NCBI GenBank assembly: GCA_003669055.1
Contig: RAYB01000013.1
Location: forward strand, 62,001-126,000
DNA from: a bacterium 1XD21-70
GTDB taxonomy: Bacteria > Bacillota > Clostridia > Lachnospirales > Lachnospiraceae
Direction of reading: 5' to 3'
DNA: 64,000 bases
Below, one piece after another: positions 1-64,000 of the stretch (its first letter is position 1; each line of letters begins with the position of its first letter). Both the position numbers and the translations under genes were made by a program. Under the pieces are notes generated by a model. It made no database searches. It was not told the origin of the DNA and worked only from the letters and a program-made list of their open reading frames with translations.

Positions 1-304
1 CCGGCGTATCCCGGTCTTTCAGCATATCCTCTGCTGCCGACATCCCTCCGGCTCCGGGCGATTCGGCTGCCCGGCCTGCCCCTGCTTCCCCCGGGCTGCT
101 GCCCCTTCCCCGTTTGGATGCCCCATATCCGGCCTGCTCCACCGCCGCAATCACCGCCTCCGGCGAAGCCGTCCCTTCCACCCCCATCGAATTCGTCAGC
201 AGGCTTACCGAACAGGAGGACACTCCCTCCACCTTGGAAACCGCCTTCTCCACCCGGGTGCTGCACGCTGCACAGCTCATTCCTGTCACTGTATATTGCT
301 CCAT
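1..304 (-). CDS. copA: Copper-translocating P-type ATPase, N-terminal part (partial)
   Basis: The first ~100 residues of a protein that continues beyond the window's left edge. Right after the start comes a heavy-metal-associated domain with the metal-binding motif GMSCAAC (residues ~8-14) and the usual beta-alpha-beta pattern. A Gly/Ala/Ser-rich linker follows. That layout is typical of CopA/CopB-type ATPases, which use ATP to export Cu(I) through the membrane. The catalytic part is not visible, so a stand-alone chaperone is not strictly excluded, but the linker after the domain argues against it. It lies 73 bases downstream of a CsoR-type repressor on the same strand, which supports a copper function. 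Start chosen at 304 with AAAGGGG upstream. Confidence 0.8.
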   Translation of the reverse strand, partial: MEQYTVTGMSCAACSTRVEKAVSKVEGVSSCSVSLLTNSMGVEGTASPEAVIAAVEQAGYGASKRGRGSSPGEAGAGRAAESPGAGGMSAAEDMLKDRDTP

Positions 305-377
305 ATTCTGCCGATCCCCTTTCCTTCCAATATTCTGTTACATAATCTCCATTTTGCTTTGAGCGTTTAGATTTTAT

Positions 378-806
378 TCACTTCATCAGCTTCTGCAGCG
401 TCATGACCAGTTCATCTATCGTCTCTTCCTTCCCTTCCTGCACATCCCTCATCACGCAGGTGCGGATATGGTTTGCCAGCAAGACCCTATTGAAGCTATT
501 CAGGGCAGCATTCACGGCCGCCACCTGGATCAGTATATCCGGACAGTACGCATCCTTCTCCACCATCCCTTTAATCCCCCGCACCTGCCCCTCGATCCGG
601 TTCAGTCGGTTAAGGAGATCCCGGTATTCCTTGCCAGAACGTTCCTTCGTCTTATGGCAGCACATTCCCCCGGCTGGCTGGCCTGCGGGTTCCTCTGTTG
701 GTTGCTCGGCTGGCTGGCCTGTGCGTTCCTCTGTTAGCTGCCTGGCTGGCTGGCTTGCGGATTGCCCCGCCGCCATCTCTGCTTTTGTCTCCCTCTTCCT
801 CTCCAT
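378..806 (-). CDS. csoR: CsoR-family copper-sensing transcriptional repressor with Q/P-rich N-terminal extension
   Basis: Metal-sensitive repressor of the DUF156/CsoR family, which releases its operator on binding Cu(I). The family core starts near residue 58 (LLNRLNRIEGQVRGIKGMVE). The expected Cu ligands are visible: Cys in YCPDIL, then His and Cys in NHIRTCV. The family is normally ~90-100 residues; this frame has 142. The first ~47 residues are a low-complexity stretch of repeated Gln-Pro-Ala/Glu-Glu-Pro units. An internal ATG at 665 (MCCHK) would give a normal-sized protein, but the 806 start has its own AGGAG and fits the promoter at 863-891. It is likely autoregulated and co-transcribed with the copper ATPase downstream. 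Confidence 0.85.
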   Translation of the reverse strand: MERKRETKAEMAAGQSASQPARQLTEERTGQPAEQPTEEPAGQPAGGMCCHKTKERSGKEYRDLLNRLNRIEGQVRGIKGMVEKDAYCPDILIQVAAVNAALNSFNRVLLANHIRTCVMRDVQEGKEETIDELVMTLQKLMK

Positions 807-862
807 CCTTGTGCTCTCCTGCCTATCCTTCTATGCTATGCCACCTGGTTCTTACTTCCATC

Positions 863-891
863 ATTATATACCCCCATGGGGTATATTGCAA
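863..891 (-). promoter_or_regulatory. csoR promoter with CsoR-type operator in the spacer
   Basis: On the minus strand there is TTGCAA (891-886), a 17-base spacer and TATAAT (868-863). The spacer is filled by an inverted repeat, TATACCCC-3 bases-GGGGTATA in plus-strand reading (867-885). C-tract/G-tract palindromes flanked by TA are the known operator form for CsoR repressors. Its place between -35 and -10 would allow direct block of RNA polymerase. Confidence 0.8.
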
Positions 892-1125
892 GTCTTTTTT
901 ATTTCTTATGCCCATATTTTTTATATCCATAAGCCTCCTGGCCTTTCCGCCCACCGGCAATGCCATTCCGCTTCATCCCGGAAACGTCCCGCTTTGAAAA
1001 GCGGGATGATAGTTAACCATCCCGCTAAAAACCGAAACATTTTTTACATACCTCTTCCCCTTTCTCTAATTTCATGATAAAATGTAACCGTAACAACCCA
1101 AAGATGAGATTAGGAGGATAAACCT

Positions 1126-2658
1126 TTGAAGCAAAAGATAAGACGTCTGGTTTGCTGCTGCCTGGCTGCAATCCATATATTCACCATCACTGTCTTTGCT
1201 GAACCGCCTGTCTGGCCTTCCGATACCGGAATCCAGGCGGAATCTGGTGCTGTCATTGATGCTGACTCTGGTGCATTGCTCTTTGGCCAAAACTGCGTCA
1301 ATACTGCTTATCCTCCGGCAAGCATCACCAAACTCCTGACTGCCCTGATTGTACTGGAACATTGCGAGTTGGACGAGGTTGTAACCTTTTCCGAGACTGC
1401 CATGAACCATGTAGAAGCCGACAGCGGCAACAAATACAACCTTTTAGCAGGTGAACGGCTGACAGTAGAAGACTGCCTGCACCTGCTTCTTCTTGTTTCC
1501 ACCAACCAGGCTGCCAATGCGCTGGCAGAGCATGTAGCCGGCAGTATCCCGGCATTTGTCGATATGATGAATGCCAAGGTGGCCGAACTCGGCTGTTCAT
1601 CGAAAACCCATTTTGACAATCCATCTGGCCTAAATGGGGATACGCAGCATGTAACTGCCTACGATATGGCTCTGATCGCACAGGCTGCATTTGATAATGA
1701 ATCTCTTTTAAAGGTCAGTTCTGCCCTTTCTTACAAAATCAACTCCACGATCAGCTATCCGGACGGATTTACCATCCGCCAGGAGCACCGCCTGGTCAGC
1801 ACCACGGATCCCAATAACCAGCTGTATTACCCTCCGGCCATTGCCGGTAAAACCGGTTATTTGATGAAAGCCGGCAATACCCTCGTGACCTACGCCGAAA
1901 AGGATGGGCGGCGCCTGATCTCGGTTGTCTTAAAAGGCTCGCCAAACCCTGTCTATTTCCTTGACGGAAAGACATTGCTGGAATTCGGCTTTGACCGTTT
2001 CCAAAACGTATCCATCACAGACCATGAAACCCGCTATGTCACGGGTGAAGAAAGCATTGATATCCAGGGAACCTCCTATTTGCCATCGGATCTGATGATA
2101 GAACCCGGAAGGGTCATCACCCTGCCCCGCGACGCCAGCTTTGAGGATGCCGCTTTGGCATTAGAACCCTTGTCCGGCAGCAACCCCCCGGCCAATGCTG
2201 TCGCTGTTTTGCGTTATACCTATAATGACCGTTTTATTGGCAGCGCCTATCTGATGACCAAGGAATCCCTTTCCGGAGTGGATGTGGACTTATCCATTTC
2301 GCCGGGCAGCAATGACTCTGACCCAGACGAAAGCAAACGTCCCGGCAGGTCTTGGTTTTCCCGGATCCATCTGCCCGGCACTGCTGCCGTTGCTATTGCC
2401 GTTTTAACCTTACTGGGCACCCTTACAGCATCTGCTGTTTTCTGGGTTCTCTACTCCCGCAGAAAGGAAGCCAGGGAACTGGCCGCGCGGCGTGAAGCAC
2501 GCAGGCGGCGCCTGAAAGCCCACGGCGACGAGGACGAGTTTGAACGTCTGCTGGAAATGAGGAAGTCAAGAGAAATCAGCCCTCAGAAAAGGAGGTCTTC
2601 TCCCCCCAGGAAGCGGGAGCCTGACCCCTTTGACGAATTTGATGATTTTCCACTTTAG
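1126..2658 (+). CDS. dacF: D-alanyl-D-alanine carboxypeptidase (S11, PBP5/DacF type)
   Basis: Trims the terminal D-Ala from peptidoglycan stem peptides outside the membrane. A signal peptide covers the first ~25 residues. All three penicillin-binding motifs are present: SITK (active serine, ~residue 66), STN (~126) and KTG (~244). A C-terminal domain follows. A transmembrane helix (~residues 420-445) and a strongly basic cytoplasmic tail then make this a membrane-anchored enzyme with the C-terminus inside. The start is a TTG at 1126 with AGGAGG at 1112-1117. The 510-residue length is somewhat above typical DacF because of the tail. It is monocistronic, ending at a long hairpin shared with the convergent subtilase. 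Confidence 0.9.
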   Translation: MKQKIRRLVCCCLAAIHIFTITVFAEPPVWPSDTGIQAESGAVIDADSGALLFGQNCVNTAYPPASITKLLTALIVLEHCELDEVVTFSETAMNHVEADSGNKYNLLAGERLTVEDCLHLLLLVSTNQAANALAEHVAGSIPAFVDMMNAKVAELGCSSKTHFDNPSGLNGDTQHVTAYDMALIAQAAFDNESLLKVSSALSYKINSTISYPDGFTIRQEHRLVSTTDPNNQLYYPPAIAGKTGYLMKAGNTLVTYAEKDGRRLISVVLKGSPNPVYFLDGKTLLEFGFDRFQNVSITDHETRYVTGEESIDIQGTSYLPSDLMIEPGRVITLPRDASFEDAALALEPLSGSNPPANAVAVLRYTYNDRFIGSAYLMTKESLSGVDVDLSISPGSNDSDPDESKRPGRSWFSRIHLPGTAAVAIAVLTLLGTLTASAVFWVLYSRRKEARELAARREARRRRLKAHGDEDEFERLLEMRKSREISPQKRRSSPPRKREPDPFDEFDDFPL

Positions 2659-2665
2659 TATAATA

Positions 2666-2718
2666 GGGCACGGAAGAGCCGGGAACTTATTCTTAAGATT
2701 CCCGGCTCTTCCATGCCC
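2666..2718. terminator. Bidirectional hairpin between convergent genes
   Basis: A ~20-bp nearly perfect stem (2666-2685 with 2699-2718, 13-base loop) lies between the stop codons of the carboxypeptidase and the subtilase. Flanking T-runs are weak. The position and stem length suggest it ends transcription from both sides. Confidence 0.7.
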
Positions 2719-2726
2719 TGATCTAT

Positions 2727-3989
2727 TTACCTTCCATAATTCAAAGCCGCACAGGCATCCAGCATGCCCCCGGATCCCAGTTTCCCTTCCAGCCCTTCCA
2801 TCTTCCTTGCAGAATTCAATATGGCTGGCTTTATCTCCGCCAGGCTAAGATCCGTCCGGTAGGAGTACAAAAGCGCCGCTACCCCCGTCACCATCGGTGC
2901 CGCCATCGAAGTCCCTGTCATAAACCCATACGAATTCCCTGCCGTTGTGCTGACAATATAAGTCCCTGGTGCTGCAATATCGACCAGGCTGGCACTGTAA
3001 TTGGAACTCTTTGCCAAGTTCCCGTCAAACATCAGGTTTGCCACCGAGATGCTGTTGTCCAAGTCAAATGCTGCCGGATAGTCCGGGTTTGTATCCACAT
3101 TCAGGCCATTGCCATTATTGTCTCCGTTTCCGGCTGAACTGATAAACAGCATTTTTGACTCCCTCATCGCCTGCTCCAGCCGGGGATAATAAATCTCTGT
3201 CCCAAAACTCAGGTTGCAGATCAATGCACCATTTGCTTCTGCATAGCGAATGGCATTGAGGACGGCCTCCTCCTCACCGATCCCCTCCTCTGTCCCTAAT
3301 ACCTTCAAGGGCATAATCTTCACATACTTATTGTCCGCAATCCCGGCAATCCCCATAGCCTTGCGGGTAGCGGCAATCGTTCCCGCCGCATGCGTCCCAT
3401 GGTCATCCTCCTCCCCCACAAACACCTGGTTATTGCCGGAGAAAAAGTTCCAGCCATTTACATCATCCACATATCCGTTCCCGTCATTATCAATCCCGTC
3501 ACCGGGAATCTCATCTTCATTGACCCAGATCGCATCCTTCAACTCCGGATGGCTGATATCCACCCCTGTGTCGATCACTGCCACAATAACCGGACGGTGC
3601 TCCTCTGTGCTGGCATCATATAAATCCCAAGCCGGCTGGATATTGATATCGACCCCTTTTACAGAATCAGTTGTCTCTATCTCATAGGCGCTTGGCCCCT
3701 CTACCGGAGCCGGAAGCCTCAGCGCATTTGCAAGATCGATCTTCTTTGCCAGGCTCGGATTGCTGTCCCGGAAACGGTTGACCACCTCAAGGTACTGCAA
3801 TTCCCCGTCATTCCGCAGACCCCACTGGTACCTGGCATAGGGGTCACTGGCCGACAGATTGTCCTCCCCCGGGCCATATACCCGCTGTGAAAAACCATTC
3901 TCCGGAACCTCTGCCGCTGCCGCAAATACTTGCCCGGCTGCCAAAGCCCCCGCCAACAGCAGTGCCGCACTTATCCTATACAATCTCAT
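2727..3989 (-). CDS. Secreted subtilisin-like serine protease (S8)
   Basis: Extracellular endopeptidase of the subtilase family. A signal peptide (~residues 1-26) precedes a short propeptide-like region. The triad is intact: Asp in VIDTGVD (~140), His in DDHGTHAAG (~198) and Ser in GTSMAAP (~360), with the oxyanion Asn in SSAGNG. An Asp/Asn-rich loop between Asp and His (GDGIDNDGNGYVDD) looks like a calcium site. Length 420 residues is normal. The start at 3989 has GAGGAG upstream. It is monocistronic and convergent with the carboxypeptidase; nothing nearby indicates its substrate. Confidence 0.9.
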   Translation of the reverse strand: MRLYRISAALLLAGALAAGQVFAAAAEVPENGFSQRVYGPGEDNLSASDPYARYQWGLRNDGELQYLEVVNRFRDSNPSLAKKIDLANALRLPAPVEGPSAYEIETTDSVKGVDINIQPAWDLYDASTEEHRPVIVAVIDTGVDISHPELKDAIWVNEDEIPGDGIDNDGNGYVDDVNGWNFFSGNNQVFVGEEDDHGTHAAGTIAATRKAMGIAGIADNKYVKIMPLKVLGTEEGIGEEEAVLNAIRYAEANGALICNLSFGTEIYYPRLEQAMRESKMLFISSAGNGDNNGNGLNVDTNPDYPAAFDLDNSISVANLMFDGNLAKSSNYSASLVDIAAPGTYIVSTTAGNSYGFMTGTSMAAPMVTGVAALLYSYRTDLSLAEIKPAILNSARKMEGLEGKLGSGGMLDACAALNYGR

Positions 3990-4165
3990 AATCTAAACTC
4001 CTCATTCCATTTCCATTTTCAGGATGCATCTAAGTATACCACATATCCTGCCGCAGCGGTCTGAAAATTGTGTGAATTTTCGCTTACGATTTCTTAATCT
4101 GGAAGCTGGCCTGGAATAAGGGCTGGGAGAGACAAAGAACCCAGCACGCCAAAGGTTTCCCGGCT

Positions 4166-4543
4166 TTATTGCCTAGGGGTACCCTCAGCGGACAAAGGAC
4201 AATGAACCACATAATTACCTATGGTGTCTTCCACTCCCAGCAATTTCTTCACGGCAAAATAATTTGTCCCTGTAAGTGCAATCAGCTTCGCATCATGCAA
4301 GACAACCTCATTCCATTTATCTTCAACATTTCTGCCTGACACTCCAACCTGTTGTGCCAGTTTTGCGGCGGTAAATTTTGCATCCATAGACAAAATTTCC
4401 AAAATCTTCCTTGGTATATCATTTAAATCTTCTCCGAACTTTCCCCGATGCTTCTCCTTGCATGTCAATGTACAAAGGAAAATCCGGGACTCTTGAGTTA
4501 CAAATAGGATTCTCACCTTGCAATTTGCCGTTTTATCTTGCAA
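4166..4543 (-). pseudogene. Chimeric fragment: AlbA/Schlafen-type regulator C-terminus joined to PglZ N-terminus
   Basis: A 125-residue frame made of two unrelated pieces. Residues ~35-75 read as the C-terminal winged helix of an AlbA/HATPase-type ATP-binding regulator (segment DIPRKILEIL followed by AAKLAQQVGVSGRNVE). From residue ~76 it matches residues ~37-80 of the PglZ encoded at 9050: compare DKWNEVV..IALTG..YFAVKKLLGVED with DKLDEVV..IALTG..AFSVKKLLSVDD. It ends shortly after the homology. The AlbA-then-PglZ order mirrors the intact pair at 7552-11692 but lies on the opposite strand. The best reading is a deletion scar of a second copy. No convincing ribosome site was seen. Confidence 0.7.
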
Positions 4544-4619
4544 TTCATCCTTGATTTCTAAAATGGCAAATCTGAACTGCGGGTTCGTAAAGCATGTATT
4601 TGAAATTTCGACCTCTTGA

Positions 4620-4653
4620 TTGTACTATTCGCACCTCTATGCTATGATAGAGG
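4620..4653 (+). promoter_or_regulatory. Promoter and possible operator for the defence-island regulator
   Basis: TTGTAC (4620-4625), 17 bases, TATGAT (4643-4648). A 7-bp inverted repeat, CCTCTAT-6 bases-ATAGAGG (4634-4653), overlaps the -10 box. That is a plausible autoregulatory site for the HTH protein that follows 50 bases downstream. Confidence 0.55.
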
Positions 4654-4705
4654 AAACAACGAGAATACTGAACTTTGAGCAGAAATAATGGTAAGAGGTG
4701 ACAAT

Positions 4706-4924
4706 ATGGCAGTATGCTATAAAAAGCTGTGGAAAATGCTGATTGATAAAGACATGATTAAAAAAGACCTGCGCTTGCAGACTGGTTTCAGTACGACAAC
4801 AATGTCGAAGCTGTCTAAAGATGAAAATGTCAGCATGGATGTATTAGAAAAAATTTGTTCCGTATTAAATTGCGATGTTGGAGACATCATGGAATTTGTT
4901 CCTGATAAAAAAGAGGAACCGTAA
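4706..4924 (+). CDS. Small XRE/Cro-CI type HTH regulator
   Basis: A 72-residue single-domain helix-turn-helix protein. It has the LRLQTGFSTTTMSKLSK recognition-helix region and a C-terminal ICSVLNCDVGDIMEF segment typical of the YozG/Cro-CI-like family. An in-frame ATG at 4688 exists, but AGAGGTG (4694-4700) is placed for the ATG at 4706. It directly precedes the BREX-like genes. Small XRE regulators commonly head BREX loci, so control of the island is the likely role. Confidence 0.8.
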   Translation: MAVCYKKLWKMLIDKDMIKKDLRLQTGFSTTTMSKLSKDENVSMDVLEKICSVLNCDVGDIMEFVPDKKEEP

Positions 4925-4938
4925 GGAGGCAAAACATT

Positions 4939-6186
4939 ATGGATCATTCTTATCCGTATATAGCGTCTTTGACCAGAGAACCGTTCCTTTTCTATGAGAT
5001 GCGCTCCACCGCAAAGCTGATGAGCGAAAGACTCTCAGATGAAGCGATTGTAACAGAAATTGTGGAGCAGAATCTTTTCCAGTATCCAACTGAAAAATCG
5101 ATTACACGGATGGCAAAAGCCTGTATGAAACGACTTCATGTTAAACAGCAAGACGATGTAGAAAATATAGTTAATAAGTGCATTGATATGTCTAAGCAGG
5201 ATTGGGATTCTTTTGAAACCTCTTGGGGTTTCCAGCACCACCCACTGCTTGGTAAAGTCCCTACCATTGCCAAAGCCTTTACCCAGTGGCAGAACGAGTG
5301 CGATACTCGCTTCAACCAACTGAAAGCCAACGAGGAAGAACTGAACCGTATCTTCATCGACATTTACGGTTTGCAGGAAGAACTGACACCGGAGGTTGAA
5401 GATAAAGATATAACAGTCCGCAAGGCTGACTTGGGACGAGATATTCGCTCTTTCATTTCTTATGCTGTGGGTTGTATGTTCGGTCGCTACTTTTTGGATG
5501 TGGATGGTCTTGCTTATGCAGGCGGTGAATGGGACAAGGTGAATTCCAGTGAAGCTGGAAGAGAGGGCACCCTGGGGTGTGCCAGCAAGTATGCGTCTTT
5601 CCCTGCTGATAAGGATAACATCATCCCGATTTGTGACGATGAATATTTTGAGGATGATATTGTTGGCCTGTTCGTAAAGTTTGTAAAAACGGTTTACGGT
5701 GCAGAAACATTGGACGAAAACCTGAAATTCATTGCAGACGCTGTGGGCGGCAAAGGTCAGCCCAAGGATGTGATTCGGAATTATTTCTTGAATAATTTCT
5801 ATGCCGACCATTGTAAAATCTACCAGAAACGCCCAATTTACTGGCTGTTTGACAGCGGCAAGAAGAATGGCTTTAAGGCACTGATTTATATGCACCGCTA
5901 TCAGCCGGATACTATTGCCCGTATCCGTACCGATTATGTGCATGAACAGCAGGCTCGTTATCGTACCGCTATTGCCGATTTGGAACAGCGTATAGCCAAT
6001 GTTTCCACTGGTGAGCGTGTGAAGCTGAACAAAAAACTGACCGCTTTGCAGGCACAGGATGCCGAGATCCGCACCTACGAGGAAAAGATTCACCACCTTG
6101 CTGACCAGATGATCTCTATCGACCTGGATGACGGCGTAAAGAAGAACTATGCAATTTTTCAGGATGTTTTGGCTAAAATAAAGTAA
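4939..6186 (+). pseudogene. In-frame deletion fusion: BrxA N-terminus joined to PglX C-terminus
   Basis: A 415-residue open frame with a good ribosome site (AAGGAGG). Residues 1 to ~85 look like the start of BrxA (DUF1819; YIASLTREPFLFYEMRSTAK then SDEAIVTEIVEQNLF). From ~residue 90 (DWDSFETSWGF..HPLLGK) to the end it reads as the C-terminal part of the BREX adenine methyltransferase PglX. The region includes the LNRIFIDIYGLQ..EL segment and the VGCMFGRY-LDVDGLAYAGG block. In complete type 1 BREX loci brxA, brxB, brxC and pglX lie in that order, so one deletion would remove the rest of brxA, all of brxB and brxC, and the methyltransferase catalytic half (no DPPY/NPPY motif remains). The frame is uninterrupted, so a fused protein could still be made. 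Methylation function is not expected. Confidence 0.75.
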
Positions 6187-6202
6187 AGGAGGCTGATAAG
6201 CA

Positions 6203-7155
6203 GTGGAACAGAAATCTCAAAAAACGAAAAAAATTCGTGAAAAAGAAACTGCAATTTGGGATTCAGTGAGTCCAAAATTCAACAGAAACATGATTGCTTA
6301 TCATGAAACCGGAGATTTATTTGCCGATACCTGTGAAATTGTAGAAAGTGCCCAGAGCATAGCTTATGCACCTCAAATTTTGGACTCACTGAGTCCAAAG
6401 TCTGGTCGTCCGCTGTCATGGACCCATTATAGAATCTTGCTTCAGGAAACATCACCAGAAGCAAGAGTATGGTATGCGAAGGAAGCCCAGGAACAGGCAT
6501 GGTCTGTTCGTACATTGCAACGGAATGTTTCTTCTCAATACTACTATCGGATGTTGATGTCTCAAAACACAGAACCTGTTGAAAAAGAAATGAAGGAACT
6601 GACTGCTTCTTATCAGGCAGATAAGTTAGAATTCATCAAAAATCCGGTCATAGCGGAATTTCTGGGTCTGGCTTCTAATGCGGACTTTACGGAGAGTGAG
6701 TTAGAACAGCGAATTATTACACATATTCAGAAATTTCTTATGGAAATGGGAAAAGGATATGCTTTTGTTGCAAGACAGCAACACATTCGCACAGAAAAAG
6801 GGGATTACTATATTGACCTTGTTTTTTATAATTATATCCTGAAATGCTTTATTCTAATTGATTTGAAAACGACTAAAATCACGCATCAGGATGTTGGGCA
6901 AATGAATATGTATATTCGTATGTATGATGAAATGAAACGGAGGGAGACAACCCTACATTAGGGATTGTTTTATGCTCTGATACGGATGAGGACATTGCGA
7001 AATATTCCGTCTTTCACGGACATGAACAGCTTTTCGCATCAAAGTACAAAACCTGTCTTCCATCTGAGGAACAGCTTCGGGAAGAAATTGAAATTCAAAA
7101 GAGATTTTACTATTTACAAAAAAAGGAAGATGAAGAACTGGGTGAGAATAGTTAA
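6203..7155 (+). pseudogene. DUF1016/YhcG-type PDDEXK nuclease, frameshifted
   Basis: GTG start with AAAGGAGG upstream. The N-terminal DUF1016 part has the LSWTHYRILLQ segment. The C-terminal nuclease-like domain has an Asp in YIDLVFYN and LIDLKTTKITHQDVGQMNMY. The first frame stops at 6961. The family's remaining C-terminus continues in another frame from ~6946 (DNPTLGIVLCSDTDEDIAKYSV) to a stop at 7155, ending ...YYLQKKEDEELGENS. The frameshift lies at ~6938-6946 in AAACGGAGGGAGAC. YhcG-like proteins often sit between pglX and pglZ in BREX islands as accessory nucleases. Loss of the last ~65 residues probably inactivates it, unless the shift is a sequencing error. Confidence 0.8.
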
Positions 7156-7179
7156 ATTCTAAAGAAATATATAAGATAA

Positions 7180-7437
7180 TTGAATGGCGTACATACCGCC
7201 GCTAAAGTGCCGGAAAGATGCCAGAAAACTACAGGTAATTTAATGAAGGCTATTCGTTTGTTGAGGTGTGTGCCAGAAGAAAAAATAAATTTTAATGAGT
7301 ATCGAAGTATTTTGGAAGCAATATTTACAGAGAACAGCAATATTTTAAGTTCTTTAGATAGTCCGAATCGTAGTAATCTTCATAGAATGATAAGAATATA
7401 TGATTTCTTAAAATATGGGCAAAAAAAGACCCCGTGA
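7180..7437 (+). CDS. Small unrecognised ORF
   Basis: An 85-residue frame in the 400-base gap between the nuclease and the AlbA-type gene. No ribosome site is visible at its ATG. The second half (residues ~35-80) has a helical, polar composition and ends in a lysine-rich tail. I do not recognise a family. It may be the 3' remnant of a lost gene of the defence island. Confidence 0.3.
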   Translation: MNGVHTAAKVPERCQKTTGNLMKAIRLLRCVPEEKINFNEYRSILEAIFTENSNILSSLDSPNRSNLHRMIRIYDFLKYGQKKTP

Positions 7438-7551
7438 TTCAAGCATCTGTAAGCAGACACCATCACGGATGCACTATAAACCTATTCTTATTAATAAGGG
7501 AAAACATTTTTTGTCAATGACCAGATTTTGGATAAAAAAGGGAGGAGGATC

Positions 7552-9039
7552 ATGACCATAGAAGAAATTCTTGCAGGTGAATCCAAGAATGTAGAGTTCA
7601 AAGAAAACCTGCCAGAGAAAAGTATTAAATATATGAAATCTGTAGTTGCCTTTGCCAATGGAACCGGAGGTAAAATCATTTTCGGAATTGCTGATAAGAC
7701 CAGAGAAGTGATTGGCTTTGACAAAGAAGAGGTATTCAAGAAAATGGATGCAATTGCTAATGCCGTATCAGATAGCTGTGAACCGACGATTATTCCAGAT
7801 ATTACATTACAGACAGTTGATGGAAAAACAGTCATTGTAGCGGAAATTTCCGAGGGCAGACAGCGACCGTATTATATCAAGGCTCTTGGCAGAGAAGGCG
7901 GGGTATATGTCCGTGTTGCCGGAACTACCCGTCTTGCTGACGAATACATGATCAAAGAACTGATGTTTGAAGGAAGCAACCGCTATTTCGATCAAGCTTT
8001 GTGTACTGGATTAACAATTACAGATGAAGATATTGACGCTCTATGCAAAGCGATGAAGGAACAGGCAGTGAAAAACGCTCATAATGAGGAACAGAAAGCA
8101 TCTATCAAAGATGTTGGCAGACAGCAGTTGCGTTCTTGGGGGGTTTTGATTGAGCGTGACGGAAAAGATTATCCGTCCAATGCCTTTGCTATTTTGACTG
8201 GCAACGGAGGACTTCATGTCACAACACAATGTGGTGTGTTCAAAGGTACAACAAAAGCGGTATTTGTTGACCGTAGAGAATATCCCGGCCCGCTTTGGGA
8301 GCAAATAGATGAAGCATTTCAGTTTGTCTTGCGAAACATTCACTTGGGGGCTATGTTTGTGGGAATTTACCGGCAGGATATTTATGAAATTCCACCGGAT
8401 GCTATTCGTGAGTTGATTATCAATGCCATGGTACATCGCAGCTATCTGGATCATGGTACGGTACAGGTTGCGGTATATGACAACCGACTGGAAATCACTT
8501 CTCCTGGAAAGCTGCCAATGGGACAGACGATGGAGCGTATGAAAGAAGGGTATTCCAAAATCAGAAATGAAGCCCTTGCTCATGCATTTGCTTATATGAA
8601 CTTGATCGAGCATTGGGGAAGTGGCATTCCAAGAATTATTGATAAAGTAAAAGCTGCCGGACTGCGGGAGCCGGAGTTCATTGGCGGTGAGGTTGATTTG
8701 CGTATCAATATTTATCGAGGTCAGAATAACAACAATAATATCAAAAATGGCGTTAATGTAGATGCCAACGGCATTGATGGCGTTGAAATTGGCACTAATG
8801 ACATTAAAAATGACGTTGATGAAGCGGCATATACAGACAAAGCTTTTCCAGATCATATTCAAAAACTGCTGAAGATCATTGCCGAAAATCCGGCAGAAAC
8901 GCAGGCACAGTATGCGGAGAAGCTTGGAATATCAAAAAGAACAATTTCTAGAATTTTTGCGGAGTTAAAAGAACAAGGCATACTCAAACAGCAAGGAAAC
9001 AGAAGAAAAGCAAAATGGCTTATTATAAAGAAAAGATAG
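7552..9039 (+). CDS. AlbA_2/Schlafen-type DNA-binding, ATP-binding regulator
   Basis: A 495-residue protein. The N-terminal AlbA_2 domain (residues ~1-135; EFKENLPE, AFANGTGGKIIFGI) is followed by a middle region, then a GHKL/HATPase_c_4-like domain (~275-370; RELIINAMVHRSY and the LEITSPGKLP loop, then HWGSGIPRI). An Asn/Asp-rich linker leads to a C-terminal winged helix (YAEKLGISKRTISRIFAELK). This was formerly annotated as 'RecG-related helicase'; no helicase motifs are seen. Start chosen at 7552, where GGAGGAGG (7541-7548) lies, rather than the in-frame ATG at 7528. The pglZ gene follows after 10 bases, so the two are co-transcribed. Such genes recur inside BREX loci; the precise role is unknown. 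Confidence 0.85.
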   Translation: MTIEEILAGESKNVEFKENLPEKSIKYMKSVVAFANGTGGKIIFGIADKTREVIGFDKEEVFKKMDAIANAVSDSCEPTIIPDITLQTVDGKTVIVAEISEGRQRPYYIKALGREGGVYVRVAGTTRLADEYMIKELMFEGSNRYFDQALCTGLTITDEDIDALCKAMKEQAVKNAHNEEQKASIKDVGRQQLRSWGVLIERDGKDYPSNAFAILTGNGGLHVTTQCGVFKGTTKAVFVDRREYPGPLWEQIDEAFQFVLRNIHLGAMFVGIYRQDIYEIPPDAIRELIINAMVHRSYLDHGTVQVAVYDNRLEITSPGKLPMGQTMERMKEGYSKIRNEALAHAFAYMNLIEHWGSGIPRIIDKVKAAGLREPEFIGGEVDLRINIYRGQNNNNNIKNGVNVDANGIDGVEIGTNDIKNDVDEAAYTDKAFPDHIQKLLKIIAENPAETQAQYAEKLGISKRTISRIFAELKEQGILKQQGNRRKAKWLIIKKR

Positions 9040-9049
9040 GAGGTGCAGC

Positions 9050-11692
9050 ATGGATACCGACAAAGTAATACAAGACTTGAACCGGCGGTTTGCTGCCCCT
9101 TTGCCGGAATTTTATCAGCGTCGTATCATCTTTTGGTATGACGAAGATAAAGAATTTGAGGACAAGTTGGACGAGGTAGTATTGAAAAATGCAAATGTGA
9201 TTGCACTGACTGGAAACAACGCATTTTCTGTGAAGAAACTGCTTTCAGTAGACGATTTGACCACAAACTATCTGGTTTACAGTCCGCTGGCGTACAACCG
9301 CCCGGATGATAACTGGCTTTTAGATATAGAACTTTACAGCGAGGAGTTCCGGGCAGATTTGATTTCTATTTGGATGGATGAAATGGGACTTGCATCTACT
9401 CCGGCTATGCGGAAACAGGCCAAACATTATCGTGCCTATTTCAATGCGAAAGACCGTCGTTTGAAAATCAGCACCCAGAATAAAGTTCCGGCAACTCCGG
9501 CACAGCTGCACATGGCTGTGATGGCGGCAATCTGTGGATTGAAAGCCGCACAGCCGAACCAGATTTTACGCAGTGTGTTCCGGGCAGGGCTTGATTTGAA
9601 TAGCAATGCGGTTTATCAGGATTTCGTAAAGTATCATGCAGACGGTGCGTTCTGGGCGATGGTTCGCCAAGGATGCGGATTTTCTGAGGAAGAACCTGAC
9701 CTTGGACGGCTGGCAATTCATTTACTGCTGACAGCTGCTACCCGTACTATGCGGCAGGAATATCTTGCCGGACTGGACGGATTTATTTCTATGCCGCACC
9801 AGGCGTATTGCTACGATTTTATTTCGGAATGGCTTCATAGCAAAGATATTGGGCAGCTTTATGATGTGGCAAGATATGTGGAAGATGAAGCCCATCTGCA
9901 TCAGCGGTTTGAAAAACTGACGGTTGACGATTTGGTTGGTACAGAGTGCTTCCCTTGCATCAACGAAGTGATTTTGACAAAGCTGATGACCGAAATCAGC
10001 GACCATATCATTGATGTGGATACCATTACGGGGGCGGTGGAGAAACGTAGAACCTGTGCATGGTATGAGCCGTTTGAGAATTTTTATGACGGTATTTTAC
10101 AGGCTGCAAATATGCAGCGCTTCTTCAAGGAACACTCTGCCGGATTCCATACCGCAGAAGCAAAGGGCATCTGGAAGGAATACACCGAAAGCTATTATCA
10201 GATGGACACTTACTACCGTTTGTTCCACCTGAGTTTCCAAAAGAGCCTGGAGACTTCCAATATTCTGCTGGACGATCTGTTCAAGCACGTAGTTGATAAA
10301 GTGGAAGGGCTTTATACGCACTGGTTCTTAGGTGAACTGGGTAACAACTGGTCGGATGTGTGTGCAGACGAAATGGCATCCTATGGCAAGGTTCTGGAAG
10401 TACCGCAACAGGAAGAATTTTATTGTTCCCGCATCAAAACTTCAGATACCAGGGTATTTGTGATTATTTCGGATGCTATGCGTTATGAAGTGGCGGCAGC
10501 GATGGCAGATCAGCTTCGCAGAGAAACACAGAGTAAGGTTTCTCTTGGCAGTATGCAGAGTATCTTCCCTTCTGTCACAAAGTTTGGTATGGCAGCATTG
10601 CTTCCGCATAAGGAACTGACAGCAGAACTTCGGAACGATATTTTGACTGTGCTGGCAGACGGGCAGCCTACGGCAAGCGGCTGTCGTGATAAGGTTCTGA
10701 AATCAGAAGATCCGGCGAGTATAGCATTGAAATATAATGACATTATCGCCATGAAGCGGGCAGAACGAAGTGCATTGGTGAAAGGAATGGATGTAGTTTA
10801 CATCTACCATGATACCATTGATGAAGCAAGCCACACTTCTGATACCGCTGTTTTTGCCGCCTGTGATAAAGCTATTTCAGAACTGAAAAACCTTGTGCGT
10901 ATTATTGTAAATGAATTTGGCGGAACGAATATTTTGATTACAGCTGACCATGGATTCCTTTATACATACAGCCCGCTGACTGAGGATGACAAAGTAGGAA
11001 AAAATGAGTTTTACGATGCGGACAGGGAAAACATCAATAATCCGAAAAAAGAAAGTGCGAAACGCTGTGTGGAGTATGGCAGACGATATGCAATCGTGCA
11101 AAAAGGCGTACAGCCAAACTACTTATTGCCTGTGAAGTTCCTGGATGGGAAATCTGACTTTGACGGTTTTGCACCGAGAGAAAGCATCCGTATTAAGATG
11201 AATGGTGGCGGCATGAACTTTGTGCATGGCGGTATCAGCTTGCAGGAAATGGTTGTCCCGGTCATCGAGTACCACTATCTCCGCAACGATTCTATGGAGT
11301 ATAAACGTAATAAGCAGAAATATGATACGAAACCGGTAACGGTTAATCTGTTGTCAGCAAACCGTAAAATCAGTAATATGATCTTTTCTCTGAATTTCTA
11401 TCAGAAGGATGCTGTCGGCGCCAACCGTGAAGCAGCTGCCTATCAGGTTTACTTTACAGATGAAAATGGCAGGCAGATCAGTGATGTTCAGAAGATTATT
11501 GCAGATAAGACAAGCGATAATGGTGCAGAGCGTACTTTCCGTTGCCAGTTTAATCTGAAATCTCTGAAATACAGCAATACTGCTGCTTATTATCTGGTCA
11601 TTGCAGACGAACAGGGATTGCAGATGCCGCAGCGTGAGCCATTCCAGATTGACATCGCTTTTGCGGTGGATGAGTTTGATTTCTTTAGTTAA
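9050..11692 (+). CDS. pglZ: BREX phosphatase PglZ (type A)
   Basis: An 880-residue protein of the BREX-1 PglZ family, a core component in every BREX type. The alkaline-phosphatase-superfamily core is visible: a metal/nucleophile region VFVIISDAMRYE (~residues 465-476) and a metal-binding TADHGFLYT (~630). The N-terminal conserved block IALTG..AFSVKKLLSVDD (~residues 48-70) and the C-terminal beta-rich part are both present, and length is normal. The start has AGGAGGTG upstream. It appears intact, but its partners brxB, brxC, most of pglX and most of brxL are missing here. A functioning BREX defence from this locus alone is unlikely. Confidence 0.92.
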   Translation: MDTDKVIQDLNRRFAAPLPEFYQRRIIFWYDEDKEFEDKLDEVVLKNANVIALTGNNAFSVKKLLSVDDLTTNYLVYSPLAYNRPDDNWLLDIELYSEEFRADLISIWMDEMGLASTPAMRKQAKHYRAYFNAKDRRLKISTQNKVPATPAQLHMAVMAAICGLKAAQPNQILRSVFRAGLDLNSNAVYQDFVKYHADGAFWAMVRQGCGFSEEEPDLGRLAIHLLLTAATRTMRQEYLAGLDGFISMPHQAYCYDFISEWLHSKDIGQLYDVARYVEDEAHLHQRFEKLTVDDLVGTECFPCINEVILTKLMTEISDHIIDVDTITGAVEKRRTCAWYEPFENFYDGILQAANMQRFFKEHSAGFHTAEAKGIWKEYTESYYQMDTYYRLFHLSFQKSLETSNILLDDLFKHVVDKVEGLYTHWFLGELGNNWSDVCADEMASYGKVLEVPQQEEFYCSRIKTSDTRVFVIISDAMRYEVAAAMADQLRRETQSKVSLGSMQSIFPSVTKFGMAALLPHKELTAELRNDILTVLADGQPTASGCRDKVLKSEDPASIALKYNDIIAMKRAERSALVKGMDVVYIYHDTIDEASHTSDTAVFAACDKAISELKNLVRIIVNEFGGTNILITADHGFLYTYSPLTEDDKVGKNEFYDADRENINNPKKESAKRCVEYGRRYAIVQKGVQPNYLLPVKFLDGKSDFDGFAPRESIRIKMNGGGMNFVHGGISLQEMVVPVIEYHYLRNDSMEYKRNKQKYDTKPVTVNLLSANRKISNMIFSLNFYQKDAVGANREAAAYQVYFTDENGRQISDVQKIIADKTSDNGAERTFRCQFNLKSLKYSNTAAYYLVIADEQGLQMPQREPFQIDIAFAVDEFDFFS

Positions 11693-11731
11693 GTAGCATA
11701 GAAAGGGTCTATGTGCTTGAGTTTCTGCTAG

Positions 11732-11902
11732 TGTCTTGACCACATTATATCTGGCGAAACTTCGCAGGATATTTGTTCAGTGATTCCAAGTACCTCTTTT
11801 GTGGATTTCGCAAGTGTTCCGGCTGATCTGATGAGTGCATTTCAGTTGATTCCGTATCAGATTGCGGAGGATGCAGTGTTTAAGGCATTGGGGGTTGAGT
11901 AA
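11732..11902 (+). pseudogene. C-terminal remnant of BrxL (Lon-like BREX protein)
   Basis: A stop-free stretch whose last ~40 residues (SFVDFASVPADLMSAFQ then AEDAVFKALGVE and stop) match the characteristic C-terminus of BrxL, the Lon-like protein that closes type 1 BREX operons. No start or AAA/protease part is present. It begins 40 bases after pglZ, exactly where brxL is expected, so almost the whole gene has been deleted. The assignment rests on remembered family endings, chiefly the DAVFKALGVE tail. Confidence 0.6.
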
Positions 11903-11925
11903 GCATATAAATTAGGAGGGCATGA

Positions 11926-11958
11926 ATGGCTATTGAGAAGGCATTAAATTTACGATAG
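11926..11958 (+). pseudogene. Orphan gene start (10 codons) after the brxL scrap
   Basis: AGGAGG (11914-11919) correctly spaced before ATG at 11926, followed by MAIEKALNLR and a stop. A strong ribosome site with only ten codons looks like the 5' end of a lost gene, marking another deletion junction. No promoter-like or other feature was seen in 11960-12040. Confidence 0.35.
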
Positions 11959-12042
11959 AGTTTTCGGAAAAATTTCATCAGAGTTCTTTTTCATAGCACC
12001 GTTTTGGCACCTCTTTCCACTTTTCCACTGTTGCAAAATTTC

Positions 12043-12073
12043 AAAAAGGGCTTCCCGATTTCTCGGAAAGCCC
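12043..12073 (-). terminator. tuf terminator
   Basis: In minus-strand reading an 11-bp GC-rich stem (12073-12063 with 12058-12048, one G-U pair) is followed by a T5 run (12047-12043), 24 bases after the tuf stop. Confidence 0.9.
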
Positions 12074-12096
12074 CATAAAATCCAATTTTTTATTAA

Positions 12097-13290
12097 TTAC
12101 TCAACGATAGAAACAACCCTACCGGAACCAACAGTCCTGCCGCCCTCACGGATAGCGAAACGCAGACCCTGCTCCATAGCTACCGGGTGGATCAGTTCAA
12201 CGCTCATCTCTACGTTGTCGCCAGGCATACACATCTCAGTGCCGGCCGGCAGTTCGCAAACACCGGTAACATCGGTTGTTCTGAAGTAGAACTGCGGACG
12301 ATAGTTGTTGAAGAACGGAGTATGACGGCCACCCTCGTCCTTGGTCAGAACGTACACCTGAGCGGTGAACTTGTGATGGCACTTTACGGAACCGGGCTTT
12401 ACGATAACCTGGCCACGCTCGATCTCGGTTCTCTGAACACCACGAAGCAGAGCACCGATGTTATCACCAGCCTGAGCCTCATCCAGAAGCTTCCGGAACA
12501 TCTCGATACCGGTAACAACGGTCTTTCTGGTCTCTTCCTTGATACCAACGATCTCAACCTCATCATTCAGATGCAGAGTACCACGCTCCACACGGCCGGT
12601 AGCAACCGTACCACGGCCGGTAATGGTGAATACGTCCTCTACAGGCATCAAAAACGGCTTGTCGGTCTCACGCTGCGGATCCGGAACCCAGGAGTCAACC
12701 GCATCCATCAGTTCCAGAACCTTGTCGCCCCACTCGCTGGTCGGATCCTCCAGAGCCTTCAGGGCAGAACCCTGAATGATCGGGGTGTCATCGCCCGGGA
12801 ACTCATACTCGTTCAGCAGTTCACGGATCTCCATGTCAACCAGTTCCAGCAGTTCCGGATCGTCAACCATATCGCACTTGTTCATGAATACAACGATATA
12901 GGGAACGCCAACCTGGCGGGACAGCAGGATGTGCTCTCTGGTCTGAGCCATAACACCATCGGTAGCAGCAACTACCAGGATAGCGCCGTCCATCTGAGCA
13001 GCACCAGTGATCATGTTCTTAACATAGTCAGCATGCCCTGGGCAGTCAACGTGTGCATAGTGTCTGTTGTCAGTCTCGTACTCAACGTGAGCGGTAGAGA
13101 TGGTGATACCACGCTCTCTCTCTTCCGGAGCCTTATCAATGTTCTCAAATGCCACAGCCTCACCGGTACCCTTTCTCTCATGCAGGGTCTTGGTGATAGC
13201 AGCGGTCAGTGTGGTTTTACCATGGTCAACGTGGCCGATGGTACCGATGTTACAATGCGGTTTGTTTCTTTCAAACTTTGCTTTTGCCAT
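12097..13290 (-). CDS. tuf: Elongation factor Tu
   Basis: The GTPase that brings aminoacyl-tRNA to the ribosome. It is full length at 397 residues, with P-loop GHVDHGKT (~19-26), DCPGH, NKCD and the C-terminal ending [12 protein letters not shown]. Start ATG has AGGAGG upstream. It is the last gene of the rpsL-rpsG-fusA-tuf cluster but also has its own promoter in the 105-base gap. A 20-codon scrap resembling a second tuf 3' end lies at 40186-40245. Confidence 0.98.
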
Positions 13291-13350
13291 TTTAAAACGT
13301 CCTCCTTAATTTGGCCACAATGGGCTTTCCTTTATATATAGGCTGTCCTT

Positions 13351-13379
13351 ATTATATGCGATTTACGCAAGTTTTTCAA
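13351..13379 (-). promoter_or_regulatory. tuf promoter
   Basis: Minus strand: TTGAAA (13379-13374), 17 bases, TATAAT (13356-13351), about 60 bases before the tuf start. It would allow tuf to be expressed beyond the level of the upstream ribosomal genes. Confidence 0.75.
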
Positions 13380-13396
13380 GCCTATTTTCCAACTAC

Positions 13397-15514
13397 TTAG
13401 TGCTTATGCTCGGCAATAATCTTCTCCTGTACGGACTTCGGAACCGGCTCATACTTCTCAAAGAACATGGAATAGTTACCACGCCCCTGAGTCTTGGAAC
13501 GCAGGTCAGTAGAATAGCCAAACATCTCGGAAAGCGGTACGAACGCCCTTACGATCTTGCCGCCGCCCAGGTCATCCATGCCCTCAATGCGCCCACGCCG
13601 GGAATTGATATCCCCGATCACGTCGCCCATATACTCCTCCGGCATAGTCACTTCTACCTTCATAATCGGTTCCAGCAAAATAGAACCAGCCTTCTGCATC
13701 GCATCCTTAAATGCCATGGAACCAGCGATCTTAAATGCCATCTCACTGGAGTCAACCTCATGGTAAGAACCGTCAAACACAGTTGCCTTCAGGCCCAATA
13801 CCGGGAAGCCAGCCAGCACACCCGTCTTGGAAGCCTCCTCGATACCCTCTCCGACAGCCGGGATATATTCCTTCGGAATCGCACCGCCGACCACTGCAGA
13901 TTCAAACTTAAATACTTCCTCTGCATTGGCATCCATCGGCTCAAAGCGCACTTTACAGTGCCCATACTGGCCACGGCCGCCGGACTGTCTGGCATACTTG
14001 CTGTCCACCTCCACCGCCTTGGTAAAGGTCTCCTTATAAGCAACCTGCGGGGCACCCACATTCGCCTCCACATTGAATTCACGCAGCAGACGGTCTACGA
14101 TAATCTCCAGGTGAAGTTCACCCATACCGGAAATAATGGTCTGCCCGGTCTCCTGGTCGGTGCGGGCGCGGAAGGTCGGATCCTCCTCCGCCAGCTTCGC
14201 CAGCGCCTCACCCATCTTGCCCTGTCCGGCCTTGGTCTTCGGCTCAATTGCGATATCAATAACCGGCTCCGGGAACTCCATGGACTCCAGGATCACCGGA
14301 TGCTGCTCATCACAGATCGTATCGCCCGTAGTGGTCAGCTTAAAGCCCACCGCTGCCGCGATATCCCCGGAATACACCTTATCCAGTTCCTGCCGCTTAT
14401 TCGCATGCATCTGCAGGATACGGCCCACACGTTCCTTTTTGTCCTTGGTTGCATTCAATACATAAGAACCCGAGTTCAGCGTTCCCGAATACACACGGAA
14501 GAACGCCAGCTTTCCTACAAACGGGTCTGTCATGATCTTAAAAGCCAGTGCTGAGAACGGCTCATCATCCGAAGAATGACGCTCGGTCTCATTGCCATCC
14601 AGATCAACACCCTTGATCGCCGGGATGTCCGTCGGCGCCGGCATATACTCCAGGATGGCATCCAGAAGTTTCTGGACACCCTTATTCCGGTAAGCGCTCC
14701 CACAACACACCGGCACTGCGGTACACTCACAGGTAGCCCTTCTCAGGACACGCTTCATATCCTCAACGGACGGCTCCTCACCCTCCAGATACTGCATCAT
14801 CAGATCGTCATCCAGTTCGCATACCTTCTCAACCAGTTCGGTACGGTACAGCTCGGCATCCACCATCATGTCTTCCGGCACATCGACAATCGAGATATCC
14901 TCACCCTTATTGTCATTATAAATATATGCCTTCATCTCAAACAGGTCGATAATCCCCTGGAACTCGTCCTCCTTGCCGATCGGAAGCTGTAAGCAGATCG
15001 CATTCTTGCCCAGACGCTCACGAATCTGATCCACAGCACCAAAGAAATTAGCGCCCAGGATATCCATCTTATTGATAAATGCCATACGCGGCACATTATA
15101 GGTATCTGCCTGACGCCATACATTCTCCGACTGCGGCTCCACGCCACCCTTGGCACAGAACACGCCGACAGCGCCATCCAGCACACGCAGGGAACGCTCC
15201 ACCTCAACCGTGAAATCCACGTGTCCGGGAGTATCAATGATATTAATCCGATGCTCCAGAGCGCCCTCCTTCGGTTTGCAGTTCTCCTGCTGAGTCCAGT
15301 GACAAGTCGTGGCCGCAGAAGTGATGGTGATTCCACGCTCCTGCTCCTGGGCCATCCAGTCCATGGTCGCCGTACCTTCATGAGTATCACCGATTTTGTA
15401 GTTTACACCAGTATAATACAGGATACGCTCACTCAATGTTGTCTTACCGGCATCGATATGAGCCATAATCCCGATATTCCTGGTTCTCTCTAACGGATAT
15501 TCTCTTCCAGCCAA
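13397..15514 (-). CDS. fusA: Elongation factor G
   Basis: The translocase GTPase of the ribosome, full length at 705 residues. It has AHIDAGKTT near residue 17, [12 protein letters not shown], and the domain IV/V blocks SGGRGQYGH and [13 protein letters not shown]. The start is a TTG (15514-15512) with AGGAGG 7 bases upstream, an uncommon start codon for such a highly expressed gene. It follows rpsG after 15 bases in the str operon. Confidence 0.97.
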
Positions 15515-15529
15515 AGCTTTGTCCTCCTA

Positions 15530-16000
15530 TTAGATTCTAAAATGGGAGAAGGCCTTGTTCGCCTCTGCCATCTTATGCATATCTTCTTTCCGCTTCACGG
15601 ATGCGCCTGTGTTGTTGGCAGCGTCCATAATCTCGTTCGCCAGCCTCTCCTCCTGGGTCTTCTCATTCCTCTTGCGAGAGAACATGGTAATCCAGCGAAG
15701 TGCCAGGGTCTGGCGCCGCTCCGGCTTCACCTCGATCGGCACCTGATAGGTGGCGCCGCCGATTCTCTTGGCCTTTACCTCCAAGACCGGCATAATGTTA
15801 TTCATCGCTTCCTCGAAAACCTCCACTGCAGGTTTTCCGGTCTTCTCTTCCACACGGGCAAATGCTCCGTATACGATCTTCTGGGCAATCCCTCTCTTGC
15901 CATCCAGCATGATGTTGTTGATCAGCTTGGTTACAACCTTATTGTTGTATAAAGGATCTGCCAATACATCTCTTTTCTGAATATGTCCTTTACGTGGCAC
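15530..16000 (-). CDS. rpsG: 30S ribosomal protein S7
   Basis: A 156-residue S7, the assembly-initiating protein of the 30S head (sequence [23 protein letters not shown]-terminal NKAFSHFRI). The reading frame is open further upstream, but the family N-terminus and AAGGAGG place the start at the GTG at 16000. The 178-base gap to rpsL is unusually long. In other bacteria this interval holds an S7-binding translational control site; I could not confirm such a fold here. Confidence 0.97.
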
Positions 16001-16178
16001 GTTACTTCCCTCCTTAATCATTCAATGGATTAAATCGTCGGTACTCACATGTTTCCATAAAATGTGTTCGCGCTCGGTCGTTTGATCTATTCCTGCAACC
16101 CACAGGTCAATATCACCGGCACAACAATCACTTTACTGCCGTTAGTGGTACTTCGTTCACTGCTTTCCCTGCAGCCTC

Positions 16179-16601
16179 TTACTTCTTAGCAGCTTTCGGC
16201 CGCTTCGCGCCATATTTGGAACGGGCTTTCTTGCGGTTAGCAACGCCGGCGGTATCCAGAGTACCTCTGATAATATGATACCTGGTACCGGGCAGATCCT
16301 TAACTCTTCCGCCACGGATCAGCACTACGCTGTGCTCCTGCAGATTGTGTCCCTCTCCCGGGATATAGCTGGTAACCTCAATTCCGTTGGAAAGACGTAC
16401 TCTCGCAATCTTACGGAGTGCGGAGTTCGGCTTCTTCGGGGTAGCGGTCTTAACCGCTGTGCAGACGCCTCTCTTCTGCGGGGAGGAGATATCGGTAGCA
16501 CGCTTGCGTAAAGAGTTATAACCCCTCTGCAGAGCCGGTGCCGTGGACTTCTTCACCGATGTCTGTCTTCCCTTTCTGACTAACTGGTTAAATGTTGGCA
16601 T
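16179..16601 (-). CDS. rpsL: 30S ribosomal protein S12
   Basis: A 140-residue S12 of the decoding centre. The conserved [17 protein letters not shown] and [25 protein letters not shown] regions are present, including the Lys residues (KKPNS and VKDLP) at which streptomycin resistance changes occur; both show the wild-type form. First gene of the str operon, with AGGAGGTG before the ATG. Confidence 0.98.
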
Positions 16602-16696
16602 TCCGTTTCACCTCCTGTGATATTGTCTGTTGGTTGCTGTAAGCCTTCAGCTTTTTGCACACAAAAAAATACAACGTGTTTTTTGCACGCCATATC

Positions 16697-16725
16697 ATTA
16701 TATCTACATTATAAAATGCTGTCAA
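16697..16725 (-). promoter_or_regulatory. Promoter of the rpsL-rpsG-fusA-tuf operon
   Basis: A full-consensus minus-strand promoter: TTGACA (16725-16720), 17 bases, TATAAT (16702-16697). It lies ~95 bases upstream of rpsL. rpoB/rpoC are not adjacent in this window, so the operon starts here. Confidence 0.85.
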
Positions 16726-16785
16726 GGGAATTTTTTCAAAATCACGTGAATAAAATGGAACAAACCTATAAAAAGAGGAGTTTTT

Positions 16786-17151
16786 ATGAATGTTTCCGGC
16801 TCCAAAGTGCTCTTGCGCTCCCTGTTGGCCGCCTACCTGCTGTCCGGCTTGCTCCTTTTAGCCCTGTCCTTTGCCCTCTACCGGCTGAAGCTCGGGGAGG
16901 CACAGATCGATGCCGCTGTGTACGGAGTCTACGTGATCGCCTGCCTGTTCGGCGGCTTTCTGGCAGGCAGGGCCGCACTGTCCCGCCGCTTCTTCTGGGG
17001 AATGCTCACCGGTATCCTGTACTTCGCCGTGCTGTTTGCCATCTCCTGGCTGATGAACCGGAAAACGGTGCCAATGCCAGATCTCACCCAGGCAGCCACC
17101 GTGCTGGCCTGCTGTGCTGTAGGCGGAACCGCAGGCGGGATGTTCAGCTGA
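16786..17151 (+). CDS. TIGR04086-family small membrane protein
   Basis: A 121-residue hydrophobic protein with four predicted membrane segments (~residues 10-32, 44-62, 68-90, 100-118) joined by short loops. Size, topology and the Gly-rich ends fit the TIGR04086 family found widely in spore-forming Clostridia, whose function is unknown. The start has AAGAGGAG upstream. The last ~8 codons and the stop lie inside a 44-base perfect palindrome. Confidence 0.75.
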   Translation: MNVSGSKVLLRSLLAAYLLSGLLLLALSFALYRLKLGEAQIDAAVYGVYVIACLFGGFLAGRAALSRRFFWGMLTGILYFAVLFAISWLMNRKTVPMPDLTQAATVLACCAVGGTAGGMFS

Positions 17152-17169
17152 ACATCCCGCCTGCGGTTC
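17126..17169. repeat. 44-base perfect palindrome across the stop codon
   Basis: Two 20-base arms (17126-17145 and 17150-17169) flank AGCT, and the whole is self-complementary. It overlaps the last codons and TGA (17149-17151) of the TIGR04086 gene. There is no T-tract afterwards, but a hairpin of this stability probably ends the transcript or protects its 3' end. Confidence 0.85.
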
Positions 17170-17258
17170 TCACAATAAAGGCCTTCATCCACTGCCGCGG
17201 CTTCCATTGCCAGGTCAGCCAGCCCTCTTACTGCCACAGAAATACCCGTCCCTTACCT

Positions 17259-18608
17259 TCAGGACGCTGCACTCTCTTCCTCACCGGAATCCGCCCTTTT
17301 GCGGTGATCCCTGTGCTCCTTCTCTTCCGTTTCCCCGGACTCCTGCTCCTGGGCACTCAGAATATACAGATGAATCTTCTCAATCCGGTTCTTCTCCACA
17401 CTGTCCACCACCAGCCGCAGCCCCTCATGGCTCACCTCTTCCCCCGCTTCCGGAAGATGGTCTAAAAGGCCGATAACCAGCCCGCCGATCGAATCATAGT
17501 CCTCAGATTCCAGCTTCAGGTTCAGCCAGCTGTTAAGATCATCCAGCTTGGTAGAGCCACTGATGAGATACTCATCCGGCGCGATCATCCTGACCGCATC
17601 CTCCTCATCCTCATCATACTCATCCCGAATCTCACCGACAATCTCCTCCAGCATATCCTCCAGGGTAATCATACCGGCCGTAGCACCATACTCATCCAGC
17701 ACAATAATAAAATTATTGAAAGTTTTGCGCATCTCCACCATCAGTTCCGCCGTCTTTTTATACTCATAAGTATACAACGGCTGCCGCAGAAAATCCCGGA
17801 TAGTAAATGCCCTGCGCTCCGCCAGCAGAAAATCCTTCACATTGATAATGCCGATCACATTGTCCGTAGTGCCCTCATACACCGGAAAACGGGTAAACTT
17901 CTCCTGGCGGAAGGTTTCCATCAGTTCCTCAAAGGTAGTATCCACATCCACCATCACCATGTCAATCCGCGGTACCATCACATCCTTTGCCACCGAATCC
18001 CCGAAATCAAACACATTGTTGATCATCTTCTTCTCTTCCGACTCGATCACGCCCTCCTCATGGCTCACCTCCACGATGGTACGCAGCTCATCCTCCGTGA
18101 TAGCCTCCTGCTTCTTCTTCGGATCCACCCGCAAAAGCAGCAAAAATCCCAGCGAAAGCTGATTGATACAGAAGATCACCGGCGTCAGCAGAGTCATCAT
18201 CAGATAAATAACCCCCGCATACCGCAGCGCCAGCCGCTCCGAATGGATCGTTGCCAGGGTCTTAGGAGAAATCTCCCCGAAAACCAAAATTAACAGTGTC
18301 AGGATACCGGTTGCCGCTCCCACCGCCTTGTTGCCAAACAGCTGTATTGTCAGGGTCGTCATCAGCGAAGATGCCGAAAGGTTCACGATATTATTGCCCA
18401 CCAGAATGGTGCTCAGCATTTTCCCCGGCTCCTCAATCACCTTCGTCAAGGTAACCGCCCGTTTATCCCCTGCTTCCGAAAGGGTGCGCACCCGCATGCG
18501 GTTGACCGTAGTAAGCGCCGTCTCCGCCGAAGAAAAAAAGGCTGAGAGGCAAAGCAACACAACAACCGTACAGATCTGTATGCCCGTACTGTCTCCTGAG
18601 TCTAACAT
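17259..18608 (-). CDS. CNNM/CorC-family transporter (hemolysin-like, DUF21 + CBS pair + CorC_HlyC)
   Basis: A 449-residue protein. The DUF21 membrane domain (residues ~1-200) has about four hydrophobic segments (FFSSAETAL motif near 27). Two CBS domains (~210-335; VMVPRIDMVMVD..TRFPVYEGTTDNVIGIINVKDFL and GMITLEDMLEEIVGEI) follow, then a C-terminal CorC_HlyC domain and a charged, probably disordered tail. The family mediates Mg2+ or Co2+ export or homeostasis. The older name 'hemolysin' does not imply haemolytic activity. Monocistronic or with lspA upstream on the same strand. Confidence 0.9.
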   Translation of the reverse strand: MLDSGDSTGIQICTVVVLLCLSAFFSSAETALTTVNRMRVRTLSEAGDKRAVTLTKVIEEPGKMLSTILVGNNIVNLSASSLMTTLTIQLFGNKAVGAATGILTLLILVFGEISPKTLATIHSERLALRYAGVIYLMMTLLTPVIFCINQLSLGFLLLLRVDPKKKQEAITEDELRTIVEVSHEEGVIESEEKKMINNVFDFGDSVAKDVMVPRIDMVMVDVDTTFEELMETFRQEKFTRFPVYEGTTDNVIGIINVKDFLLAERRAFTIRDFLRQPLYTYEYKKTAELMVEMRKTFNNFIIVLDEYGATAGMITLEDMLEEIVGEIRDEYDEDEEDAVRMIAPDEYLISGSTKLDDLNSWLNLKLESEDYDSIGGLVIGLLDHLPEAGEEVSHEGLRLVVDSVEKNRIEKIHLYILSAQEQESGETEEKEHRDHRKRADSGEEESAAS

Positions 18609-18673
18609 AGAATTACATTAATCTCCTTCCAAATTATAATTGCTACCGATTCTACAATATTTCCCCCTGCTTG

Positions 18674-19183
18674 TCAATTGCCACTTTCCGCTATCCCACA
18701 GGAAGCCTTGCCCTCTGTCCCCCTTTTTGCATCCTCCACCGAATAGCACACTGCCTGCAGCAGCGCCCCCAGCAGAATAAAGATATCCCCCAGATTAAAC
18801 ACCACTTCCTTCAGCGGCCCAAAGCGCAGGCTAAAATAATCCACCACATATCCCCGGACATACCGGTCATACAGATTGCTCAGGGATCCGCCGATCACCA
18901 TCGCCATCCCCAGCTTGCGCACTCTCTGTCCCTTCTCTCTCCTCATTGCCAAAAGCCCCCCGGCCAAAAGCGATGTCAGAACCAAAGGCACCGTCTTCAC
19001 CAGGCTCTCCTTTTTCTTCAAAAACCCAAACGGAAACCCCGCATTATGGTTGCGGTAAACCCATATCCGCTCCCCCGTCCCCGTCAAAGGCCGCGGAAAT
19101 CCCTCCGGATCCTGCGCCTCTACCCTGTGCTTCAGCCACAGATCCCCCCCGGCCACCAATGCAATCAAACCAGCAAATACCAT
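18674..19183 (-). CDS. lspA: Lipoprotein signal peptidase (LspA-like, divergent)
   Basis: A 169-residue membrane aspartyl peptidase that removes lipoprotein signal peptides. The two catalytic Asp motifs are visible: NLYDR (Asp ~106) and FNLGDIFI (Asp ~133). Four hydrophobic segments are present. The usual NxGAAF loop appears as NHNAGFPFG, so the protein is divergent from standard LspA and could be a paralogue. The start has CAGGAGGG upstream. At least one candidate client lipoprotein (the papain-like protein at 31087) is in this window. Confidence 0.75.
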   Translation of the reverse strand: MVFAGLIALVAGGDLWLKHRVEAQDPEGFPRPLTGTGERIWVYRNHNAGFPFGFLKKKESLVKTVPLVLTSLLAGGLLAMRREKGQRVRKLGMAMVIGGSLSNLYDRYVRGYVVDYFSLRFGPLKEVVFNLGDIFILLGALLQAVCYSVEDAKRGTEGKASCGIAESGN

Positions 19184-19372
19184 AACATTTCCCTCCTGTT
19201 CCTATTTCACAAAATCACCATTTCCGTCCCCAGGCATGCCTCCCGCTTTCCCGTCCACATGCCCCCTTTAAAGATCTGCCTATATTATAATATTATACTA
19301 TTTCCCCGGACAACGGTCAAATATATCCTCACCGCCATATCCTGATAATAAACAATACGCCCCGGAGGTTCC

Positions 19373-21106
19373 ATGTCTGCCTGCCTATATCCCCCCTCTT
19401 CCGAGGAATACATGGATTTTATCCTGCACTACTCACCACGTTCCCTCCAGCCCTTCTATGAACTGGCCAAAACCCATTGCATCAATTTCGTCAGCCGCAG
19501 CTTTGCCGTCATCCATGCCCTAAAAAGCAATGCCGTCCCCTTGAGCATTTCCTATTACTCTTATAGCAGTATTCCCAAACTATTTGGGCTTTTAGACACC
19601 ACCGTCTTAGAAAGCAGCGGAATCCTCCCTGTTTTTGACCAGCCTGCCTTACAGGCAGACGGCAGCGGCGTGATTTTGGGGATCGTCGATACCGGCATTG
19701 ACTACACCAACCCATTGTTTCTAAACCCGGACGGAAGCAGCCGGATCTTAAACATCTGGGACCAGACCATCGACACCGGAGAAATGCCGCCGGAAATCGC
19801 CGGTTTTCAACCCTTCTACGGCACCGTATATAGCCAGGAACAGCTAAACGAAGCCTTACAGGCTGAGGATCCCTTCTCTGTAGTCCCTTCCCGCGACACG
19901 GACGGGCACGGAACCTTTATGGCTGGGGTCGCCGCCGGCAACCGCATTGACCGCCCCGTTCCTTTTTCCGGCGCTGCCCCCAAGGCATCCCTTGCCGTCG
20001 TTAAGCTAAAGCCTGCCAAGCAGTATCTGCGGGACTTTTTTCTGGTGGACACCAAAGAAGCTGTTTTCCAGGAAAATGACATCATGGCTGCTGTCAGTTA
20101 CCTTTTAAGCTTAGCAAACCAACTCCAGATGCCCCTGGTCATTTATCTGGGAGTAGGCACCAACCAGGGTGACCATGAGGGCACCGGCCCCCTTAGCCAG
20201 CAGCTGGCTTCCCTCAACGGCTACCTGGGGCTGGCGATCGTTGCCGGAGCCGGCAACGAGATGGGCTACCACCATCACTTTAGGGGGAATATGTCTCCCG
20301 AGCAGGAATACGAAGACGTAGAATTACGGGTGGGCGACGATGAAACCGGCTTCTGCATGGAACTGTGGTCCCAGCAGCCCGAGCTTTATACGGTCGGCGT
20401 CATCTCCCCCTCCGGTGAAATCGTTGACCGCATCTCCCTGACTTTGGGAACCGAAACCGTCATCCCGTTCCAGCTTGACTCTACCACCCTTACTGTCAGC
20501 TATCAGAATTTTGAAAGCGGCTCCGGCAGCCAGCTGATTTTTATGCGTTTTGAAAGCCCCTCCGCCGGCATCTGGCGGATCCGTGTCTATCCGACTATTT
20601 TCATCACCGGGCGCTTTCATATCTGGCTGCCCATGCATGGCTTTTTGTCTGAAAAGACGATCTTTCTGCGCCCGGATCCCAACACCACCACTATGGATCC
20701 GGGCAATGCCGATATGCCGCTCACCGTCGCTGCCTACAACCATTCCAACAATAGCATTTATATCCATAGCAGCCGCGGCTACACCCCCAGGGGGCACATC
20801 AAGCCCGACCTCACTGCACCCGGCGTCGATGTCCAAGGGCCTGCCGTCGGCACATCCATCGAGAACGAACTACGCTTCACCCGCCGCTCCGGTTCCTCCG
20901 TCGCAGCCGCGGTTACCGCCGGTGCCATCGCCGATATCTTCACCTGGGGGTTTACCCACAACAATGACCCCGATTTAAGCAACACTGCGATCTCTTCCAT
21001 GCTGATCCGCGGGGCTGACCGCAATGCCGCCTTCACCTACCCCAATCCCATCTGGGGCTACGGCACCTTAAACCTCTACCAGACCTTTTTGCGGAACCGC
21101 GAATAG
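19373..21106 (+). CDS. S8 family serine protease, clostridial Csp-like
   Basis: A 577-residue subtilase without a signal peptide. The triad is present: Asp in GIVDTGIDY (~104), His in DTDGHGTFMAG (~180) and Ser in RRSGSSVAAAVTAGA (~505). A ~200-residue insertion lies between the oxyanion region (AGAGNE) and the Ser block. The N-terminus (SSEEYMDFILHYS) and this domain plan resemble the clostridial CspB-type germination proteases and their paralogues, which cleave or regulate cortex-lytic enzymes. A spore role is inferred from family only. GSS replaces the common GTS around the serine. The start has GGAGG upstream; monocistronic. Confidence 0.85.
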   Translation: MSACLYPPSSEEYMDFILHYSPRSLQPFYELAKTHCINFVSRSFAVIHALKSNAVPLSISYYSYSSIPKLFGLLDTTVLESSGILPVFDQPALQADGSGVILGIVDTGIDYTNPLFLNPDGSSRILNIWDQTIDTGEMPPEIAGFQPFYGTVYSQEQLNEALQAEDPFSVVPSRDTDGHGTFMAGVAAGNRIDRPVPFSGAAPKASLAVVKLKPAKQYLRDFFLVDTKEAVFQENDIMAAVSYLLSLANQLQMPLVIYLGVGTNQGDHEGTGPLSQQLASLNGYLGLAIVAGAGNEMGYHHHFRGNMSPEQEYEDVELRVGDDETGFCMELWSQQPELYTVGVISPSGEIVDRISLTLGTETVIPFQLDSTTLTVSYQNFESGSGSQLIFMRFESPSAGIWRIRVYPTIFITGRFHIWLPMHGFLSEKTIFLRPDPNTTTMDPGNADMPLTVAAYNHSNNSIYIHSSRGYTPRGHIKPDLTAPGVDVQGPAVGTSIENELRFTRRSGSSVAAAVTAGAIADIFTWGFTHNNDPDLSNTAISSMLIRGADRNAAFTYPNPIWGYGTLNLYQTFLRNRE

Positions 21107-21142
21107 GCAGCTGCATGGCCGGACCCCCTGCCTTTTGCCGGC

Positions 21143-22603
21143 TTACCCTCTCATCCGGATCAGCGGCCCCCCGCTTTTTTCCAGGTAAGGCCGCGTCACC
21201 ACCACGGAGCCGATATTGGGATCCTTCGGGATCTCATACATAATGTCCAGCATGTATTCCTCCAAAATAGCCCGCAGCGCCCGCGCCCCGGTATCCCTTT
21301 TTATCGCCTCCTGCGCAATCCACACAAGCGCCTCCTCCTCAAACACCAGCTTTACCTCATCCATCTCCAGCAGTTTGATATATTGTTTTAGGATTGCATT
21401 TTTCGGTTCCTTCAATATCTTAACCAGAAGCTTTTCTGTCAGTTTCCCCAGGGTTACCGTCACCGGCAAGCGCCCTAAGAATTCCGGGATCATGCCAAAC
21501 TCCCGCAAATCCTTATTCGTCACCTGGCTCAAAATATCAGGGTTCTCCTGGTATCGATCCCTCAGTTCCGCGCCAAACCCCATCGAGGAGGTTTTATTAA
21601 GCCTCTCCTTGATAATCCTCTCCAAGTCAGGAAATGCCCCGCCGCAGATAAACAGGATGTGATCCGTGTTCACCGTCTTTAACGGCGTCAGTGCATTTTT
21701 CTGGTTGGAGCCGACCGGAACCTCCACCCGGCTTCCTTCCAAAAGTTTCAGAAGTTCCTGCTGCACAGATTCACCGCTTACGTCCCGGGTATTTGTCTCC
21801 CTCTTTTTGGCAATCTTATCGATCTCATCGATAAAAATAATCCCGTGCTCCGCCCGCTCTACATCATTGCCCGCCGCCGCCAGAAGTTTGGAAACCACGC
21901 TTTCTATATCGTCCCCGATATACCCCGCCTCTGTCAGTGAAGTCGCATCCGCAATCGCAAGCGGCACATCCAGAAGCCTCGCAAGCGTCCGCACCAGATA
22001 AGTTTTGCCGCTTCCGGTAGGCCCGATCATCAGAATATTGGACTTCTCAATACTCACTTCCTCCTGTCCGTCATTTGCGGACACATCCTTCCCCATCTTC
22101 CGGATGCTTTCCGCATATACCCTTTTATAATGGTTATATACCGCGACGGAAACCACCTTTTTTGCCTGCTCCTGGCCTACCACATACTCGTCAAGACGGC
22201 TCTTGATCTTGTGCGGCGCAGGGATATCTTTTAGTTCAAATGCCGGCCCTGCATGTTCCTTTTTCTTCTTTTTCACCTGCTGCCGCCGGGGAATCTGCGC
22301 CTGCATGGTATCCTCGCCGCTCCCGGACGGAACAAAATTCAGGTTCATGAACGGCATCCCCGAAAGCTGGGAGAAATCAACCTTTGACAAATCCAGGTTC
22401 CCTCCCACCACAGAATCAAACGCCTTCTGCATGCAGTCATGGCACAGGCACATACTCCCCGGCATAACGATCATATTTCCCGCCTTGCTCTCCGGCCTCC
22501 GGCATATATAGCAAATTTTCTCATAATCCTGCTCATCATCCTTTTCCGTCCCGTCCTGGTTTAATTCCGGCTCCTGTTCCAATTTCTTATCCTTTTCGTC
22601 CAC
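21143..22603 (-). CDS. clpX: ATP-dependent unfoldase ClpX (variant)
   Basis: An AAA+ unfoldase of the ClpXP protease. The N-terminal C4 zinc finger (CYICRRP...CLCHDC, ~residues 31-60) is followed by a long linker with a Lys run (~105-120). Walker A GPTGSGKT, Walker B IIFIDEIDKI, sensor regions and the C-terminal small domain come next. A ClpP-contacting loop resembling IGF is seen as MGFG. At 486 residues it is ~60 longer than usual, mainly in the linker. It is not beside clpP or tig, so it may be a second ClpX. The start is GTG at 22603 with GAGGTGG. Confidence 0.9.
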   Translation of the reverse strand: MDEKDKKLEQEPELNQDGTEKDDEQDYEKICYICRRPESKAGNMIVMPGSMCLCHDCMQKAFDSVVGGNLDLSKVDFSQLSGMPFMNLNFVPSGSGEDTMQAQIPRRQQVKKKKKEHAGPAFELKDIPAPHKIKSRLDEYVVGQEQAKKVVSVAVYNHYKRVYAESIRKMGKDVSANDGQEEVSIEKSNILMIGPTGSGKTYLVRTLARLLDVPLAIADATSLTEAGYIGDDIESVVSKLLAAAGNDVERAEHGIIFIDEIDKIAKKRETNTRDVSGESVQQELLKLLEGSRVEVPVGSNQKNALTPLKTVNTDHILFICGGAFPDLERIIKERLNKTSSMGFGAELRDRYQENPDILSQVTNKDLREFGMIPEFLGRLPVTVTLGKLTEKLLVKILKEPKNAILKQYIKLLEMDEVKLVFEEEALVWIAQEAIKRDTGARALRAILEEYMLDIMYEIPKDPNIGSVVVTRPYLEKSGGPLIRMRG

Positions 22604-22918
22604 GCTGCCACCTCATCTTTTCTCAGTCTTTTCCACCTGCCCGGATCTGGTCTTGGTACTTTTTTTCTATTATAATGGGTTTTTGATTTGCCGACAACAG
22701 ATTTCTGATGGTTTTTCCGGAATCCGCTTTTTAGAAGGCGTCCCATGGAGAAAGGACGGGACGGCAAAAATAAGGCTCTTTATTATCCAATTATGGCTAT
22801 TATCAAGAAGCTGGGTATGTAGTGACTTTTTTTACCAGATATAGTAAAATATCCGTAAGCAAAGCTTCTTTGGATTTTTGCATCCGGGGGATGTGGATTT
22901 TGGGAAGGGATGGTGTTT
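22604..22918. other. Intergenic region without recognisable genes
   Basis: 315 bases between the divergent clpX and the small coiled-coil gene. Promoters for both should lie here, but none matches consensus well enough to place. No RNA or repeat was seen. Confidence 0.5.
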
Positions 22919-23191
22919 ATGACAGATAATGAACTTTTATTGGCAATCTCTGATATGATGGATAAAAAGCTGAAATCTGAATTGCAGCCTATCCGGGATG
23001 ACATCCGGGATATCCGCCTGCATATTGAAAATATCATCACCCCGCAGATCGGCCTGCTGGCTGAAAATTATGTCCCTGCTGCCAAGCGCTATGAAAGGGC
23101 GGCTTCCCAGCTGGAATCCATGCAGGCTGATATCGACCTGATGAAACGGATAATTTCCGAGCATAGCGAGAGGTTACGCGCATTGGCCTAA
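22919..23191 (+). CDS. Small coiled-coil protein
   Basis: About 90 residues, almost entirely helical, with heptad-like spacing (ELLLAISDMMDKKLKSEL, IRDDIRDIRLHIENI, then LESMQADIDLMKRII). Similar short proteins are common in Lachnospiraceae and have no assigned role. An ATG at 22910 is in frame, but GGGAAGGGA is spaced for 22919. Followed by a strong terminator. Confidence 0.65.
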   Translation: MTDNELLLAISDMMDKKLKSELQPIRDDIRDIRLHIENIITPQIGLLAENYVPAAKRYERAASQLESMQADIDLMKRIISEHSERLRALA

Positions 23192-23242
23192 TGCACCGGC
23201 CATCCGGCCGCTGCCGCAAAACAACAATAACAACAACACACC

Positions 23243-23288
23243 AAAATGTGCCCGAAAATTATACGATCAATTTTCAGGCACATTTTTT
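23243..23288. terminator. Bidirectional terminator
   Basis: An 18-bp stem (23243-23260 with 23269-23286, one G-U pair) with A-run before and T-run after. It lies between the convergent coiled-coil gene and phosphohexomutase gene. Confidence 0.9.
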
Positions 23289-23308
23289 CTTTTGGAAGCA
23301 GGAGGCAG

Positions 23309-25087
23309 TCAGCCCAATTCCTGTACTGCTTTTGCTAACTTTTCCAGCTTTTCTTTTGCGTCTTGCCTGTTTGCCCCCTTTACCCCCATGTAAAATTTGA
23401 CCTTGGGCTCCGTACCTGAGGGGCGCACACAGCACCAGGCATCTTTTTCCAATTCAAAATAGAGTACATCGGAGGCCAAAAGCCCGGTTGGCTCTGTTTT
23501 TTTGGTTCGGAAGTCCGACACGGTTCCCTTTTTGTAATCATAAAATTTTTCTGTCCAGTATCCGCCGATCTGTGCGGGCGGCTCCTTGCGGATCTTCTCT
23601 AGGAGTACCTGGATCTTTTGCGCCCCCTCCTGCCCTTTCATGCTTACGGTGCACAGCCCTTCCTGGAAATACCCATATTTTTTATATAGATTCTCCATCT
23701 GCCGGCATAAAGTGAGCCCCTGGGAGCGGTAATAGGCTGCCGCCTCGCAAAGCGCCATCACTGCCGCCACCGCATCCTTGTCCCTGGCATGGGTTCCTAC
23801 CAGGCACCCATAGCTTTCTTCATAGCCGAACAGGAATTCATGCTTTTTGTCCTGCTCAAAAAATTTGATCTGCTCCCCGATATATTTAAACCCGGTCAGG
23901 GTCTCGATCCGCTCCACCCCGTAATGCCTTGCAACCTCACGAGACATCTTCCCGGACACAATGGTAGTCACCACCGCTCCGTCCGCCGGAAGTTTTCCCA
24001 TGGCCTGCTTTTGGGAAAGGAGATACTCCAGTATAATCATGCCTGACATATTGCTGGTAAAGGGCTCATATTCTCCCGTATCCTGATCCTTCGCATAAAT
24101 GCCCAGCCGGTCAGCGTCCGGATCCGTGGCCAGGACGATATCTGCATCCACCTCTTTCGCCAGCCCAAGCGCCAGGGTGAAGGCATTTTTATCCTCCGGG
24201 TTCGGGCTGCCAACCGTGGGGAAGCCTCCGTCCGGCAGTTCCTGCTCCGGCACCACATAAACCTTCTCAAATCCCAGTTCCCGCAGTATCCGCCGTACCG
24301 GCACATTCCCCGTCCCGTGCAGAGGGGTATAGACAATCCTCATATCCTTCCCCTGCTCCCGGATCATCCCAGGATGGATCACCAGCTTTTTCAGTTCTTC
24401 CATGTAGCAGTTATCCACCTCCGGCCCGATCACCTGGTATAAGCCCTGGCTTTGTGCATCCTCCAATGCCATGGTGCGTACCTGGCTAAAATCCGTAACG
24501 GCCTTCACTTCATCCATGATCTCTTTGTCCCGGGGAGCCGTGACCTGCGCCCCGTCTTCCCAGTATACCTTATATCCGTTATATTCCGGCGGGTTGTGGC
24601 TAGCCGTCACCACGATCCCCGCAATGCACCCCAGATGGCGCAGCGCAAAGGACAGCATGGGTGTGGGGCGCAGGGACTCAAAAATATATGCCCGGATCCC
24701 GTTGGCCGCCAGGCATAACGCTGCCTCCCTGGCAAACTCCAAAGACATCCTGCGCGAATCAAAGGCAATGGCAACCCCCTGCTTGCGGCATGTCCTCCCG
24801 TCTGCCCCGCTCCCGGCACCTGCCTCCCGGCACCGTATCACATAATTGGCCAGCCCCTGGGTGGCCTTCCTCACTGTATAGACATTCATCCGGTTTGTCC
24901 CTGCCCCCAGCACACCCCGCAGCCCGCCGGTCCCGAACTCTAGGTCACGGTAAAACCTGTCCGTGATTTCTGCCCCATTGCCTGATAGTGCCCGCAATTC
25001 CTCCTTTGTCCCCTCATCAAAAACCGGCGATTCCAGCCACTGCCGGTAACGCGCCTCTGCTTCCTTTTCCAACTTTTCCATCTCCAA
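23309..25087 (-). CDS. pgcA: Phospho-sugar mutase (phosphoglucomutase/phosphomannomutase)
   Basis: Interconverts hexose 1- and 6-phosphates. A 592-residue four-domain alpha-D-phosphohexomutase. The phosphoserine loop is VVTASHNPPEYNGYK (~150), the Mg2+ loop TDPDADRLG (~320), the sugar loop GYEESYG (~415), and the phosphate-binding loop RPSGTEP (~550). It is the last gene of the operon epimerase-phosphorylase-mutase. Mannose 1-phosphate released by the phosphorylase would be converted here to mannose 6-phosphate, although the enzyme may equally serve glucose 1-phosphate. Confidence 0.92.
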   Translation of the reverse strand: MEMEKLEKEAEARYRQWLESPVFDEGTKEELRALSGNGAEITDRFYRDLEFGTGGLRGVLGAGTNRMNVYTVRKATQGLANYVIRCREAGAGSGADGRTCRKQGVAIAFDSRRMSLEFAREAALCLAANGIRAYIFESLRPTPMLSFALRHLGCIAGIVVTASHNPPEYNGYKVYWEDGAQVTAPRDKEIMDEVKAVTDFSQVRTMALEDAQSQGLYQVIGPEVDNCYMEELKKLVIHPGMIREQGKDMRIVYTPLHGTGNVPVRRILRELGFEKVYVVPEQELPDGGFPTVGSPNPEDKNAFTLALGLAKEVDADIVLATDPDADRLGIYAKDQDTGEYEPFTSNMSGMIILEYLLSQKQAMGKLPADGAVVTTIVSGKMSREVARHYGVERIETLTGFKYIGEQIKFFEQDKKHEFLFGYEESYGCLVGTHARDKDAVAAVMALCEAAAYYRSQGLTLCRQMENLYKKYGYFQEGLCTVSMKGQEGAQKIQVLLEKIRKEPPAQIGGYWTEKFYDYKKGTVSDFRTKKTEPTGLLASDVLYFELEKDAWCCVRPSGTEPKVKFYMGVKGANRQDAKEKLEKLAKAVQELG

Positions 25088-25103
25088 GCCTCCTGTCCTG
25101 CCT

Positions 25104-26327
25104 TCACCCCTGCTTTGCCAGCAGTTCCCGGTTTCTCCGGATCATTTCCACCCTCTGCCGCACACAGTCCGCACTTCTGCCCGGATCCTGCGGCGTGTGG
25201 AACACATAATCTGCCAGCTTCTCCACCGTAGTCTCCGCAACATGCACCCGCGTGTCCGAAGACGCATAATAGATCAAGACCTGGCCGCCCTTCCTCACCA
25301 CCGCCCCATTGGTGAATACCACGTTCGACACGTCCCCGACCCGCTCGCCTCCCCTTGGGGCAATCAAAAGCCCTGACGGCTCCGCGATTACCCTCTCCGG
25401 ATGCTGAAGGTCTGTGGCAAATGCATAGATCACGTACCGCAGCCCCGCCGCCGTATTGCGCACCCCATGGGCTATATGGATCCACCCCATCCCGGTACGG
25501 ATGGGTACCGCCCCTGCCCCGTTTTTTGCCTCCGTGATTGTGTGGTATTTCCGCAGGCTGGTCATGGTTTCCTCGTCAACCACTGCATGTGTGATGTCCT
25601 CACATAGCCCGAACCCCACACCGCCCCCGCTGCCCGTATCAATAAAATCATCCATCGGCCGGGTATAAAACGCATACTTCCCATCCACAAACTCCGGATG
25701 AAGCACTACATTCCTCTGCTGCGGCGAGCGCAGTGTCACCAGATTCGGCAGCCTCTCCCAGTTCTTTAAATCTTTCGTCCGCACGATCCCCGCTGCCGCC
25801 ACTGCCGCCGACAGATCCTTCACCGACCTATCCTTGCTCTCCGAGCAGAACACCCCATAAATATATCCGTCCTCGTGTTTCGTCAGGCGCATGTCATACA
25901 CATTCGTCTCCTGCGGGCAGGTGTCCGGCAATACCACCGGCTCATCCCAGAACCGGAAACCATCCACCCCGCTCTCGCTCTCCGCCACGGCAAAAAATGA
26001 TTTCCTGTCATTCCCCTCCACCCGGACCACCAAACAGACCTTCCCGTCCAGTTCGATTGCCCCTGCATTCATCACTGCATTCACGCCCAGGCGCTCCATA
26101 AAATACGGATTTGTCCTGGCATCCAAATCGAACCGCCACTCCACCGGAATATGCTCCCTCGTCACCACCGGGTCCACATACCTGTCATAAATCCCGTTAT
26201 AAAAATCTGACTTCCTGTTCTTCCTGGCAACCAATTCTTCCAGTTTTCCCTTTTCCCTCTTATACATTTCATGGATCATAGCATCAAACCTCATTTCTTT
26301 CTTTAATAATGCCCCCTTTGCCGGCAT
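25104..26327 (-). CDS. GH130 beta-1,4-mannosylglucose phosphorylase
   Basis: Splits mannosyl-beta-1,4-glucose with phosphate into alpha-mannose 1-phosphate and glucose in the cytoplasm. Family GH130 subgroup 1 features are visible: [41 protein letters not shown], and [12 protein letters not shown] with the proposed catalytic Asp. No signal peptide. The start could be 26327 or the in-frame ATG at 26294 ([12 protein letters not shown]); neither has a clear ribosome site, and the gene follows the epimerase stop after 15 bases, so coupled translation is likely. The epimerase next door makes its expected substrate. Confidence 0.88.
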
Positions 26328-26342
26328 TTCCCAAACTTAACC

Positions 26343-27533
26343 TCATCCCTCTGCCGCAGATCCGCCTCCACGGCGCATCCTTCCCATCACCTCCATGCAC
26401 ATCCGCCCGTTATGGTAAGGGCATTTCCAGGGCTCTACAATCGGCTCCCCTTCGACCGGCTTCCCGCTCTCATCCACCCGCCAGAACCACTCCGACCCAT
26501 CCCTTGGATCTACCGCTACCCGGCTGATATATCCCCAGATATCCTCTGAGGCCTCCAAAAAACACCTCTTGTCCGGCCATTTCTCCCAGGCATTCAAAAA
26601 ACCGACTACTGCCTCCGCCTGTACCCACCATATCCGGTCCGTATCATCAACCCCATTTTCACACTCGTTCATCAGGCTGTGGTCCCGGTAAGCCCGCTGG
26701 TAAACCTCCTTAGCCAGCGCCAATACCACCGGCTCCAGCTTCTGTATGTATGCCTTATCCCCCAGAACCTGGCAGCCCCGGTCCAGCAGCCACGAAGCCT
26801 CAATATCATGGCCATACGAGTGCAGGTCAATAAGGGAGTTCCACCCTTCGTCAAAAAACACTTCCTGCCGCCTCTTCCCCGGGTTATATACCTTATCCGC
26901 AAACACATCAAGGATCTCCCGCATTTTATCCGCCACATCCGCCCGGTGATCCGCCCGATAAAGTTCTGTATATGCTTCAAACACATGCAGCAGTGTGTTC
27001 ATCGTCCGTGCGGCCATTACCCCGTTCTCCGACAGCTTCTCATTCGATGCCGGCCGGAACTCCCGGCCAAAAGCTTCCCCATACCCGTTCCCATCCCGGC
27101 AGCGTTCCTCAATCAGCCCATAAAGCCCATACGCCAATTCCAATGCTTCCTTCCTGCCACTGGCCATATAATAAGAAGATAATGCGTATACCGCAAATGC
27201 CTGGCTGTATGTATGCTTTGTCTCATCACAGGCCTTCCCGTCCCACGTCATAGCCCAATACACACCGCCGAATTTTTTATCCAGGCAGGAATCACGCAAA
27301 AACAAGAATGCATGCTCTGCATATACAAGCAGGCTCTCCTGCTTTAACATCCGGTAAGCATGGGAAAAAAACCACAATATCCTGCTGTTTAAAATGCACC
27401 CCTTCACTGCCTGCCGCTCCAGTTTTAATTCATACCCCAGATATCCGTAAAACCCTCCGTTCTGCCAGTCCGCCAATCCCTCCCAGAAAGGAATCAGCTT
27501 CTCCCGCAAATGCTTCTCCATCTCTTGCACCAT
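26343..27533 (-). CDS. Cellobiose 2-epimerase
   Basis: Epimerises the reducing-end sugar of beta-1,4-disaccharides (cellobiose to glucosyl-mannose; mannobiose to mannosyl-glucose). A 396-residue AGE-superfamily (alpha/alpha)6 barrel. Characteristic segments are WFFSHAYR, LHSYGHDIEASWLLD with a catalytic His, and the C-terminal PWKCPYHNGRMCMEV with the second His. GGAGGG is correctly spaced for the ATG at 27533. First gene of the mannan-disaccharide operon; upstream is a consensus promoter with a palindromic site. Confidence 0.9.
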   Translation of the reverse strand: MVQEMEKHLREKLIPFWEGLADWQNGGFYGYLGYELKLERQAVKGCILNSRILWFFSHAYRMLKQESLLVYAEHAFLFLRDSCLDKKFGGVYWAMTWDGKACDETKHTYSQAFAVYALSSYYMASGRKEALELAYGLYGLIEERCRDGNGYGEAFGREFRPASNEKLSENGVMAARTMNTLLHVFEAYTELYRADHRADVADKMREILDVFADKVYNPGKRRQEVFFDEGWNSLIDLHSYGHDIEASWLLDRGCQVLGDKAYIQKLEPVVLALAKEVYQRAYRDHSLMNECENGVDDTDRIWWVQAEAVVGFLNAWEKWPDKRCFLEASEDIWGYISRVAVDPRDGSEWFWRVDESGKPVEGEPIVEPWKCPYHNGRMCMEVMGRMRRGGGSAAEG

Positions 27534-27692
27534 CTTTTTATCCCTCCATTCAGTTCCCTGCCGGAATATCCGGCAGGTTTTCTAAACTCTCCGGTTTTCC
27601 GGCCGCCCTGTTTCTCCGTCTTTTTCATCCATGGTTTTTACCCTTCAAAGGCAACTGTTTAATTTATATAAGCCAATATTTAAGTTAAATTA

Positions 27693-27722
27693 ATTATATA
27701 TCTTGATTTAAAATTAATCAAG
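27693..27722 (-). promoter_or_regulatory. Promoter and operator of the mannan-disaccharide operon
   Basis: Minus strand: TTGATT (27721-27716), 17 bases, TATAAT (27698-27693). A palindrome CTTGATT-7 bases-AATCAAG (27702-27722) covers the -35 box and spacer, suited to a repressor. The expected leader is ~150 bases. The regulator is not adjacent, so its identity is unknown. Confidence 0.7.
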
Positions 27723-28074
27723 CAGTTTTTTGCCCTTTTACCAATAATCTTGGATTCTATTTTTATATCTAGGTTTGATTCACGATATTTGCCGAATTTT
27801 ACTATTATCCTGCCTGTTTCAATAATTCAGCTTTAATTTAATTAATTTAAAATTAAGTGAAATACATTACTTCCCCTGCACAGGAAGCAATGTTATTTTC
27901 TCACTTTTTAAGCATCTATAAAGCTTCTCCCCAAAGATAGGCATGTGATATTCTCTATCCATGTCCTCTTTAAGCAAAAGAACACATCTCCCAGAAAATC
28001 TCCTGCCCCACAAAACATTGCCCATTGCAATATATTTGCCCAATCATATTATATGAATGACGGGGAGGAAGGAA
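27723..28074. other. AT-rich intergenic region
   Basis: About 350 bases, strongly AT-rich, with several short TTAATT/AATTAA repeats (for example 27832-27860) that may be further sites for the same regulator. No gene was seen. Confidence 0.4.
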
Positions 28075-28356
28075 ATGAAAACAGACATTATGAGAAAAAA
28101 CGAGACCGAGGTTGCCGTTATATATAGTGACGAACCGTTAATTACCGATATCCAGTCTGCCTTGGATTTGGCTATGACGGTAAAGCACGAAACCGGGTGC
28201 ACAAATATTGCCCTGAACAAAGACGCCGTAACCGATGGCTTCTTTATTCTGAGCACATGTCTGGCAGGGGAAATCTTACAGAAATTCGTCAACTACGGCA
28301 TAAGATTTGCTATATATGGAGATTTTTCAAAATATACGGACGGCTGGCTGTTTTAA
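28075..28356 (+). pseudogene. DUF4180 protein, C-terminally truncated
   Basis: About 93 residues matching the N-terminal two thirds of DUF4180 (EPLITDIQSALDLAMTVKHE, then AGEILQKFVNYGIRFAIYGDFSKYT). Family members usually continue ~30 residues (K..DFIYE.. to ..EEAI..L). Here the frame ends at DGWLF, and no continuation was found in the other frames. The ATG at 28075 has GGGGAGGAAGG. Function of DUF4180 is unknown. Probably inactive, or a recent 3' replacement. Confidence 0.6.
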
Positions 28357-28543
28357 TGGCTGGCAGGCTATGGGACAGGGAAGGATCTTATGGGATATAC
28401 TGCAATTTCTCTCGCGTATTTCTTCACGGTTTCGCGCTCTTCCCAGCAATCTGCATCGCGGCAGATCCGCTTTACCATAGATGATACGCCGCACATGAAG
28501 TCCTTAAACGTATCAAGCATACTTTATTTTATACCAATATCGA

Positions 28544-28574
28544 AAAAGGCAATAGATTTTCTCTACTGCCTTTT
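28544..28574. terminator. Terminator after hicB
   Basis: A 12-bp stem with one mismatch (28544-28555, 28563-28574), with A-run on one side and T-run on the other. It lies 15 bases after the hicB stop in its direction of transcription. Confidence 0.75.
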
Positions 28575-28588
28575 CTTCATACTTACAC

Positions 28589-28996
28589 CTATCGGCTTTG
28601 AATTTTCAACTCCCTTTTAAGTGCTGCCGTCAATATTGCAGAAAAATTCACTCCCGCTTTTTCAGCTTCAAAGTTCAGCCATGACGGTATTGTGCAGTTT
28701 TTCTTGACTGCCCTCATATCATTCTTTCTGCGATACTCTCCAAAATCCACGTCCACAAGCGTCACAATATCCGCCGCCGAATCAACCTTTACCGCTGATA
28801 CTGCTGTTGGCTCTGGTAAAGGCTCTCCGTCATCTTCCATATCAATTCCAACAACACCTATTGCGTCCCTCGCCATTTCAATAGCTTCTGTCAGTGTATC
28901 CCCTTCTGTATTTATTTTAAAATCAGGAACATACACAACATAGCCGACCTGATCTGGCATTAAAATAATCGGATAAGAATTTTTTATAGAAAACAC
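28589..28996 (-). CDS. hicB: HicB-family antitoxin
   Basis: About 135 residues. The N-terminal HicB fold (YPIILMPDQVGYVVYVPDF, then EAIEMARDAIG) is a partial RNase-H-like domain that binds HicA. The C-terminal part (IPSWLNFEAEKAGVNFSAILTAALKRE) is a DNA-binding helical segment suited to autorepression. The open frame's first start is GTG at 28996, but that codon overlaps AGGAGG. The position best spaced from that site (28987) reads ATA AAA AAT, suggesting that an original ATG was lost. Its partner hicA is truncated. Confidence 0.75.
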   Translation of the reverse strand: MFSIKNSYPIILMPDQVGYVVYVPDFKINTEGDTLTEAIEMARDAIGVVGIDMEDDGEPLPEPTAVSAVKVDSAADIVTLVDVDFGEYRRKNDMRAVKKNCTIPSWLNFEAEKAGVNFSAILTAALKRELKIQSR

Positions 28997-29097
28997 CTCC
29001 TGAATTTCCGTGGACTTATTTTATCATGGCCTGAACCGTGCCGCTTGAACTTCCAACCATTATTCTCTAATAGTTTAACCAAGTCTTTTGTTTTCAC
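28984..29097 (-). pseudogene. hicA: HicA toxin, truncated
   Basis: GTG start with GGAGGGG upstream. The first ~25 residues are the typical HicA start (VKTKDLVKLLENNGWKF then KRHGSGHD, including the catalytic His). After that the family sequence is lost and the frame ends within the hicB start. HicA normally has ~60 residues of dsRBD-like fold; only the first third is left, so the toxin should be inactive. Confidence 0.7.
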
Positions 29098-29229
29098 TAT
29101 GTCCCCTCCTTACAATTATGATTATACGCCCAATATGCGTATGAGCCAATGCTTTTTACAGGAAAAGGGGCATTTCTACCCTTTTATAACGCCAATGTCA
29201 TTAAGACAATCGTTTTTATATAAAGCCAA

Positions 29230-29273
29230 AAAAGCCCACCTGCCATATACAAAACAAACAGGTGGACTTTTTC
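29230..29273. terminator. Bidirectional terminator downstream of the tRNAs
   Basis: A 13-bp stem with one mismatch (29230-29242 with 29259-29271), with A-run and T-run on the two sides. It probably ends the tRNA-Pro/tRNA-Gly transcript. The rest of 29098-29472 shows nothing else recognisable. Confidence 0.75.
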
Positions 29274-29472
29274 ATGTTCCTAATGTCTTTAAATGTAACA
29301 ATAATAAATGTTTATCTGCCCTCACCTTCGGAACAGTTTGCGAATTGGCATTACAAACCGGGATTTAATCATTTGTCTTTTGTTTCAAAAGATTGCATAT
29401 CATAGCAATAATATTCAGAAAACAGATATGGTTTTATAGAAAAACCTTGGATTTACGGCCTTCATAGAAAAA

Positions 29473-29543
29473 AGCGGGTGATGGGAATCGAACCCACGTA
29501 TCCAGCTTGGAAGGCTGGTGTTCTACCATTGAACTACACCCGC
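29473..29543 (-). tRNA. tRNA-Gly (anticodon TCC)
   Basis: A 71-base cloverleaf: acceptor GCGGGTG pairs with CACCCGC, the anticodon loop is CTTCCAA, and the T arm is GTGGGTTCGATTCCCAT. CCA is not encoded. Confidence 0.97.
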
Positions 29544-29572
29544 AAAATATTATTCGATTTATCCGGCTTTAA

Positions 29573-29647
29573 TCGGGGTGACAGGATTCGAACCTGCGAC
29601 TTCCTGGTCCCAAACCAGGCGCTCTAGCCAAACTGAGCCACACCCCG
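29573..29647 (-). tRNA. tRNA-Pro (anticodon TGG)
   Basis: A 75-base cloverleaf: acceptor CGGGGTG/CACCCCG, anticodon loop TTTGGGA, and T arm CAGGTTCGAATCCTG. It is transcribed before tRNA-Gly, with a 29-base spacer. Confidence 0.97.
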
Positions 29648-29703
29648 AAATATGGAATGCTGCCATCCTGCATCACCAACGACCGTTGACCAACGCAAAA
29701 AAT

Positions 29704-29732
29704 ATTATATAACAGCCACTCCATTTTGTCAA
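29704..29732 (-). promoter_or_regulatory. tRNA promoter
   Basis: Minus strand: TTGACA (29732-29727), 17 bases, TATAAT (29709-29704), about 57 bases upstream of tRNA-Pro. Full consensus, as expected for stable RNA. Confidence 0.88.
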
Positions 29733-29781
29733 CCAGTTTTTGTAAACTATCCAATCAAAACTCTCAAATCAAACCCCCAAA

Positions 29782-29985
29782 TTATTTTTCCCGCTTGAAC
29801 CCCAACGCTTTTTTCAGCGTGCGGACGGTCTTCCTCCCCAATTTGAGCAGTTCGTTATCTTGCCTGTTCCCACCGGCAAGGCACATGTCCGGAGCATCCC
29901 AATCCCAGTCATCCAACTCCAGGCCTTCCAGTTCCCATATGCCTTGCCGGCCGCTAGGACAAGAAATTGCGTTCAAAACGCACAC
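29782..29985 (-). CDS. Small acidic/basic hypothetical protein
   Basis: A 67-residue frame with GTG start preceded by GGAGGA. It overlaps the last 32 bases of the metallophosphoesterase gene. The middle is acidic and Trp-rich (LELDDWDWDAPD) and the end basic (GRKTVRTLKKALGFKREK). No family recognised; it may be a translationally coupled small gene or a chance frame. Confidence 0.35.
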   Translation of the reverse strand: MCVLNAISCPSGRQGIWELEGLELDDWDWDAPDMCLAGGNRQDNELLKLGRKTVRTLKKALGFKREK

Positions 29986-30442
29986 TTCCGTCCTCCTCCA
30001 TATACATAATCATATACGACGGCTTGCGCCCTTCCTGCCTCGGGTAAGACAGGCTTCCCGGGTTCAGTATCGTCACACCGTGGCATTGATCCAAAAACGG
30101 ACGGTGGGTATGGCCATACATCGCAATGTCGCAGCCCCTGTCCGCAGCCTCCTGGTAAAGGCCTTCAATCCCCAAAGAAACATTATAATAATGCCCATGG
30201 GTCAGCAAAATCTTGTGCGGCCCCAGCTCCAACTCGATTTCCCGGTCCAGGGAGGAGAAAAAATCATTGTTTCCCATGACCATCTGCAGCTGGCACCCCT
30301 CATTGACCCACTCCCCGATCAGGTTCTCGCTCCCCTCGGCATCCCCGAGATGGATCAGCATGTCAAGCGGTGCCTGCTCCTGGATCACCTGCTTTAGGTT
30401 GTCATCCTTCCGGTGCGTATCACTCACAATCAGAATTTTCAT
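29954..30442 (-). CDS. YfcE/MJ0936-family metallophosphoesterase
   Basis: A 162-residue calcineurin-like phosphodiesterase with all metal-binding motifs: SDTH (~7), LGDAEG (~33), MGNND (~57), LTHGHYYNV (~78) and YGHTHRP (~105). Its ATG overlaps the stop of the XTP/dITP pyrophosphatase gene by one base, so the two are coupled. The natural substrate is unknown for this family. Confidence 0.88.
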   Translation of the reverse strand: MKILIVSDTHRKDDNLKQVIQEQAPLDMLIHLGDAEGSENLIGEWVNEGCQLQMVMGNNDFFSSLDREIELELGPHKILLTHGHYYNVSLGIEGLYQEAADRGCDIAMYGHTHRPFLDQCHGVTILNPGSLSYPRQEGRKPSYMIMYMEEDGSVRFERNFLS

Positions 30443-31050
30443 CAGGATTCCTCCCCCAGAATTCGTTTCAGTTCCCCCTTCATCGCTTCCAGCGCCTTCC
30501 CCCGATGGCTGATACGGTTCTTTTGTTCAAGGGTAAGTTCCGCAGAGGTAACCCCGTATTCCGGGATCATCAGGATCGGGTCATAGCCAAACCCGCCTTT
30601 CCCGGCAGGCTCATAGGCAATCTCTCCTTCCATGGTTGCCTCCGTGTGCACCACACGCCCGTCCGGCAGCACCGCCGCGATATTGCACACAAAACGTGCG
30701 CTGCGCTGACTGCCTTCGGCCTCCTTTAAACGGTCGATGATATTTCGGTTTTTTATCTCATAAGAAGTGTCCTCCCCCATATACCGTGCAGAATAGATCC
30801 CCGGCTCCCCGCCAATGTAATCCACCACCAGCCCGGAATCATCAGCCAGCACGATATCCCCGGTACATCTCCAGACTGCCCGCGCCTTAATCTCGGCATT
30901 CTCCCCGAATGTATTCCCGTCCTCCACAATCTCCGGATCCGCCCCTGCCTCCTTCATGGAGAGGATCTCACAGCCGAGATCTCCCAGGATCAGGCGGATC
31001 TCCCGCATCTTCCCTTCATTCCCTGTTGCAAAAATTATCCTATGCTTCAT
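30442..31050 (-). CDS. rdgB: XTP/dITP pyrophosphatase (RdgB/HAM1)
   Basis: Removes non-canonical purine nucleoside triphosphates before they enter DNA. It is 202 residues with the substrate loop FATGNEGK (7-14), the metal-binding DDSGLVVDYIGGEPGIYSAR region (~72) and the C-terminal GYDPI and SHRGKAL motifs. It lies downstream of the papain-like lipoprotein gene. Confidence 0.95.
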   Translation of the reverse strand: MKHRIIFATGNEGKMREIRLILGDLGCEILSMKEAGADPEIVEDGNTFGENAEIKARAVWRCTGDIVLADDSGLVVDYIGGEPGIYSARYMGEDTSYEIKNRNIIDRLKEAEGSQRSARFVCNIAAVLPDGRVVHTEATMEGEIAYEPAGKGGFGYDPILMIPEYGVTSAELTLEQKNRISHRGKALEAMKGELKRILGEES

Positions 31051-31086
31051 ATCATCCTCCGTATATCATCCCTCAGCCCTGCACAT

Positions 31087-32664
31087 CTACCGGGCACGCG
31101 TATATGCCTTTAGGCAGATATTGCAGTTTTGTTTTTCTTCCACTCTTTCCCACCGCATCCCCTCATAGCTGATATACCCTTCCCCATCGCTTAAATCCAC
31201 CTGGCATTTCCCGTCCCCGGCATCATACTCGACTGCAATCGGATGAACCGCCCCAGGAGTATGCAGGCGGACCACTACCGCAAACCGTTCCCCCTTGTCC
31301 ACCAAAACCGCTTCCTCAAAAGGGATGGTATAGTACCCTGCCTGCTTCAGCTTCCCTTCCGCCAAAAGAACCTTCCTCCTGGCAAATACCGGCCTAGGAT
31401 CCTCCGGCAGGCCGCGCAGCAGGTAAACCTGGTACTCCGTATCCTCACCTGTGGCATAAAACCCAGCCGCCGCCACCTCCTCTGCCTGCCCGGCCGTATA
31501 TACATTGGCAGCCCAGGCCGTTTCCTCGCCATACCCCAGCTGCCCTACCCAGCCGCACAAATCACTCTGGTACAATGCATCATAATTATCCGGCTCCTCC
31601 ACGCAGGTATAGGCAATGTTGGTCTTGCCTAGGTTGCCGTCATAATAGGAAACATAGAAAAAGCCATTGTCCCCAAATTCTGTTCCCCAGCTGTTTTCAC
31701 ACAGGAATGCCCCATCCCCCTCGACGCTGCCCTTAAATGCCTCTGCCGGGAAATGGTCATCCCACCCCACAATCACCACATCATGGTTCGGTGCCGTCAC
31801 ATTGGGATAGCAATACGCCATGGCTTCCGGATTATAATGTTCCGACCGGCTCTGGCTGTTCTGCAGCGTAGTATATAAGGAACTCTGCACCCCTCCGCAG
31901 GCCAGCACCGCCCGCTTGATCATCTCGCGGTCATTTTCCGGCAATATACGAATCTCCTGGACATGCTTTACCGGAGCCAGACCCTCCGGGGATACACCGT
32001 CGCCATATGGGTCTTCCTCCTCCGTCACCGGCCCCCGCCAGGACAAAAGATACGCCATGGACATCGTATATTCCCCCCCATTTTCCTGCCCCAGGATAAA
32101 ATTGGGGTTATGGGACATATGGTCCTCCGAAAAATCCCACCTCTCCTGAGGGAGCAGCGCATTTTCCAATGCCGTCAGGGAAGAAAATGCCCAGCAGGTC
32201 CCCAGGTCTTTCTGATCCTCTACCGGCGCCGTCCTCCCCGCTTCCCGGGCATCATACCGCTCAGGCAGATCAACCTCCCCCTCCAAAATACGGCGGATCT
32301 GTTCCTGCCTCAGCCGCCGTTTCCTTAGCTTTAGCGCCCTGGAGGTCTCACCGGCCAGCTGCGGCAGGCGTTCCCTCCATCCCTCCCAGGCTTTCCAGAC
32401 ATCCCTGCCCCCAAAAGGTTTTTCTGCCTCCCCGGCTGCCCCCGTCCCCTTGCTCCCCGCCTCCCCCGGCGGCTGTCCCGGCATCCCCTTGCCGGGATCT
32501 CCAAATATCCGGCTTTCCGCCTCCACGCTGCTGCCCTCCAAAAACCTACTGTTTTCTGTGCCATCCGGCAGGGCTTCCTCCCACGAAAGGCTGCACCCGC
32601 AAAGCAGAAGCACCGCTGCCCCCAAGACACCCCGGCGCCAGGCTTCCCTAACCATCCCCTGCAC
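31087..32664 (-). CDS. Surface lipoprotein with papain-like C1 peptidase and lectin-like domain
   Basis: A 525-residue extracellular cysteine protease. The lipobox region LLLCGC (~residues 19-24) predicts lipid anchoring after signal removal. A Pro/Gly/Glu-rich stalk of ~100 residues leads to the C1A domain with active Cys in LGTCWAFSS (Cys ~157), His in HDVVIVGW and Asn in CENSWGTEFGDNGFF. The C-terminal ~170 residues resemble the lectin-like domain often found behind clostridial C1A proteases. The start (32664, alternative ATG 32655) overlaps the end of the methyltransferase gene. Confidence 0.88.
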   Translation of the reverse strand: MQGMVREAWRRGVLGAAVLLLCGCSLSWEEALPDGTENSRFLEGSSVEAESRIFGDPGKGMPGQPPGEAGSKGTGAAGEAEKPFGGRDVWKAWEGWRERLPQLAGETSRALKLRKRRLRQEQIRRILEGEVDLPERYDAREAGRTAPVEDQKDLGTCWAFSSLTALENALLPQERWDFSEDHMSHNPNFILGQENGGEYTMSMAYLLSWRGPVTEEEDPYGDGVSPEGLAPVKHVQEIRILPENDREMIKRAVLACGGVQSSLYTTLQNSQSRSEHYNPEAMAYCYPNVTAPNHDVVIVGWDDHFPAEAFKGSVEGDGAFLCENSWGTEFGDNGFFYVSYYDGNLGKTNIAYTCVEEPDNYDALYQSDLCGWVGQLGYGEETAWAANVYTAGQAEEVAAAGFYATGEDTEYQVYLLRGLPEDPRPVFARRKVLLAEGKLKQAGYYTIPFEEAVLVDKGERFAVVVRLHTPGAVHPIAVEYDAGDGKCQVDLSDGEGYISYEGMRWERVEEKQNCNICLKAYTRAR

Positions 32665-33820
32665 TGCCCGCGTTCCGTTTCGGAGGTTTCGGCCCCAGGA
32701 ACTGATAATAATAGGTTTTCATCATCCCATTATAGATCTTCCTGTTTTTATCTGCCTTCCGCCCAATATATTTCTCCACATCCTCATAGGCCGTAATGAT
32801 GTACGCAGACCACGCATCCAGCATGCGGTAACGCTCCCCCAGCTGTGCATAGAGCGCAGGCAGGTTGCCCTTCTCTTCGATCCGCTCCCCATAAGGCGGG
32901 TTCGTGATAAGAAACCCGTACTTTTTGGGATGGCTGAGTTCGGCCACAGGGCGCCTCTGGAAATGGATCAGGTGCCCTACTCCTGCCGCCTCCGCATTTG
33001 TCCGCGCTGAGCGGACAATGTCACCATCCGCATCATATCCCTGGATGTCCACCTCCACAGTGTCATCCACCAGTTCCGACGCCTCATCCATAGCCGCATA
33101 CCAGCATTTGCGGGGGATAAGTTCCTTCCAGTCTTCTGACAAAAAGGAACGGTTCATCCCCGGCGCCATCTTCGCCGCTATCATTGCCGCCTCAATCGGA
33201 AATGTCCCGCTGCCGCAGAACGGATCCACCAGGATGCGGTCTTTCTTCCATGGGGTAAGCATAATCAGCGCCGCCGCAAGCGTCTCTTCGATCGGCGCTT
33301 TGCTGGCCAGCTTGCGGTAGCCCCGTTTATGCAAAGACTCCCCGGTGGTATCCAATCCTACCGTCACCTGGTCCTTATACAAAAAAACCCTCAGCGGATA
33401 GCTGCTTCCGGTCTCCGGCACCACCTCGCTGCGGTAGGCCTGCTTCATCCGTTCCACCATCGCCTTCTTCATCACCGACTGAATATCTGTAGGGCTGAAA
33501 AGCCTGCTCTTTACGGATCCCGCCTTTTTCACCCAGAACTTTCCGTCCGGAGGGATAAAATCCTCCCAGGCAATCGCCTTCGTCCCCTGGAACAGTTCCT
33601 CAAAGCTGGCCGCCCGGAAACTCCCTGCCTTAATCAGGATCCTCTCGGTAGTCCTAAGGAAAATATTTGCACGGCAGACGGCCTCTGCATCCCCCAAAAA
33701 TGTCACGCGTCCATCTTCTACCTGGGCAACCTCATAGCCCAGGTCCGTAATCTCCCGCTTCAGTACCGCCTCCATGCCAAAATGGCACGGTGCCATCAAT
33801 TCATAAACCTTGCCTGCCAT
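32648..33820 (-). CDS. THUMP-domain RNA guanine N2-methyltransferase (RlmL/YpsC type)
   Basis: A 390-residue class I methyltransferase acting on 23S rRNA. An N-terminal ferredoxin-like/THUMP region (~residues 1-155) precedes the catalytic domain with the SAM motif DPFCGSGTFPIEAAM (~200) and catalytic NPPYGERI (~310). It matches the YpsC-like form lacking a second methyltransferase. The exact target guanine is inferred from family only. Confidence 0.9.
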   Translation of the reverse strand: MAGKVYELMAPCHFGMEAVLKREITDLGYEVAQVEDGRVTFLGDAEAVCRANIFLRTTERILIKAGSFRAASFEELFQGTKAIAWEDFIPPDGKFWVKKAGSVKSRLFSPTDIQSVMKKAMVERMKQAYRSEVVPETGSSYPLRVFLYKDQVTVGLDTTGESLHKRGYRKLASKAPIEETLAAALIMLTPWKKDRILVDPFCGSGTFPIEAAMIAAKMAPGMNRSFLSEDWKELIPRKCWYAAMDEASELVDDTVEVDIQGYDADGDIVRSARTNAEAAGVGHLIHFQRRPVAELSHPKKYGFLITNPPYGERIEEKGNLPALYAQLGERYRMLDAWSAYIITAYEDVEKYIGRKADKNRKIYNGMMKTYYYQFLGPKPPKRNAGSAGDG

Positions 33821-33832
33821 ATGCCTCCCTTC

Positions 33833-34384
33833 TCATCCGGGCACAAGCCCCATCTCCTTTATGGTGTTCCCTTCAAAATCCAGAATCCGGAATTGTTCCC
33901 CCTCCAAAATACCGTAGGTAGCCGGGTTGCCGCCCTTTGGGATTGATACCGATCCCGGATTCAGCACATAGACGGATCCGGCAAGTTCCGCCTTAAGCAA
34001 ATGGGTATGCCCATGCACCAGGATATCCCCGTCTTTCATCGGAGGCAAATTCTCCTGGTTATATACATGGCCATGGGTCGCGTAAAACGTCAGCCCGTTA
34101 AGCACCAGCAGCGCATAGTCTGCCATCACCGGAAATTCCAGCACCATCTGGTCCACCTCGGCTTCGCAGTTCCCCCGGACCGCACAGATCTCGCCCTTTA
34201 CTGCATTCAGCATGGCAATCACTTCCTTCGGGGCATACTCCCTGGGCAGGTCATTGCGCGGGCCATGGTACAAAAGATCCCCCAGCAAAATCAGCCGGCC
34301 TGCACCAGACCGGCGATATTCCTCCAAAAGCTTCCGGCAGTACCACGCAGAACCGTGGATATCCGACGCAAACATATATCTCAT
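33833..34384 (-). CDS. yfcE: YfcE-type phosphodiesterase
   Basis: A 183-residue metallophosphoesterase, second of its kind in the window and closer to E. coli YfcE. Motifs are SDIHGS (~7), LLGDLLYHGPRN (~35), VRGNCE (~73), THGHVYN (~110) and VHGHTH (~130). YfcE hydrolyses phosphodiester model substrates; the physiological role is unknown. It lies 12 bases upstream of the methyltransferase gene and on the same strand. Confidence 0.9.
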   Translation of the reverse strand: MRYMFASDIHGSAWYCRKLLEEYRRSGAGRLILLGDLLYHGPRNDLPREYAPKEVIAMLNAVKGEICAVRGNCEAEVDQMVLEFPVMADYALLVLNGLTFYATHGHVYNQENLPPMKDGDILVHGHTHLLKAELAGSVYVLNPGSVSIPKGGNPATYGILEGEQFRILDFEGNTIKEMGLVPG

Positions 34385-34472
34385 CCCGCTACTCTCCTTA
34401 TCCTTATATGCGGTTATTTAATATTTCTATTTTATAGCCTGGATATACGGTTGTCAACGGAAAAATCCCCTC

Positions 34473-34778
34473 TCACCTCACCAGATATTTGCCCCTGTAC
34501 GCCTCAATGCCCCCGCAGATGTCCGCCACCTGGTACCCATAACTCGCCAGCTGCCTTGCCGCAAGCATGCTCCTTGGCCCACGGTAGCAATACAGAATGA
34601 GGAAACGGTCCATGGGCAGTTCCCCTACCCTCCCCCAGAATTCCTCATCCGGTATATTGACCGCCCCCCGGATATGGGATCTGGCATACGAAGCCTGATC
34701 CCTCATATCTACCAGGTAAATCCACCGATTCTCATCCAGATACTGTTCCAGCTGTGCCGTACTGATCATATACCACAT
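34473..34778 (-). CDS. Single-domain rhodanese-like protein
   Basis: A 101-residue rhodanese fold. The active-site Cys is in ILYCYRGPRSMLAARQLASYGY (Cys ~65), and the N-terminal MISTAQLEQYL and YLVDMRDQASYARSHIRGAVNIP blocks are typical. It likely handles sulfane sulfur in the cytoplasm. The frame is open for another ~100 codons upstream, but those are the wrong-frame reading of the Asn-rich gene; AGGCGG places the start at 34778. Confidence 0.88.
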   Translation of the reverse strand: MWYMISTAQLEQYLDENRWIYLVDMRDQASYARSHIRGAVNIPDEEFWGRVGELPMDRFLILYCYRGPRSMLAARQLASYGYQVADICGGIEAYRGKYLVR

Positions 34779-34820
34779 TATTTTCCGCCTGTTTATTCGT
34801 TTTACTACCATTGTATGAAG

Positions 34821-34847
34821 AAAAGCCGTCCCTTGTCCCAGGACGGC
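34821..34847 (-). terminator. Terminator of the Asn-rich gene
   Basis: Minus strand GCCGTCC-9 bases-GGACGGC followed by TTTTC. It lies ~75 bases past the stop of the Asn-rich gene. Confidence 0.75.
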
Positions 34848-34920
34848 TCTCTGTCTTTGTCGTGTTCGATTTTTGGCTGCATCCCGCAACCAGGTGCATT
34901 CCCCGAATAACCCCTTTAGG

Positions 34921-35091
34921 TTAGCGGTTATTGTTCTGGCTGTTGTTCTGGTTGCAGTTGCGGCTGCTGTTCTGGCTGTTGTTCTGGCTGCTGTTCTGGC
35001 TATTGTTCTGGCCATTGTTCTGGCTGCTGTTGCGGTTGCTGTTACGGCTGCTGTTCTTGCTGTTATCCATGTCATTGTAATTGTCTTTCAT
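34921..35091 (-). CDS. Tiny Asn/Ser/Gln-rich repeat protein
   Basis: A 56-residue protein, shorter than usual ORF cut-offs. It starts MKDNYNDMDNSKNSS and then consists of tandem triplets of the type Asn-Ser-Ser-Arg/Gln-Asn. About 45% of residues are Asn, with a single Cys and no hydrophobic core. ATG at 35091 has AGGAGG perfectly placed, and a terminator follows, so it is a real transcription unit. Similar Asn-rich small proteins occur in spore-forming Clostridia; no function is established to my knowledge. Intrinsic disorder is certain from composition. Confidence 0.75.
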   Translation of the reverse strand: MKDNYNDMDNSKNSSRNSNRNSSQNNGQNNSQNSSQNNSQNSSRNCNQNNSQNNNR

Positions 35092-35230
35092 GACTGATAC
35101 CTCCTGGTTTATTCATTGGATTTGTTACAGGAGTAGTATGGCTTTTCCTGCATGGATTATTCATCATCCGGGCTTTTTTCAGCCATTTCTTCAAACCGCC
35201 ACTTTTTAATATGATTTCCTGTACTTGCAA

Positions 35231-35262
35231 AAAAGGGCACCCATGCTCCCCATAGGTGCCCT
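35231..35262 (-). terminator. Terminator of the beta-glucoside operon
   Basis: Minus strand AGGGCACC-stem (35262-35255 with 35241-35234) followed by a T-run, ~50 bases after the GH1 stop. Confidence 0.88.
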
Positions 35263-35309
35263 GAAACCGGATATCGGCAGCTTATTCTTCAACAGCCCCG
35301 GTTTCTCTT

Positions 35310-36752
<1,443 letters not shown>

Positions 36753-36757
36753 CTAAA

Positions 36758-38677
36758 TTACATAATACGCAGCAACAAATCTCCTGCCTGTACGTTCTCT
36801 GCTTCTGTGGGCTCCACCCGCTCAAATTCGCCGGAATTCGCCACCAGCACAGGTGTTACCAGAGAATACCCTGCGCCGTTAATAAGTTTTTTGTCAAACT
36901 CCAGGAGTTTCTGCCCCTGCTTCACCTCCTCGCCCATTTCCACAAATGCCTTGAAGCCCTTCCCGCCAAGCTGCACCGTGTCCATTCCCACATGCATCAA
37001 AAGTTCCAGTCCGGTTGTTGTCGTAAGGCCAATGGCATGCCCTGTAGGAAATAATGCGGAGATTGTTCCGTCCGCTGGCGCATAGAGCACACCCTCATCC
37101 GGTTCAATGGCTGCACCCAGCCCCAGCACCCCTGAGGAAAACGCCTCGTCCTTCACCTCCGACAGTTTCAAAACCTTTCCTTTCAGGGGGCTTGCAAGCA
37201 GGATTTCCTCCTTCTTCGTATCTGCCGCCGCCTCTGCCTTTGCCGCCCTGGCCGTCTTCTTTGCTTCCGCAGGCGCCTCATCCTTATAAAACAGCATCGT
37301 AAGAAGAAATCCCGCTGCCATGGAAATAGCAATTCCCGCAAAGGCCACAATGATATTTCCCATGCTTCCGTCCGGGTTCATCATATTGGGCAGTTCAAAG
37401 ATTCCCATACCGCCCAGAATAAATTTCCGGAAATTGCAATGCCCGTAAAAAGCGCCGCCGATACCGCCTGCAATACAGCTAATAATAAACGGTTTCTTAA
37501 GGGGCAGCAAAATACCGTAAATAGCCGGCTCCGTCACGCCGAAAATACCGGAGATAAAATTGGGGATCGCCATTTCCTTAAGCTTCTGGTCTTTTGTCTT
37601 AAAGAAAACCGCTATCACCACCGCAGAAGTCGCAAACGTGCATGCAAAGAACGGCATCATTACATTGTCGTAGCCCAGCGTCATCACATTGTTGATGTAA
37701 ACGGGGATAAAGCCCCAGTGCATACCGAAGATAACAAGTATCTGCCAGGTAAAGCCTACAATCCCTCCCGCAAGCAGCGGGCTGAAACTGCGGATCGCCA
37801 GTGTAAATTCCGAAATCAAGGCAGAACCGAAGGTTGCAATCGGCCCTAAGAAAATCACAGATACAGGCAGGGTAATGAGCAGGGTAAGCATAGGTACAAA
37901 AAAGAATTTTACCAAATCCGGAATGATCTTGTTAAAAAACTTTTCACATTTGGATGCAAACCACACCGCCAGGATGACAGGAATCACCGTTCCCGTATAA
38001 TCCACAGAAATGACAGGGATACCAAAGAAGTCTATGTAAACCGGAGACGCAAACATGGTTCCCTCAAGCAAGCTATACAACGGCTCCATTCCTGCCGACA
38101 GGGTTCCCGCCTGGATGCCCGGATAGCACATGGCACCGCCGACGGCCAGACCAAGCATGGGCTTTAAACCAAATTTCTTTGCCGCCGTATAGCCCAGAAA
38201 CAGGGGCAGAAAGGTAAAAAGAGCGTCGCCGGCCGCATTGATAATCAGATAGCCGCCGCACTCGGCGCTATACAGCCCAAGAGCCACAAACAGCGTATTT
38301 AGGCCCTTTAGCATACCGCAGGCTGCCATAATCCCAAGAATGGGCTGAAAAATACCGGATACCACATCAATAGCCCTGTCAAGAAGCTTTCCGGATTTCT
38401 GTTTTTCTGCCGGGGCGCTTTCTTCCTTTAAGCCAATCAGTTCCATTACATCCTCAAACACCTCCGGCACATGGTTGCCGATAACCACCTGGTACTGTCC
38501 GCCGCTTTTCATCACGGTTACAACGCCCTCCATGGCTTTGAGCACATCATCCTGTGCAATTTTCTCATCCTTCAACGTAAAGCGAAGACGTGTAATGCAG
38601 TGCACAAGCCCTAAAATGTTTTCCTTTCCGCCGACATTTTTTACAATCTCCTGTGCCAGTCCATGATACTTCCCCAT
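36758..38677 (-). CDS. bglP: Beta-glucoside PTS transporter, subunits IIBCA
   Basis: A single 639-residue protein that imports and phosphorylates beta-glucosides. Domain order is IIB (~1-85; phospho-Cys in GLVHCITRLRF), a IIC membrane domain with ~10 segments (~105-460), an Ala/Lys-rich linker, and IIA (~490-635; phospho-His in LLMHVGMDTV). AAGGAGG fixes the start at 38677 (MGKYHGLAQ), though the frame is open upstream. The RpiR-type regulator upstream is the likely controller. No LicT/BglG antiterminator or RAT hairpin was seen. Confidence 0.93.
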   Translation of the reverse strand: MGKYHGLAQEIVKNVGGKENILGLVHCITRLRFTLKDEKIAQDDVLKAMEGVVTVMKSGGQYQVVIGNHVPEVFEDVMELIGLKEESAPAEKQKSGKLLDRAIDVVSGIFQPILGIMAACGMLKGLNTLFVALGLYSAECGGYLIINAAGDALFTFLPLFLGYTAAKKFGLKPMLGLAVGGAMCYPGIQAGTLSAGMEPLYSLLEGTMFASPVYIDFFGIPVISVDYTGTVIPVILAVWFASKCEKFFNKIIPDLVKFFFVPMLTLLITLPVSVIFLGPIATFGSALISEFTLAIRSFSPLLAGGIVGFTWQILVIFGMHWGFIPVYINNVMTLGYDNVMMPFFACTFATSAVVIAVFFKTKDQKLKEMAIPNFISGIFGVTEPAIYGILLPLKKPFIISCIAGGIGGAFYGHCNFRKFILGGMGIFELPNMMNPDGSMGNIIVAFAGIAISMAAGFLLTMLFYKDEAPAEAKKTARAAKAEAAADTKKEEILLASPLKGKVLKLSEVKDEAFSSGVLGLGAAIEPDEGVLYAPADGTISALFPTGHAIGLTTTTGLELLMHVGMDTVQLGGKGFKAFVEMGEEVKQGQKLLEFDKKLINGAGYSLVTPVLVANSGEFERVEPTEAENVQAGDLLLRIM

Positions 38678-38796
38678 AGGTACTCCCTCCTTTTTAGTTC
38701 CGCAATATCCCTTCCATGATAACTGTGAAGCTTCGTGCCAGTTATATCCCAAAGCCTCTTTGAATACAGGAACTTTGGTTTCTTTTTGCTAAATCG

Positions 38797-38825
38797 AATA
38801 TAGCATAAGCGTGCTTTCCCGGCAA
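38797..38825 (-). promoter_or_regulatory. Promoter of the beta-glucoside operon
   Basis: Minus strand TTGCCG (38825-38820), 17 bases, TATATT (38802-38797), ~120 bases upstream of bglP. Confidence 0.55.
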
Positions 38826-38865
38826 CGGACGCAAAGGAGATAGTTTCATCGTTTCAGAAATCAAC

Positions 38866-38897
38866 AAAAAGAACCCCTGCCGCTGTAACAGAGGTTC
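38866..38897 (-). terminator. Terminator after the RpiR gene
   Basis: Minus strand hairpin (38897-38889 with 38879-38871, one mismatch) followed by TTCTTTTTG, ~35 bases after the regulator's stop. It separates the regulator from the PTS operon. Confidence 0.7.
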
Positions 38898-38932
38898 AAA
38901 ATTTAAAAATTTTCCGTTATTTTCCTTTTTTG

Positions 38933-39802
38933 TCATTCATCAGCAGTATTTCCCGTTCTGTCCAAAAGCAAATCCATATGAGTCAGCATTTCCAGAGAGG
39001 ATTTTGCATGTTCCTCATAACGGCTTGCCAGAAGAAGGGAAAAGAAAATATCCAGCACATAAGTGGCGGCGGAAAAAGAGGTGATCACATCCAGGCTCAG
39101 AAGGGAGTCCCGGTTGGGAATCTCCACCACTTCATGGCACCATCTGCGGATTATCTGGTTATGAGGCCCCAGCAGGCCCACCACATAATTATTCGTCCCC
39201 TCCCAAAGATATTTTGCCATCTGAATGACAGTACGATTGGCTCCGGTAAAGCTGATTAAAAAGGCAATAGTCTTTTTATTCTTCCGGGCTGCCAGATAGT
39301 GACCGTTGATGCTCTCATAGGCCGAGCACTCCAATCCCAGGGTAGCAAATTTAAATACCGCCGATTGTGCCAGTATGTAGCTGATGCCTGTGCCATAGAG
39401 ATCGATGCACTCTGCCCTCTGGAGCACATTGTTGATCCGGTTCATAACATTTTTGTCCAAGGCAAGCCGTGTGTTAGTCACCGCCTTGTCATAGAGGACG
39501 GGAAGGGTGTGAATAATGTCCGTATAGGTGCTCTGATCCGTAATCGGCTCTCCCTCCAGCAGCTTGGAAAGACGGCTTTTCTGATTGATTTCCTCCACAA
39601 GCTTCAGCTTGAATTCCTGATAGCCGGCAAGGCCAAGTTTCTGGCTTAAACGCACTACAGTGGCCTTGCTTGTAAAGGAGGCTCGAGCCAGTTCTTTGCT
39701 TGACATGCCGGGAATCTCATTCGGATGTTCCAAAATGTATCCAGCAACCTCTTTTTCGTGGTTTGTAAAACCAACCTGTTCCTTTAGTTTCTCCAAAAGC
39801 AT
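38933..39802 (-). CDS. RpiR/MurR-family transcriptional regulator
   Basis: A 289-residue regulator. The N-terminal HTH_6 domain (residues ~1-75; SSKELARASFTSKATVVRLSQKLGLAGYQEFK) is followed by a C-terminal SIS domain (~105-270; IDLYGTGISYILAQSAVFKFA) that binds a phosphosugar. AAAGGAG places the start at 39802 even though the frame extends to 39964. It sits upstream of and in the same direction as the beta-glucoside genes, which it probably controls in response to a sugar phosphate. Confidence 0.9.
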   Translation of the reverse strand: MLLEKLKEQVGFTNHEKEVAGYILEHPNEIPGMSSKELARASFTSKATVVRLSQKLGLAGYQEFKLKLVEEINQKSRLSKLLEGEPITDQSTYTDIIHTLPVLYDKAVTNTRLALDKNVMNRINNVLQRAECIDLYGTGISYILAQSAVFKFATLGLECSAYESINGHYLAARKNKKTIAFLISFTGANRTVIQMAKYLWEGTNNYVVGLLGPHNQIIRRWCHEVVEIPNRDSLLSLDVITSFSAATYVLDIFFSLLLASRYEEHAKSSLEMLTHMDLLLDRTGNTADE

Positions 39803-39873
39803 GAGGCCTACTCCTTTCCGATATCTGCTGTAAAAGGAAACGGCAGCCGCCGTACACTTCCATGGATACAGTA

Positions 39874-39901
39874 AGTATAGCATACGGCAAAAATATTTCA
39901 A
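39874..39901 (-). promoter_or_regulatory. Promoter of the RpiR gene
   Basis: Minus strand TTGAAA (39901-39896), 16 bases, TATACT (39879-39874), ~70 bases before the start. Confidence 0.55.
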
Positions 39902-39995
39902 TGTTTCTGACGGGAAATTGAGATGGAAAAAGCAATTATCCCTCCAAGAACGCAGTAGAACCAAGAAGAGAACATAGGAAACACACTAACCAAGA

Positions 39996-40028
39996 AAAAG
40001 CCAGGCAGGGGAGCTGCCTGGCTTTTTG
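39996..40028. terminator. Strong bidirectional terminator ending the polysaccharide operon
   Basis: AGCCAGGCAG-5 bases-CTGCCTGGCT (39999-40023) with A5 before and T5 after. It is the first strong stop downstream of the 22-kb minus-strand operon. The remaining bases 40029-40185 are AT-rich and hold nothing recognised. Confidence 0.9.
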
Positions 40029-40185
40029 AGGGGAGTATAAATAATTAATAAGGCTGAAGAAATTGATTTAAGGGAAATCAGTTTCTTCTATTTGATTATA
40101 CTAAATCTATCTGCAAAAAGCAAATGGAAATCATGATAGAAAAATAAAATCATTGTATCCCTTGATTTTACTGAATAAATTGTAA

Positions 40186-40245
40186 TTACTCAATGATAGG
40201 AGCCACACGGCCAGAACCAACCGCCTTTCTGCCTCTATCGCTAAT
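40186..40245 (-). pseudogene. 3'-end scrap of a second tuf-like gene
   Basis: In minus-strand reading this codes MISDRGRKAVGSGRVAPIIE and stop; the tuf at 12097 ends [17 protein letters not shown]. The DNA also aligns with the tuf 3' end, including the shared TTACTCAA-GATAG stop region on the plus strand. It begins inside the stop codon of the UDP-GlcNAc 2-epimerase gene. So the end of that gene is joined directly to what remains of a tuf copy. Confidence 0.7.
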
Positions 40246-41363
40246 CATCCAGCCATCCAAGGATCATACTCCCCTTTTTCCAGTATGTCTGCAATCCTCT
40301 CACTCGCATGTCCATCGCCATAAGGGTTACTGGCATGAGCCATTTTATCATAGGCTTTCTGATCTTCTAATAATTCCATAAAGTTCTGATATATCACTTC
40401 CTCATTAGTGCCAACTAACCGCAGGGTTCCAGCAGCAACTCCCTCCGGGCGTTCTGTCGTATCACGCATAACCAAGACGGGACGCCCAAAGGCGGGACAT
40501 TCCTCTTGAATTCCCCCTGAATCAGTAAGGCAAAGATGGCACCTCGCTTCAAAATTGTGGCAATCAAACACTTCAATTGGCTCAATGATATGAATCTGTG
40601 AGCAATTTCCTAATTCTTCCTCAGCCGCCTTTCTCACCACAGGATTCATATGGATAGGATAAACCGCTTTACACTCCGGGTGTTCCTCAAGAACACGCCG
40701 AATTGCTCTAAACATATGATGCATGGGCATTCCTAAGTTCTCTCTTCTATGAGCCGTAATAAAAATCATCTTGGAATCTCCTACCCAGTCAAGTTCAGGA
40801 TGGTAATAGCCTTTTTTCACCGTATGCTGCATTGCATCAATAACCGTGTTGCCAGTTATGTAAATGGTTTTTGGTTTCCTACCCTCACGGGTCAGATTTT
40901 CTGCTGCCAGAAGGGTAGGTGCAAAGTTGTATGTTGAGATAATGGACACAGCCTGACGGTTAAACTCTTCCGGATACGGACTGCAAATATTGTAGGTACG
41001 TAAACCCGCTTCCACATGTCCAATGGGAACTTGTAAATAGAAGCAAGCCAAAGCCGCTGCGAAGGTGGTACTGGTATCACCATGAACAAGAACGATATCC
41101 GGTTTAACGCTTTCTAGTACTCCTCTGATAGAGTTAAGTATGTTAACAGTTATATCAAAGAGTGTCTGCCCCTGTTTCATAATAGAAAAATCGTAATCCG
41201 GCACAACATCAAATGTGGCCAAAACCTGATCCAGCATATGCCTATGTTGCCCTGTAACACACACAACAACCTGGAGTCCATTCCTCTTCCTCAGTTCTTT
41301 CACCAATGGACACATTTTTATAGCCTCAGGGCGTGTCCCAAATACCAACATAACCTTTTTCAT
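40245..41363 (-). CDS. wecB: UDP-N-acetylglucosamine 2-epimerase (non-hydrolysing)
   Basis: Makes UDP-ManNAc from UDP-GlcNAc. About 372 residues. It begins KKVMLVFGTRPEAIKMCPLV, with the GHVEAGLRT, TAHRRENLG and LTDSGGIQEECPAFGRPVLVMRDTTERPEG active-site blocks. The start at 41363 follows AAAGGAAG; an upstream ATG at 41414 lacks support. With the dehydrogenase at 54949 it gives UDP-ManNAcA for the polysaccharide. It is the last gene of the operon, and its 3' end abuts a tuf scrap. Confidence 0.93.
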   Translation of the reverse strand: MKKVMLVFGTRPEAIKMCPLVKELRKRNGLQVVVCVTGQHRHMLDQVLATFDVVPDYDFSIMKQGQTLFDITVNILNSIRGVLESVKPDIVLVHGDTSTTFAAALACFYLQVPIGHVEAGLRTYNICSPYPEEFNRQAVSIISTYNFAPTLLAAENLTREGRKPKTIYITGNTVIDAMQHTVKKGYYHPELDWVGDSKMIFITAHRRENLGMPMHHMFRAIRRVLEEHPECKAVYPIHMNPVVRKAAEEELGNCSQIHIIEPIEVFDCHNFEARCHLCLTDSGGIQEECPAFGRPVLVMRDTTERPEGVAAGTLRLVGTNEEVIYQNFMELLEDQKAYDKMAHASNPYGDGHASERIADILEKGEYDPWMAG

Positions 41364-41431
41364 AACCTTTTTCTTCCTTTCCAGAATTCCCTTTCCCTTT
41401 TTCCTTACCCCCAATGGCCGAGAATCTCACC

Positions 41432-42577
41432 TCAGTTTTTCGTATCAAATTGCCGAATTGCCTCATATAATTTTATGCATATGTAATCCACGTTAGCTTT
41501 TGACAGAGATGAATACATAGGAACAGTAATCTCATTATCTACAACATACTCTGTAATGGGAAGATTTCGGGAGAACTCCTGATATGCCGAAAATTTATGA
41601 ATGGCCGGATAATGGATACTGGTTTGGATCCCGTTTTCATGGAGGTAATTTCTTACATAATCCCGCTTTTCTTTCGTGGAGTCCTTGAGAATCAGTGGCA
41701 TAATATAATTTGAAACGAATCCTGTATGATTTACAAATGGAATAATTACTTCATCTATATTCATCAAACCATTGATATACCATCTTCTAACATCCTGCCG
41801 TTTTATTAAGTCATTTCTCAGTTTCTTCAATTGCACAATACCTAAGGACGCCCTAATATCATCCATTCTGAAATTATATCCGATCTCACAAATATCATAA
41901 TCTGTTGCATGACCCGTTGCACGTTGGAAAGACATAGTTGTCATCCCGTGTGAGCGCAGCAATTTACCTCTATTATAGATATCGTCATTATTTGTAGTCA
42001 GCATGCCCCCTTCTCCGGTGCTAATATTTTTATTAGAAAAAAAACTAAAGCACCCAATGTCGCCTATACCCCCCAAACACTTTCCTTTATATTCAGACAT
42101 AGGCCCATGACATGCATCCTCTATAACCATCAACGAATGTTTTTTTGCAATCAACATAATTTCATCCATTTGACATGGAAATCCGGCATAATCCATAACT
42201 ATAATCGCCTTTGTTTTGGGACTGATTAATCTTTCGATCTTTTTAGGATCTATCGTCAAATCCTTTATACTAACAATATCGCAAAACACTGGAATCGCTC
42301 CCATATATCTTATGGCATTCACTGTTGCAGCAAATGTCAGAGACGGACAAATCACTTCATCATTATTTTTTATTCCAGCACAATAGCAAGCCAAATGTAA
42401 AGCATCGGTACAGTTTGACATACTTAAGGCATATTTCGCCCCAATTGCCTCTGCAAAATTTTTCTCAAATTCTTCACACTTGGGGCCTGTAGAAATCCAA
42501 TTACTTCTAATTGTTTCTACTACTGCCTCTTCCTCCTCAGTACCATAATTCAAATCAAATAAAGGAATATCATACAT
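41432..42577 (-). CDS. DegT/DnrJ/EryC1/StrS-family sugar aminotransferase
   Basis: A 381-residue PLP enzyme that aminates 4-keto sugars. Blocks seen: the N-terminal PLFDLNYGTEEEEAVVETI, VIEDACHG, and the PLP Lys in FFSNKNISTGEGGML (Lys ~183). It follows the 4,6-dehydratase gene, whose product is the natural substrate. Together they would form a 4-amino-4,6-dideoxy-HexNAc nucleotide. The exact stereochemistry cannot be read from sequence by eye. Base use is AT-rich like the rest of the operon core. Confidence 0.88.
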   Translation of the reverse strand: MYDIPLFDLNYGTEEEEAVVETIRSNWISTGPKCEEFEKNFAEAIGAKYALSMSNCTDALHLACYCAGIKNNDEVICPSLTFAATVNAIRYMGAIPVFCDIVSIKDLTIDPKKIERLISPKTKAIIVMDYAGFPCQMDEIMLIAKKHSLMVIEDACHGPMSEYKGKCLGGIGDIGCFSFFSNKNISTGEGGMLTTNNDDIYNRGKLLRSHGMTTMSFQRATGHATDYDICEIGYNFRMDDIRASLGIVQLKKLRNDLIKRQDVRRWYINGLMNIDEVIIPFVNHTGFVSNYIMPLILKDSTKEKRDYVRNYLHENGIQTSIHYPAIHKFSAYQEFSRNLPITEYVVDNEITVPMYSSLSKANVDYICIKLYEAIRQFDTKN

Positions 42578-42608
42578 TTCATCTGGTTCCTTTCGCTTTC
42601 ATTTATCA

Positions 42609-43817
42609 TTACATTTTCCCGTCAAGGCTTTTTCCTGTTTCGATATGGCTAAAATCCGGCAGATAATTTTTCAATATTTTTATAACATCTGCTTTACTTA
42701 TTGCTGATTTCCCGAAACAGCTAAATAAATCGTCAAACAACCTCTCAATTTTTGCTTTATCCGGAATTTTTTTCCCAGTAATGACACCCAAAGACAAAAA
42801 TCTCTTCATATCAGCCTTTTCCATCCCTGCCACAAACTCTTCAAACATTTTTTCACCTGCCGTATCCGAGGATGAAAAATAGACCGGATATTGTTTACTT
42901 CCTTTTTTCAATTCTTCAGCTTTGTTAATTGCTTCCACATCAGAAGCACACTCAAAGATTTCATATCCCTGCACCCTTAATAAAGCCCTGGCAATCTCAT
43001 CAAAAGTCATCATTTGAGCCTCTTCAAGTTTAGGAAAAAAGATTTCTCTGTTTTTTCCGAGCATGCAGGCAAGGAGACAAATCTGCCCGGACTCTTCTAG
43101 AGATACAAAGTACCGGCGCACATCGCTTGGTGCCGACAAGGGCTGGAGTTTCTGCATCCTGGCAAGAAACCCAGCAGGAAGCGACCCATTGGAGAATGCC
43201 ACATTTGCAAATCTAGCTGTCTTCACAGGGAAACGGTCGCTATAACTGAAAATAACATCCTCCATAATCCTCTTGCTCGCACCCATGATATTCACAGGAT
43301 TTGCCGCTTTATCTGTAGAGACACAAAAGTACTCCTCCGGAGGATACTCTGACAATAGATCAAGCAACCTCTTCGCATGAAGAACATTATTCTGTAATAA
43401 TGCCTCCACAGAATATACATCCTTCTCCGATCTCACATGTTTGTGAGCCGAAAAATTACCTACAATATCAAAACCTCCTCTGGTTTGAAACATCTTCCCG
43501 AATATAGGTGATATAAAGTCCATGGGATATGTAATGTAGTCAGGTGGAACATACATGTCCCTCGTGGACCGTAAATCTCGCGTCAATTCTGCTAATGCAT
43601 TTTCATTTGTATCTACCACAACAAGTGATGCTGGTTTGAATGGAAGAAGCGCTTTAATGAATGATGAACCTATGGATCCGGCGCCACCAATAACCAGGAC
43701 AGATCTGCCTGCTATACTATTTTTTAAAACATCCCGGTTATCAACTAAATCCGAATAGAACATAGAAGTTTTTCTTTTTGTTACATATTCTGATATGAAT
43801 CGATCTAAGTAGAACAT
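42609..43817 (-). CDS. UDP-GlcNAc 4,6-dehydratase-like nucleotide-sugar enzyme (CapD/LegB type)
   Basis: A 402-residue extended SDR. The NAD-binding VLVIGGAGSIGSSFIKAL (~40) and the VSTDKAANPVNIMGASKRIME block (~165), with the serine/threonine-Asp-Lys catalytic centre, are characteristic of soluble CapD-like dehydratases. The usual Tyr of YxxxK is replaced in this subfamily by Met (MxxxK), as seen here (MGASK). It provides a 4-keto-6-deoxy sugar to the adjacent aminotransferase. A C-terminal extension of ~80 residues is unassigned. Confidence 0.82.
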   Translation of the reverse strand: MFYLDRFISEYVTKRKTSMFYSDLVDNRDVLKNSIAGRSVLVIGGAGSIGSSFIKALLPFKPASLVVVDTNENALAELTRDLRSTRDMYVPPDYITYPMDFISPIFGKMFQTRGGFDIVGNFSAHKHVRSEKDVYSVEALLQNNVLHAKRLLDLLSEYPPEEYFCVSTDKAANPVNIMGASKRIMEDVIFSYSDRFPVKTARFANVAFSNGSLPAGFLARMQKLQPLSAPSDVRRYFVSLEESGQICLLACMLGKNREIFFPKLEEAQMMTFDEIARALLRVQGYEIFECASDVEAINKAEELKKGSKQYPVYFSSSDTAGEKMFEEFVAGMEKADMKRFLSLGVITGKKIPDKAKIERLFDDLFSCFGKSAISKADVIKILKNYLPDFSHIETGKSLDGKM

Positions 43818-43831
43818 AGTACTTCTTTCTC

Positions 43832-45085
43832 CTAATGTTTATATGTGTACAATAAGTATGATGTGCTCATCAACCCTGAAAATGTCACAACAATCAATGT
43901 TACAATAGCAGCCCCAATGCTTCCATATGCTTTTATAAAATAGTAATCCGCAAATACATTGATAACACCACTTAGCAGCGCCTCAATCATGTTAAACTTA
44001 AGTTTTTTCATCATTACCAATAAATTACTGGAAATGATTCTAAAACACGAGGAAATCAAATAACTCAGCGAAAGTATCCTGAAAACCGGAACTGCATCCA
44101 TATATTGTTTCCCAAACACAATATAAATAATGAGCGGTGCAAAGACAATTAGAATTATTGATATCAAAAAATTCAACGCTATATTTGCCACAAATATCTT
44201 TTTATAATTTCGCAAACACCACTTCTTATCATTATAATGAACTGCAAAATAAGGATATACATAAATTGCAATGGATGAAGGAATAAACAAAAGCGCAGTC
44301 GGTATAGCAGTAGCCACTTTATAACTTGCTAAAATCTCTCCGTTAGTAGTTACTATACCTAGCACAAATACATCTAACAAATACAACAAAGAGGATATCC
44401 CATTATTCGCTACGGAAACAATAGAAATCCTCATAATACTTCTTTTCTGCTCTAAACCGATAACAGGTGTTATCTTTCGCCCTCTGTGGTTAATAACTTT
44501 GAAACCAATAAAGATAACCAATATCCACGCAACATATCTGCCAATCACCAATCCCATTTCCCGAAACAGAAGTGCGCCGATTATAGAAAAGGAGAAAACT
44601 AAAACCGTAGCGATTATGTTTATTTCTGCATACTTCTGGTTCATTCTTTTTACTCTCAAATAAGTCATTTCCAACTCATAAAGAAATTGAACCAATGGCA
44701 GCAGGCACATTGCTGCAAGTAATGCCCTTGCGTCTTCAATAGCCGTTGGATAAAAAAAAGCAATGAGAAGCATCACTATGAAAATTCCGCAGTCAAATAA
44801 AATCCCTTTATACAAAGCATAAAAGAAAATATTTTCACATTCAGCCTCATCCCACTTTTCGCTTCCGACTTGCAATGCTCCATTCGCTAATCCCAGCCCA
44901 TTGACAAGTATAACAAAACTATATATATTCCAAGCGTATGTAAATATTCCATACTCTGTTTTAGATAAAATTCTTACAATTACAATGCTGCTTAAAAAAA
45001 CAATAATTTTATTGAGGACACTCCCACCAAAAATGTGGAAAAATCCCGTCTTAAAAAGCTTTTTAATATCTGCTTTAATCATCAT
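43832..45085 (-). CDS. Oligosaccharide flippase (Wzx/MATE-like)
   Basis: A 417-residue polytopic protein with ~12 hydrophobic segments, of the polysaccharide biosynthesis (PST/MOP) family that moves undecaprenyl-linked repeat units across the membrane. N-terminal FHIFGGSVLNKIIVFLSS and SKTEYGIFTYAWNIY are typical. AT-rich. With a polymerase-like gene at 48143 it suggests a Wzx/Wzy-dependent pathway. Confidence 0.88.
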   Translation of the reverse strand: MMIKADIKKLFKTGFFHIFGGSVLNKIIVFLSSIVIVRILSKTEYGIFTYAWNIYSFVILVNGLGLANGALQVGSEKWDEAECENIFFYALYKGILFDCGIFIVMLLIAFFYPTAIEDARALLAAMCLLPLVQFLYELEMTYLRVKRMNQKYAEINIIATVLVFSFSIIGALLFREMGLVIGRYVAWILVIFIGFKVINHRGRKITPVIGLEQKRSIMRISIVSVANNGISSLLYLLDVFVLGIVTTNGEILASYKVATAIPTALLFIPSSIAIYVYPYFAVHYNDKKWCLRNYKKIFVANIALNFLISIILIVFAPLIIYIVFGKQYMDAVPVFRILSLSYLISSCFRIISSNLLVMMKKLKFNMIEALLSGVINVFADYYFIKAYGSIGAAIVTLIVVTFSGLMSTSYLLYTYKH

Positions 45086-45104
45086 AGTGGCAACAAGCTT
45101 CCTC

Positions 45105-46229
45105 CTATACGCGGTATAAACTCTTCCACTTTTCTAAATTTGCATCCCAGCTAGACATGTCATGTACTATTAATTTATTTCTTAATCGTTCCTCTTCATT
45201 CTGGCTGCATTTTATCAATCTTCGTACCTCTTCCCCAACTAATTCAGGACTGTCCACATAGGCCATTTTTATGCCTTTGTTTATTAATTCTTCATAAGGA
45301 AGCCACCTTCCTGTAATTACCATGTTCTTTGCATATAATGTTTCGAGCATTGAAGCAGACAATGAATCCGTCATTTGAACCTGGACAAAAATATCTGTGA
45401 TTTTTCGCAAACATGCTATCTCTTTTTCGTCCAGGTGATCGTTTAAAAAGCAATAATTATATTTTCCTTTTATGCAATCTTCTAATCTTCGTCTGTACTC
45501 TGGATCATGATTGCCATAAGTCCATGGTACAATAATAAAGATATCTTCCGAAGAAACATTATATTTAATCAAAGACTGAATCACCGGAAGATGCTGCTGC
45601 TGAAAAATCCTATTATAGCCAACTACTACTGTTTTTTTGCATGAATCAATTTTATACTTATGGCAAAACCTATGAATATCATCATTAGACAGCCCATCAA
45701 TCTCATCCAGTTCTGACAATCCAAATTTAACTAAACTATATTTACTTTTATAATTTCTATTTGTTTTTTTCTCAAAAATATATTCCATTTCTTCAGTCTC
45801 AAAAGTAATCACATCTGAAACCTTAAAAAGTTTATTCATTGCCTTTAGGCGCCTATTACTTTGTCTTAATAAATCGCTTCCCCAAAAACTGAGTATAATG
45901 CGGCTAAAATTTTTTTTAAGATAACCTATCAGCCAAATATACTTAAAATCTACAAACTGAATATTAACAATATCTTTTTGGGGATCAAACGGATAGGTTA
46001 TATTAAGATATCTACAAAACTTCTTCCAAAACAGCAATTTTTTTAACTTATTCAAACTGCTATATTCACTTATACCTTGATTTTTCAAGAAAGCTTCTAT
46101 TAGTGATTCCAGTGTTAGCGAGACCAAACTATACTCAGAAGCAAAATCACTGTCATTATTTAATTGCTTTTGCAAATTAGTATTATAAACACTGTCAAAT
46201 GTGCAAAATTGTAAGATTTTCTTTTTCAT
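45105..46229 (-). CDS. Glycosyltransferase (GT4-like)
   Basis: About 374 residues. N-terminal KKKILQFCTFDSVYNTNLQKQ, a middle FSRIILSFWGSDLLRQSNRR segment, and a C-terminal GT-B-like nucleotide-binding part (VVVGYNRIFQQQHLP; SLSASMLETLYAKNMVITGRW). The two-domain GT-B plan is visible, but the donor sugar is not identifiable. Start chosen at 46229 (MKKKILQ) because the upstream in-frame codons overlap the methyltransferase gene. Strongly AT-rich. Confidence 0.75.
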   Translation of the reverse strand: MKKKILQFCTFDSVYNTNLQKQLNNDSDFASEYSLVSLTLESLIEAFLKNQGISEYSSLNKLKKLLFWKKFCRYLNITYPFDPQKDIVNIQFVDFKYIWLIGYLKKNFSRIILSFWGSDLLRQSNRRLKAMNKLFKVSDVITFETEEMEYIFEKKTNRNYKSKYSLVKFGLSELDEIDGLSNDDIHRFCHKYKIDSCKKTVVVGYNRIFQQQHLPVIQSLIKYNVSSEDIFIIVPWTYGNHDPEYRRRLEDCIKGKYNYCFLNDHLDEKEIACLRKITDIFVQVQMTDSLSASMLETLYAKNMVITGRWLPYEELINKGIKMAYVDSPELVGEEVRRLIKCSQNEEERLRNKLIVHDMSSWDANLEKWKSLYRV

Positions 46230-46243
46230 CAGAATTGCTGCCC

Positions 46244-46960
46244 CTAAATTTCTCCAACTAAAACAATATGCTCTGCGCATATATTCTTCTTAAACAGCCC
46301 CAGCAGGAATCCCTTTTTCCCTTTCAACCTTCCAGCAAGATATATTTCCTTTGGCCTTATGCCTGAACAAGCTAATGTCTTGCATAATGTATATGGTGAA
46401 AACCAGCATCTATTTTCCGTATGGTTTATGTCTTTCCCGCTTAAGCCGTTAATGATATTACTATACCGATAAATATTAGGGACTGTAATCACTATTTGCC
46501 TGATAAATCCTGTATAGTTTTGTCTGATTTGAGATAGAAATCCTATAGGGTCGTCTATTTCATGAAGCATCTCCCCCATAACCATAAAGTCTACCTTCTC
46601 ATCCCCAAACCAGCCTTTTATAGTATCACTGTCCCGAATAATATCTGCCTTGATGACATTGTTATATCCCAGGTCTTTCACATAATTGATACCATCAGAA
46701 TCTATATCAACCCCTAATACATTACCACATTTGTCAGTAAGTATTGCGTGCAAATATACATTATTTTCAATCGCCTTGCTTATATTTGGAATATATCCTA
46801 CACATCCTAAATCAATCACGTTACCCCCCCCCCAGATTATTTTATTAATCACGTCAAATCTGCTGTTATATATTTGATCATTATACTCAAACGAAAAGCC
46901 ATTATGAACTCTTTCCGATTTCAAATACTCTTCTGGAATGTTAACAAACACTGTTATCAC
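46244..46960 (-). CDS. SAM-dependent methyltransferase with a G10 tract
   Basis: A 238-residue class I methyltransferase. SAM-binding motif I appears as NVIDLGCVGYIPNIS (~47), followed by VLGVDIDSDGI and FMVMGEMLHEIDDP. It probably methylates the glycan or a precursor. Its codons for Trp-Gly-Gly-Gly-Asn just before motif I contain ten consecutive G (46824-46833 as C on the plus strand). The gene is in frame in this sequence. Slippage of one base would stop translation early, so expression may be phase-variable. GTG start with a weak ribosome site. Confidence 0.75.
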   Translation of the reverse strand: MITVFVNIPEEYLKSERVHNGFSFEYNDQIYNSRFDVINKIIWGGGNVIDLGCVGYIPNISKAIENNVYLHAILTDKCGNVLGVDIDSDGINYVKDLGYNNVIKADIIRDSDTIKGWFGDEKVDFMVMGEMLHEIDDPIGFLSQIRQNYTGFIRQIVITVPNIYRYSNIINGLSGKDINHTENRCWFSPYTLCKTLACSGIRPKEIYLAGRLKGKKGFLLGLFKKNICAEHIVLVGEI

Positions 46961-47031
46961 CTATCCTTTATATAAAATATTTGTACTGTTTTCTAATCCT
47001 TTTGTTTCACCATATGCAGAAATATTTAAGC

Positions 47032-48108
47032 TTATACCGGAGCATGGTTCTGGATCATATTTAGATACTCATGCCAATTCCCCATGTCTCTCCATGATCC
47101 CTCCGGGACAGGAAATACGCCAATGTTTTCGCCAATATTCTTTGCCCTCTTTAACATATCTGGAAGATCTATACTTTCCCCATCATCTACATATCTAAAT
47201 ATTTCTGGTTCCAAAAGATAAAGCCCCGAATTGAATTGATATGATAAATTTGGTTTTTCCTTTATGTCAGTCAGAATACCACCTTCTCTAGTTTCAATTA
47301 TTCCATATGGAATACTAAAAGACTTTATCACAGAAACGATCGTTGCAATATTTTTAGCTTTCACATGATACTCAAACAGATCAGATAGATTTATATCTAC
47401 AAGAACATCACAATTTGACACAAAAAAAGATTTTTTCAGACTCCCTCTCAATAATGCCAATGCCCCACCTGTTCCCAGAGGTTTCCCCTCTCTTATAAAC
47501 GAAATATTATAGTTTATATCTTTACGTTCAGAAAAATATTTTTCTATTTCATCTGCCTTATAATTAATCGATATAATAAATTCCTCACAAGCAGCAGCCA
47601 AAAAAACATCCATTATTTCCTCAATAATTGTTTTATCAGACACCGGGATCAATGGTTTAGGAATAAGGTTCGTCAAGGGCTTTAATCGTTCGCCTTTCCC
47701 TCCAGCCATTATTACAACCGGGCACCCAACCGACTTACAGCATTTCTCGTTATTAAATAAATCATCCCACCCAATAATTTGAACAAGCTTTCCCCCTGCA
47801 TCCACAATGGGCATGCTTTCGATGCGTTCCTTTTTCATTGCGCCCATAATATAATCAGTGCTATCGTTTTCCTTTGCATACAATATATCCCCTCTGATAT
47901 GGTTCATCACACAATCGGATAAATCTATCTTTCTTATTATGGCTCTCTGGATATCCCCAATACTAACTAATCCTATAAAAAAATCGCCGTCACAGATGAT
48001 TAACAGCCGTTTCCCCAACTTATCCATCAATTGCAGAGCCTCAAACAGTGTGGTATTTCTGCCAATTATAATTGATCTATCAGCCATATCTATCACGCAC
48101 CTTTTCAC
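47032..48108 (-). CDS. Sugar nucleotidyltransferase with N-terminal CBS pair (PtmE/LegH-like plan)
   Basis: A 358-residue protein. Two CBS domains (~residues 10-125) precede an NTP-transferase domain with VVIMAGGKGERLKPLTNLIPKPLIPV (~130), the FVSNCDVLVDINL metal site and PEGSWRDMGNWHEY. It activates a sugar 1-phosphate as an NDP-sugar. CBS-fused nucleotidyltransferases are known from legionaminic acid loci (GDP-GlcN synthesis), but the other legionaminate genes are not here, so the product is open. GTG start at 48108; an ATG at 48087 is an alternative. Confidence 0.82.
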   Translation of the reverse strand: MKRCVIDMADRSIIIGRNTTLFEALQLMDKLGKRLLIICDGDFFIGLVSIGDIQRAIIRKIDLSDCVMNHIRGDILYAKENDSTDYIMGAMKKERIESMPIVDAGGKLVQIIGWDDLFNNEKCCKSVGCPVVIMAGGKGERLKPLTNLIPKPLIPVSDKTIIEEIMDVFLAAACEEFIISINYKADEIEKYFSERKDINYNISFIREGKPLGTGGALALLRGSLKKSFFVSNCDVLVDINLSDLFEYHVKAKNIATIVSVIKSFSIPYGIIETREGGILTDIKEKPNLSYQFNSGLYLLEPEIFRYVDDGESIDLPDMLKRAKNIGENIGVFPVPEGSWRDMGNWHEYLNMIQNHAPV

Positions 48109-48142
48109 CTCAATCCTTATTGTTACTTATTGAAATATCATC

Positions 48143-49537
48143 TCAAACGAACTTATAGAGTATGTATACTGCCGCTAACACACATAAGACTGTCAGTCCA
48201 AGCCAAAAATATCTTTGCCGTTTTTTAATACTAAAATGGTAATATTCATTAAAGATTATTACGAACATAAAGGGATAAATCATTATAAAATGACGAAAAG
48301 TAAAAGTTGTAAGTATAATAGATAAAAATTCTGCCCAAAAAACTAACGATATCCGGTTAACCCGCCTTAACCCGCTTATAAGAAAAGGCAGCATAACCAC
48401 TTGATAACATGACCCAAGACTCACAATAAAATTAACAAATGTAAGCCCATTATTAAATATATTAAAAAATTGTATAATCCCTGTCGGCAAAGGAAACACA
48501 AAACCATATAATGTACGGTAGCATATTCCCAGCGGAAATACCGGCGTCAAAAAAATCTTACTATACAACTCACTGCTGTTTTTTTCTGCAATATATTGAT
48601 AATGATAAAGAACATACCTGCTTGCTTTTGCTAAGATAAATGAAATTGCATGAAACCGCACCAAAATAACAAGTGCAAAAACAGCTGCCATGAACATGAT
48701 TAAAAGTCTGTTTCTCGTGATTCGGTCTCCGGCAAATGATATGCAAAATACTACTAACATTAAGAAAAGCAGTTCTTTCCTTAACCAGTACGCAAAGAAT
48801 GCAAGAACAAGGATATACAAAGTTGATAAAAATCTGTTTCTGCAAATAATAGGCTCCAATGAGTTCCTTGTAATATCCTCACAAATAGCATATGCAATAA
48901 CGATAATCAAACAGCATAATGTATCTCTAAAAACATAAGAACTAAGATAAATTGCATTTGGGAAAAAAATAACCGAAAGCATAATAAGCTTTGCCTGTGT
49001 TTTCTCCAATCTTAAACTATATCTTGCTATCTTATATGCAATCACTCCTATTGCCATAAGAAAATCTATATTAAGCACTCGGAATGCAAAGGTACTATAA
49101 TATTGTTCCCCACCAGAAATTTTCATCAGCTGTGATAGCAGCCAATACATTCCGCTGCAATTCGTCTCTATCGGATAATCCCATGGCCATTTATAATTAT
49201 TTTTCAGGAATAATGATGCTGTATCCTCAAAATGAAGATCATCTGAACCTCCAATAAAATATGGTGCCCCATATGTTTGGATACTGCCGTAATAAACCAA
49301 CAAAACAAATGCCACTGCTATAATCTTATATATTCCTAAATGCAAAAGAGTTTTTTTATCCATTCCTCTTATAAATAATAAAATGATTATAACTCCGATC
49401 ATATCTGCAGTGAGTATAGAAACGGAAGAGAAACAAAGAGATAATGGAATATCCATCAGAAGTGATTCAAATACAAGCAGTAGTGTTTCATTCCATCCTT
49501 TATAATTATTCAAATATTGTCTATTTATATTTACCAT
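48143..49537 (-). CDS. Polytopic membrane protein, probable repeat-unit polymerase (Wzy-like)
   Basis: A 464-residue protein with ~11-12 hydrophobic segments and a large periplasm-side type loop (~residues 90-140) containing GGSDDLHFEDTA. Position among glycosyltransferases next to a flippase, size and topology suggest the Wzy polymerase. Wzy proteins share little sequence, so the call is by context. A GT-C glycosyltransferase is the alternative. Confidence 0.6.
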   Translation of the reverse strand: MVNINRQYLNNYKGWNETLLLVFESLLMDIPLSLCFSSVSILTADMIGVIIILLFIRGMDKKTLLHLGIYKIIAVAFVLLVYYGSIQTYGAPYFIGGSDDLHFEDTASLFLKNNYKWPWDYPIETNCSGMYWLLSQLMKISGGEQYYSTFAFRVLNIDFLMAIGVIAYKIARYSLRLEKTQAKLIMLSVIFFPNAIYLSSYVFRDTLCCLIIVIAYAICEDITRNSLEPIICRNRFLSTLYILVLAFFAYWLRKELLFLMLVVFCISFAGDRITRNRLLIMFMAAVFALVILVRFHAISFILAKASRYVLYHYQYIAEKNSSELYSKIFLTPVFPLGICYRTLYGFVFPLPTGIIQFFNIFNNGLTFVNFIVSLGSCYQVVMLPFLISGLRRVNRISLVFWAEFLSIILTTFTFRHFIMIYPFMFVIIFNEYYHFSIKKRQRYFWLGLTVLCVLAAVYILYKFV

Positions 49538-49561
49538 TTAATCTTCACCACTATTTAACTG

Positions 49562-50857
49562 CTATAAAAGCTTTCTATAATTAGCATATTGGTTTTCTCT
49601 TGAAAACAACTCAAGATTTGTAATATTATTTGAATCTCTTTTTAATAATTTATCCTCTTTCCATAAGCCATATAAAAAATCAAGTTTATTCATTATCTCC
49701 TTCTGACTGTTAACAGAAAAAACTCCCAGCCTATTGTCCTCCACAAGTTCCTGATGGAGATCACCTTTATTTCCAATTGAGAGTATACAACTTCCAGATG
49801 CCATATAATCATATAACTTTGCACTGACAATATACTTTCCAGAGTCATCCTTCGGTGTATGGAGTATTACTAAGACATCTGCATTCACCATTTCCTTAAA
49901 TGACTCAATCTCGGTAATTTGCCCTCTCAGTTCTATTCCATCTGCATGGTATAATTCTATATCACGTTCTTTAATATCTGTAACACCAATTATTTTCAAC
50001 CTACAGTTTTTGTTTGATTTAAATTTTTTATAGGCGAGTACCAAGTTTGTACAATCTCTATATTCAGCACGGTTGTTAATTCCTATCCCACCAACATATG
50101 CAATTTTAAAAATATCGCTTTCACTACTTTTTTCAAGTTTTCCCTGTTCAAAAGCCGAGTTCCACATTTTTTTGGAATAACCGTTTGCTATCACTTCTGT
50201 CTTTGAAGGGTCGATTTTATACTTCGCTATAGTATCTAGCCTAACATTATCATTCGTAAAAACTATTTTGTCCGCTTGTTTTATAACAGACTTCTCTATC
50301 ACACATGATAAAGGATATTTTTTCCTCCACAAATTCCAAGGGTCGCGATAATCAAGTATCACATTTGTACCATATCTCCTAGCTAAATTCACTTCCCTAA
50401 ACAAAGTATGTGGCGGCCCTGAAATAATTATACTATCATATGTTTTTTCTTCTAATTGATTTCTGATATTCTTTCTATTTTGTAGCGTCCATAATAAAAC
50501 TTTTAAGGAATTTCTATAATTGCTTTCATTATAAAACATATTAACTAAACGCGCAAAAACATCCGCAATCAATATCAAAAGATTCCTTATCATATCTTTT
50601 TTGGGGTTTTTCTTAATATTATTTTCTTTCCGGGCTGGCTTTCTATGCCTCCCATAAAAATCAAATGCCAGAACATTAAATGGGATCTCACAATTTCCCC
50701 CATTAACGTCCTTTGAATTATAAGCACAGATAACATCCACACAATCTCCCATATCTGATAAGTAATCCGCCAGGAAATACATTCTTTGGCAATTCCCCCA
50801 CACTTTCGTAAAGGGCATCATATCCCATGTTATAATTAATACTTTCTTCATATCCAT
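49562..50857 (-). CDS. Glycosyltransferase family 4
   Basis: A 431-residue GT-B enzyme. N-terminal KVLIITWDMMPFTKVWGNCQ, a middle NVILDYRDPWNLWRKKYPL, a C-terminal donor-binding domain with IAYVGGIG and ADVLVILHTPKDDSGKYIVS, then KLYDYMASG with the conserved acidic/serine region. Donor unknown. AT-rich; spaced 46 bases from the upstream GT2 gene. Confidence 0.85.
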   Translation of the reverse strand: MDMKKVLIITWDMMPFTKVWGNCQRMYFLADYLSDMGDCVDVICAYNSKDVNGGNCEIPFNVLAFDFYGRHRKPARKENNIKKNPKKDMIRNLLILIADVFARLVNMFYNESNYRNSLKVLLWTLQNRKNIRNQLEEKTYDSIIISGPPHTLFREVNLARRYGTNVILDYRDPWNLWRKKYPLSCVIEKSVIKQADKIVFTNDNVRLDTIAKYKIDPSKTEVIANGYSKKMWNSAFEQGKLEKSSESDIFKIAYVGGIGINNRAEYRDCTNLVLAYKKFKSNKNCRLKIIGVTDIKERDIELYHADGIELRGQITEIESFKEMVNADVLVILHTPKDDSGKYIVSAKLYDYMASGSCILSIGNKGDLHQELVEDNRLGVFSVNSQKEIMNKLDFLYGLWKEDKLLKRDSNNITNLELFSRENQYANYRKLL

Positions 50858-50903
50858 TCCCTTTATTAACGATTATTCGGCCGCTCGCTCTCTGAGAAAC
50901 ACC

Positions 50904-51905
50904 TTAAATTCTTCCACATCTTTCCTTTAATAATTTTTGTTTTATATTTCTGGCAAAATTTCCCATGCTAACAAACTCATCTCGGATGTCTAATTCCAAA
51001 TAATTCATATATCTTGATTTGATTTTTAGAATCAACAGGGATAAAAATCTTCCCGTTTCAATGTAACTATTCTGTTTTGTTAAAAAGTCATCGTACTTCA
51101 TTAAATATTCCCTGTTTGATGCCGAAAGCACGCCTTTTTGTTTATCTATTTCCTTAATAACTCTGACTCTTTCCTTTTTTAAACAGAATGCCTTTTTTAC
51201 TTTTTCCCTGGAATTAACTATCTTTCTCCTGCTAATCACCCTTTTTGCCCCTTTAACATTATTGCTATGCTGCCTATATTTTACTAACGGCATCTCAATG
51301 GCATAAACTTTTCCAAATACAGGCGCTATCATCGCATACCATGAATCATGCAGCATAGAAATACTCCCGCTCGTTATTCTCGCTGCATTAATACTTAACG
51401 CCATATTCATTCCTGTTACAATATTCCTACATATTAATTCTCTCCAATACCACTCCATATCGACAAGTTTTTCGTCGTCAATGCGATAGTTTATCTTTAA
51501 ACGTTTATGCAGTCTCTTGTTACTTGTTTTGTTCTCCCATATCAATGAATCACAAACAACCAGAGCACAATCTTTATTCTGTTCAAATACATTTGCCATT
51601 ACTTCAATTTTGTTCCTGATCCATATATCATCCTGGTCAGAGAAAAAAACTATATCCTGATTTATGTATTCAATCGACTTGAAGAAGCTATCTCTTGCTC
51701 CAATATTATGATCATTTATAATAATTTCAAACGGAATATGAGATTCTGTCAAGATATTTTTAGTAATCGTCACGGTTTCATCCGTTGAGGCATCATCTAT
51801 GATAACAATCTTATCTGGTTTTCTTGTTTGATTGACAATACTTTCCAGCTGTTTGTATATATACTGTTCGCCATTATACGTGGCCATAGCAATTGCAATT
51901 GTCAT
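50904..51905 (-). CDS. Glycosyltransferase family 2, rhamnosyltransferase-like
   Basis: About 333 residues. The GT-A N-terminus MTIAIAMATYNGEQYIYKQL is followed by KIVIIDDASTDET and DIVFFSDQDDIW, the pattern of the alpha-1,3-rhamnosyltransferase subgroup. Start chosen at 51905, where the family N-terminus begins; the frame is open to 51926. Acceptor and donor are not determinable by eye. Confidence 0.85.
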   Translation of the reverse strand: MTIAIAMATYNGEQYIYKQLESIVNQTRKPDKIVIIDDASTDETVTITKNILTESHIPFEIIINDHNIGARDSFFKSIEYINQDIVFFSDQDDIWIRNKIEVMANVFEQNKDCALVVCDSLIWENKTSNKRLHKRLKINYRIDDEKLVDMEWYWRELICRNIVTGMNMALSINAARITSGSISMLHDSWYAMIAPVFGKVYAIEMPLVKYRQHSNNVKGAKRVISRRKIVNSREKVKKAFCLKKERVRVIKEIDKQKGVLSASNREYLMKYDDFLTKQNSYIETGRFLSLLILKIKSRYMNYLELDIRDEFVSMGNFARNIKQKLLKERCGRI

Positions 51906-51932
51906 AGCATTTTCTCCAAATACCACACATTA

Positions 51933-52739
51933 TTAGTAGTACATTCTATAATTTACAAGATAAGAATGTTTCATTTGCTTATACTTTTCTATAAAATTAG
52001 ATTTTCCGGTGGAAGAATGTTCGTTATGAACGATTTTCAAAGCTGGGTCAAAAAAGCACTTTTTATTATTCTTGTATACTATTTCAGCTATGTGCTGTTC
52101 TTCATGATACATCAGGCCTTTAAAAGGATTAACCATAAGTTGCCCAATCAAAGCTTCCGTCAGGATCATGTATGCGCCATGTATTAGATAAACTTGCGTA
52201 ACCACTTTTATATCTTTCTTATTGCTTTTTCCTCTTCTTTTTTTTAATGTGCTTAACATGTGATATAAAAATGCCGACATAACATTAGAATATACCAGCA
52301 AATAAATCTTCATCCTTTTTTTGGATATACGCCGCATATATCTCGGATTCTGGTGTTCTCCTGTGAAGGGGCAATATATATCAGGACCAATGGCCCACGC
52401 ATTCTCTGGATATTTTCCTCCCAGCAACTTCTTAATAAATTGATTATCAGGATAGTCGATGTCTGTATTTGAAATAATCACCCATTTCCATGTGTAGCCT
52501 TTGCCTTCCATACTCTTATAACCATATAAAGCACCGTTTAAATATCCACTATTACCTTTGCATTTATATACAAATATATTTTCATTTTTCTTACCAAAAT
52601 ATTCAATATTTGTATCATCATTTATCACAACACATATCACAAGTTTATCGCTGAATTCTATTCTTTCTAACTTTTTAATATAATCCATTATTTCTTTTTT
52701 ATTGTTAAAGCAAACAACAATATTCAAGATCATTTCCAT
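51933..52739 (-). CDS. Glycosyltransferase family 2
   Basis: 268 residues. N-terminal ILNIVVCFNNKKEIMDYI, NSGYLNGALYGYKSM and WVIISNTDIDYPDNQFI show the GT-A nucleotide-binding and Asp motif. The C-terminal LIHGAYMILTEALI and FMYHEEQ-like block (LMYHEEQHIAE) are typical of the rhamnosyltransferase-like subgroup. The gene following in the operon starts 7-28 bases later. Confidence 0.82.
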   Translation of the reverse strand: MEMILNIVVCFNNKKEIMDYIKKLERIEFSDKLVICVVINDDTNIEYFGKKNENIFVYKCKGNSGYLNGALYGYKSMEGKGYTWKWVIISNTDIDYPDNQFIKKLLGGKYPENAWAIGPDIYCPFTGEHQNPRYMRRISKKRMKIYLLVYSNVMSAFLYHMLSTLKKRRGKSNKKDIKVVTQVYLIHGAYMILTEALIGQLMVNPFKGLMYHEEQHIAEIVYKNNKKCFFDPALKIVHNEHSSTGKSNFIEKYKQMKHSYLVNYRMYY

Positions 52740-52784
52740 AAGTATGGTTTAAGCCTCCGCTACTGTATCTGTGGTTAATGCCAA

Positions 52785-54899
52785 TCAAATCTCCTCTAAT
52801 GCCTCCAGCAGCATCCTGTGCGCCCTCAATGCATCCTCAGCCGCCTTATTCTTTTTTCCCTCTTTCATCACATCAATGATCCTCCGATACTCATCCCTAA
52901 AGCCTTTATCCTGCTTAAATCTCATCTCTCTCTTCTTATTGCAACTATATTTTCTAAGTTCAATATAGTTATCCATCTCATATATGGAACCGTTACTAAA
53001 CACCCTTAGTTGTTCCTTTGGATACCGTTTACTCCCCATAGACGTATAGATGATTGTACCGATAGCACCAGATGCAAAGCGAAGAGAGATTATGGCATTG
53101 TCCTTCTTCTGGTATCCTGGATTATCTGCGAAGTTTACGGAAACCCCTACCAATTTGCTGCCATCAAGATACATAATGGTATCGACAAAATGAATAGCTT
53201 CTCCGATAATCCTTCCACCTCCCTTTGTCTCGTCCTGTGTCCAATGATTTTCGGGAATAAAACCTGCATTAGCGATATAGTCATAAATAGCAGGGATCGA
53301 ATTCGTCTTTAAATCCCTTTTTATCTTTTCAATCAATGGTGCGTGACGACGATTCAAACCACAGAAGAGTTGTCCTGGAGCATCTTTATATACCTGCTCA
53401 ATATGGTCAAGTTCCTCAAGCGTCAGGCAAAGCGGCTTCTCACAATACACGCTTTTTCCTGCTCGTAAGGCTTCTACTACAAACTTTGCGTGACTGTTAT
53501 GCTGAGTTGAAATGCCGACCAGGTCAATATTTTTATCCTCCAACAATTTCTTGTAATCATTGGTTGTATAATTAAAATGAAAAACTTCATTAGCCTGAGC
53601 CGCACCGATACCTCCTGTAGTTGCCAATCCTCTGAAATGATATAGTCCAGATGATGCCATAATCGGAAGCATAGTCACACGGGCAAAATTACCTGCACCA
53701 ATAAGGCCGAATCCAACTTGTTTTTTGTCCACCCGTTGTTTTGCAGCATTGCTCTTTACAACCGTATTCCACTTGTCCTTATTCTCATCATATTGAAAAA
53801 GGACACCAATATACTTCTCCCGGTTCGGATTTGTGGCAATCATCTCATATGCTTTTGCCGCATCGGAAAAAGGAATCACATGTGTGATAAGATCAGAAAT
53901 ATCCAATCGTTGCGCAGATAAAAGGCGAATAAATTCCTCGACATTTCTGCCCTCTGTAAACCGAACATAACCTATTGGATAATCAACCCCTGCTTCCTCA
54001 TAGGATGGATCATACCGGCCAGGCCCATAGGATCTTGCAATCTTAAATGACAATTCCTTCTCATAAAAAGCCCTGCGGTCAAGATTGATCTGTGTCACAC
54101 CAACCATGCAAACGATACCACGGTCCCTCGTGATCTGCTGAGAAAGAACAATCGGTTCATTTGAATCTGTTGCCGCGGTAATGATTACCTTATCAACCCC
54201 CCGCCCTTTGGTAAGAGCCTTCGTTATATCTGCTGCGCTATCATCTGTTGAATTAATAAAAGCCTTTAATTTTGTTGCCGGCAAAGACTTATCTGCCACG
54301 TCATAACCGATAACATCACACCCATAAGCATATAGAATCCGGGCAGTAATGTGGCCAAGAAGACCGAGTCCAATGACAGCTACGGTTTCTCCTAGCTGCA
54401 CTTCTGCCTGATGGATACCTTCCAGCGCAATACCACCTAGTGCCGAAAATGCTGCCTGCCGAATATCCTCAAGTTCATTAGGCACCTTCACGATAAGGTT
54501 CTTCCCTACACGGTTCACTTCACTATGATAGGCTTGTCCAACCTCTGCAACTATATCGCCTTGGGATACCTCTGTTACTCCTTTTCCTACCTCTACCACT
54601 CTCCCTACTGCCGTATAACCCATTGGCATCGGATCCTTCAATCTCCCAAATGCAGATTCTATTGTGGTAAGAATGCCATCTGTACTCATCTTCTCAGTGA
54701 CTTTCTTAACCTGATCGGGACGTTCCATCGCTTTCTGGACCAGATTCTTTCCGCCAAAAGATGTCAGAGAACGCTCGGTTCCGGCACTGACCACTGAATA
54801 TAATGTTTCAATAATAACCGTATTTTCTTTTACTGTAGGCATTGGTGTTTCCACTATATTTACAGAGCCGTCTCTGACGGACAAAAATAACTGCTTCAA
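52785..54899 (-). CDS. Bi-domain oxidoreductase (zinc-type dehydrogenase + Gfo/Idh/MocA)
   Basis: 704 residues. The first half is a medium-chain (Zn-type) dehydrogenase with Rossmann GLGLLGHITARIL (~185). The second half is a Gfo/Idh/MocA oxidoreductase with GLIGAGNFARVTMLP (~400) and the CEKPLCLT block. This fusion occurs in many polysaccharide loci, often with a heparinase-like gene as here, and its reaction is not established. The start is a TTG at 54899 with AGAGGAG well spaced; an upstream TTG at 54920 overlaps that site. Confidence 0.85.
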   Translation of the reverse strand: MKQLFLSVRDGSVNIVETPMPTVKENTVIIETLYSVVSAGTERSLTSFGGKNLVQKAMERPDQVKKVTEKMSTDGILTTIESAFGRLKDPMPMGYTAVGRVVEVGKGVTEVSQGDIVAEVGQAYHSEVNRVGKNLIVKVPNELEDIRQAAFSALGGIALEGIHQAEVQLGETVAVIGLGLLGHITARILYAYGCDVIGYDVADKSLPATKLKAFINSTDDSAADITKALTKGRGVDKVIITAATDSNEPIVLSQQITRDRGIVCMVGVTQINLDRRAFYEKELSFKIARSYGPGRYDPSYEEAGVDYPIGYVRFTEGRNVEEFIRLLSAQRLDISDLITHVIPFSDAAKAYEMIATNPNREKYIGVLFQYDENKDKWNTVVKSNAAKQRVDKKQVGFGLIGAGNFARVTMLPIMASSGLYHFRGLATTGGIGAAQANEVFHFNYTTNDYKKLLEDKNIDLVGISTQHNSHAKFVVEALRAGKSVYCEKPLCLTLEELDHIEQVYKDAPGQLFCGLNRRHAPLIEKIKRDLKTNSIPAIYDYIANAGFIPENHWTQDETKGGGRIIGEAIHFVDTIMYLDGSKLVGVSVNFADNPGYQKKDNAIISLRFASGAIGTIIYTSMGSKRYPKEQLRVFSNGSIYEMDNYIELRKYSCNKKREMRFKQDKGFRDEYRRIIDVMKEGKKNKAAEDALRAHRMLLEALEEI

Positions 54900-54948
54900 A
54901 TTTCTAATCTCCTCTATCAAAAATTTTTAAAAAAACAGATTTTTGTAA

Positions 54949-56169
54949 TTATAACTGATAAACCTTGTCAAATTCACAGACATGCCGTGTATCCAACACC
55001 ACCTTCCCTTTCAGTTTATCCATATTTTCTTTAATCTCCTTATGCCCCACCATAACAACCACCATATCCACAGATTCCAGAAACTCTTCCAGACTGTAAT
55101 ACTGGTTCGGTACCACTTCTTCCAAAATCAATGGGTCATAGACCTTTAGCCCCGGAGCCAAATGCCGCTCCTGTGATTCAAGAAGCTGCAAGGCCGGTGA
55201 TTCTCGTATATCATCCACATCTTCCTTATAGGTAAGCCCATACAATCCTACCCGTGTAACATCCCTAAGCCCTTCGCTCTTCATAATCTCATAGATACGG
55301 TTCAGTACAAAGTCCGGCATCCCGTCGTTGGTTTTCATGGATTCGTCAATTACCTTTGCCAGGCTCGGGTAATCCCCCACCAAAAACCAGGGATCTACAG
55401 AAATGCAATGGCCTCCCACCCCCGGTCCTGGCTGCAGGATATTCACTCTGGGGTGCATATTACAGATACGGATAATCTCATACACATCCATATTATCATG
55501 CCGGCATATTTTGGCCAGTTCATTTGCGAATGCTATGTTGACCGCACGGTATGTATTTTCTACCACCTTCGTCATCTCCGCTGTCCGGATATCCGTAACC
55601 ATGATTTCCCCCTGACAGAAAGAATTGTAGAGAGATTTCACTTTCTCTCCGATTATTTTGTCATCCGCTCCTATGGTGCGATTATTATGAAGCAGTTCAT
55701 AAACCATATTTCCCGGTATAATCCGCTCTGGTGCATGAACAAGATGCACATCTGCACCGATTTTCAGTCCCATTTCTTCAATCGCCGGGCGTACGAATTT
55801 ATCCAGCGTTCCTGGGGAAACCGTAGATTCAATGATAATCACAGCCCCCTTCGGCGCCAGCTTTAACACATCCTTCACCGCAGCTACCACATAGCAGGCA
55901 TCTACTTTTTTTGAAAACTTATCGTACGGAGTCGGCACAGAAACAATGTATGTGTCCGTCTCCTGATACTCTGTTGTAAAGTGAATGCCAGCCTCTACCG
56001 CCTTTTGAAACAGTCTGTCCAGGCCGTCCTCTTTAAATGTGGTATATCCTGCATTCAATGTTTCTACCAATTTTTTATTATAATCCGTACCAATCACCTC
56101 TACGCCATGAGACGCCAGCATCAAAGCTGTGGGCAACCCGATGTATCCCAATCCTATTACATTAACCAT
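54949..56169 (-). CDS. wecC: UDP-N-acetyl-D-mannosamine dehydrogenase
   Basis: Oxidises UDP-ManNAc to UDP-ManNAcA. A 406-residue UDP-sugar dehydrogenase. It has the N-terminal VNVIGLGYIGLPTALMLA, the TEMTKVVENTYRAVNIAFANE-like block (AEMTKVVENTYRAVN), the catalytic Cys in GPGVGGHCISVDPWF, and the C-terminal YGLTYKEDVDDIRESP. WecB-type epimerase at the operon end supplies the substrate. AGGAG before the ATG. Confidence 0.93.
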   Translation of the reverse strand: MVNVIGLGYIGLPTALMLASHGVEVIGTDYNKKLVETLNAGYTTFKEDGLDRLFQKAVEAGIHFTTEYQETDTYIVSVPTPYDKFSKKVDACYVVAAVKDVLKLAPKGAVIIIESTVSPGTLDKFVRPAIEEMGLKIGADVHLVHAPERIIPGNMVYELLHNNRTIGADDKIIGEKVKSLYNSFCQGEIMVTDIRTAEMTKVVENTYRAVNIAFANELAKICRHDNMDVYEIIRICNMHPRVNILQPGPGVGGHCISVDPWFLVGDYPSLAKVIDESMKTNDGMPDFVLNRIYEIMKSEGLRDVTRVGLYGLTYKEDVDDIRESPALQLLESQERHLAPGLKVYDPLILEEVVPNQYYSLEEFLESVDMVVVMVGHKEIKENMDKLKGKVVLDTRHVCEFDKVYQL

Positions 56170-56186
56170 TTCTTCTCACTCTCCTG

Positions 56187-57932
56187 TTATCTCCTGAAAA
56201 TGTCTATTTCGGTCTTTAAGCAAACCTCGCCTTCAAAAGGTGTCCTGATTTCCAGAACCTCTTTTTTCCGGTATTCACCAAAATCCTCTGCATAATTTGA
56301 CAACAATCCGTCTCTGTGAATCATATAATCGCATTCCTCAGGAAGTTTCACCACTGCCTTAAGTGATCTTCCCTCCACAATCTTTACCTGCTTTCCATCC
56401 CGTATATAGTAATATCCCGGAGCGAGATGGAAAAATTGCCTGGCCATATGTCTTTCTGTATCACAGGCTTTTATATCATCTCTTATCACAAGCACATTCC
56501 CATTTTCCTTCTTCCACTTTATGCTCCTCCGAAAAGAATCCCCCAAAAAGCTTTGGAACTGGCCAATCAATGCCCCGCCTCTAACCGCGCCCTGCACCTT
56601 CCTTATCCGCCGTGCCGCCCTGTGCTCTCCCCACAGTTCCGACTGTTCTCTACTGTCAATCATCACCGTATTGTGGGCTGCCGCACTGCGGAAAAAAGGG
56701 CGAAGCCCTCCCTGATACTGTCCTGTACCGGAATTAACGAATAAAGGACTTCCCTTAACACATAATTCAAAGCTAAGGCAGTCATTATGGGCATGTCCGC
56801 CCATATAGGGAGGACCGATTTCTCCACAATCAAAAAAAAGCGCCGTCTCATCATAATACAATTTATAGTAACCAGAAGCTTTAAAGCTGCAGACCGCCAT
56901 TGCTCTCTTCCCCTTCTCTTTTTCCCATACGCTATTACAAATATCCCTGGAATCACGGCAATTTCTTTCAATAGCTCGAAGCAAAGCATTTTTATCCTTG
57001 CTAACATTATTTCCAGCATCATTAAAAAGAGGAATTCTTTCAAACCCCTGCTCCAAACACACCATTGCCGATGCCATCATACAGATTGTAGGAATAAGTT
57101 TCTGTGCGTCTCCCATACGCTGTACACTGTTAAGTACCAAATACACGCGTAGGATATCCTCCAAGATAACCTTGTGGTACATCAGGCTTCTCTCAAAATG
57201 AAGCCCATCGTTCAAAATCTGTTCCTCAATCTCCTTTAAAAATAAAACAAAATATTTATGGTAAATATCCAGTTCCCCAAACAGCAGGCTGGATATCACT
57301 ATCGCTTTTAGGTTTTCAAAATAATGGTTAGCAAGAAGAGCCTTTTCCTGTGCCAGAAGCAAATATCTGTATTGCCGGTAAACAGATCCAAACAGTTTTT
57401 CTTCCAATTCCGTACCATTTATCTTTTCTCTGAGCAATTCCATACAGATCAACAAATTAGGAATCCTCATGGATATGGGATATGGTTCCAAACTGCCACC
57501 AAAACATTGGCCTAACCAACCCTCTATCAATTCTTTCCACTTAAAAAAATAGGCATCCTTTCCCGTACTTGTGTACTGCACAGCCAAGGGAATCAAAAAC
57601 TCCAAATAATGAAGATTATAGTTCCATAAACGGGAGGCTTCTGGAACATTCCACTCTTTCCCCACTCTGTGGGCTTCATGAAGAAGTTCCACCATCCCCA
57701 GCATCATCCTGTCCACCGAAAACCTTTCTAAATAGCAAGCTTCACAGTCCAGCTCCGGTATTAAAATCCTTATTGCAGTTCTCTTTTTAGGTACAGGGAG
57801 TTCATTTACATAGTCCATATTTTTCTTCCTTCTATCCCTGTATACCCTGTTTTCTATTTGATGCTTAATTTGTACCGGCTTTAGGTGCTTTACCGTATTC
57901 CAATAAAGATATGCCTTCTCCATTCCATTCAT
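56187..57932 (-). CDS. Heparinase II/III family protein
   Basis: 581 residues. An N-terminal alpha-toroid region (~residues 60-330; WNYNLHYLEFL, PYPISMRIPNL, ANHYFENLKAI) is followed by the C-terminal heparinase II/III beta-sheet domain (~345-570; GGHAHNDCLSFEL, VNSGTGQYQG, AHNTVMIDSREQSE). No signal peptide is seen, so it may act in the cytoplasm. In polysaccharide loci with ManNAcA or other uronic acids it may be an eliminase or an uronic-acid-modifying enzyme. Its ATG overlaps the preceding gene's TGA (ATGA). Confidence 0.87.
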   Translation of the reverse strand: MNGMEKAYLYWNTVKHLKPVQIKHQIENRVYRDRRKKNMDYVNELPVPKKRTAIRILIPELDCEACYLERFSVDRMMLGMVELLHEAHRVGKEWNVPEASRLWNYNLHYLEFLIPLAVQYTSTGKDAYFFKWKELIEGWLGQCFGGSLEPYPISMRIPNLLICMELLREKINGTELEEKLFGSVYRQYRYLLLAQEKALLANHYFENLKAIVISSLLFGELDIYHKYFVLFLKEIEEQILNDGLHFERSLMYHKVILEDILRVYLVLNSVQRMGDAQKLIPTICMMASAMVCLEQGFERIPLFNDAGNNVSKDKNALLRAIERNCRDSRDICNSVWEKEKGKRAMAVCSFKASGYYKLYYDETALFFDCGEIGPPYMGGHAHNDCLSFELCVKGSPLFVNSGTGQYQGGLRPFFRSAAAHNTVMIDSREQSELWGEHRAARRIRKVQGAVRGGALIGQFQSFLGDSFRRSIKWKKENGNVLVIRDDIKACDTERHMARQFFHLAPGYYYIRDGKQVKIVEGRSLKAVVKLPEECDYMIHRDGLLSNYAEDFGEYRKKEVLEIRTPFEGEVCLKTEIDIFRR

Positions 57933-59179
57933 CTAAATGCTACCTCAATCATACGGTCTGCCAAAACCTCTACGCTGTGTGTTTTCCTTATATACTCCCG
58001 TCCCTTTTGTCCATACTGCTTCCTTTCTGTTTCCGGCAGATTGTATATGTACTCGATTTTCTCTGCCAGATCCTTTGCATTATAAGGTTCAAACATAATT
58101 CCGCCACCACTTACGGCCACTTCATCATCCTGATAGAGAAATCCGTATAGCGTACAGGCACCGGAATACAGATATTCATTTACTTTATTCTTGGATACCC
58201 CATATTTGTAAACCTCCTTGCGACCCTTCACCTCTAGATGCGCCATACAAATCTGAGAATGGGAAATCAACGCCGGTACTGCTTCCTTAGGGATCCTGCC
58301 ATATACCAAGGCATTGTTAAGGTGATTTTCCTTGATATACTTATACATCCCTTCCTCCTCCTGCCCGGAACCTGCAAATATCATTTTAATAGGCAGTTTC
58401 TTTGACTCTAGTATTTTCAGAGCCTCAAGCATCACGTAGACTCCTTCATAGGCCATATAGTAGCCTGCAAAGGAGCACACAAAAGAGTCTTTAAGAAACT
58501 CCTGTATTTCCCTTGGTAGCAGTTCTGTCCTTTCCCGATTCTCATCAAACCTAGAACAGTCCATAGGCTGCCCAATCAAATATACCTTACTTCTTGTAAT
58601 CCCAAGTTCCCCGCAGATGTATTTATCTCCATGGAACATGGAATAAATGATACGGTCTGCATGATGAAAGACCCATTTTTCAATCAAGCCGAAAAACACT
58701 ACCATTGGATCTGACGCCTTTTTTTCTCCGCCAGCCACCCAGATCCTAGGCCAAAAATCACGCACCTCTGCTACAAAACGGGCTTTATACTTCCTCGCGG
58801 CTTTATACGCCGCAACCCAAGCCAGGGGATGCACAGAACATCCAGTCACTACATCCGGCCTTCCGTACCGCCTTGCAATGATCCCCTCATATTTCATGAC
58901 CTTATTCATAAAATCCAACATATTCCTTGCACGGTCTATGCCATCATTGGATTCATAGCTGCTTGTTTTCAGATAAATGTAATGTACATGTTCCGCCACT
59001 TTACTGGCCTTCACCCGTTTTTCGGAGATATAGCTATGCGTAAAATGGCAAAAACCTGATGCAATCACGACCACATGATAGCCACGCCGCCCCAGTTCTT
59101 TCGCAAAATCATATTGTCGTGATATTCCTCCGTATTTTGGTTCCGATGAATAGTGATCAATAATCCATATGGTCTGCAA
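57929..59179 (-). CDS. Glycosyltransferase family 4 (WbuB-like)
   Basis: 416 residues. N-terminal TIWIIDHYSSEPKYGGISRQYDFA then VVVIASGFCHFTHSY, ARFVAEVRDFWPRIW, and a C-terminal GT-B donor site (FVCSFAGYYMAYEGVYVMLEAL; GGGIMFEPYNAKDLAEKI). It resembles L-FucNAc transferase WbuB. The TTG at 59179 has AAAAGGAG (59197-59190) 10 bases upstream and lies just past the stop of the preceding gene, so I prefer it to upstream in-frame starts that overlap that gene by ~50 bases. Confidence 0.83.
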   Translation of the reverse strand: MQTIWIIDHYSSEPKYGGISRQYDFAKELGRRGYHVVVIASGFCHFTHSYISEKRVKASKVAEHVHYIYLKTSSYESNDGIDRARNMLDFMNKVMKYEGIIARRYGRPDVVTGCSVHPLAWVAAYKAARKYKARFVAEVRDFWPRIWVAGGEKKASDPMVVFFGLIEKWVFHHADRIIYSMFHGDKYICGELGITRSKVYLIGQPMDCSRFDENRERTELLPREIQEFLKDSFVCSFAGYYMAYEGVYVMLEALKILESKKLPIKMIFAGSGQEEEGMYKYIKENHLNNALVYGRIPKEAVPALISHSQICMAHLEVKGRKEVYKYGVSKNKVNEYLYSGACTLYGFLYQDDEVAVSGGGIMFEPYNAKDLAEKIEYIYNLPETERKQYGQKGREYIRKTHSVEVLADRMIEVAFR

Positions 59180-59196
59180 TTCTTCTACACTCCTTT

Positions 59197-60894
59197 TCAG
59201 CGACCCTCTTCTGTCTCTGCTATAGATGTCCATAGGTCTTTGACACAATAATCAAGCCCTTTATAAACAGACAACCTTTGATCATAGATACTGTTTCCAA
59301 ATGCTTTACGAACCATATCTCCCACTTTCCCCGGGATATAGGAAGCTATGTCTACTGCCGGATTGAGCACCCGTGTCACCCAGATAGGATGCCCTGCTGC
59401 GTCCGCAATGGCCTTCACCATACGGCATGTATTCGTGTACTCCAAATTCTGTGGAAAATAAACCCCGCCCTCACCACTCATCATAAGCAAGCACAAAAAC
59501 TCACAAAAATTGTCAATGTAAAGCATAGAACGTTCATTTTCCACAGCCGGAAAGATCGGAAGTTTTTTTGCCAGCTTTGCTAAAACCGAATAATTCCCCT
59601 TGCTTCCTGGCCCATAAATCATAGGTGGACGCAACACAGCTACATAAAAGTCTTCATCTGCCAATTGTCTCACGCCTTGGTCTGCCTGCCATTTGCTGTC
59701 ACCATAGAAATTTGCCGGGAATGGAAGCGTATGTTCATCAATCACCTGCTTCCTTCCATATAGGGACGATTTTCCATAAATAATCATGGAACTCATAAAA
59801 ACAAATTGTCTGACGCCTGATGCCTTAGCAAGCCTAGCCGTCTCAAGCGCCAGATCTGTATTCACCGCGTAATACCTTTTCTTCATTTCCTCGTCCGCAT
59901 TTCCTACATCTGCATGTGCGATTCCGGCAACATGAAAAACTGCATCATAGGAACTAAAGTCCTTCTCCCGCCAGCTTCCGTCCAAAGTATCTACTGTATC
60001 TATAAAGAAGTTTGAGCCATAATATCTTTTGGCATAATCTTTAAAAGATTCCCCGATATAGCTATTTGCACCTGTAATTAAAATACGTTTTTGTACACAA
60101 CTGTCTATATGGAAATTTTTTCGATAACCATAATCTCTGATATCGGCAGTTTCTCTATGCAATCCCTCTGTTCTGCCCTCCACAATACCTTCTGAAGATA
60201 AAACAGATTTTATAGTGCCTAATAAGCAACGCAGATCAAAAAGAAATGCCTCCATCTCCCCTGACCTAAGTTTAGAAACATACTCTCCGTCCATTTTGGC
60301 TTTTGCCGGAATTTCGAGTTCATCTCTCCCGTTGATCTGAGCCCATCCTGTAAGCCCGGGTAAAACTTTGTTAGCACCATATTTGTCTCTTTCTTCCACC
60401 AAATCCTTCTGATTCCACAAAGCTGGCCTAGGACCTATGATGCTCATTTTTCCCCGGAATATATCCCACATCTGAGGAAGTTCATCCAAACTACTTTTTC
60501 TTAAAAATTTTCCGACCCGTGTAATATACTGATCCGGATCTTGCAGTTGATGTGTTGGCACATCATGAGGAGTTTGAATCTTCATAGAGCGAAATTTGTG
60601 TAATCGAAAAAACTCTTTATCTTTCCCTACCCTTTTTTGTGTAAACAGTACAGGCCCTGGGTCATCTATTATTATGGCAAGAGAAATAATTCCAAATAGA
60701 GGGCTAATAATTAAAAGCCCGACAAAGGATAAACATTTATCCAGAGCAGGCTTAATATAATGCATATATACATTTTGACGGGAAACATCTCCAGATTTTT
60801 CTGTTATAAACTTAACTATCATGCAAATCCCTATTAAAAGCGTCCCTGTAATTGTAATATTTCGTTTTATATTTTTCTTAACCATACACTTCAT
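59197..60894 (-). CDS. Fusion: initiating phosphoglycosyltransferase + NAD-dependent epimerase
   Basis: 565 residues. Residues ~45-235 are a monotopic bacterial sugar transferase that loads the first sugar phosphate on undecaprenyl phosphate: a membrane segment, FTQKRVGKDKEFFRLHKFRSM-type motif start, SSLDELPQ, IGPRPAL, and LTGWAQINGRDE. An extra hydrophobic segment lies at ~10-30. From ~267 (KRILITGANSYIGESF) to the end is an extended SDR epimerase/reductase (YAVNTDLALETARLA; FMSSMIIYGKSS). The epimerase part likely prepares the sugar that the first half transfers. The ATG overlaps the LoaP stop (TAATG). Confidence 0.87.
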   Translation of the reverse strand: MKCMVKKNIKRNITITGTLLIGICMIVKFITEKSGDVSRQNVYMHYIKPALDKCLSFVGLLIISPLFGIISLAIIIDDPGPVLFTQKRVGKDKEFFRLHKFRSMKIQTPHDVPTHQLQDPDQYITRVGKFLRKSSLDELPQMWDIFRGKMSIIGPRPALWNQKDLVEERDKYGANKVLPGLTGWAQINGRDELEIPAKAKMDGEYVSKLRSGEMEAFLFDLRCLLGTIKSVLSSEGIVEGRTEGLHRETADIRDYGYRKNFHIDSCVQKRILITGANSYIGESFKDYAKRYYGSNFFIDTVDTLDGSWREKDFSSYDAVFHVAGIAHADVGNADEEMKKRYYAVNTDLALETARLAKASGVRQFVFMSSMIIYGKSSLYGRKQVIDEHTLPFPANFYGDSKWQADQGVRQLADEDFYVAVLRPPMIYGPGSKGNYSVLAKLAKKLPIFPAVENERSMLYIDNFCEFLCLLMMSGEGGVYFPQNLEYTNTCRMVKAIADAAGHPIWVTRVLNPAVDIASYIPGKVGDMVRKAFGNSIYDQRLSVYKGLDYCVKDLWTSIAETEEGR

Positions 60895-61424
60895 TAGGCT
60901 TTTAATGCCCTTTTATCCTCCCTCACCATCTCAATCCCCAACCGCAGTTCCGTCTCCCTCCCCATAAACCCCACCCGCACCACCACTTCCCTCTTATGCA
61001 GGTTCACCTTCACCACATCCCCCGCATAATCCTTCAGCGGCCCTTCAATCACTCGGATCTTCTTCCCTTCCCCAACCACCACCTTCGACAGGCCTGCCCG
61101 GTGCATATGCCCTCCTAGGTTGCGCACCAGACTCTCCTCCTCTTCACTCAGCGCGACAAAATACCCTTCCTCCCTCCCCAAAACCTTCGTCAGCCTCGGC
61201 ACTCGCCTCAACTCCTGGTACAACTCCCCCGGCCTGTCCGTGGCCACAAAAATATAGGCAGGGAACAGGATCTCCTCCACCTTGTTCCACTGCCCATAAA
61301 ATTTCTTCATCCGCTCCCTCTTGGGGATAAAACACTCCTCTATATAATAAGAAGGAACCCTCCTCCTTATCATATCAGCAGTATGCTCCTCTTCCCCGCC
61401 CAGCGTCTGTATCACATACCACAT
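60894..61424 (-). CDS. loaP: NusG-family antiterminator LoaP (second of two)
   Basis: A 176-residue specialised NusG paralogue. The NGN domain starts MWYVIQTLGGEEEHTADMI and has YIEECFIPKRERMKK and LFPAYIFVATD. The C-terminal KOW domain carries IRVIEGPLKDYAGDVVKV and HKREVVVRV. LoaP proteins bind RNA polymerase, with a leader RNA hairpin, to let it read through terminators in long polysaccharide or antibiotic operons. CAGGAG is spaced 8 bases before ATG 61424; the frame is open upstream. It is translationally coupled to the next gene. Confidence 0.85.
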   Translation of the reverse strand: MWYVIQTLGGEEEHTADMIRRRVPSYYIEECFIPKRERMKKFYGQWNKVEEILFPAYIFVATDRPGELYQELRRVPRLTKVLGREEGYFVALSEEEESLVRNLGGHMHRAGLSKVVVGEGKKIRVIEGPLKDYAGDVVKVNLHKREVVVRVGFMGRETELRLGIEMVREDKRALKA

Positions 61425-61619
61425 AGCATGTTCTCCTGTTTTCATATAGTAATGCTGCCCATATATGGCAGGCATCCACCAGCCAGGGTCAATGCCCACT
61501 TTTTCGGGCAGGCTCCGCCATCCGCAGCCGGAAGCATCCATGCTCCCTGCTGCGGCCTCCCGCTGCCAATATAACCATAAGAACCCAACCCCTGTGCCAA
61601 TGCTTCAGGGATCCAGCCC
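61425..61619. other. Gap between the two NusG-like genes
   Basis: 195 GC-rich bases with no gene on either strand that I would support. A leader-type RNA element for LoaP could lie here, but I could not identify a convincing conserved hairpin. Confidence 0.3.
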
Positions 61620-62183
61620 TCAATCCTGTATATGCTTCTCGTAGATCTCTAACCCCACACAGATCCTTTGGAGGACGGCAGGCTCTTTCCTCCTGTCTTC
61701 CCCCACAGCCTCCCCGGGCATCCCCACCCAGGCGACCCGTTTATGGCGGTCTATTTTCCGGATGTTTTTCTCATGCCCCGCCAGCGGCCCGCCGGTCACC
61801 ACAAGGTTCTCTCCGCAGATGCGTCCCCGGGACATCCCGATGACCTGGCTGCCGCCGCATAGCCTTAGCAGGCTTTCCCTGCTGCCTTGGCATACGGCAT
61901 GCAGCCTCCCATTTCTTTCTCTCCTGCTTCCGGGGAACAGCCTCTTAAGCATTTCCTCCAATGGGGCTATGCCTTCCGGCTTGTCCGGGACGGACAGTAC
62001 CACATACCCTGGGAAAAGGTTCCGCTCTGCCACGTGCCACCCTCCCTGGTAACGCAGCAGCTTTTGGCATTTCAGGATCCATGCAGCCTCCAGGATGTCC
62101 CTGGGGGCATTATCCATGCACTGCCCTACCACTTCCTGCTCCTCTTCTCCACAGCAATCCAACAGATACCAGATCCTGCCCAC
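61620..62183 (-). CDS. NusG-family antiterminator, LoaP-like (first of two)
   Basis: A 187-residue divergent NusG paralogue. NGN-like N-terminus (RIWYLLDCCGEEEQEV, NLFPGYVVLSVPD), then a KOW domain with LVVTGGPLAGHEKNIRKIDRHKR and ICVGLEIYE, the typical LoaP ending. It shares domain plan but little sequence with the LoaP directly downstream. It is the first gene of the polysaccharide operon, ~110 bases from the invertible segment. GTG start at 62183 with GGGAAGG upstream. Confidence 0.8.
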   Translation of the reverse strand: MGRIWYLLDCCGEEEQEVVGQCMDNAPRDILEAAWILKCQKLLRYQGGWHVAERNLFPGYVVLSVPDKPEGIAPLEEMLKRLFPGSRRERNGRLHAVCQGSRESLLRLCGGSQVIGMSRGRICGENLVVTGGPLAGHEKNIRKIDRHKRVAWVGMPGEAVGEDRRKEPAVLQRICVGLEIYEKHIQD

Positions 62184-62286
62184 TTCCCTTCCCTGCCTGT
62201 ATGCCCCCTCCTCTGTGAGAGGATAGCCAAGCTAAACAGATATACTGTACCCTTCCGTTTTTGACATATTCCCTCTTGTAGCTGCA

Positions 62287-62313
62287 TGTCGCATAACTGG
62301 ATGTTAAGCGACA
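62287..62313. repeat. Left recombination site (IRL) of the invertible segment
   Basis: 11-bp arms TGTCGCATAAC and GTTAAGCGACA around the 5-bp core TGGAT. It is the inverted partner of 62456-62482, matching at 26 of 27 positions (the difference is the seventh base). Two inverted arms around a short asymmetric core is the form of a tyrosine-recombinase crossover site. Confidence 0.8.
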
Positions 62314-62365
62314 AATTTTTAAAAAATCCTTAACAATTCATGCCAGAAAAGGCAAAGTGATGCGG

Positions 62366-62394
62366 TTGACGCGCATAAAAAATGATGCTATAAT
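62366..62394 (+). promoter_or_regulatory. Consensus promoter inside the invertible segment, currently facing right
   Basis: TTGACG (62366-62371), 17 bases, TATAAT (62389-62394) on the plus strand. Here it reads away from the polysaccharide operon. Inversion between the two cores would place it at about 62403-62375 on the minus strand, facing the LoaP-like gene with a leader of ~185 bases. No comparable promoter facing the operon was found in 62184-62480. Confidence 0.8.
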
Positions 62395-62455
62395 CAAATC
62401 GATTACAAAAAAATGGTTTTTTATCAGTCTGTAAACCACCTGTAAACTAAAAAGG

Positions 62456-62482
62456 TGTCGCTTAACATCCAGTTAAGCGACA
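62456..62482. repeat. Right recombination site (IRR) of the invertible segment
   Basis: Arms TGTCGCTTAAC and GTTAAGCGACA around the core ATCCA, the reverse complement of the left core. With AAGG/CCTT outside, the hairpin stem reaches 15 bp (62452-62486), so it could also act as a transcription stop for the small gene on its right. Confidence 0.8.
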
Positions 62483-62497
62483 CCTTCTAAATTTGAG

Positions 62498-62680
62498 TTA
62501 TCCAGATTGAAACTTTATTACAACAGTGCAAATTAAAATTGCATATGAGCTGCAAGCTACCAAATCTGTAAAGCAGTCTGTTGATACCAAAACGCTTTTC
62601 TTATCAGGCAACATTTTCCCTATGATATTTTCCTCTATGGCAGTAAATCCATAGGTGAAAATATGGTATGTCCGAATCAT
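62498..62680 (-). CDS. Small protein of unknown function beside the invertible promoter
   Basis: 60 residues: IRTYHIFTYGFTAIEENIIG, then STDCFTDLVACSSYAILICTVV. ATG has GGAGGTG 4 bases upstream, and an extended -10 (TGGTATAAT, 62709-62701) lies just before it, so it is expressed from its own promoter. I do not recognise a family. The hydrophobic end and stop close to the right inversion site suggest it may be a longer gene cut off there. With the invertible promoter in the present orientation this gene is crossed by antisense transcription. Confidence 0.5.
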   Translation of the reverse strand: MIRTYHIFTYGFTAIEENIIGKMLPDKKSVLVSTDCFTDLVACSSYAILICTVVIKFQSG

Positions 62681-62700
62681 TTTTCACCTCCATTATCCAA

Positions 62701-62709
62701 ATTATACCA
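62701..62709 (-). promoter_or_regulatory. Extended -10 promoter of the 60-residue gene
   Basis: TGGTATAAT on the minus strand, no good -35 box; 20 bases before the ATG at 62680. Confidence 0.5.
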
Positions 62710-62785
62710 CAACATCATGCCAACAGTATTGCGTAATGCCCAAAAAAATATTTTCTAGGCATTTATTTTAAGTTTTGAAAAATTA

Positions 62786-62813
62786 TTGACTATTTTCAGA
62801 GATATAGTATTAT
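62786..62813 (+). promoter_or_regulatory. Promoter of the type III antitoxin RNA/toxin unit
   Basis: TTGACT (62786-62791), 16 bases, TATTAT (62808-62813). Confidence 0.6.
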
Positions 62814-62819
62814 ATTATT

Positions 62820-62916
62820 AGTGGTGAGTCCTACCGCAAAGTGGACTGCTAAAAGCGTTAGCAACTCTAATGGAGTTACTACACAAATGGCTATGTGGAA
62901 ACACATAGCCATTTTT
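62820..62916 (+). ncRNA. Candidate type III antitoxin RNA leader (ToxI-like) with terminator
   Basis: Between a promoter and the toxN-like start lie three consecutive small hairpins (AGTCC/GGACT at 62827-62847, GCTAA/TTAGC at 62848-62862, AACTC/GAGTT at 62863-62877). A 13-bp intrinsic terminator with T5 follows (62885-62916). This is the layout of type III systems, where an antitoxin RNA precedes the terminator and the toxin is made by read-through. Clear tandem repeats of the usual ~35 bases were not seen, so the RNA may be a single or eroded unit. Confidence 0.55.
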
Positions 62917-62929
62917 AACGAGGAGATAT

Positions 62930-63389
62930 ATGCAGACAGATTTTAAATTATACAAGGTGGATATGAAATATATCCGTAATCTACATAATATAGATGATAA
63001 AATGCTTTCTGTTTCGCCACAAGCAGGAAAAGATAACAGGGTTTTCATCGGGATTGTTGTTATTTGTGGCATTCACAAATATTGCATACCACTTTCATCG
63101 CCAAAGGAAAAACATAAGAACATGAAAAATTCTATGGACTTTTCTAAAATTGAAGTAAATGGAAATTTATTAGGCGTTTTAAATTTTAATCTGATGATAC
63201 CTATTGAAGAAGAACAATCTGAAATGGTGTCAGACGAATAATGAGGTAATCTGCAATAAAGCCAATGTCCTATATAAGAAATACCTATCCAATGAGCCAT
63301 TTGCAGGCAGGAATCGCTGCCTGAATTTTCCCAAATTAGAAGCAGAGTGTGAAAAATATAATTTAAAGATCAAGAAAGGCACAAACTAA
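62930..63389 (+). pseudogene. ToxN/AbiQ-family toxin with internal deletion
   Basis: GAGGAG precedes the ATG. The first ~95 residues match the type III endoribonuclease family (FKLYKVDMKYIRNLHNIDD, then RVFIGIVVICGIHKYCIPLSSP). The first frame stops at 63241 after EEEQSEMVSDE. The family C-terminus resumes in another frame from ~63222 (WCQTNNEVICNKANVLYKKY) and ends at 63389 (NLKIKKGTN). About 25 codons between the two blocks are missing and the frame is shifted, so the toxin should be inactive. Confidence 0.72.
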
Positions 63390-63458
63390 ACCTCCCTTGA
63401 TACACATTACCACAGTTCCAGTGAATCTTGGAAAAATTTTAGAAACAACACATTTCTA

Positions 63459-64000
63459 ATGATAGGCGAGAATGGATATATTGTTGCGTACATTGACCTT
63501 TTAGGTGTTACAAATAAGATTCAATCAAAGGACAGCCAATTGGCAATGAACAAACTACATAATCTTTATACATTTTCGGTAAAATCAACACGAGATGTTC
63601 AAATTGAGGAAAATCAGGACATACAATTCAAAATTTTTTCGGATAATATTATAATAGCTAAAAAATTGTCAAATCAGATTCCCCAACAAACTCAAGAGAT
63701 TCAAAGCCTTCTAATGTGTGCTGGACGCTTCCAAGAACTTTCTGCCAGCGATAGTGTGGGGTGGCTTTTGCGTGGAGGCATTTCTATAGGACAATTATTT
63801 ATAGAAGATGTAATGGTTTAGGGTGAGGCGCTTTTGAAATCATATTATTTAGAAGATAAAATTGCAAATTATCCAAGAATAATAATTGATAAAGATATTG
63901 TGAACGGAATCATCCAAAACAGTGTACTATGTGAATATTTAAGAAAAGATTTTGATAATTTTTATTTTTTAAACTTTCTGAATGATTGTCATTTTTGTGG
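63459..64000 (+). pseudogene. Nucleotidyl-cyclase-like hypothetical protein with in-frame TAG, continuing past the window
   Basis: Residues 1-120 (GYIVAYIDLLGVTNKIQ, FKIFSDNIIIAKKL, WLLRGGISIGQLFIEDVMV) end at a TAG at 63819-63821. The same frame goes on uninterrupted to the window edge (GEALLKSYYLEDKIANYPRI). In such proteins a Trp usually precedes G-A-L, so TGG to TAG is the likely change. The spacing of Asp-Leu-Leu-Gly, Ser-Asp-Asn and Arg-Gly-Gly-Ile-Ser-Ile-Gly recalls class III nucleotidyl cyclase folds found in defence islands. This is an inference; family and function are unconfirmed. No good ribosome site. Confidence 0.5.

What the first reader, a model, noticed from the sequence alone, without database searches (positions are those of the whole stretch)
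62287..62482. Probable invertible (phase-variable) promoter controlling the exopolysaccharide operon, caught in the OFF orientation
Two 27-bp sites, each 11-bp arms around a 5-bp core, lie as inverted repeats (26/27 identical). The cores TGGAT and ATCCA are exact reverse complements, so recombination would invert the 174 bases between them. Inside is a consensus promoter (TTGACG-N17-TATAAT) facing away from a 22-kb polysaccharide operon that begins ~100 bases to the left. No other promoter facing the operon was seen. Invertible promoters ahead of capsule operons are well established in Bacteroides; here the same logic appears in a Firmicute with LoaP-type antiterminators. No recombinase gene is in the window.
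Basis: partly seen in the sequence, partly recalled or inferred. Interest (0 to 1): 0.92.

Follow-up and report, generated by a model that had tools for sequence, protein, structure and literature searches.

The report
Flippable promoter switch for sugar coats
A short stretch of DNA carrying a promoter sits between two mirror-image recombination sites in front of a surface-sugar operon of a bacterium that is probably a Lachnospiraceae, and it belongs to a family of such on/off switches in its genome and its relatives, so a Firmicute appears to vary its coat much as Bacteroides does.

Summary
Observation confirmed; interpretation largely supported and extended. The genome has seven loci with these sites (13 sites). 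At the six where the operon side is assembled, the element borders two tandem LoaP/NusG-type genes.

From 12 genomes I examined 45 complete site pairs. The 7-nt spacer is identical within all 45 pairs but takes 30 forms, as tyrosine recombination requires. Orientation: 31 OFF, 2 ON, 12 not classifiable, plus 2 partial ON. Contigs break at sites; two joins overlap by exactly 55 bp. Site spacing follows ~10.4-bp steps.

A tyrosine recombinase family (65% identity or more) occurs in exactly the 3 of 24 genus genomes with sites; in three Blautia genomes a 43-47% relative lies between variant sites. Five other genus genomes have a different site and a different recombinase, again co-occurring. The distal site looks like a terminator that exists only in the OFF state.

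Flipping and transcription were not measured. Known kind (invertible promoter, as in Bacteroides capsule loci); new variant with LoaP, tyrosine recombinases and a recombination-site terminator.

The parts
62287..62313 (.). LoaP-proximal recombination site (arms GTCGCATAA / TTAAGCGAC around 7-nt spacer CTGGATG)
62456..62482 (.). Distal recombination site, inverted copy, identical spacer
62298..62471 (.). Segment predicted to invert (core to core, 174 bp); 142 bp between the 27-bp sites
62366..62394 (+). Consensus promoter TTGACG-17-TATAAT with TG before the -10; faces away from the operon (OFF)
62444..62494 (+). Extended palindrome on the distal site; hairpin with a moderate U-rich tail met by the promoter in the OFF state
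   Evidence: I2, 23-nt arms, 87% complementary; dG -24.4 OFF vs -13.6 for the modelled ON junction
61620..62183 (-). Operon gene 1: divergent LoaP/NusG paralogue
   Evidence: (NF033641 82 bits, below its cut-off 125)
60894..61541 (-). Operon gene 2: LoaP antiterminator
   Evidence: NF033641 151 bits, cut-off 125; PF02357
40245..60894 (-). Polysaccharide genes: initiating sugar transferase, glycosyltransferases, heparinase II/III-like, UDP-glucose dehydrogenase, MocA oxidoreductase, nucleotidyltransferase, methyltransferase, flippase-type, DegT aminotransferase, UDP-GlcNAc 2-epimerase; three reading frames (45105-46280, 48143-49537, 51933-52739) had no Pfam match

Best explanation
The element is a site-specific invertible promoter. 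A tyrosine recombinase encoded elsewhere (G000:C91:39203-40198) binds the arms GTCGCTTAA/TTAAGCGAC, exchanges strands across the identical 7-nt spacer of the two inverted sites, and flips the segment between them. In the present (OFF) orientation the sigma-70 promoter fires away from the operon into the distal site, which with its flank forms a hairpin plus U-rich tail and probably terminates the transcript. After inversion the promoter faces the two tandem LoaP-type genes and the 22-kb polysaccharide operon, and the hybrid hairpin is weaker and mostly lacks the U-tract, so transcription enters; LoaP then supports elongation through the operon. Seven loci of this genome share the site, so one enzyme could switch several surface polymers independently. 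Shown: site anatomy, multiplicity, spacer identity, both orientations across loci, linkage with LoaP-type genes, recombinase co-occurrence, phased spacing. Inferred: recombinase activity on these sites, transcription, termination and coat phenotype.
For: (1) Own genome: 12 sites at up to 3 mismatches over 27 nt, 13 at up to 2 over 25 nt; reversed-pattern control 0 in both. (2) Identical 7-nt spacer in 45 of 45 pairs with 30 spacers counted regardless of strand; re-pairing at random gives a mean of 1.9 and maximum 9 identical, re-pairing within each genome a mean of 14.1 and maximum 25; mean mismatches 0 in the 7-nt spacer against 1.42 in the 18 arm positions. (3) 31 OFF and 2 ON among 33 classifiable complete elements, plus partial ON at G018:C85 and G000:C38 (by eye). 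(4) Contigs end at sites; two joins overlap by exactly 55 bp. (5) Recombinase at 65% identity or more in exactly the 3 of 24 genus genomes that carry sites; in Blautia-titled G327, G328 and G329 a 43-47% identical gene lies between inverted variant sites. (6) Searching 24 genus genomes with the gene-1 model gave 15 class-1 copies, all beside sites; 14 of the 15 were rows of the model, so the news is that no siteless class-1 copy turned up. (7) Gap lengths follow a 10.4-10.45-bp period (R 0.82, n=39; 0 of 20,000 random sets). (8) OFF hairpin more stable in 33 of 33; U-rich tail in 30 OFF against 7 ON junctions.
Against: No reads or RNA were available, so inversion and expression are unmeasured. 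OFF dominates (31 to 2). G321 carries a 70% identical recombinase but no site at up to 3 mismatches and no gene-1 match. G001 has a 36% homologue and no sites. Among the 18 strong gene-1 copies, G324:C3:170289 has one lone site with a 6-nt spacer; the weaker G325:C129 copy (E 4e-42) has no site in view. Site searches are not free of background: the reversed control gave 6 hits in 299 family genomes at 2 mismatches and 5 in 18 genomes at 3 mismatches. Eleven of the 29 G019 integrase hits came without a locus and were not compared. The window's own distal hairpin has only a moderate U-tract and the terminator scan did not call it; 3 of 33 elements had more U on the ON side and 2 tied. Elements are related by descent, which weakens the phasing statistics.
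Confidence: 0.9

Rival explanations
1. The palindromes are only intrinsic terminators or attenuators around a fixed outward promoter; nothing inverts.
For: Distal copies are terminator-like; promoters point away from LoaP in 31 of 33 classifiable complete elements.
Against: Terminators do not need identical spacers within each pair and different ones between pairs (45 of 45); two complete and two partial elements are in the opposite orientation; contigs break at sites with exact 55-bp overlaps; a recombinase family co-occurs with the sites and a relative lies between variant sites in three Blautia genomes.
Confidence: 0.04
2. The element is a miniature inverted-repeat mobile element (MITE-like) that carries a promoter.
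For: Several related copies per genome, palindromic ends, about 180-250 bp long.
Against: 33 of the 39 Hungatella-type complete elements have a LoaP-type gene next to them in the fetched stretch, which is not random insertion; the spacer differs between copies while both ends of a copy agree. Target-site duplications were not tested.
Confidence: 0.03
3. The sites are invertible, but a different recombinase does it, for example of the L016 or L027 families.
For: Two other tyrosine recombinase families are also shared by G000, G018 and G019, their genus-wide distribution was not tested, and 11 of 29 G019 integrase hits were not compared.
Against: The L024 family follows the sites across all 24 genus genomes, one copy lies 3 kb from an element in G019, and relatives are enclosed by variant sites in Blautia.
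Confidence: 0.1

Closest known systems
Bacteroides fragilis / B. thetaiotaomicron capsule loci (global invertase Mpi; UpxY, UpxZ): PMC12632263, passages read; the primary papers it cites were not read
   Same: Many surface-polysaccharide operons per genome, promoters flanked by inverted repeats that undergo inversion, a consensus sigma-70 promoter, an antitermination gene among the first two genes, one global invertase in B. fragilis.
   Different: Different phylum and sites; LoaP-type instead of UpxY-type antiterminator; both first genes LoaP-like rather than UpxY plus UpxZ; tyrosine recombinase (that Mpi is a serine recombinase is recalled); recombination site doubling as an OFF-state terminator-like hairpin.
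Clostridia inverton group 139 with tyrosine recombinase group 35: PMC11892184, sections 6 and 8 and passages read, supplement not read
   Same: 33 invertons, 32 from Clostridia, linked to a tyrosine recombinase within 5 kb; a Clostridium sp. D5 example has 26-nt repeats around 205 bp and shifts orientation over passages.
   Different: The main text does not contain the word LoaP, and the passages seen do not tie this group to polysaccharide operons; its motif is in the supplement, so identity with the present site is untested.
Eggerthella lenta capsule inversions: PMC13174815, passages read
   Same: Inverted repeats and LoaP-linked capsule clusters with changed expression.
   Different: 16-bp repeat, inversions of about 2 Mb, no small promoter element; the authors found no recombinase gene next to the breakpoints.
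LoaP antiterminator of Bacillus velezensis: PMC12691694, search listing only
   Same: Gene 2 passes the NCBIfam LoaP cut-off.
   Different: LoaP together with 'phase variation' was found in one held paper only, the E. lenta preprint.

Membership tests
Invertible promoter (inverton) | Inverted repeats flanking a promoter | tested here: met
Invertible promoter (inverton) | Both orientations exist | tested here: met
   Across loci and species: 31 OFF, 2 ON, 2 partial ON. Within one sample only indirectly, through contig breaks; the window's own element was seen in one orientation only
Invertible promoter (inverton) | Orientation changes transcription of the adjacent operon | not testable with these tools
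   no RNA data
Tyrosine-recombinase inversion site | Arms plus 6-8-nt spacer identical in both partners | tested here: met
   45 of 45 with a 7-nt spacer; one further pair with a 6-nt spacer. Feature recalled
Tyrosine-recombinase inversion site | Cognate tyrosine recombinase acts on the sites | tested here: inconclusive
   co-occurrence and enclosure; PF00589 and SAM-like N-terminal domain; activity not assayed
Bacteroides Mpi/UpxY/UpxZ capsule system | UpxY-family antiterminator | tested here: not met
   window gene 2 scores LoaP 151 bits (cut-off 125) and UpxY 57 bits (cut-off 100); window gene 1 hits LoaP only, below cut-off
Bacteroides Mpi/UpxY/UpxZ capsule system | Mpi serine recombinase | not tested
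   serine recombinases of this genome were not searched; the linked enzyme is a tyrosine recombinase
LoaP-controlled operon | LoaP gene at the operon start | tested here: met
   NF033641 over cut-off for gene 2 in the window, L012 and L191, three of three tested
LoaP-controlled operon | LoaP acts on the operon | not testable with these tools
   no functional data; no Rfam match in window 60000-64000

The most novel reading that the evidence does not exclude
These Firmicutes acquired, at least twice within one genus (site systems A and B with unrelated sites and different tyrosine recombinases), a phase-variation switch for LoaP-linked surface polysaccharides in which the recombination site itself is a conditional terminator: inversion turns the promoter round and at the same stroke breaks up the terminator that silences it, while the two sites and the promoter are held in helical register so that the very short loop can synapse.
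Probability: 0.6. Interest if true: 0.85.

Novelty: new variant of a known kind. Interest (0 to 1): 0.78.

Why it matters
Multi-locus phase-variable surface polysaccharide with a dedicated NusG-type antiterminator is known from gut Bacteroidales. The same logic built from different parts in Firmicutes, with two different recombination systems within one genus, would be strong convergence. It offers defined sites, a candidate enzyme and ready tests of how tyrosine recombinases synapse sites only 130-200 bp apart, and it gives sequence signatures with which other Clostridia can be screened for switchable surfaces.

Tried and rejected
Rfam on window 60000-64000: no match up to E 1. Exact site pattern in viral contigs: 0. 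Phage integrases: 643 records match, the best listed at 37% identity, so no phage source was named. A site scan of 299 family genomes found sites only in the own genome and G285; G285 has no gene-1 match, and at two of its three loci the neighbour is a TnpB-like gene (the third was not tested). The scan tool did not call a terminator at the window's distal site. genes given a second look: G323:C71 proved to have a pair with a 6-nt spacer, G324:C3:170289 a lone site, G325:C129 none; G324:C28 has a site followed by foreign-looking DNA. Structure prediction was not used because sequence models already named both genes. My first count of 36 spacers read the two strands as different; regardless of strand there are 30. 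Rows left out of the 45-pair count: lone sites and contig-end partials, pairs more than 420 bp apart (G019:C17 and the three Blautia recombinase loci), one G285 pair whose second site has 4 mismatches, and the later 6-nt example.

Full report
OBSERVATION. The window (G000:C11:62001-126000 of a 4.31-Mb draft genome in 137 contigs) holds two 27-bp sites at 62287-62313 and 62456-62482, inverted, 26 of 27 identical. The 25-nt site pattern has only these two matches in the window at up to 3 mismatches, with none in 100 shuffles. Between them lies TTGACG-17-TATAAT on the + strand, the only promoter-like site that the scan found in 61400-62700 (1 found; shuffles average 1.8 at that loose threshold). 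Exact TTGACR-N17-TATAAT occurs 18 times in 293 kb of window and selected loci, 13 times inside elements. The promoter faces away from a minus-strand run of genes from 62183 to about 40245: two NusG/LoaP-type genes, then sugar transferase, glycosyltransferases, heparinase-like, UDP-glucose dehydrogenase, flippase-type, aminotransferase and epimerase genes. Beyond 39964 come a RpiR-type regulator, a PTS permease and a GH1 glycosidase, probably a different unit.

ONE OF A SET. The own genome holds 13 such sites at up to 2 mismatches over 25 nt, 0 with the reversed control, at seven loci: C11 (window), C69, C46, C117, C91, C79 and C38. Six have two LoaP-type genes next to the element; at C79 none is in view and the contig begins 135 bp from the site. 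Eight operon genes were named at four of the other loci: six are of sugar-polymer type (initiating sugar transferases, glycosyltransferases, MurJ-type flippase, DegT aminotransferase, cytidylyltransferase/epimerase), one is an HpcH/HpaI aldolase and one has no match (C69, C117, C91, C38).

SITE ANATOMY. In 24 genus genomes only G000, G018 and G019 have sites (13, 7, 19; reversed control 0). In 18 genomes reached through recombinase homologues, 8 have matches at up to 3 mismatches: five called Hungatella-type here (8, 19, 18, 4, 4; four titled Hungatella, one Clostridiaceae bacterium) and three titled Blautia with variant arms GTCGCTTAT/ATAAGCGAC (3, 2, 5); 10 have none; the reversed control gave 5 hits in all. 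A sample of 299 family genomes added only G285 (4 sites; reversed control 6 hits in all). From fetched stretches I took 45 complete pairs 100-420 bp apart: 39 from eight genomes (G000, G018, G019, G322-G326) and 6 from G285 and the three Blautia genomes. The 7-nt spacer is identical within the pair in 45 of 45 (over 9 nt in 44 of 45), with 30 different spacers regardless of strand. Random re-pairing gave a mean of 1.9 and a maximum of 9 identical; re-pairing within each genome, a harder control because some genomes have only one or two pairs, gave a mean of 14.1 and a maximum of 25. Arms differ by 1.42 positions per pair on average, spacers by 0. This is what strand exchange by a tyrosine recombinase requires and what a plain terminator or repeat does not.

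ORIENTATION. Of the 45, 33 could be classified by a LoaP-type gene in view: 31 OFF and 2 ON (G322:C98, G325:C77); 12 could not. Two partial elements are ON: G018:C85, whose contig begins inside the distal site, and G000:C38, whose contig ends at the -10 region (read by eye). Contigs end at or next to sites: in G323 five sites lie 1-32 bp from a contig end, in G019 two (5 and 25 bp), in G000 one (54 bp). For the 39 sites of the three genus genomes, 3 within 60 bp compares with about 0.14 expected from 387 contigs in 12.8 Mb (my arithmetic). Two joins, G323 C33/C49 and G019 C34/C74, overlap by exactly 55 bp at the site, as at a branch of a k=55 assembly graph. I read this as both orientations being present in the sequenced samples; it is indirect.

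RECOMBINASE. Among the integrase loci fetched for comparison (24 hits of G000, 12 of G018, one of which gave no reading frame, and 18 of the 29 of G019), three families are shared by the three genomes. One (L024, G000:C91:39203-40198) was searched in all 24 genus genomes: 65-100% identical copies in exactly G000, G018 and G019 (two in the last), a 36% homologue in G001, none elsewhere at E 1e-40. Random placement would hit exactly the three site-bearing genomes once in 2024 (my arithmetic). One G019 copy lies 3 kb from an element. In G327, G328 and G329 (titled Blautia; the last Blautia schinkii DSM 10518) the 43-47% identical gene lies between two inverted variant sites about 1.43 kb apart. 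The protein has PF00589 and a SAM-like N-terminal domain. Against: G321 carries a 70% identical gene but no sites and no gene-1 match. The genus-wide spread of the other two shared families was not tested.

LoaP LINK. A model of 24 gene-1 proteins (A2) finds 15 class-1 copies (E 2e-59 or better) in the genus, all in G000, G018 and G019 and all beside a site. This is partly circular, since 14 of the 15 are rows of the model; the information is that the search of 24 genomes brought no further class-1 copy without a site. Weaker copies without a site exist (G000:C35, G018:C5, G019:C2, and in G001, G006, G007). In the five Hungatella-type genomes 18 copies have E below 1e-66, 10 of them rows of the model. 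Seventeen lie beside a site pair, a contig-end part of one or, at G324:C28, a site followed by foreign-looking DNA; one (G324:C3:170289) has a lone site; the weaker G325:C129 (4e-42) has none in view. Gene 2 passes the NCBIfam LoaP cut-off in three of three tested, gene 1 scores 82-109 against 125 in four of four tested.

A SECOND SYSTEM. Five other genus genomes (G003, G004, G011, G021, G022) have tandem LoaP-type genes and a different inverted site, GTGYAACAnAA-N6-AnTGTGTTRCAC (13, 10, 7, 11 and 2-3 matches; 0 in the other 19; reversed control 0). A different promoter-like pattern, CTTGCAA...TATnAT, faces away from LoaP in 8 of the 8 fetched loci in which it was found by the element; 2 of the 10 fetched had none. 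In G011 three site pairs enclose a 192-aa tyrosine recombinase gene. Its 74-100% identical relatives occur in exactly those five genomes; the next best are 38% (G019) and 36% (a second gene of G004). Random placement would give this once in 42,504 (my arithmetic). G011 and G022 are 86% and 82% complete and G004 and G021 have 7% contamination. So tandem LoaP operons of this genus are paired with two unrelated recombination systems, never both in one of the 24 genomes searched.

HELICAL PHASING. The 39 gaps fall at 132-135, 144, 155, 162-166, 174-176, 183-187 and 195-197 bp. The best period is 10.45 bp with R = 0.82; reduced to 23 distinct (homology cluster, gap) values R = 0.77 at 10.4; none of 20,000 uniform random sets reached either. 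Both stretches, site to -35 (53-54, 75, 85-86, 95-96, 105-108, 116-119) and -10 to site (28-29, 39-41, 48-53, 62), move by about whole turns. Most elements are homologous (36 of 39 in one cluster), so values are not independent; the spread over seven length classes argues for selection, presumably for synapsis in a short loop.

TERMINATOR SWITCH. For 33 elements I folded the RNA at the junction that the promoter meets in OFF and the one it would meet in ON, the junction of the state not seen being modelled by swapping site halves. OFF is more stable in 33 of 33 (mean -22.4 against -14.1 kcal/mol). At least 5 U in the 10 nt after the site occur in 30 OFF and 7 ON junctions. U counts in 12 nt are higher in OFF in 28, tied in 2, lower in 3. 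The window is a moderate case (dG -24.4 and -13.6; U 5 and 2) and was not called a terminator by the scan. Termination is an inference.

LITERATURE. In the held library LoaP with phase variation gives one paper, the E. lenta preprint with 2-Mb inversions and a 16-bp repeat (passages). Invertible promoter with Lachnospiraceae and tyrosine recombinase gives none; inverton with Lachnospiraceae and capsular polysaccharide none; Hungatella with phase variation two, seen as listings only. Broader searches gave no title on LoaP with invertible promoters, but most of those papers were not opened. PMC11892184 reports Clostridia inverton group 139 linked to a tyrosine recombinase, with orientation shifts over passages in Clostridium sp. 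D5; it may be the same or a sister system, but its motif is in a supplement not open here. The Bacteroides comparison rests on passages of PMC12632263. The library lacks most subscription papers and bioRxiv, so absence from print is not established.

VERDICT. The element is an invertible promoter, currently OFF, in a multi-locus switch of LoaP-type polysaccharide operons. It works like the Bacteroides capsule switch but is not a member of it. New are the Firmicute/LoaP setting, the two recombinase-site systems within a genus, the phasing and the probable terminator coupling.

Noticed in passing
window 62820-63241: ToxN-family type III toxin gene (PF13958, 62930-63241) beside the element, preceded by a hairpin (62885-62914) and, by eye, repeat-like sequence; the match stops at profile position 93 of 159, so the gene looks truncated or frame-shifted.
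   Followed up: partly
L103:9062-10309, L101:8121-9326, L219:2453-3802, L223:2818-4017: Related sites form inverted pairs (gaps 295-342 bp) directly upstream of TnpB-like genes in G285 and two Blautia-titled genomes, four of four tested; by eye their RuvC motifs look degenerate, suggesting TldR-like RNA-guided regulators under an invertible promoter (motif knowledge recalled).
   Followed up: partly
L263:8652-9527, L264:8935-9768: System-B invertible segments in G011 that carry their own 192-aa tyrosine recombinase gene.
   Followed up: yes
L207:3954-3978, L206:919-943, L205:4195-4219: Two genomes have a site with one half replaced, by eye by the same foreign sequence, and a third site is followed by foreign-looking DNA with a 417-aa reading frame: mobile elements may use these sites as attachment targets.
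   Followed up: partly
G000:C11 and G000:C91: Two loci of the own genome share the same spacer (CTGGATG), as do two loci in each of G019, G323, G324 and G329, so recombination between loci, with large inversions, would be possible.
   Followed up: no
L095:7389-8927: Inverted sites 1.5 kb apart in G019:C17 around a 290-aa reading frame without a Pfam match.
   Followed up: no
L092:10470-10674: Site pair with a 155-bp gap between a glycosyltransferase gene and a symporter gene, without a consensus promoter match and without a LoaP-type gene in view.
   Followed up: no
L110: Hungatella-titled genome with a 70% identical recombinase but no sites and no gene-1 match: an incomplete assembly or an orphan enzyme.
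   Followed up: partly
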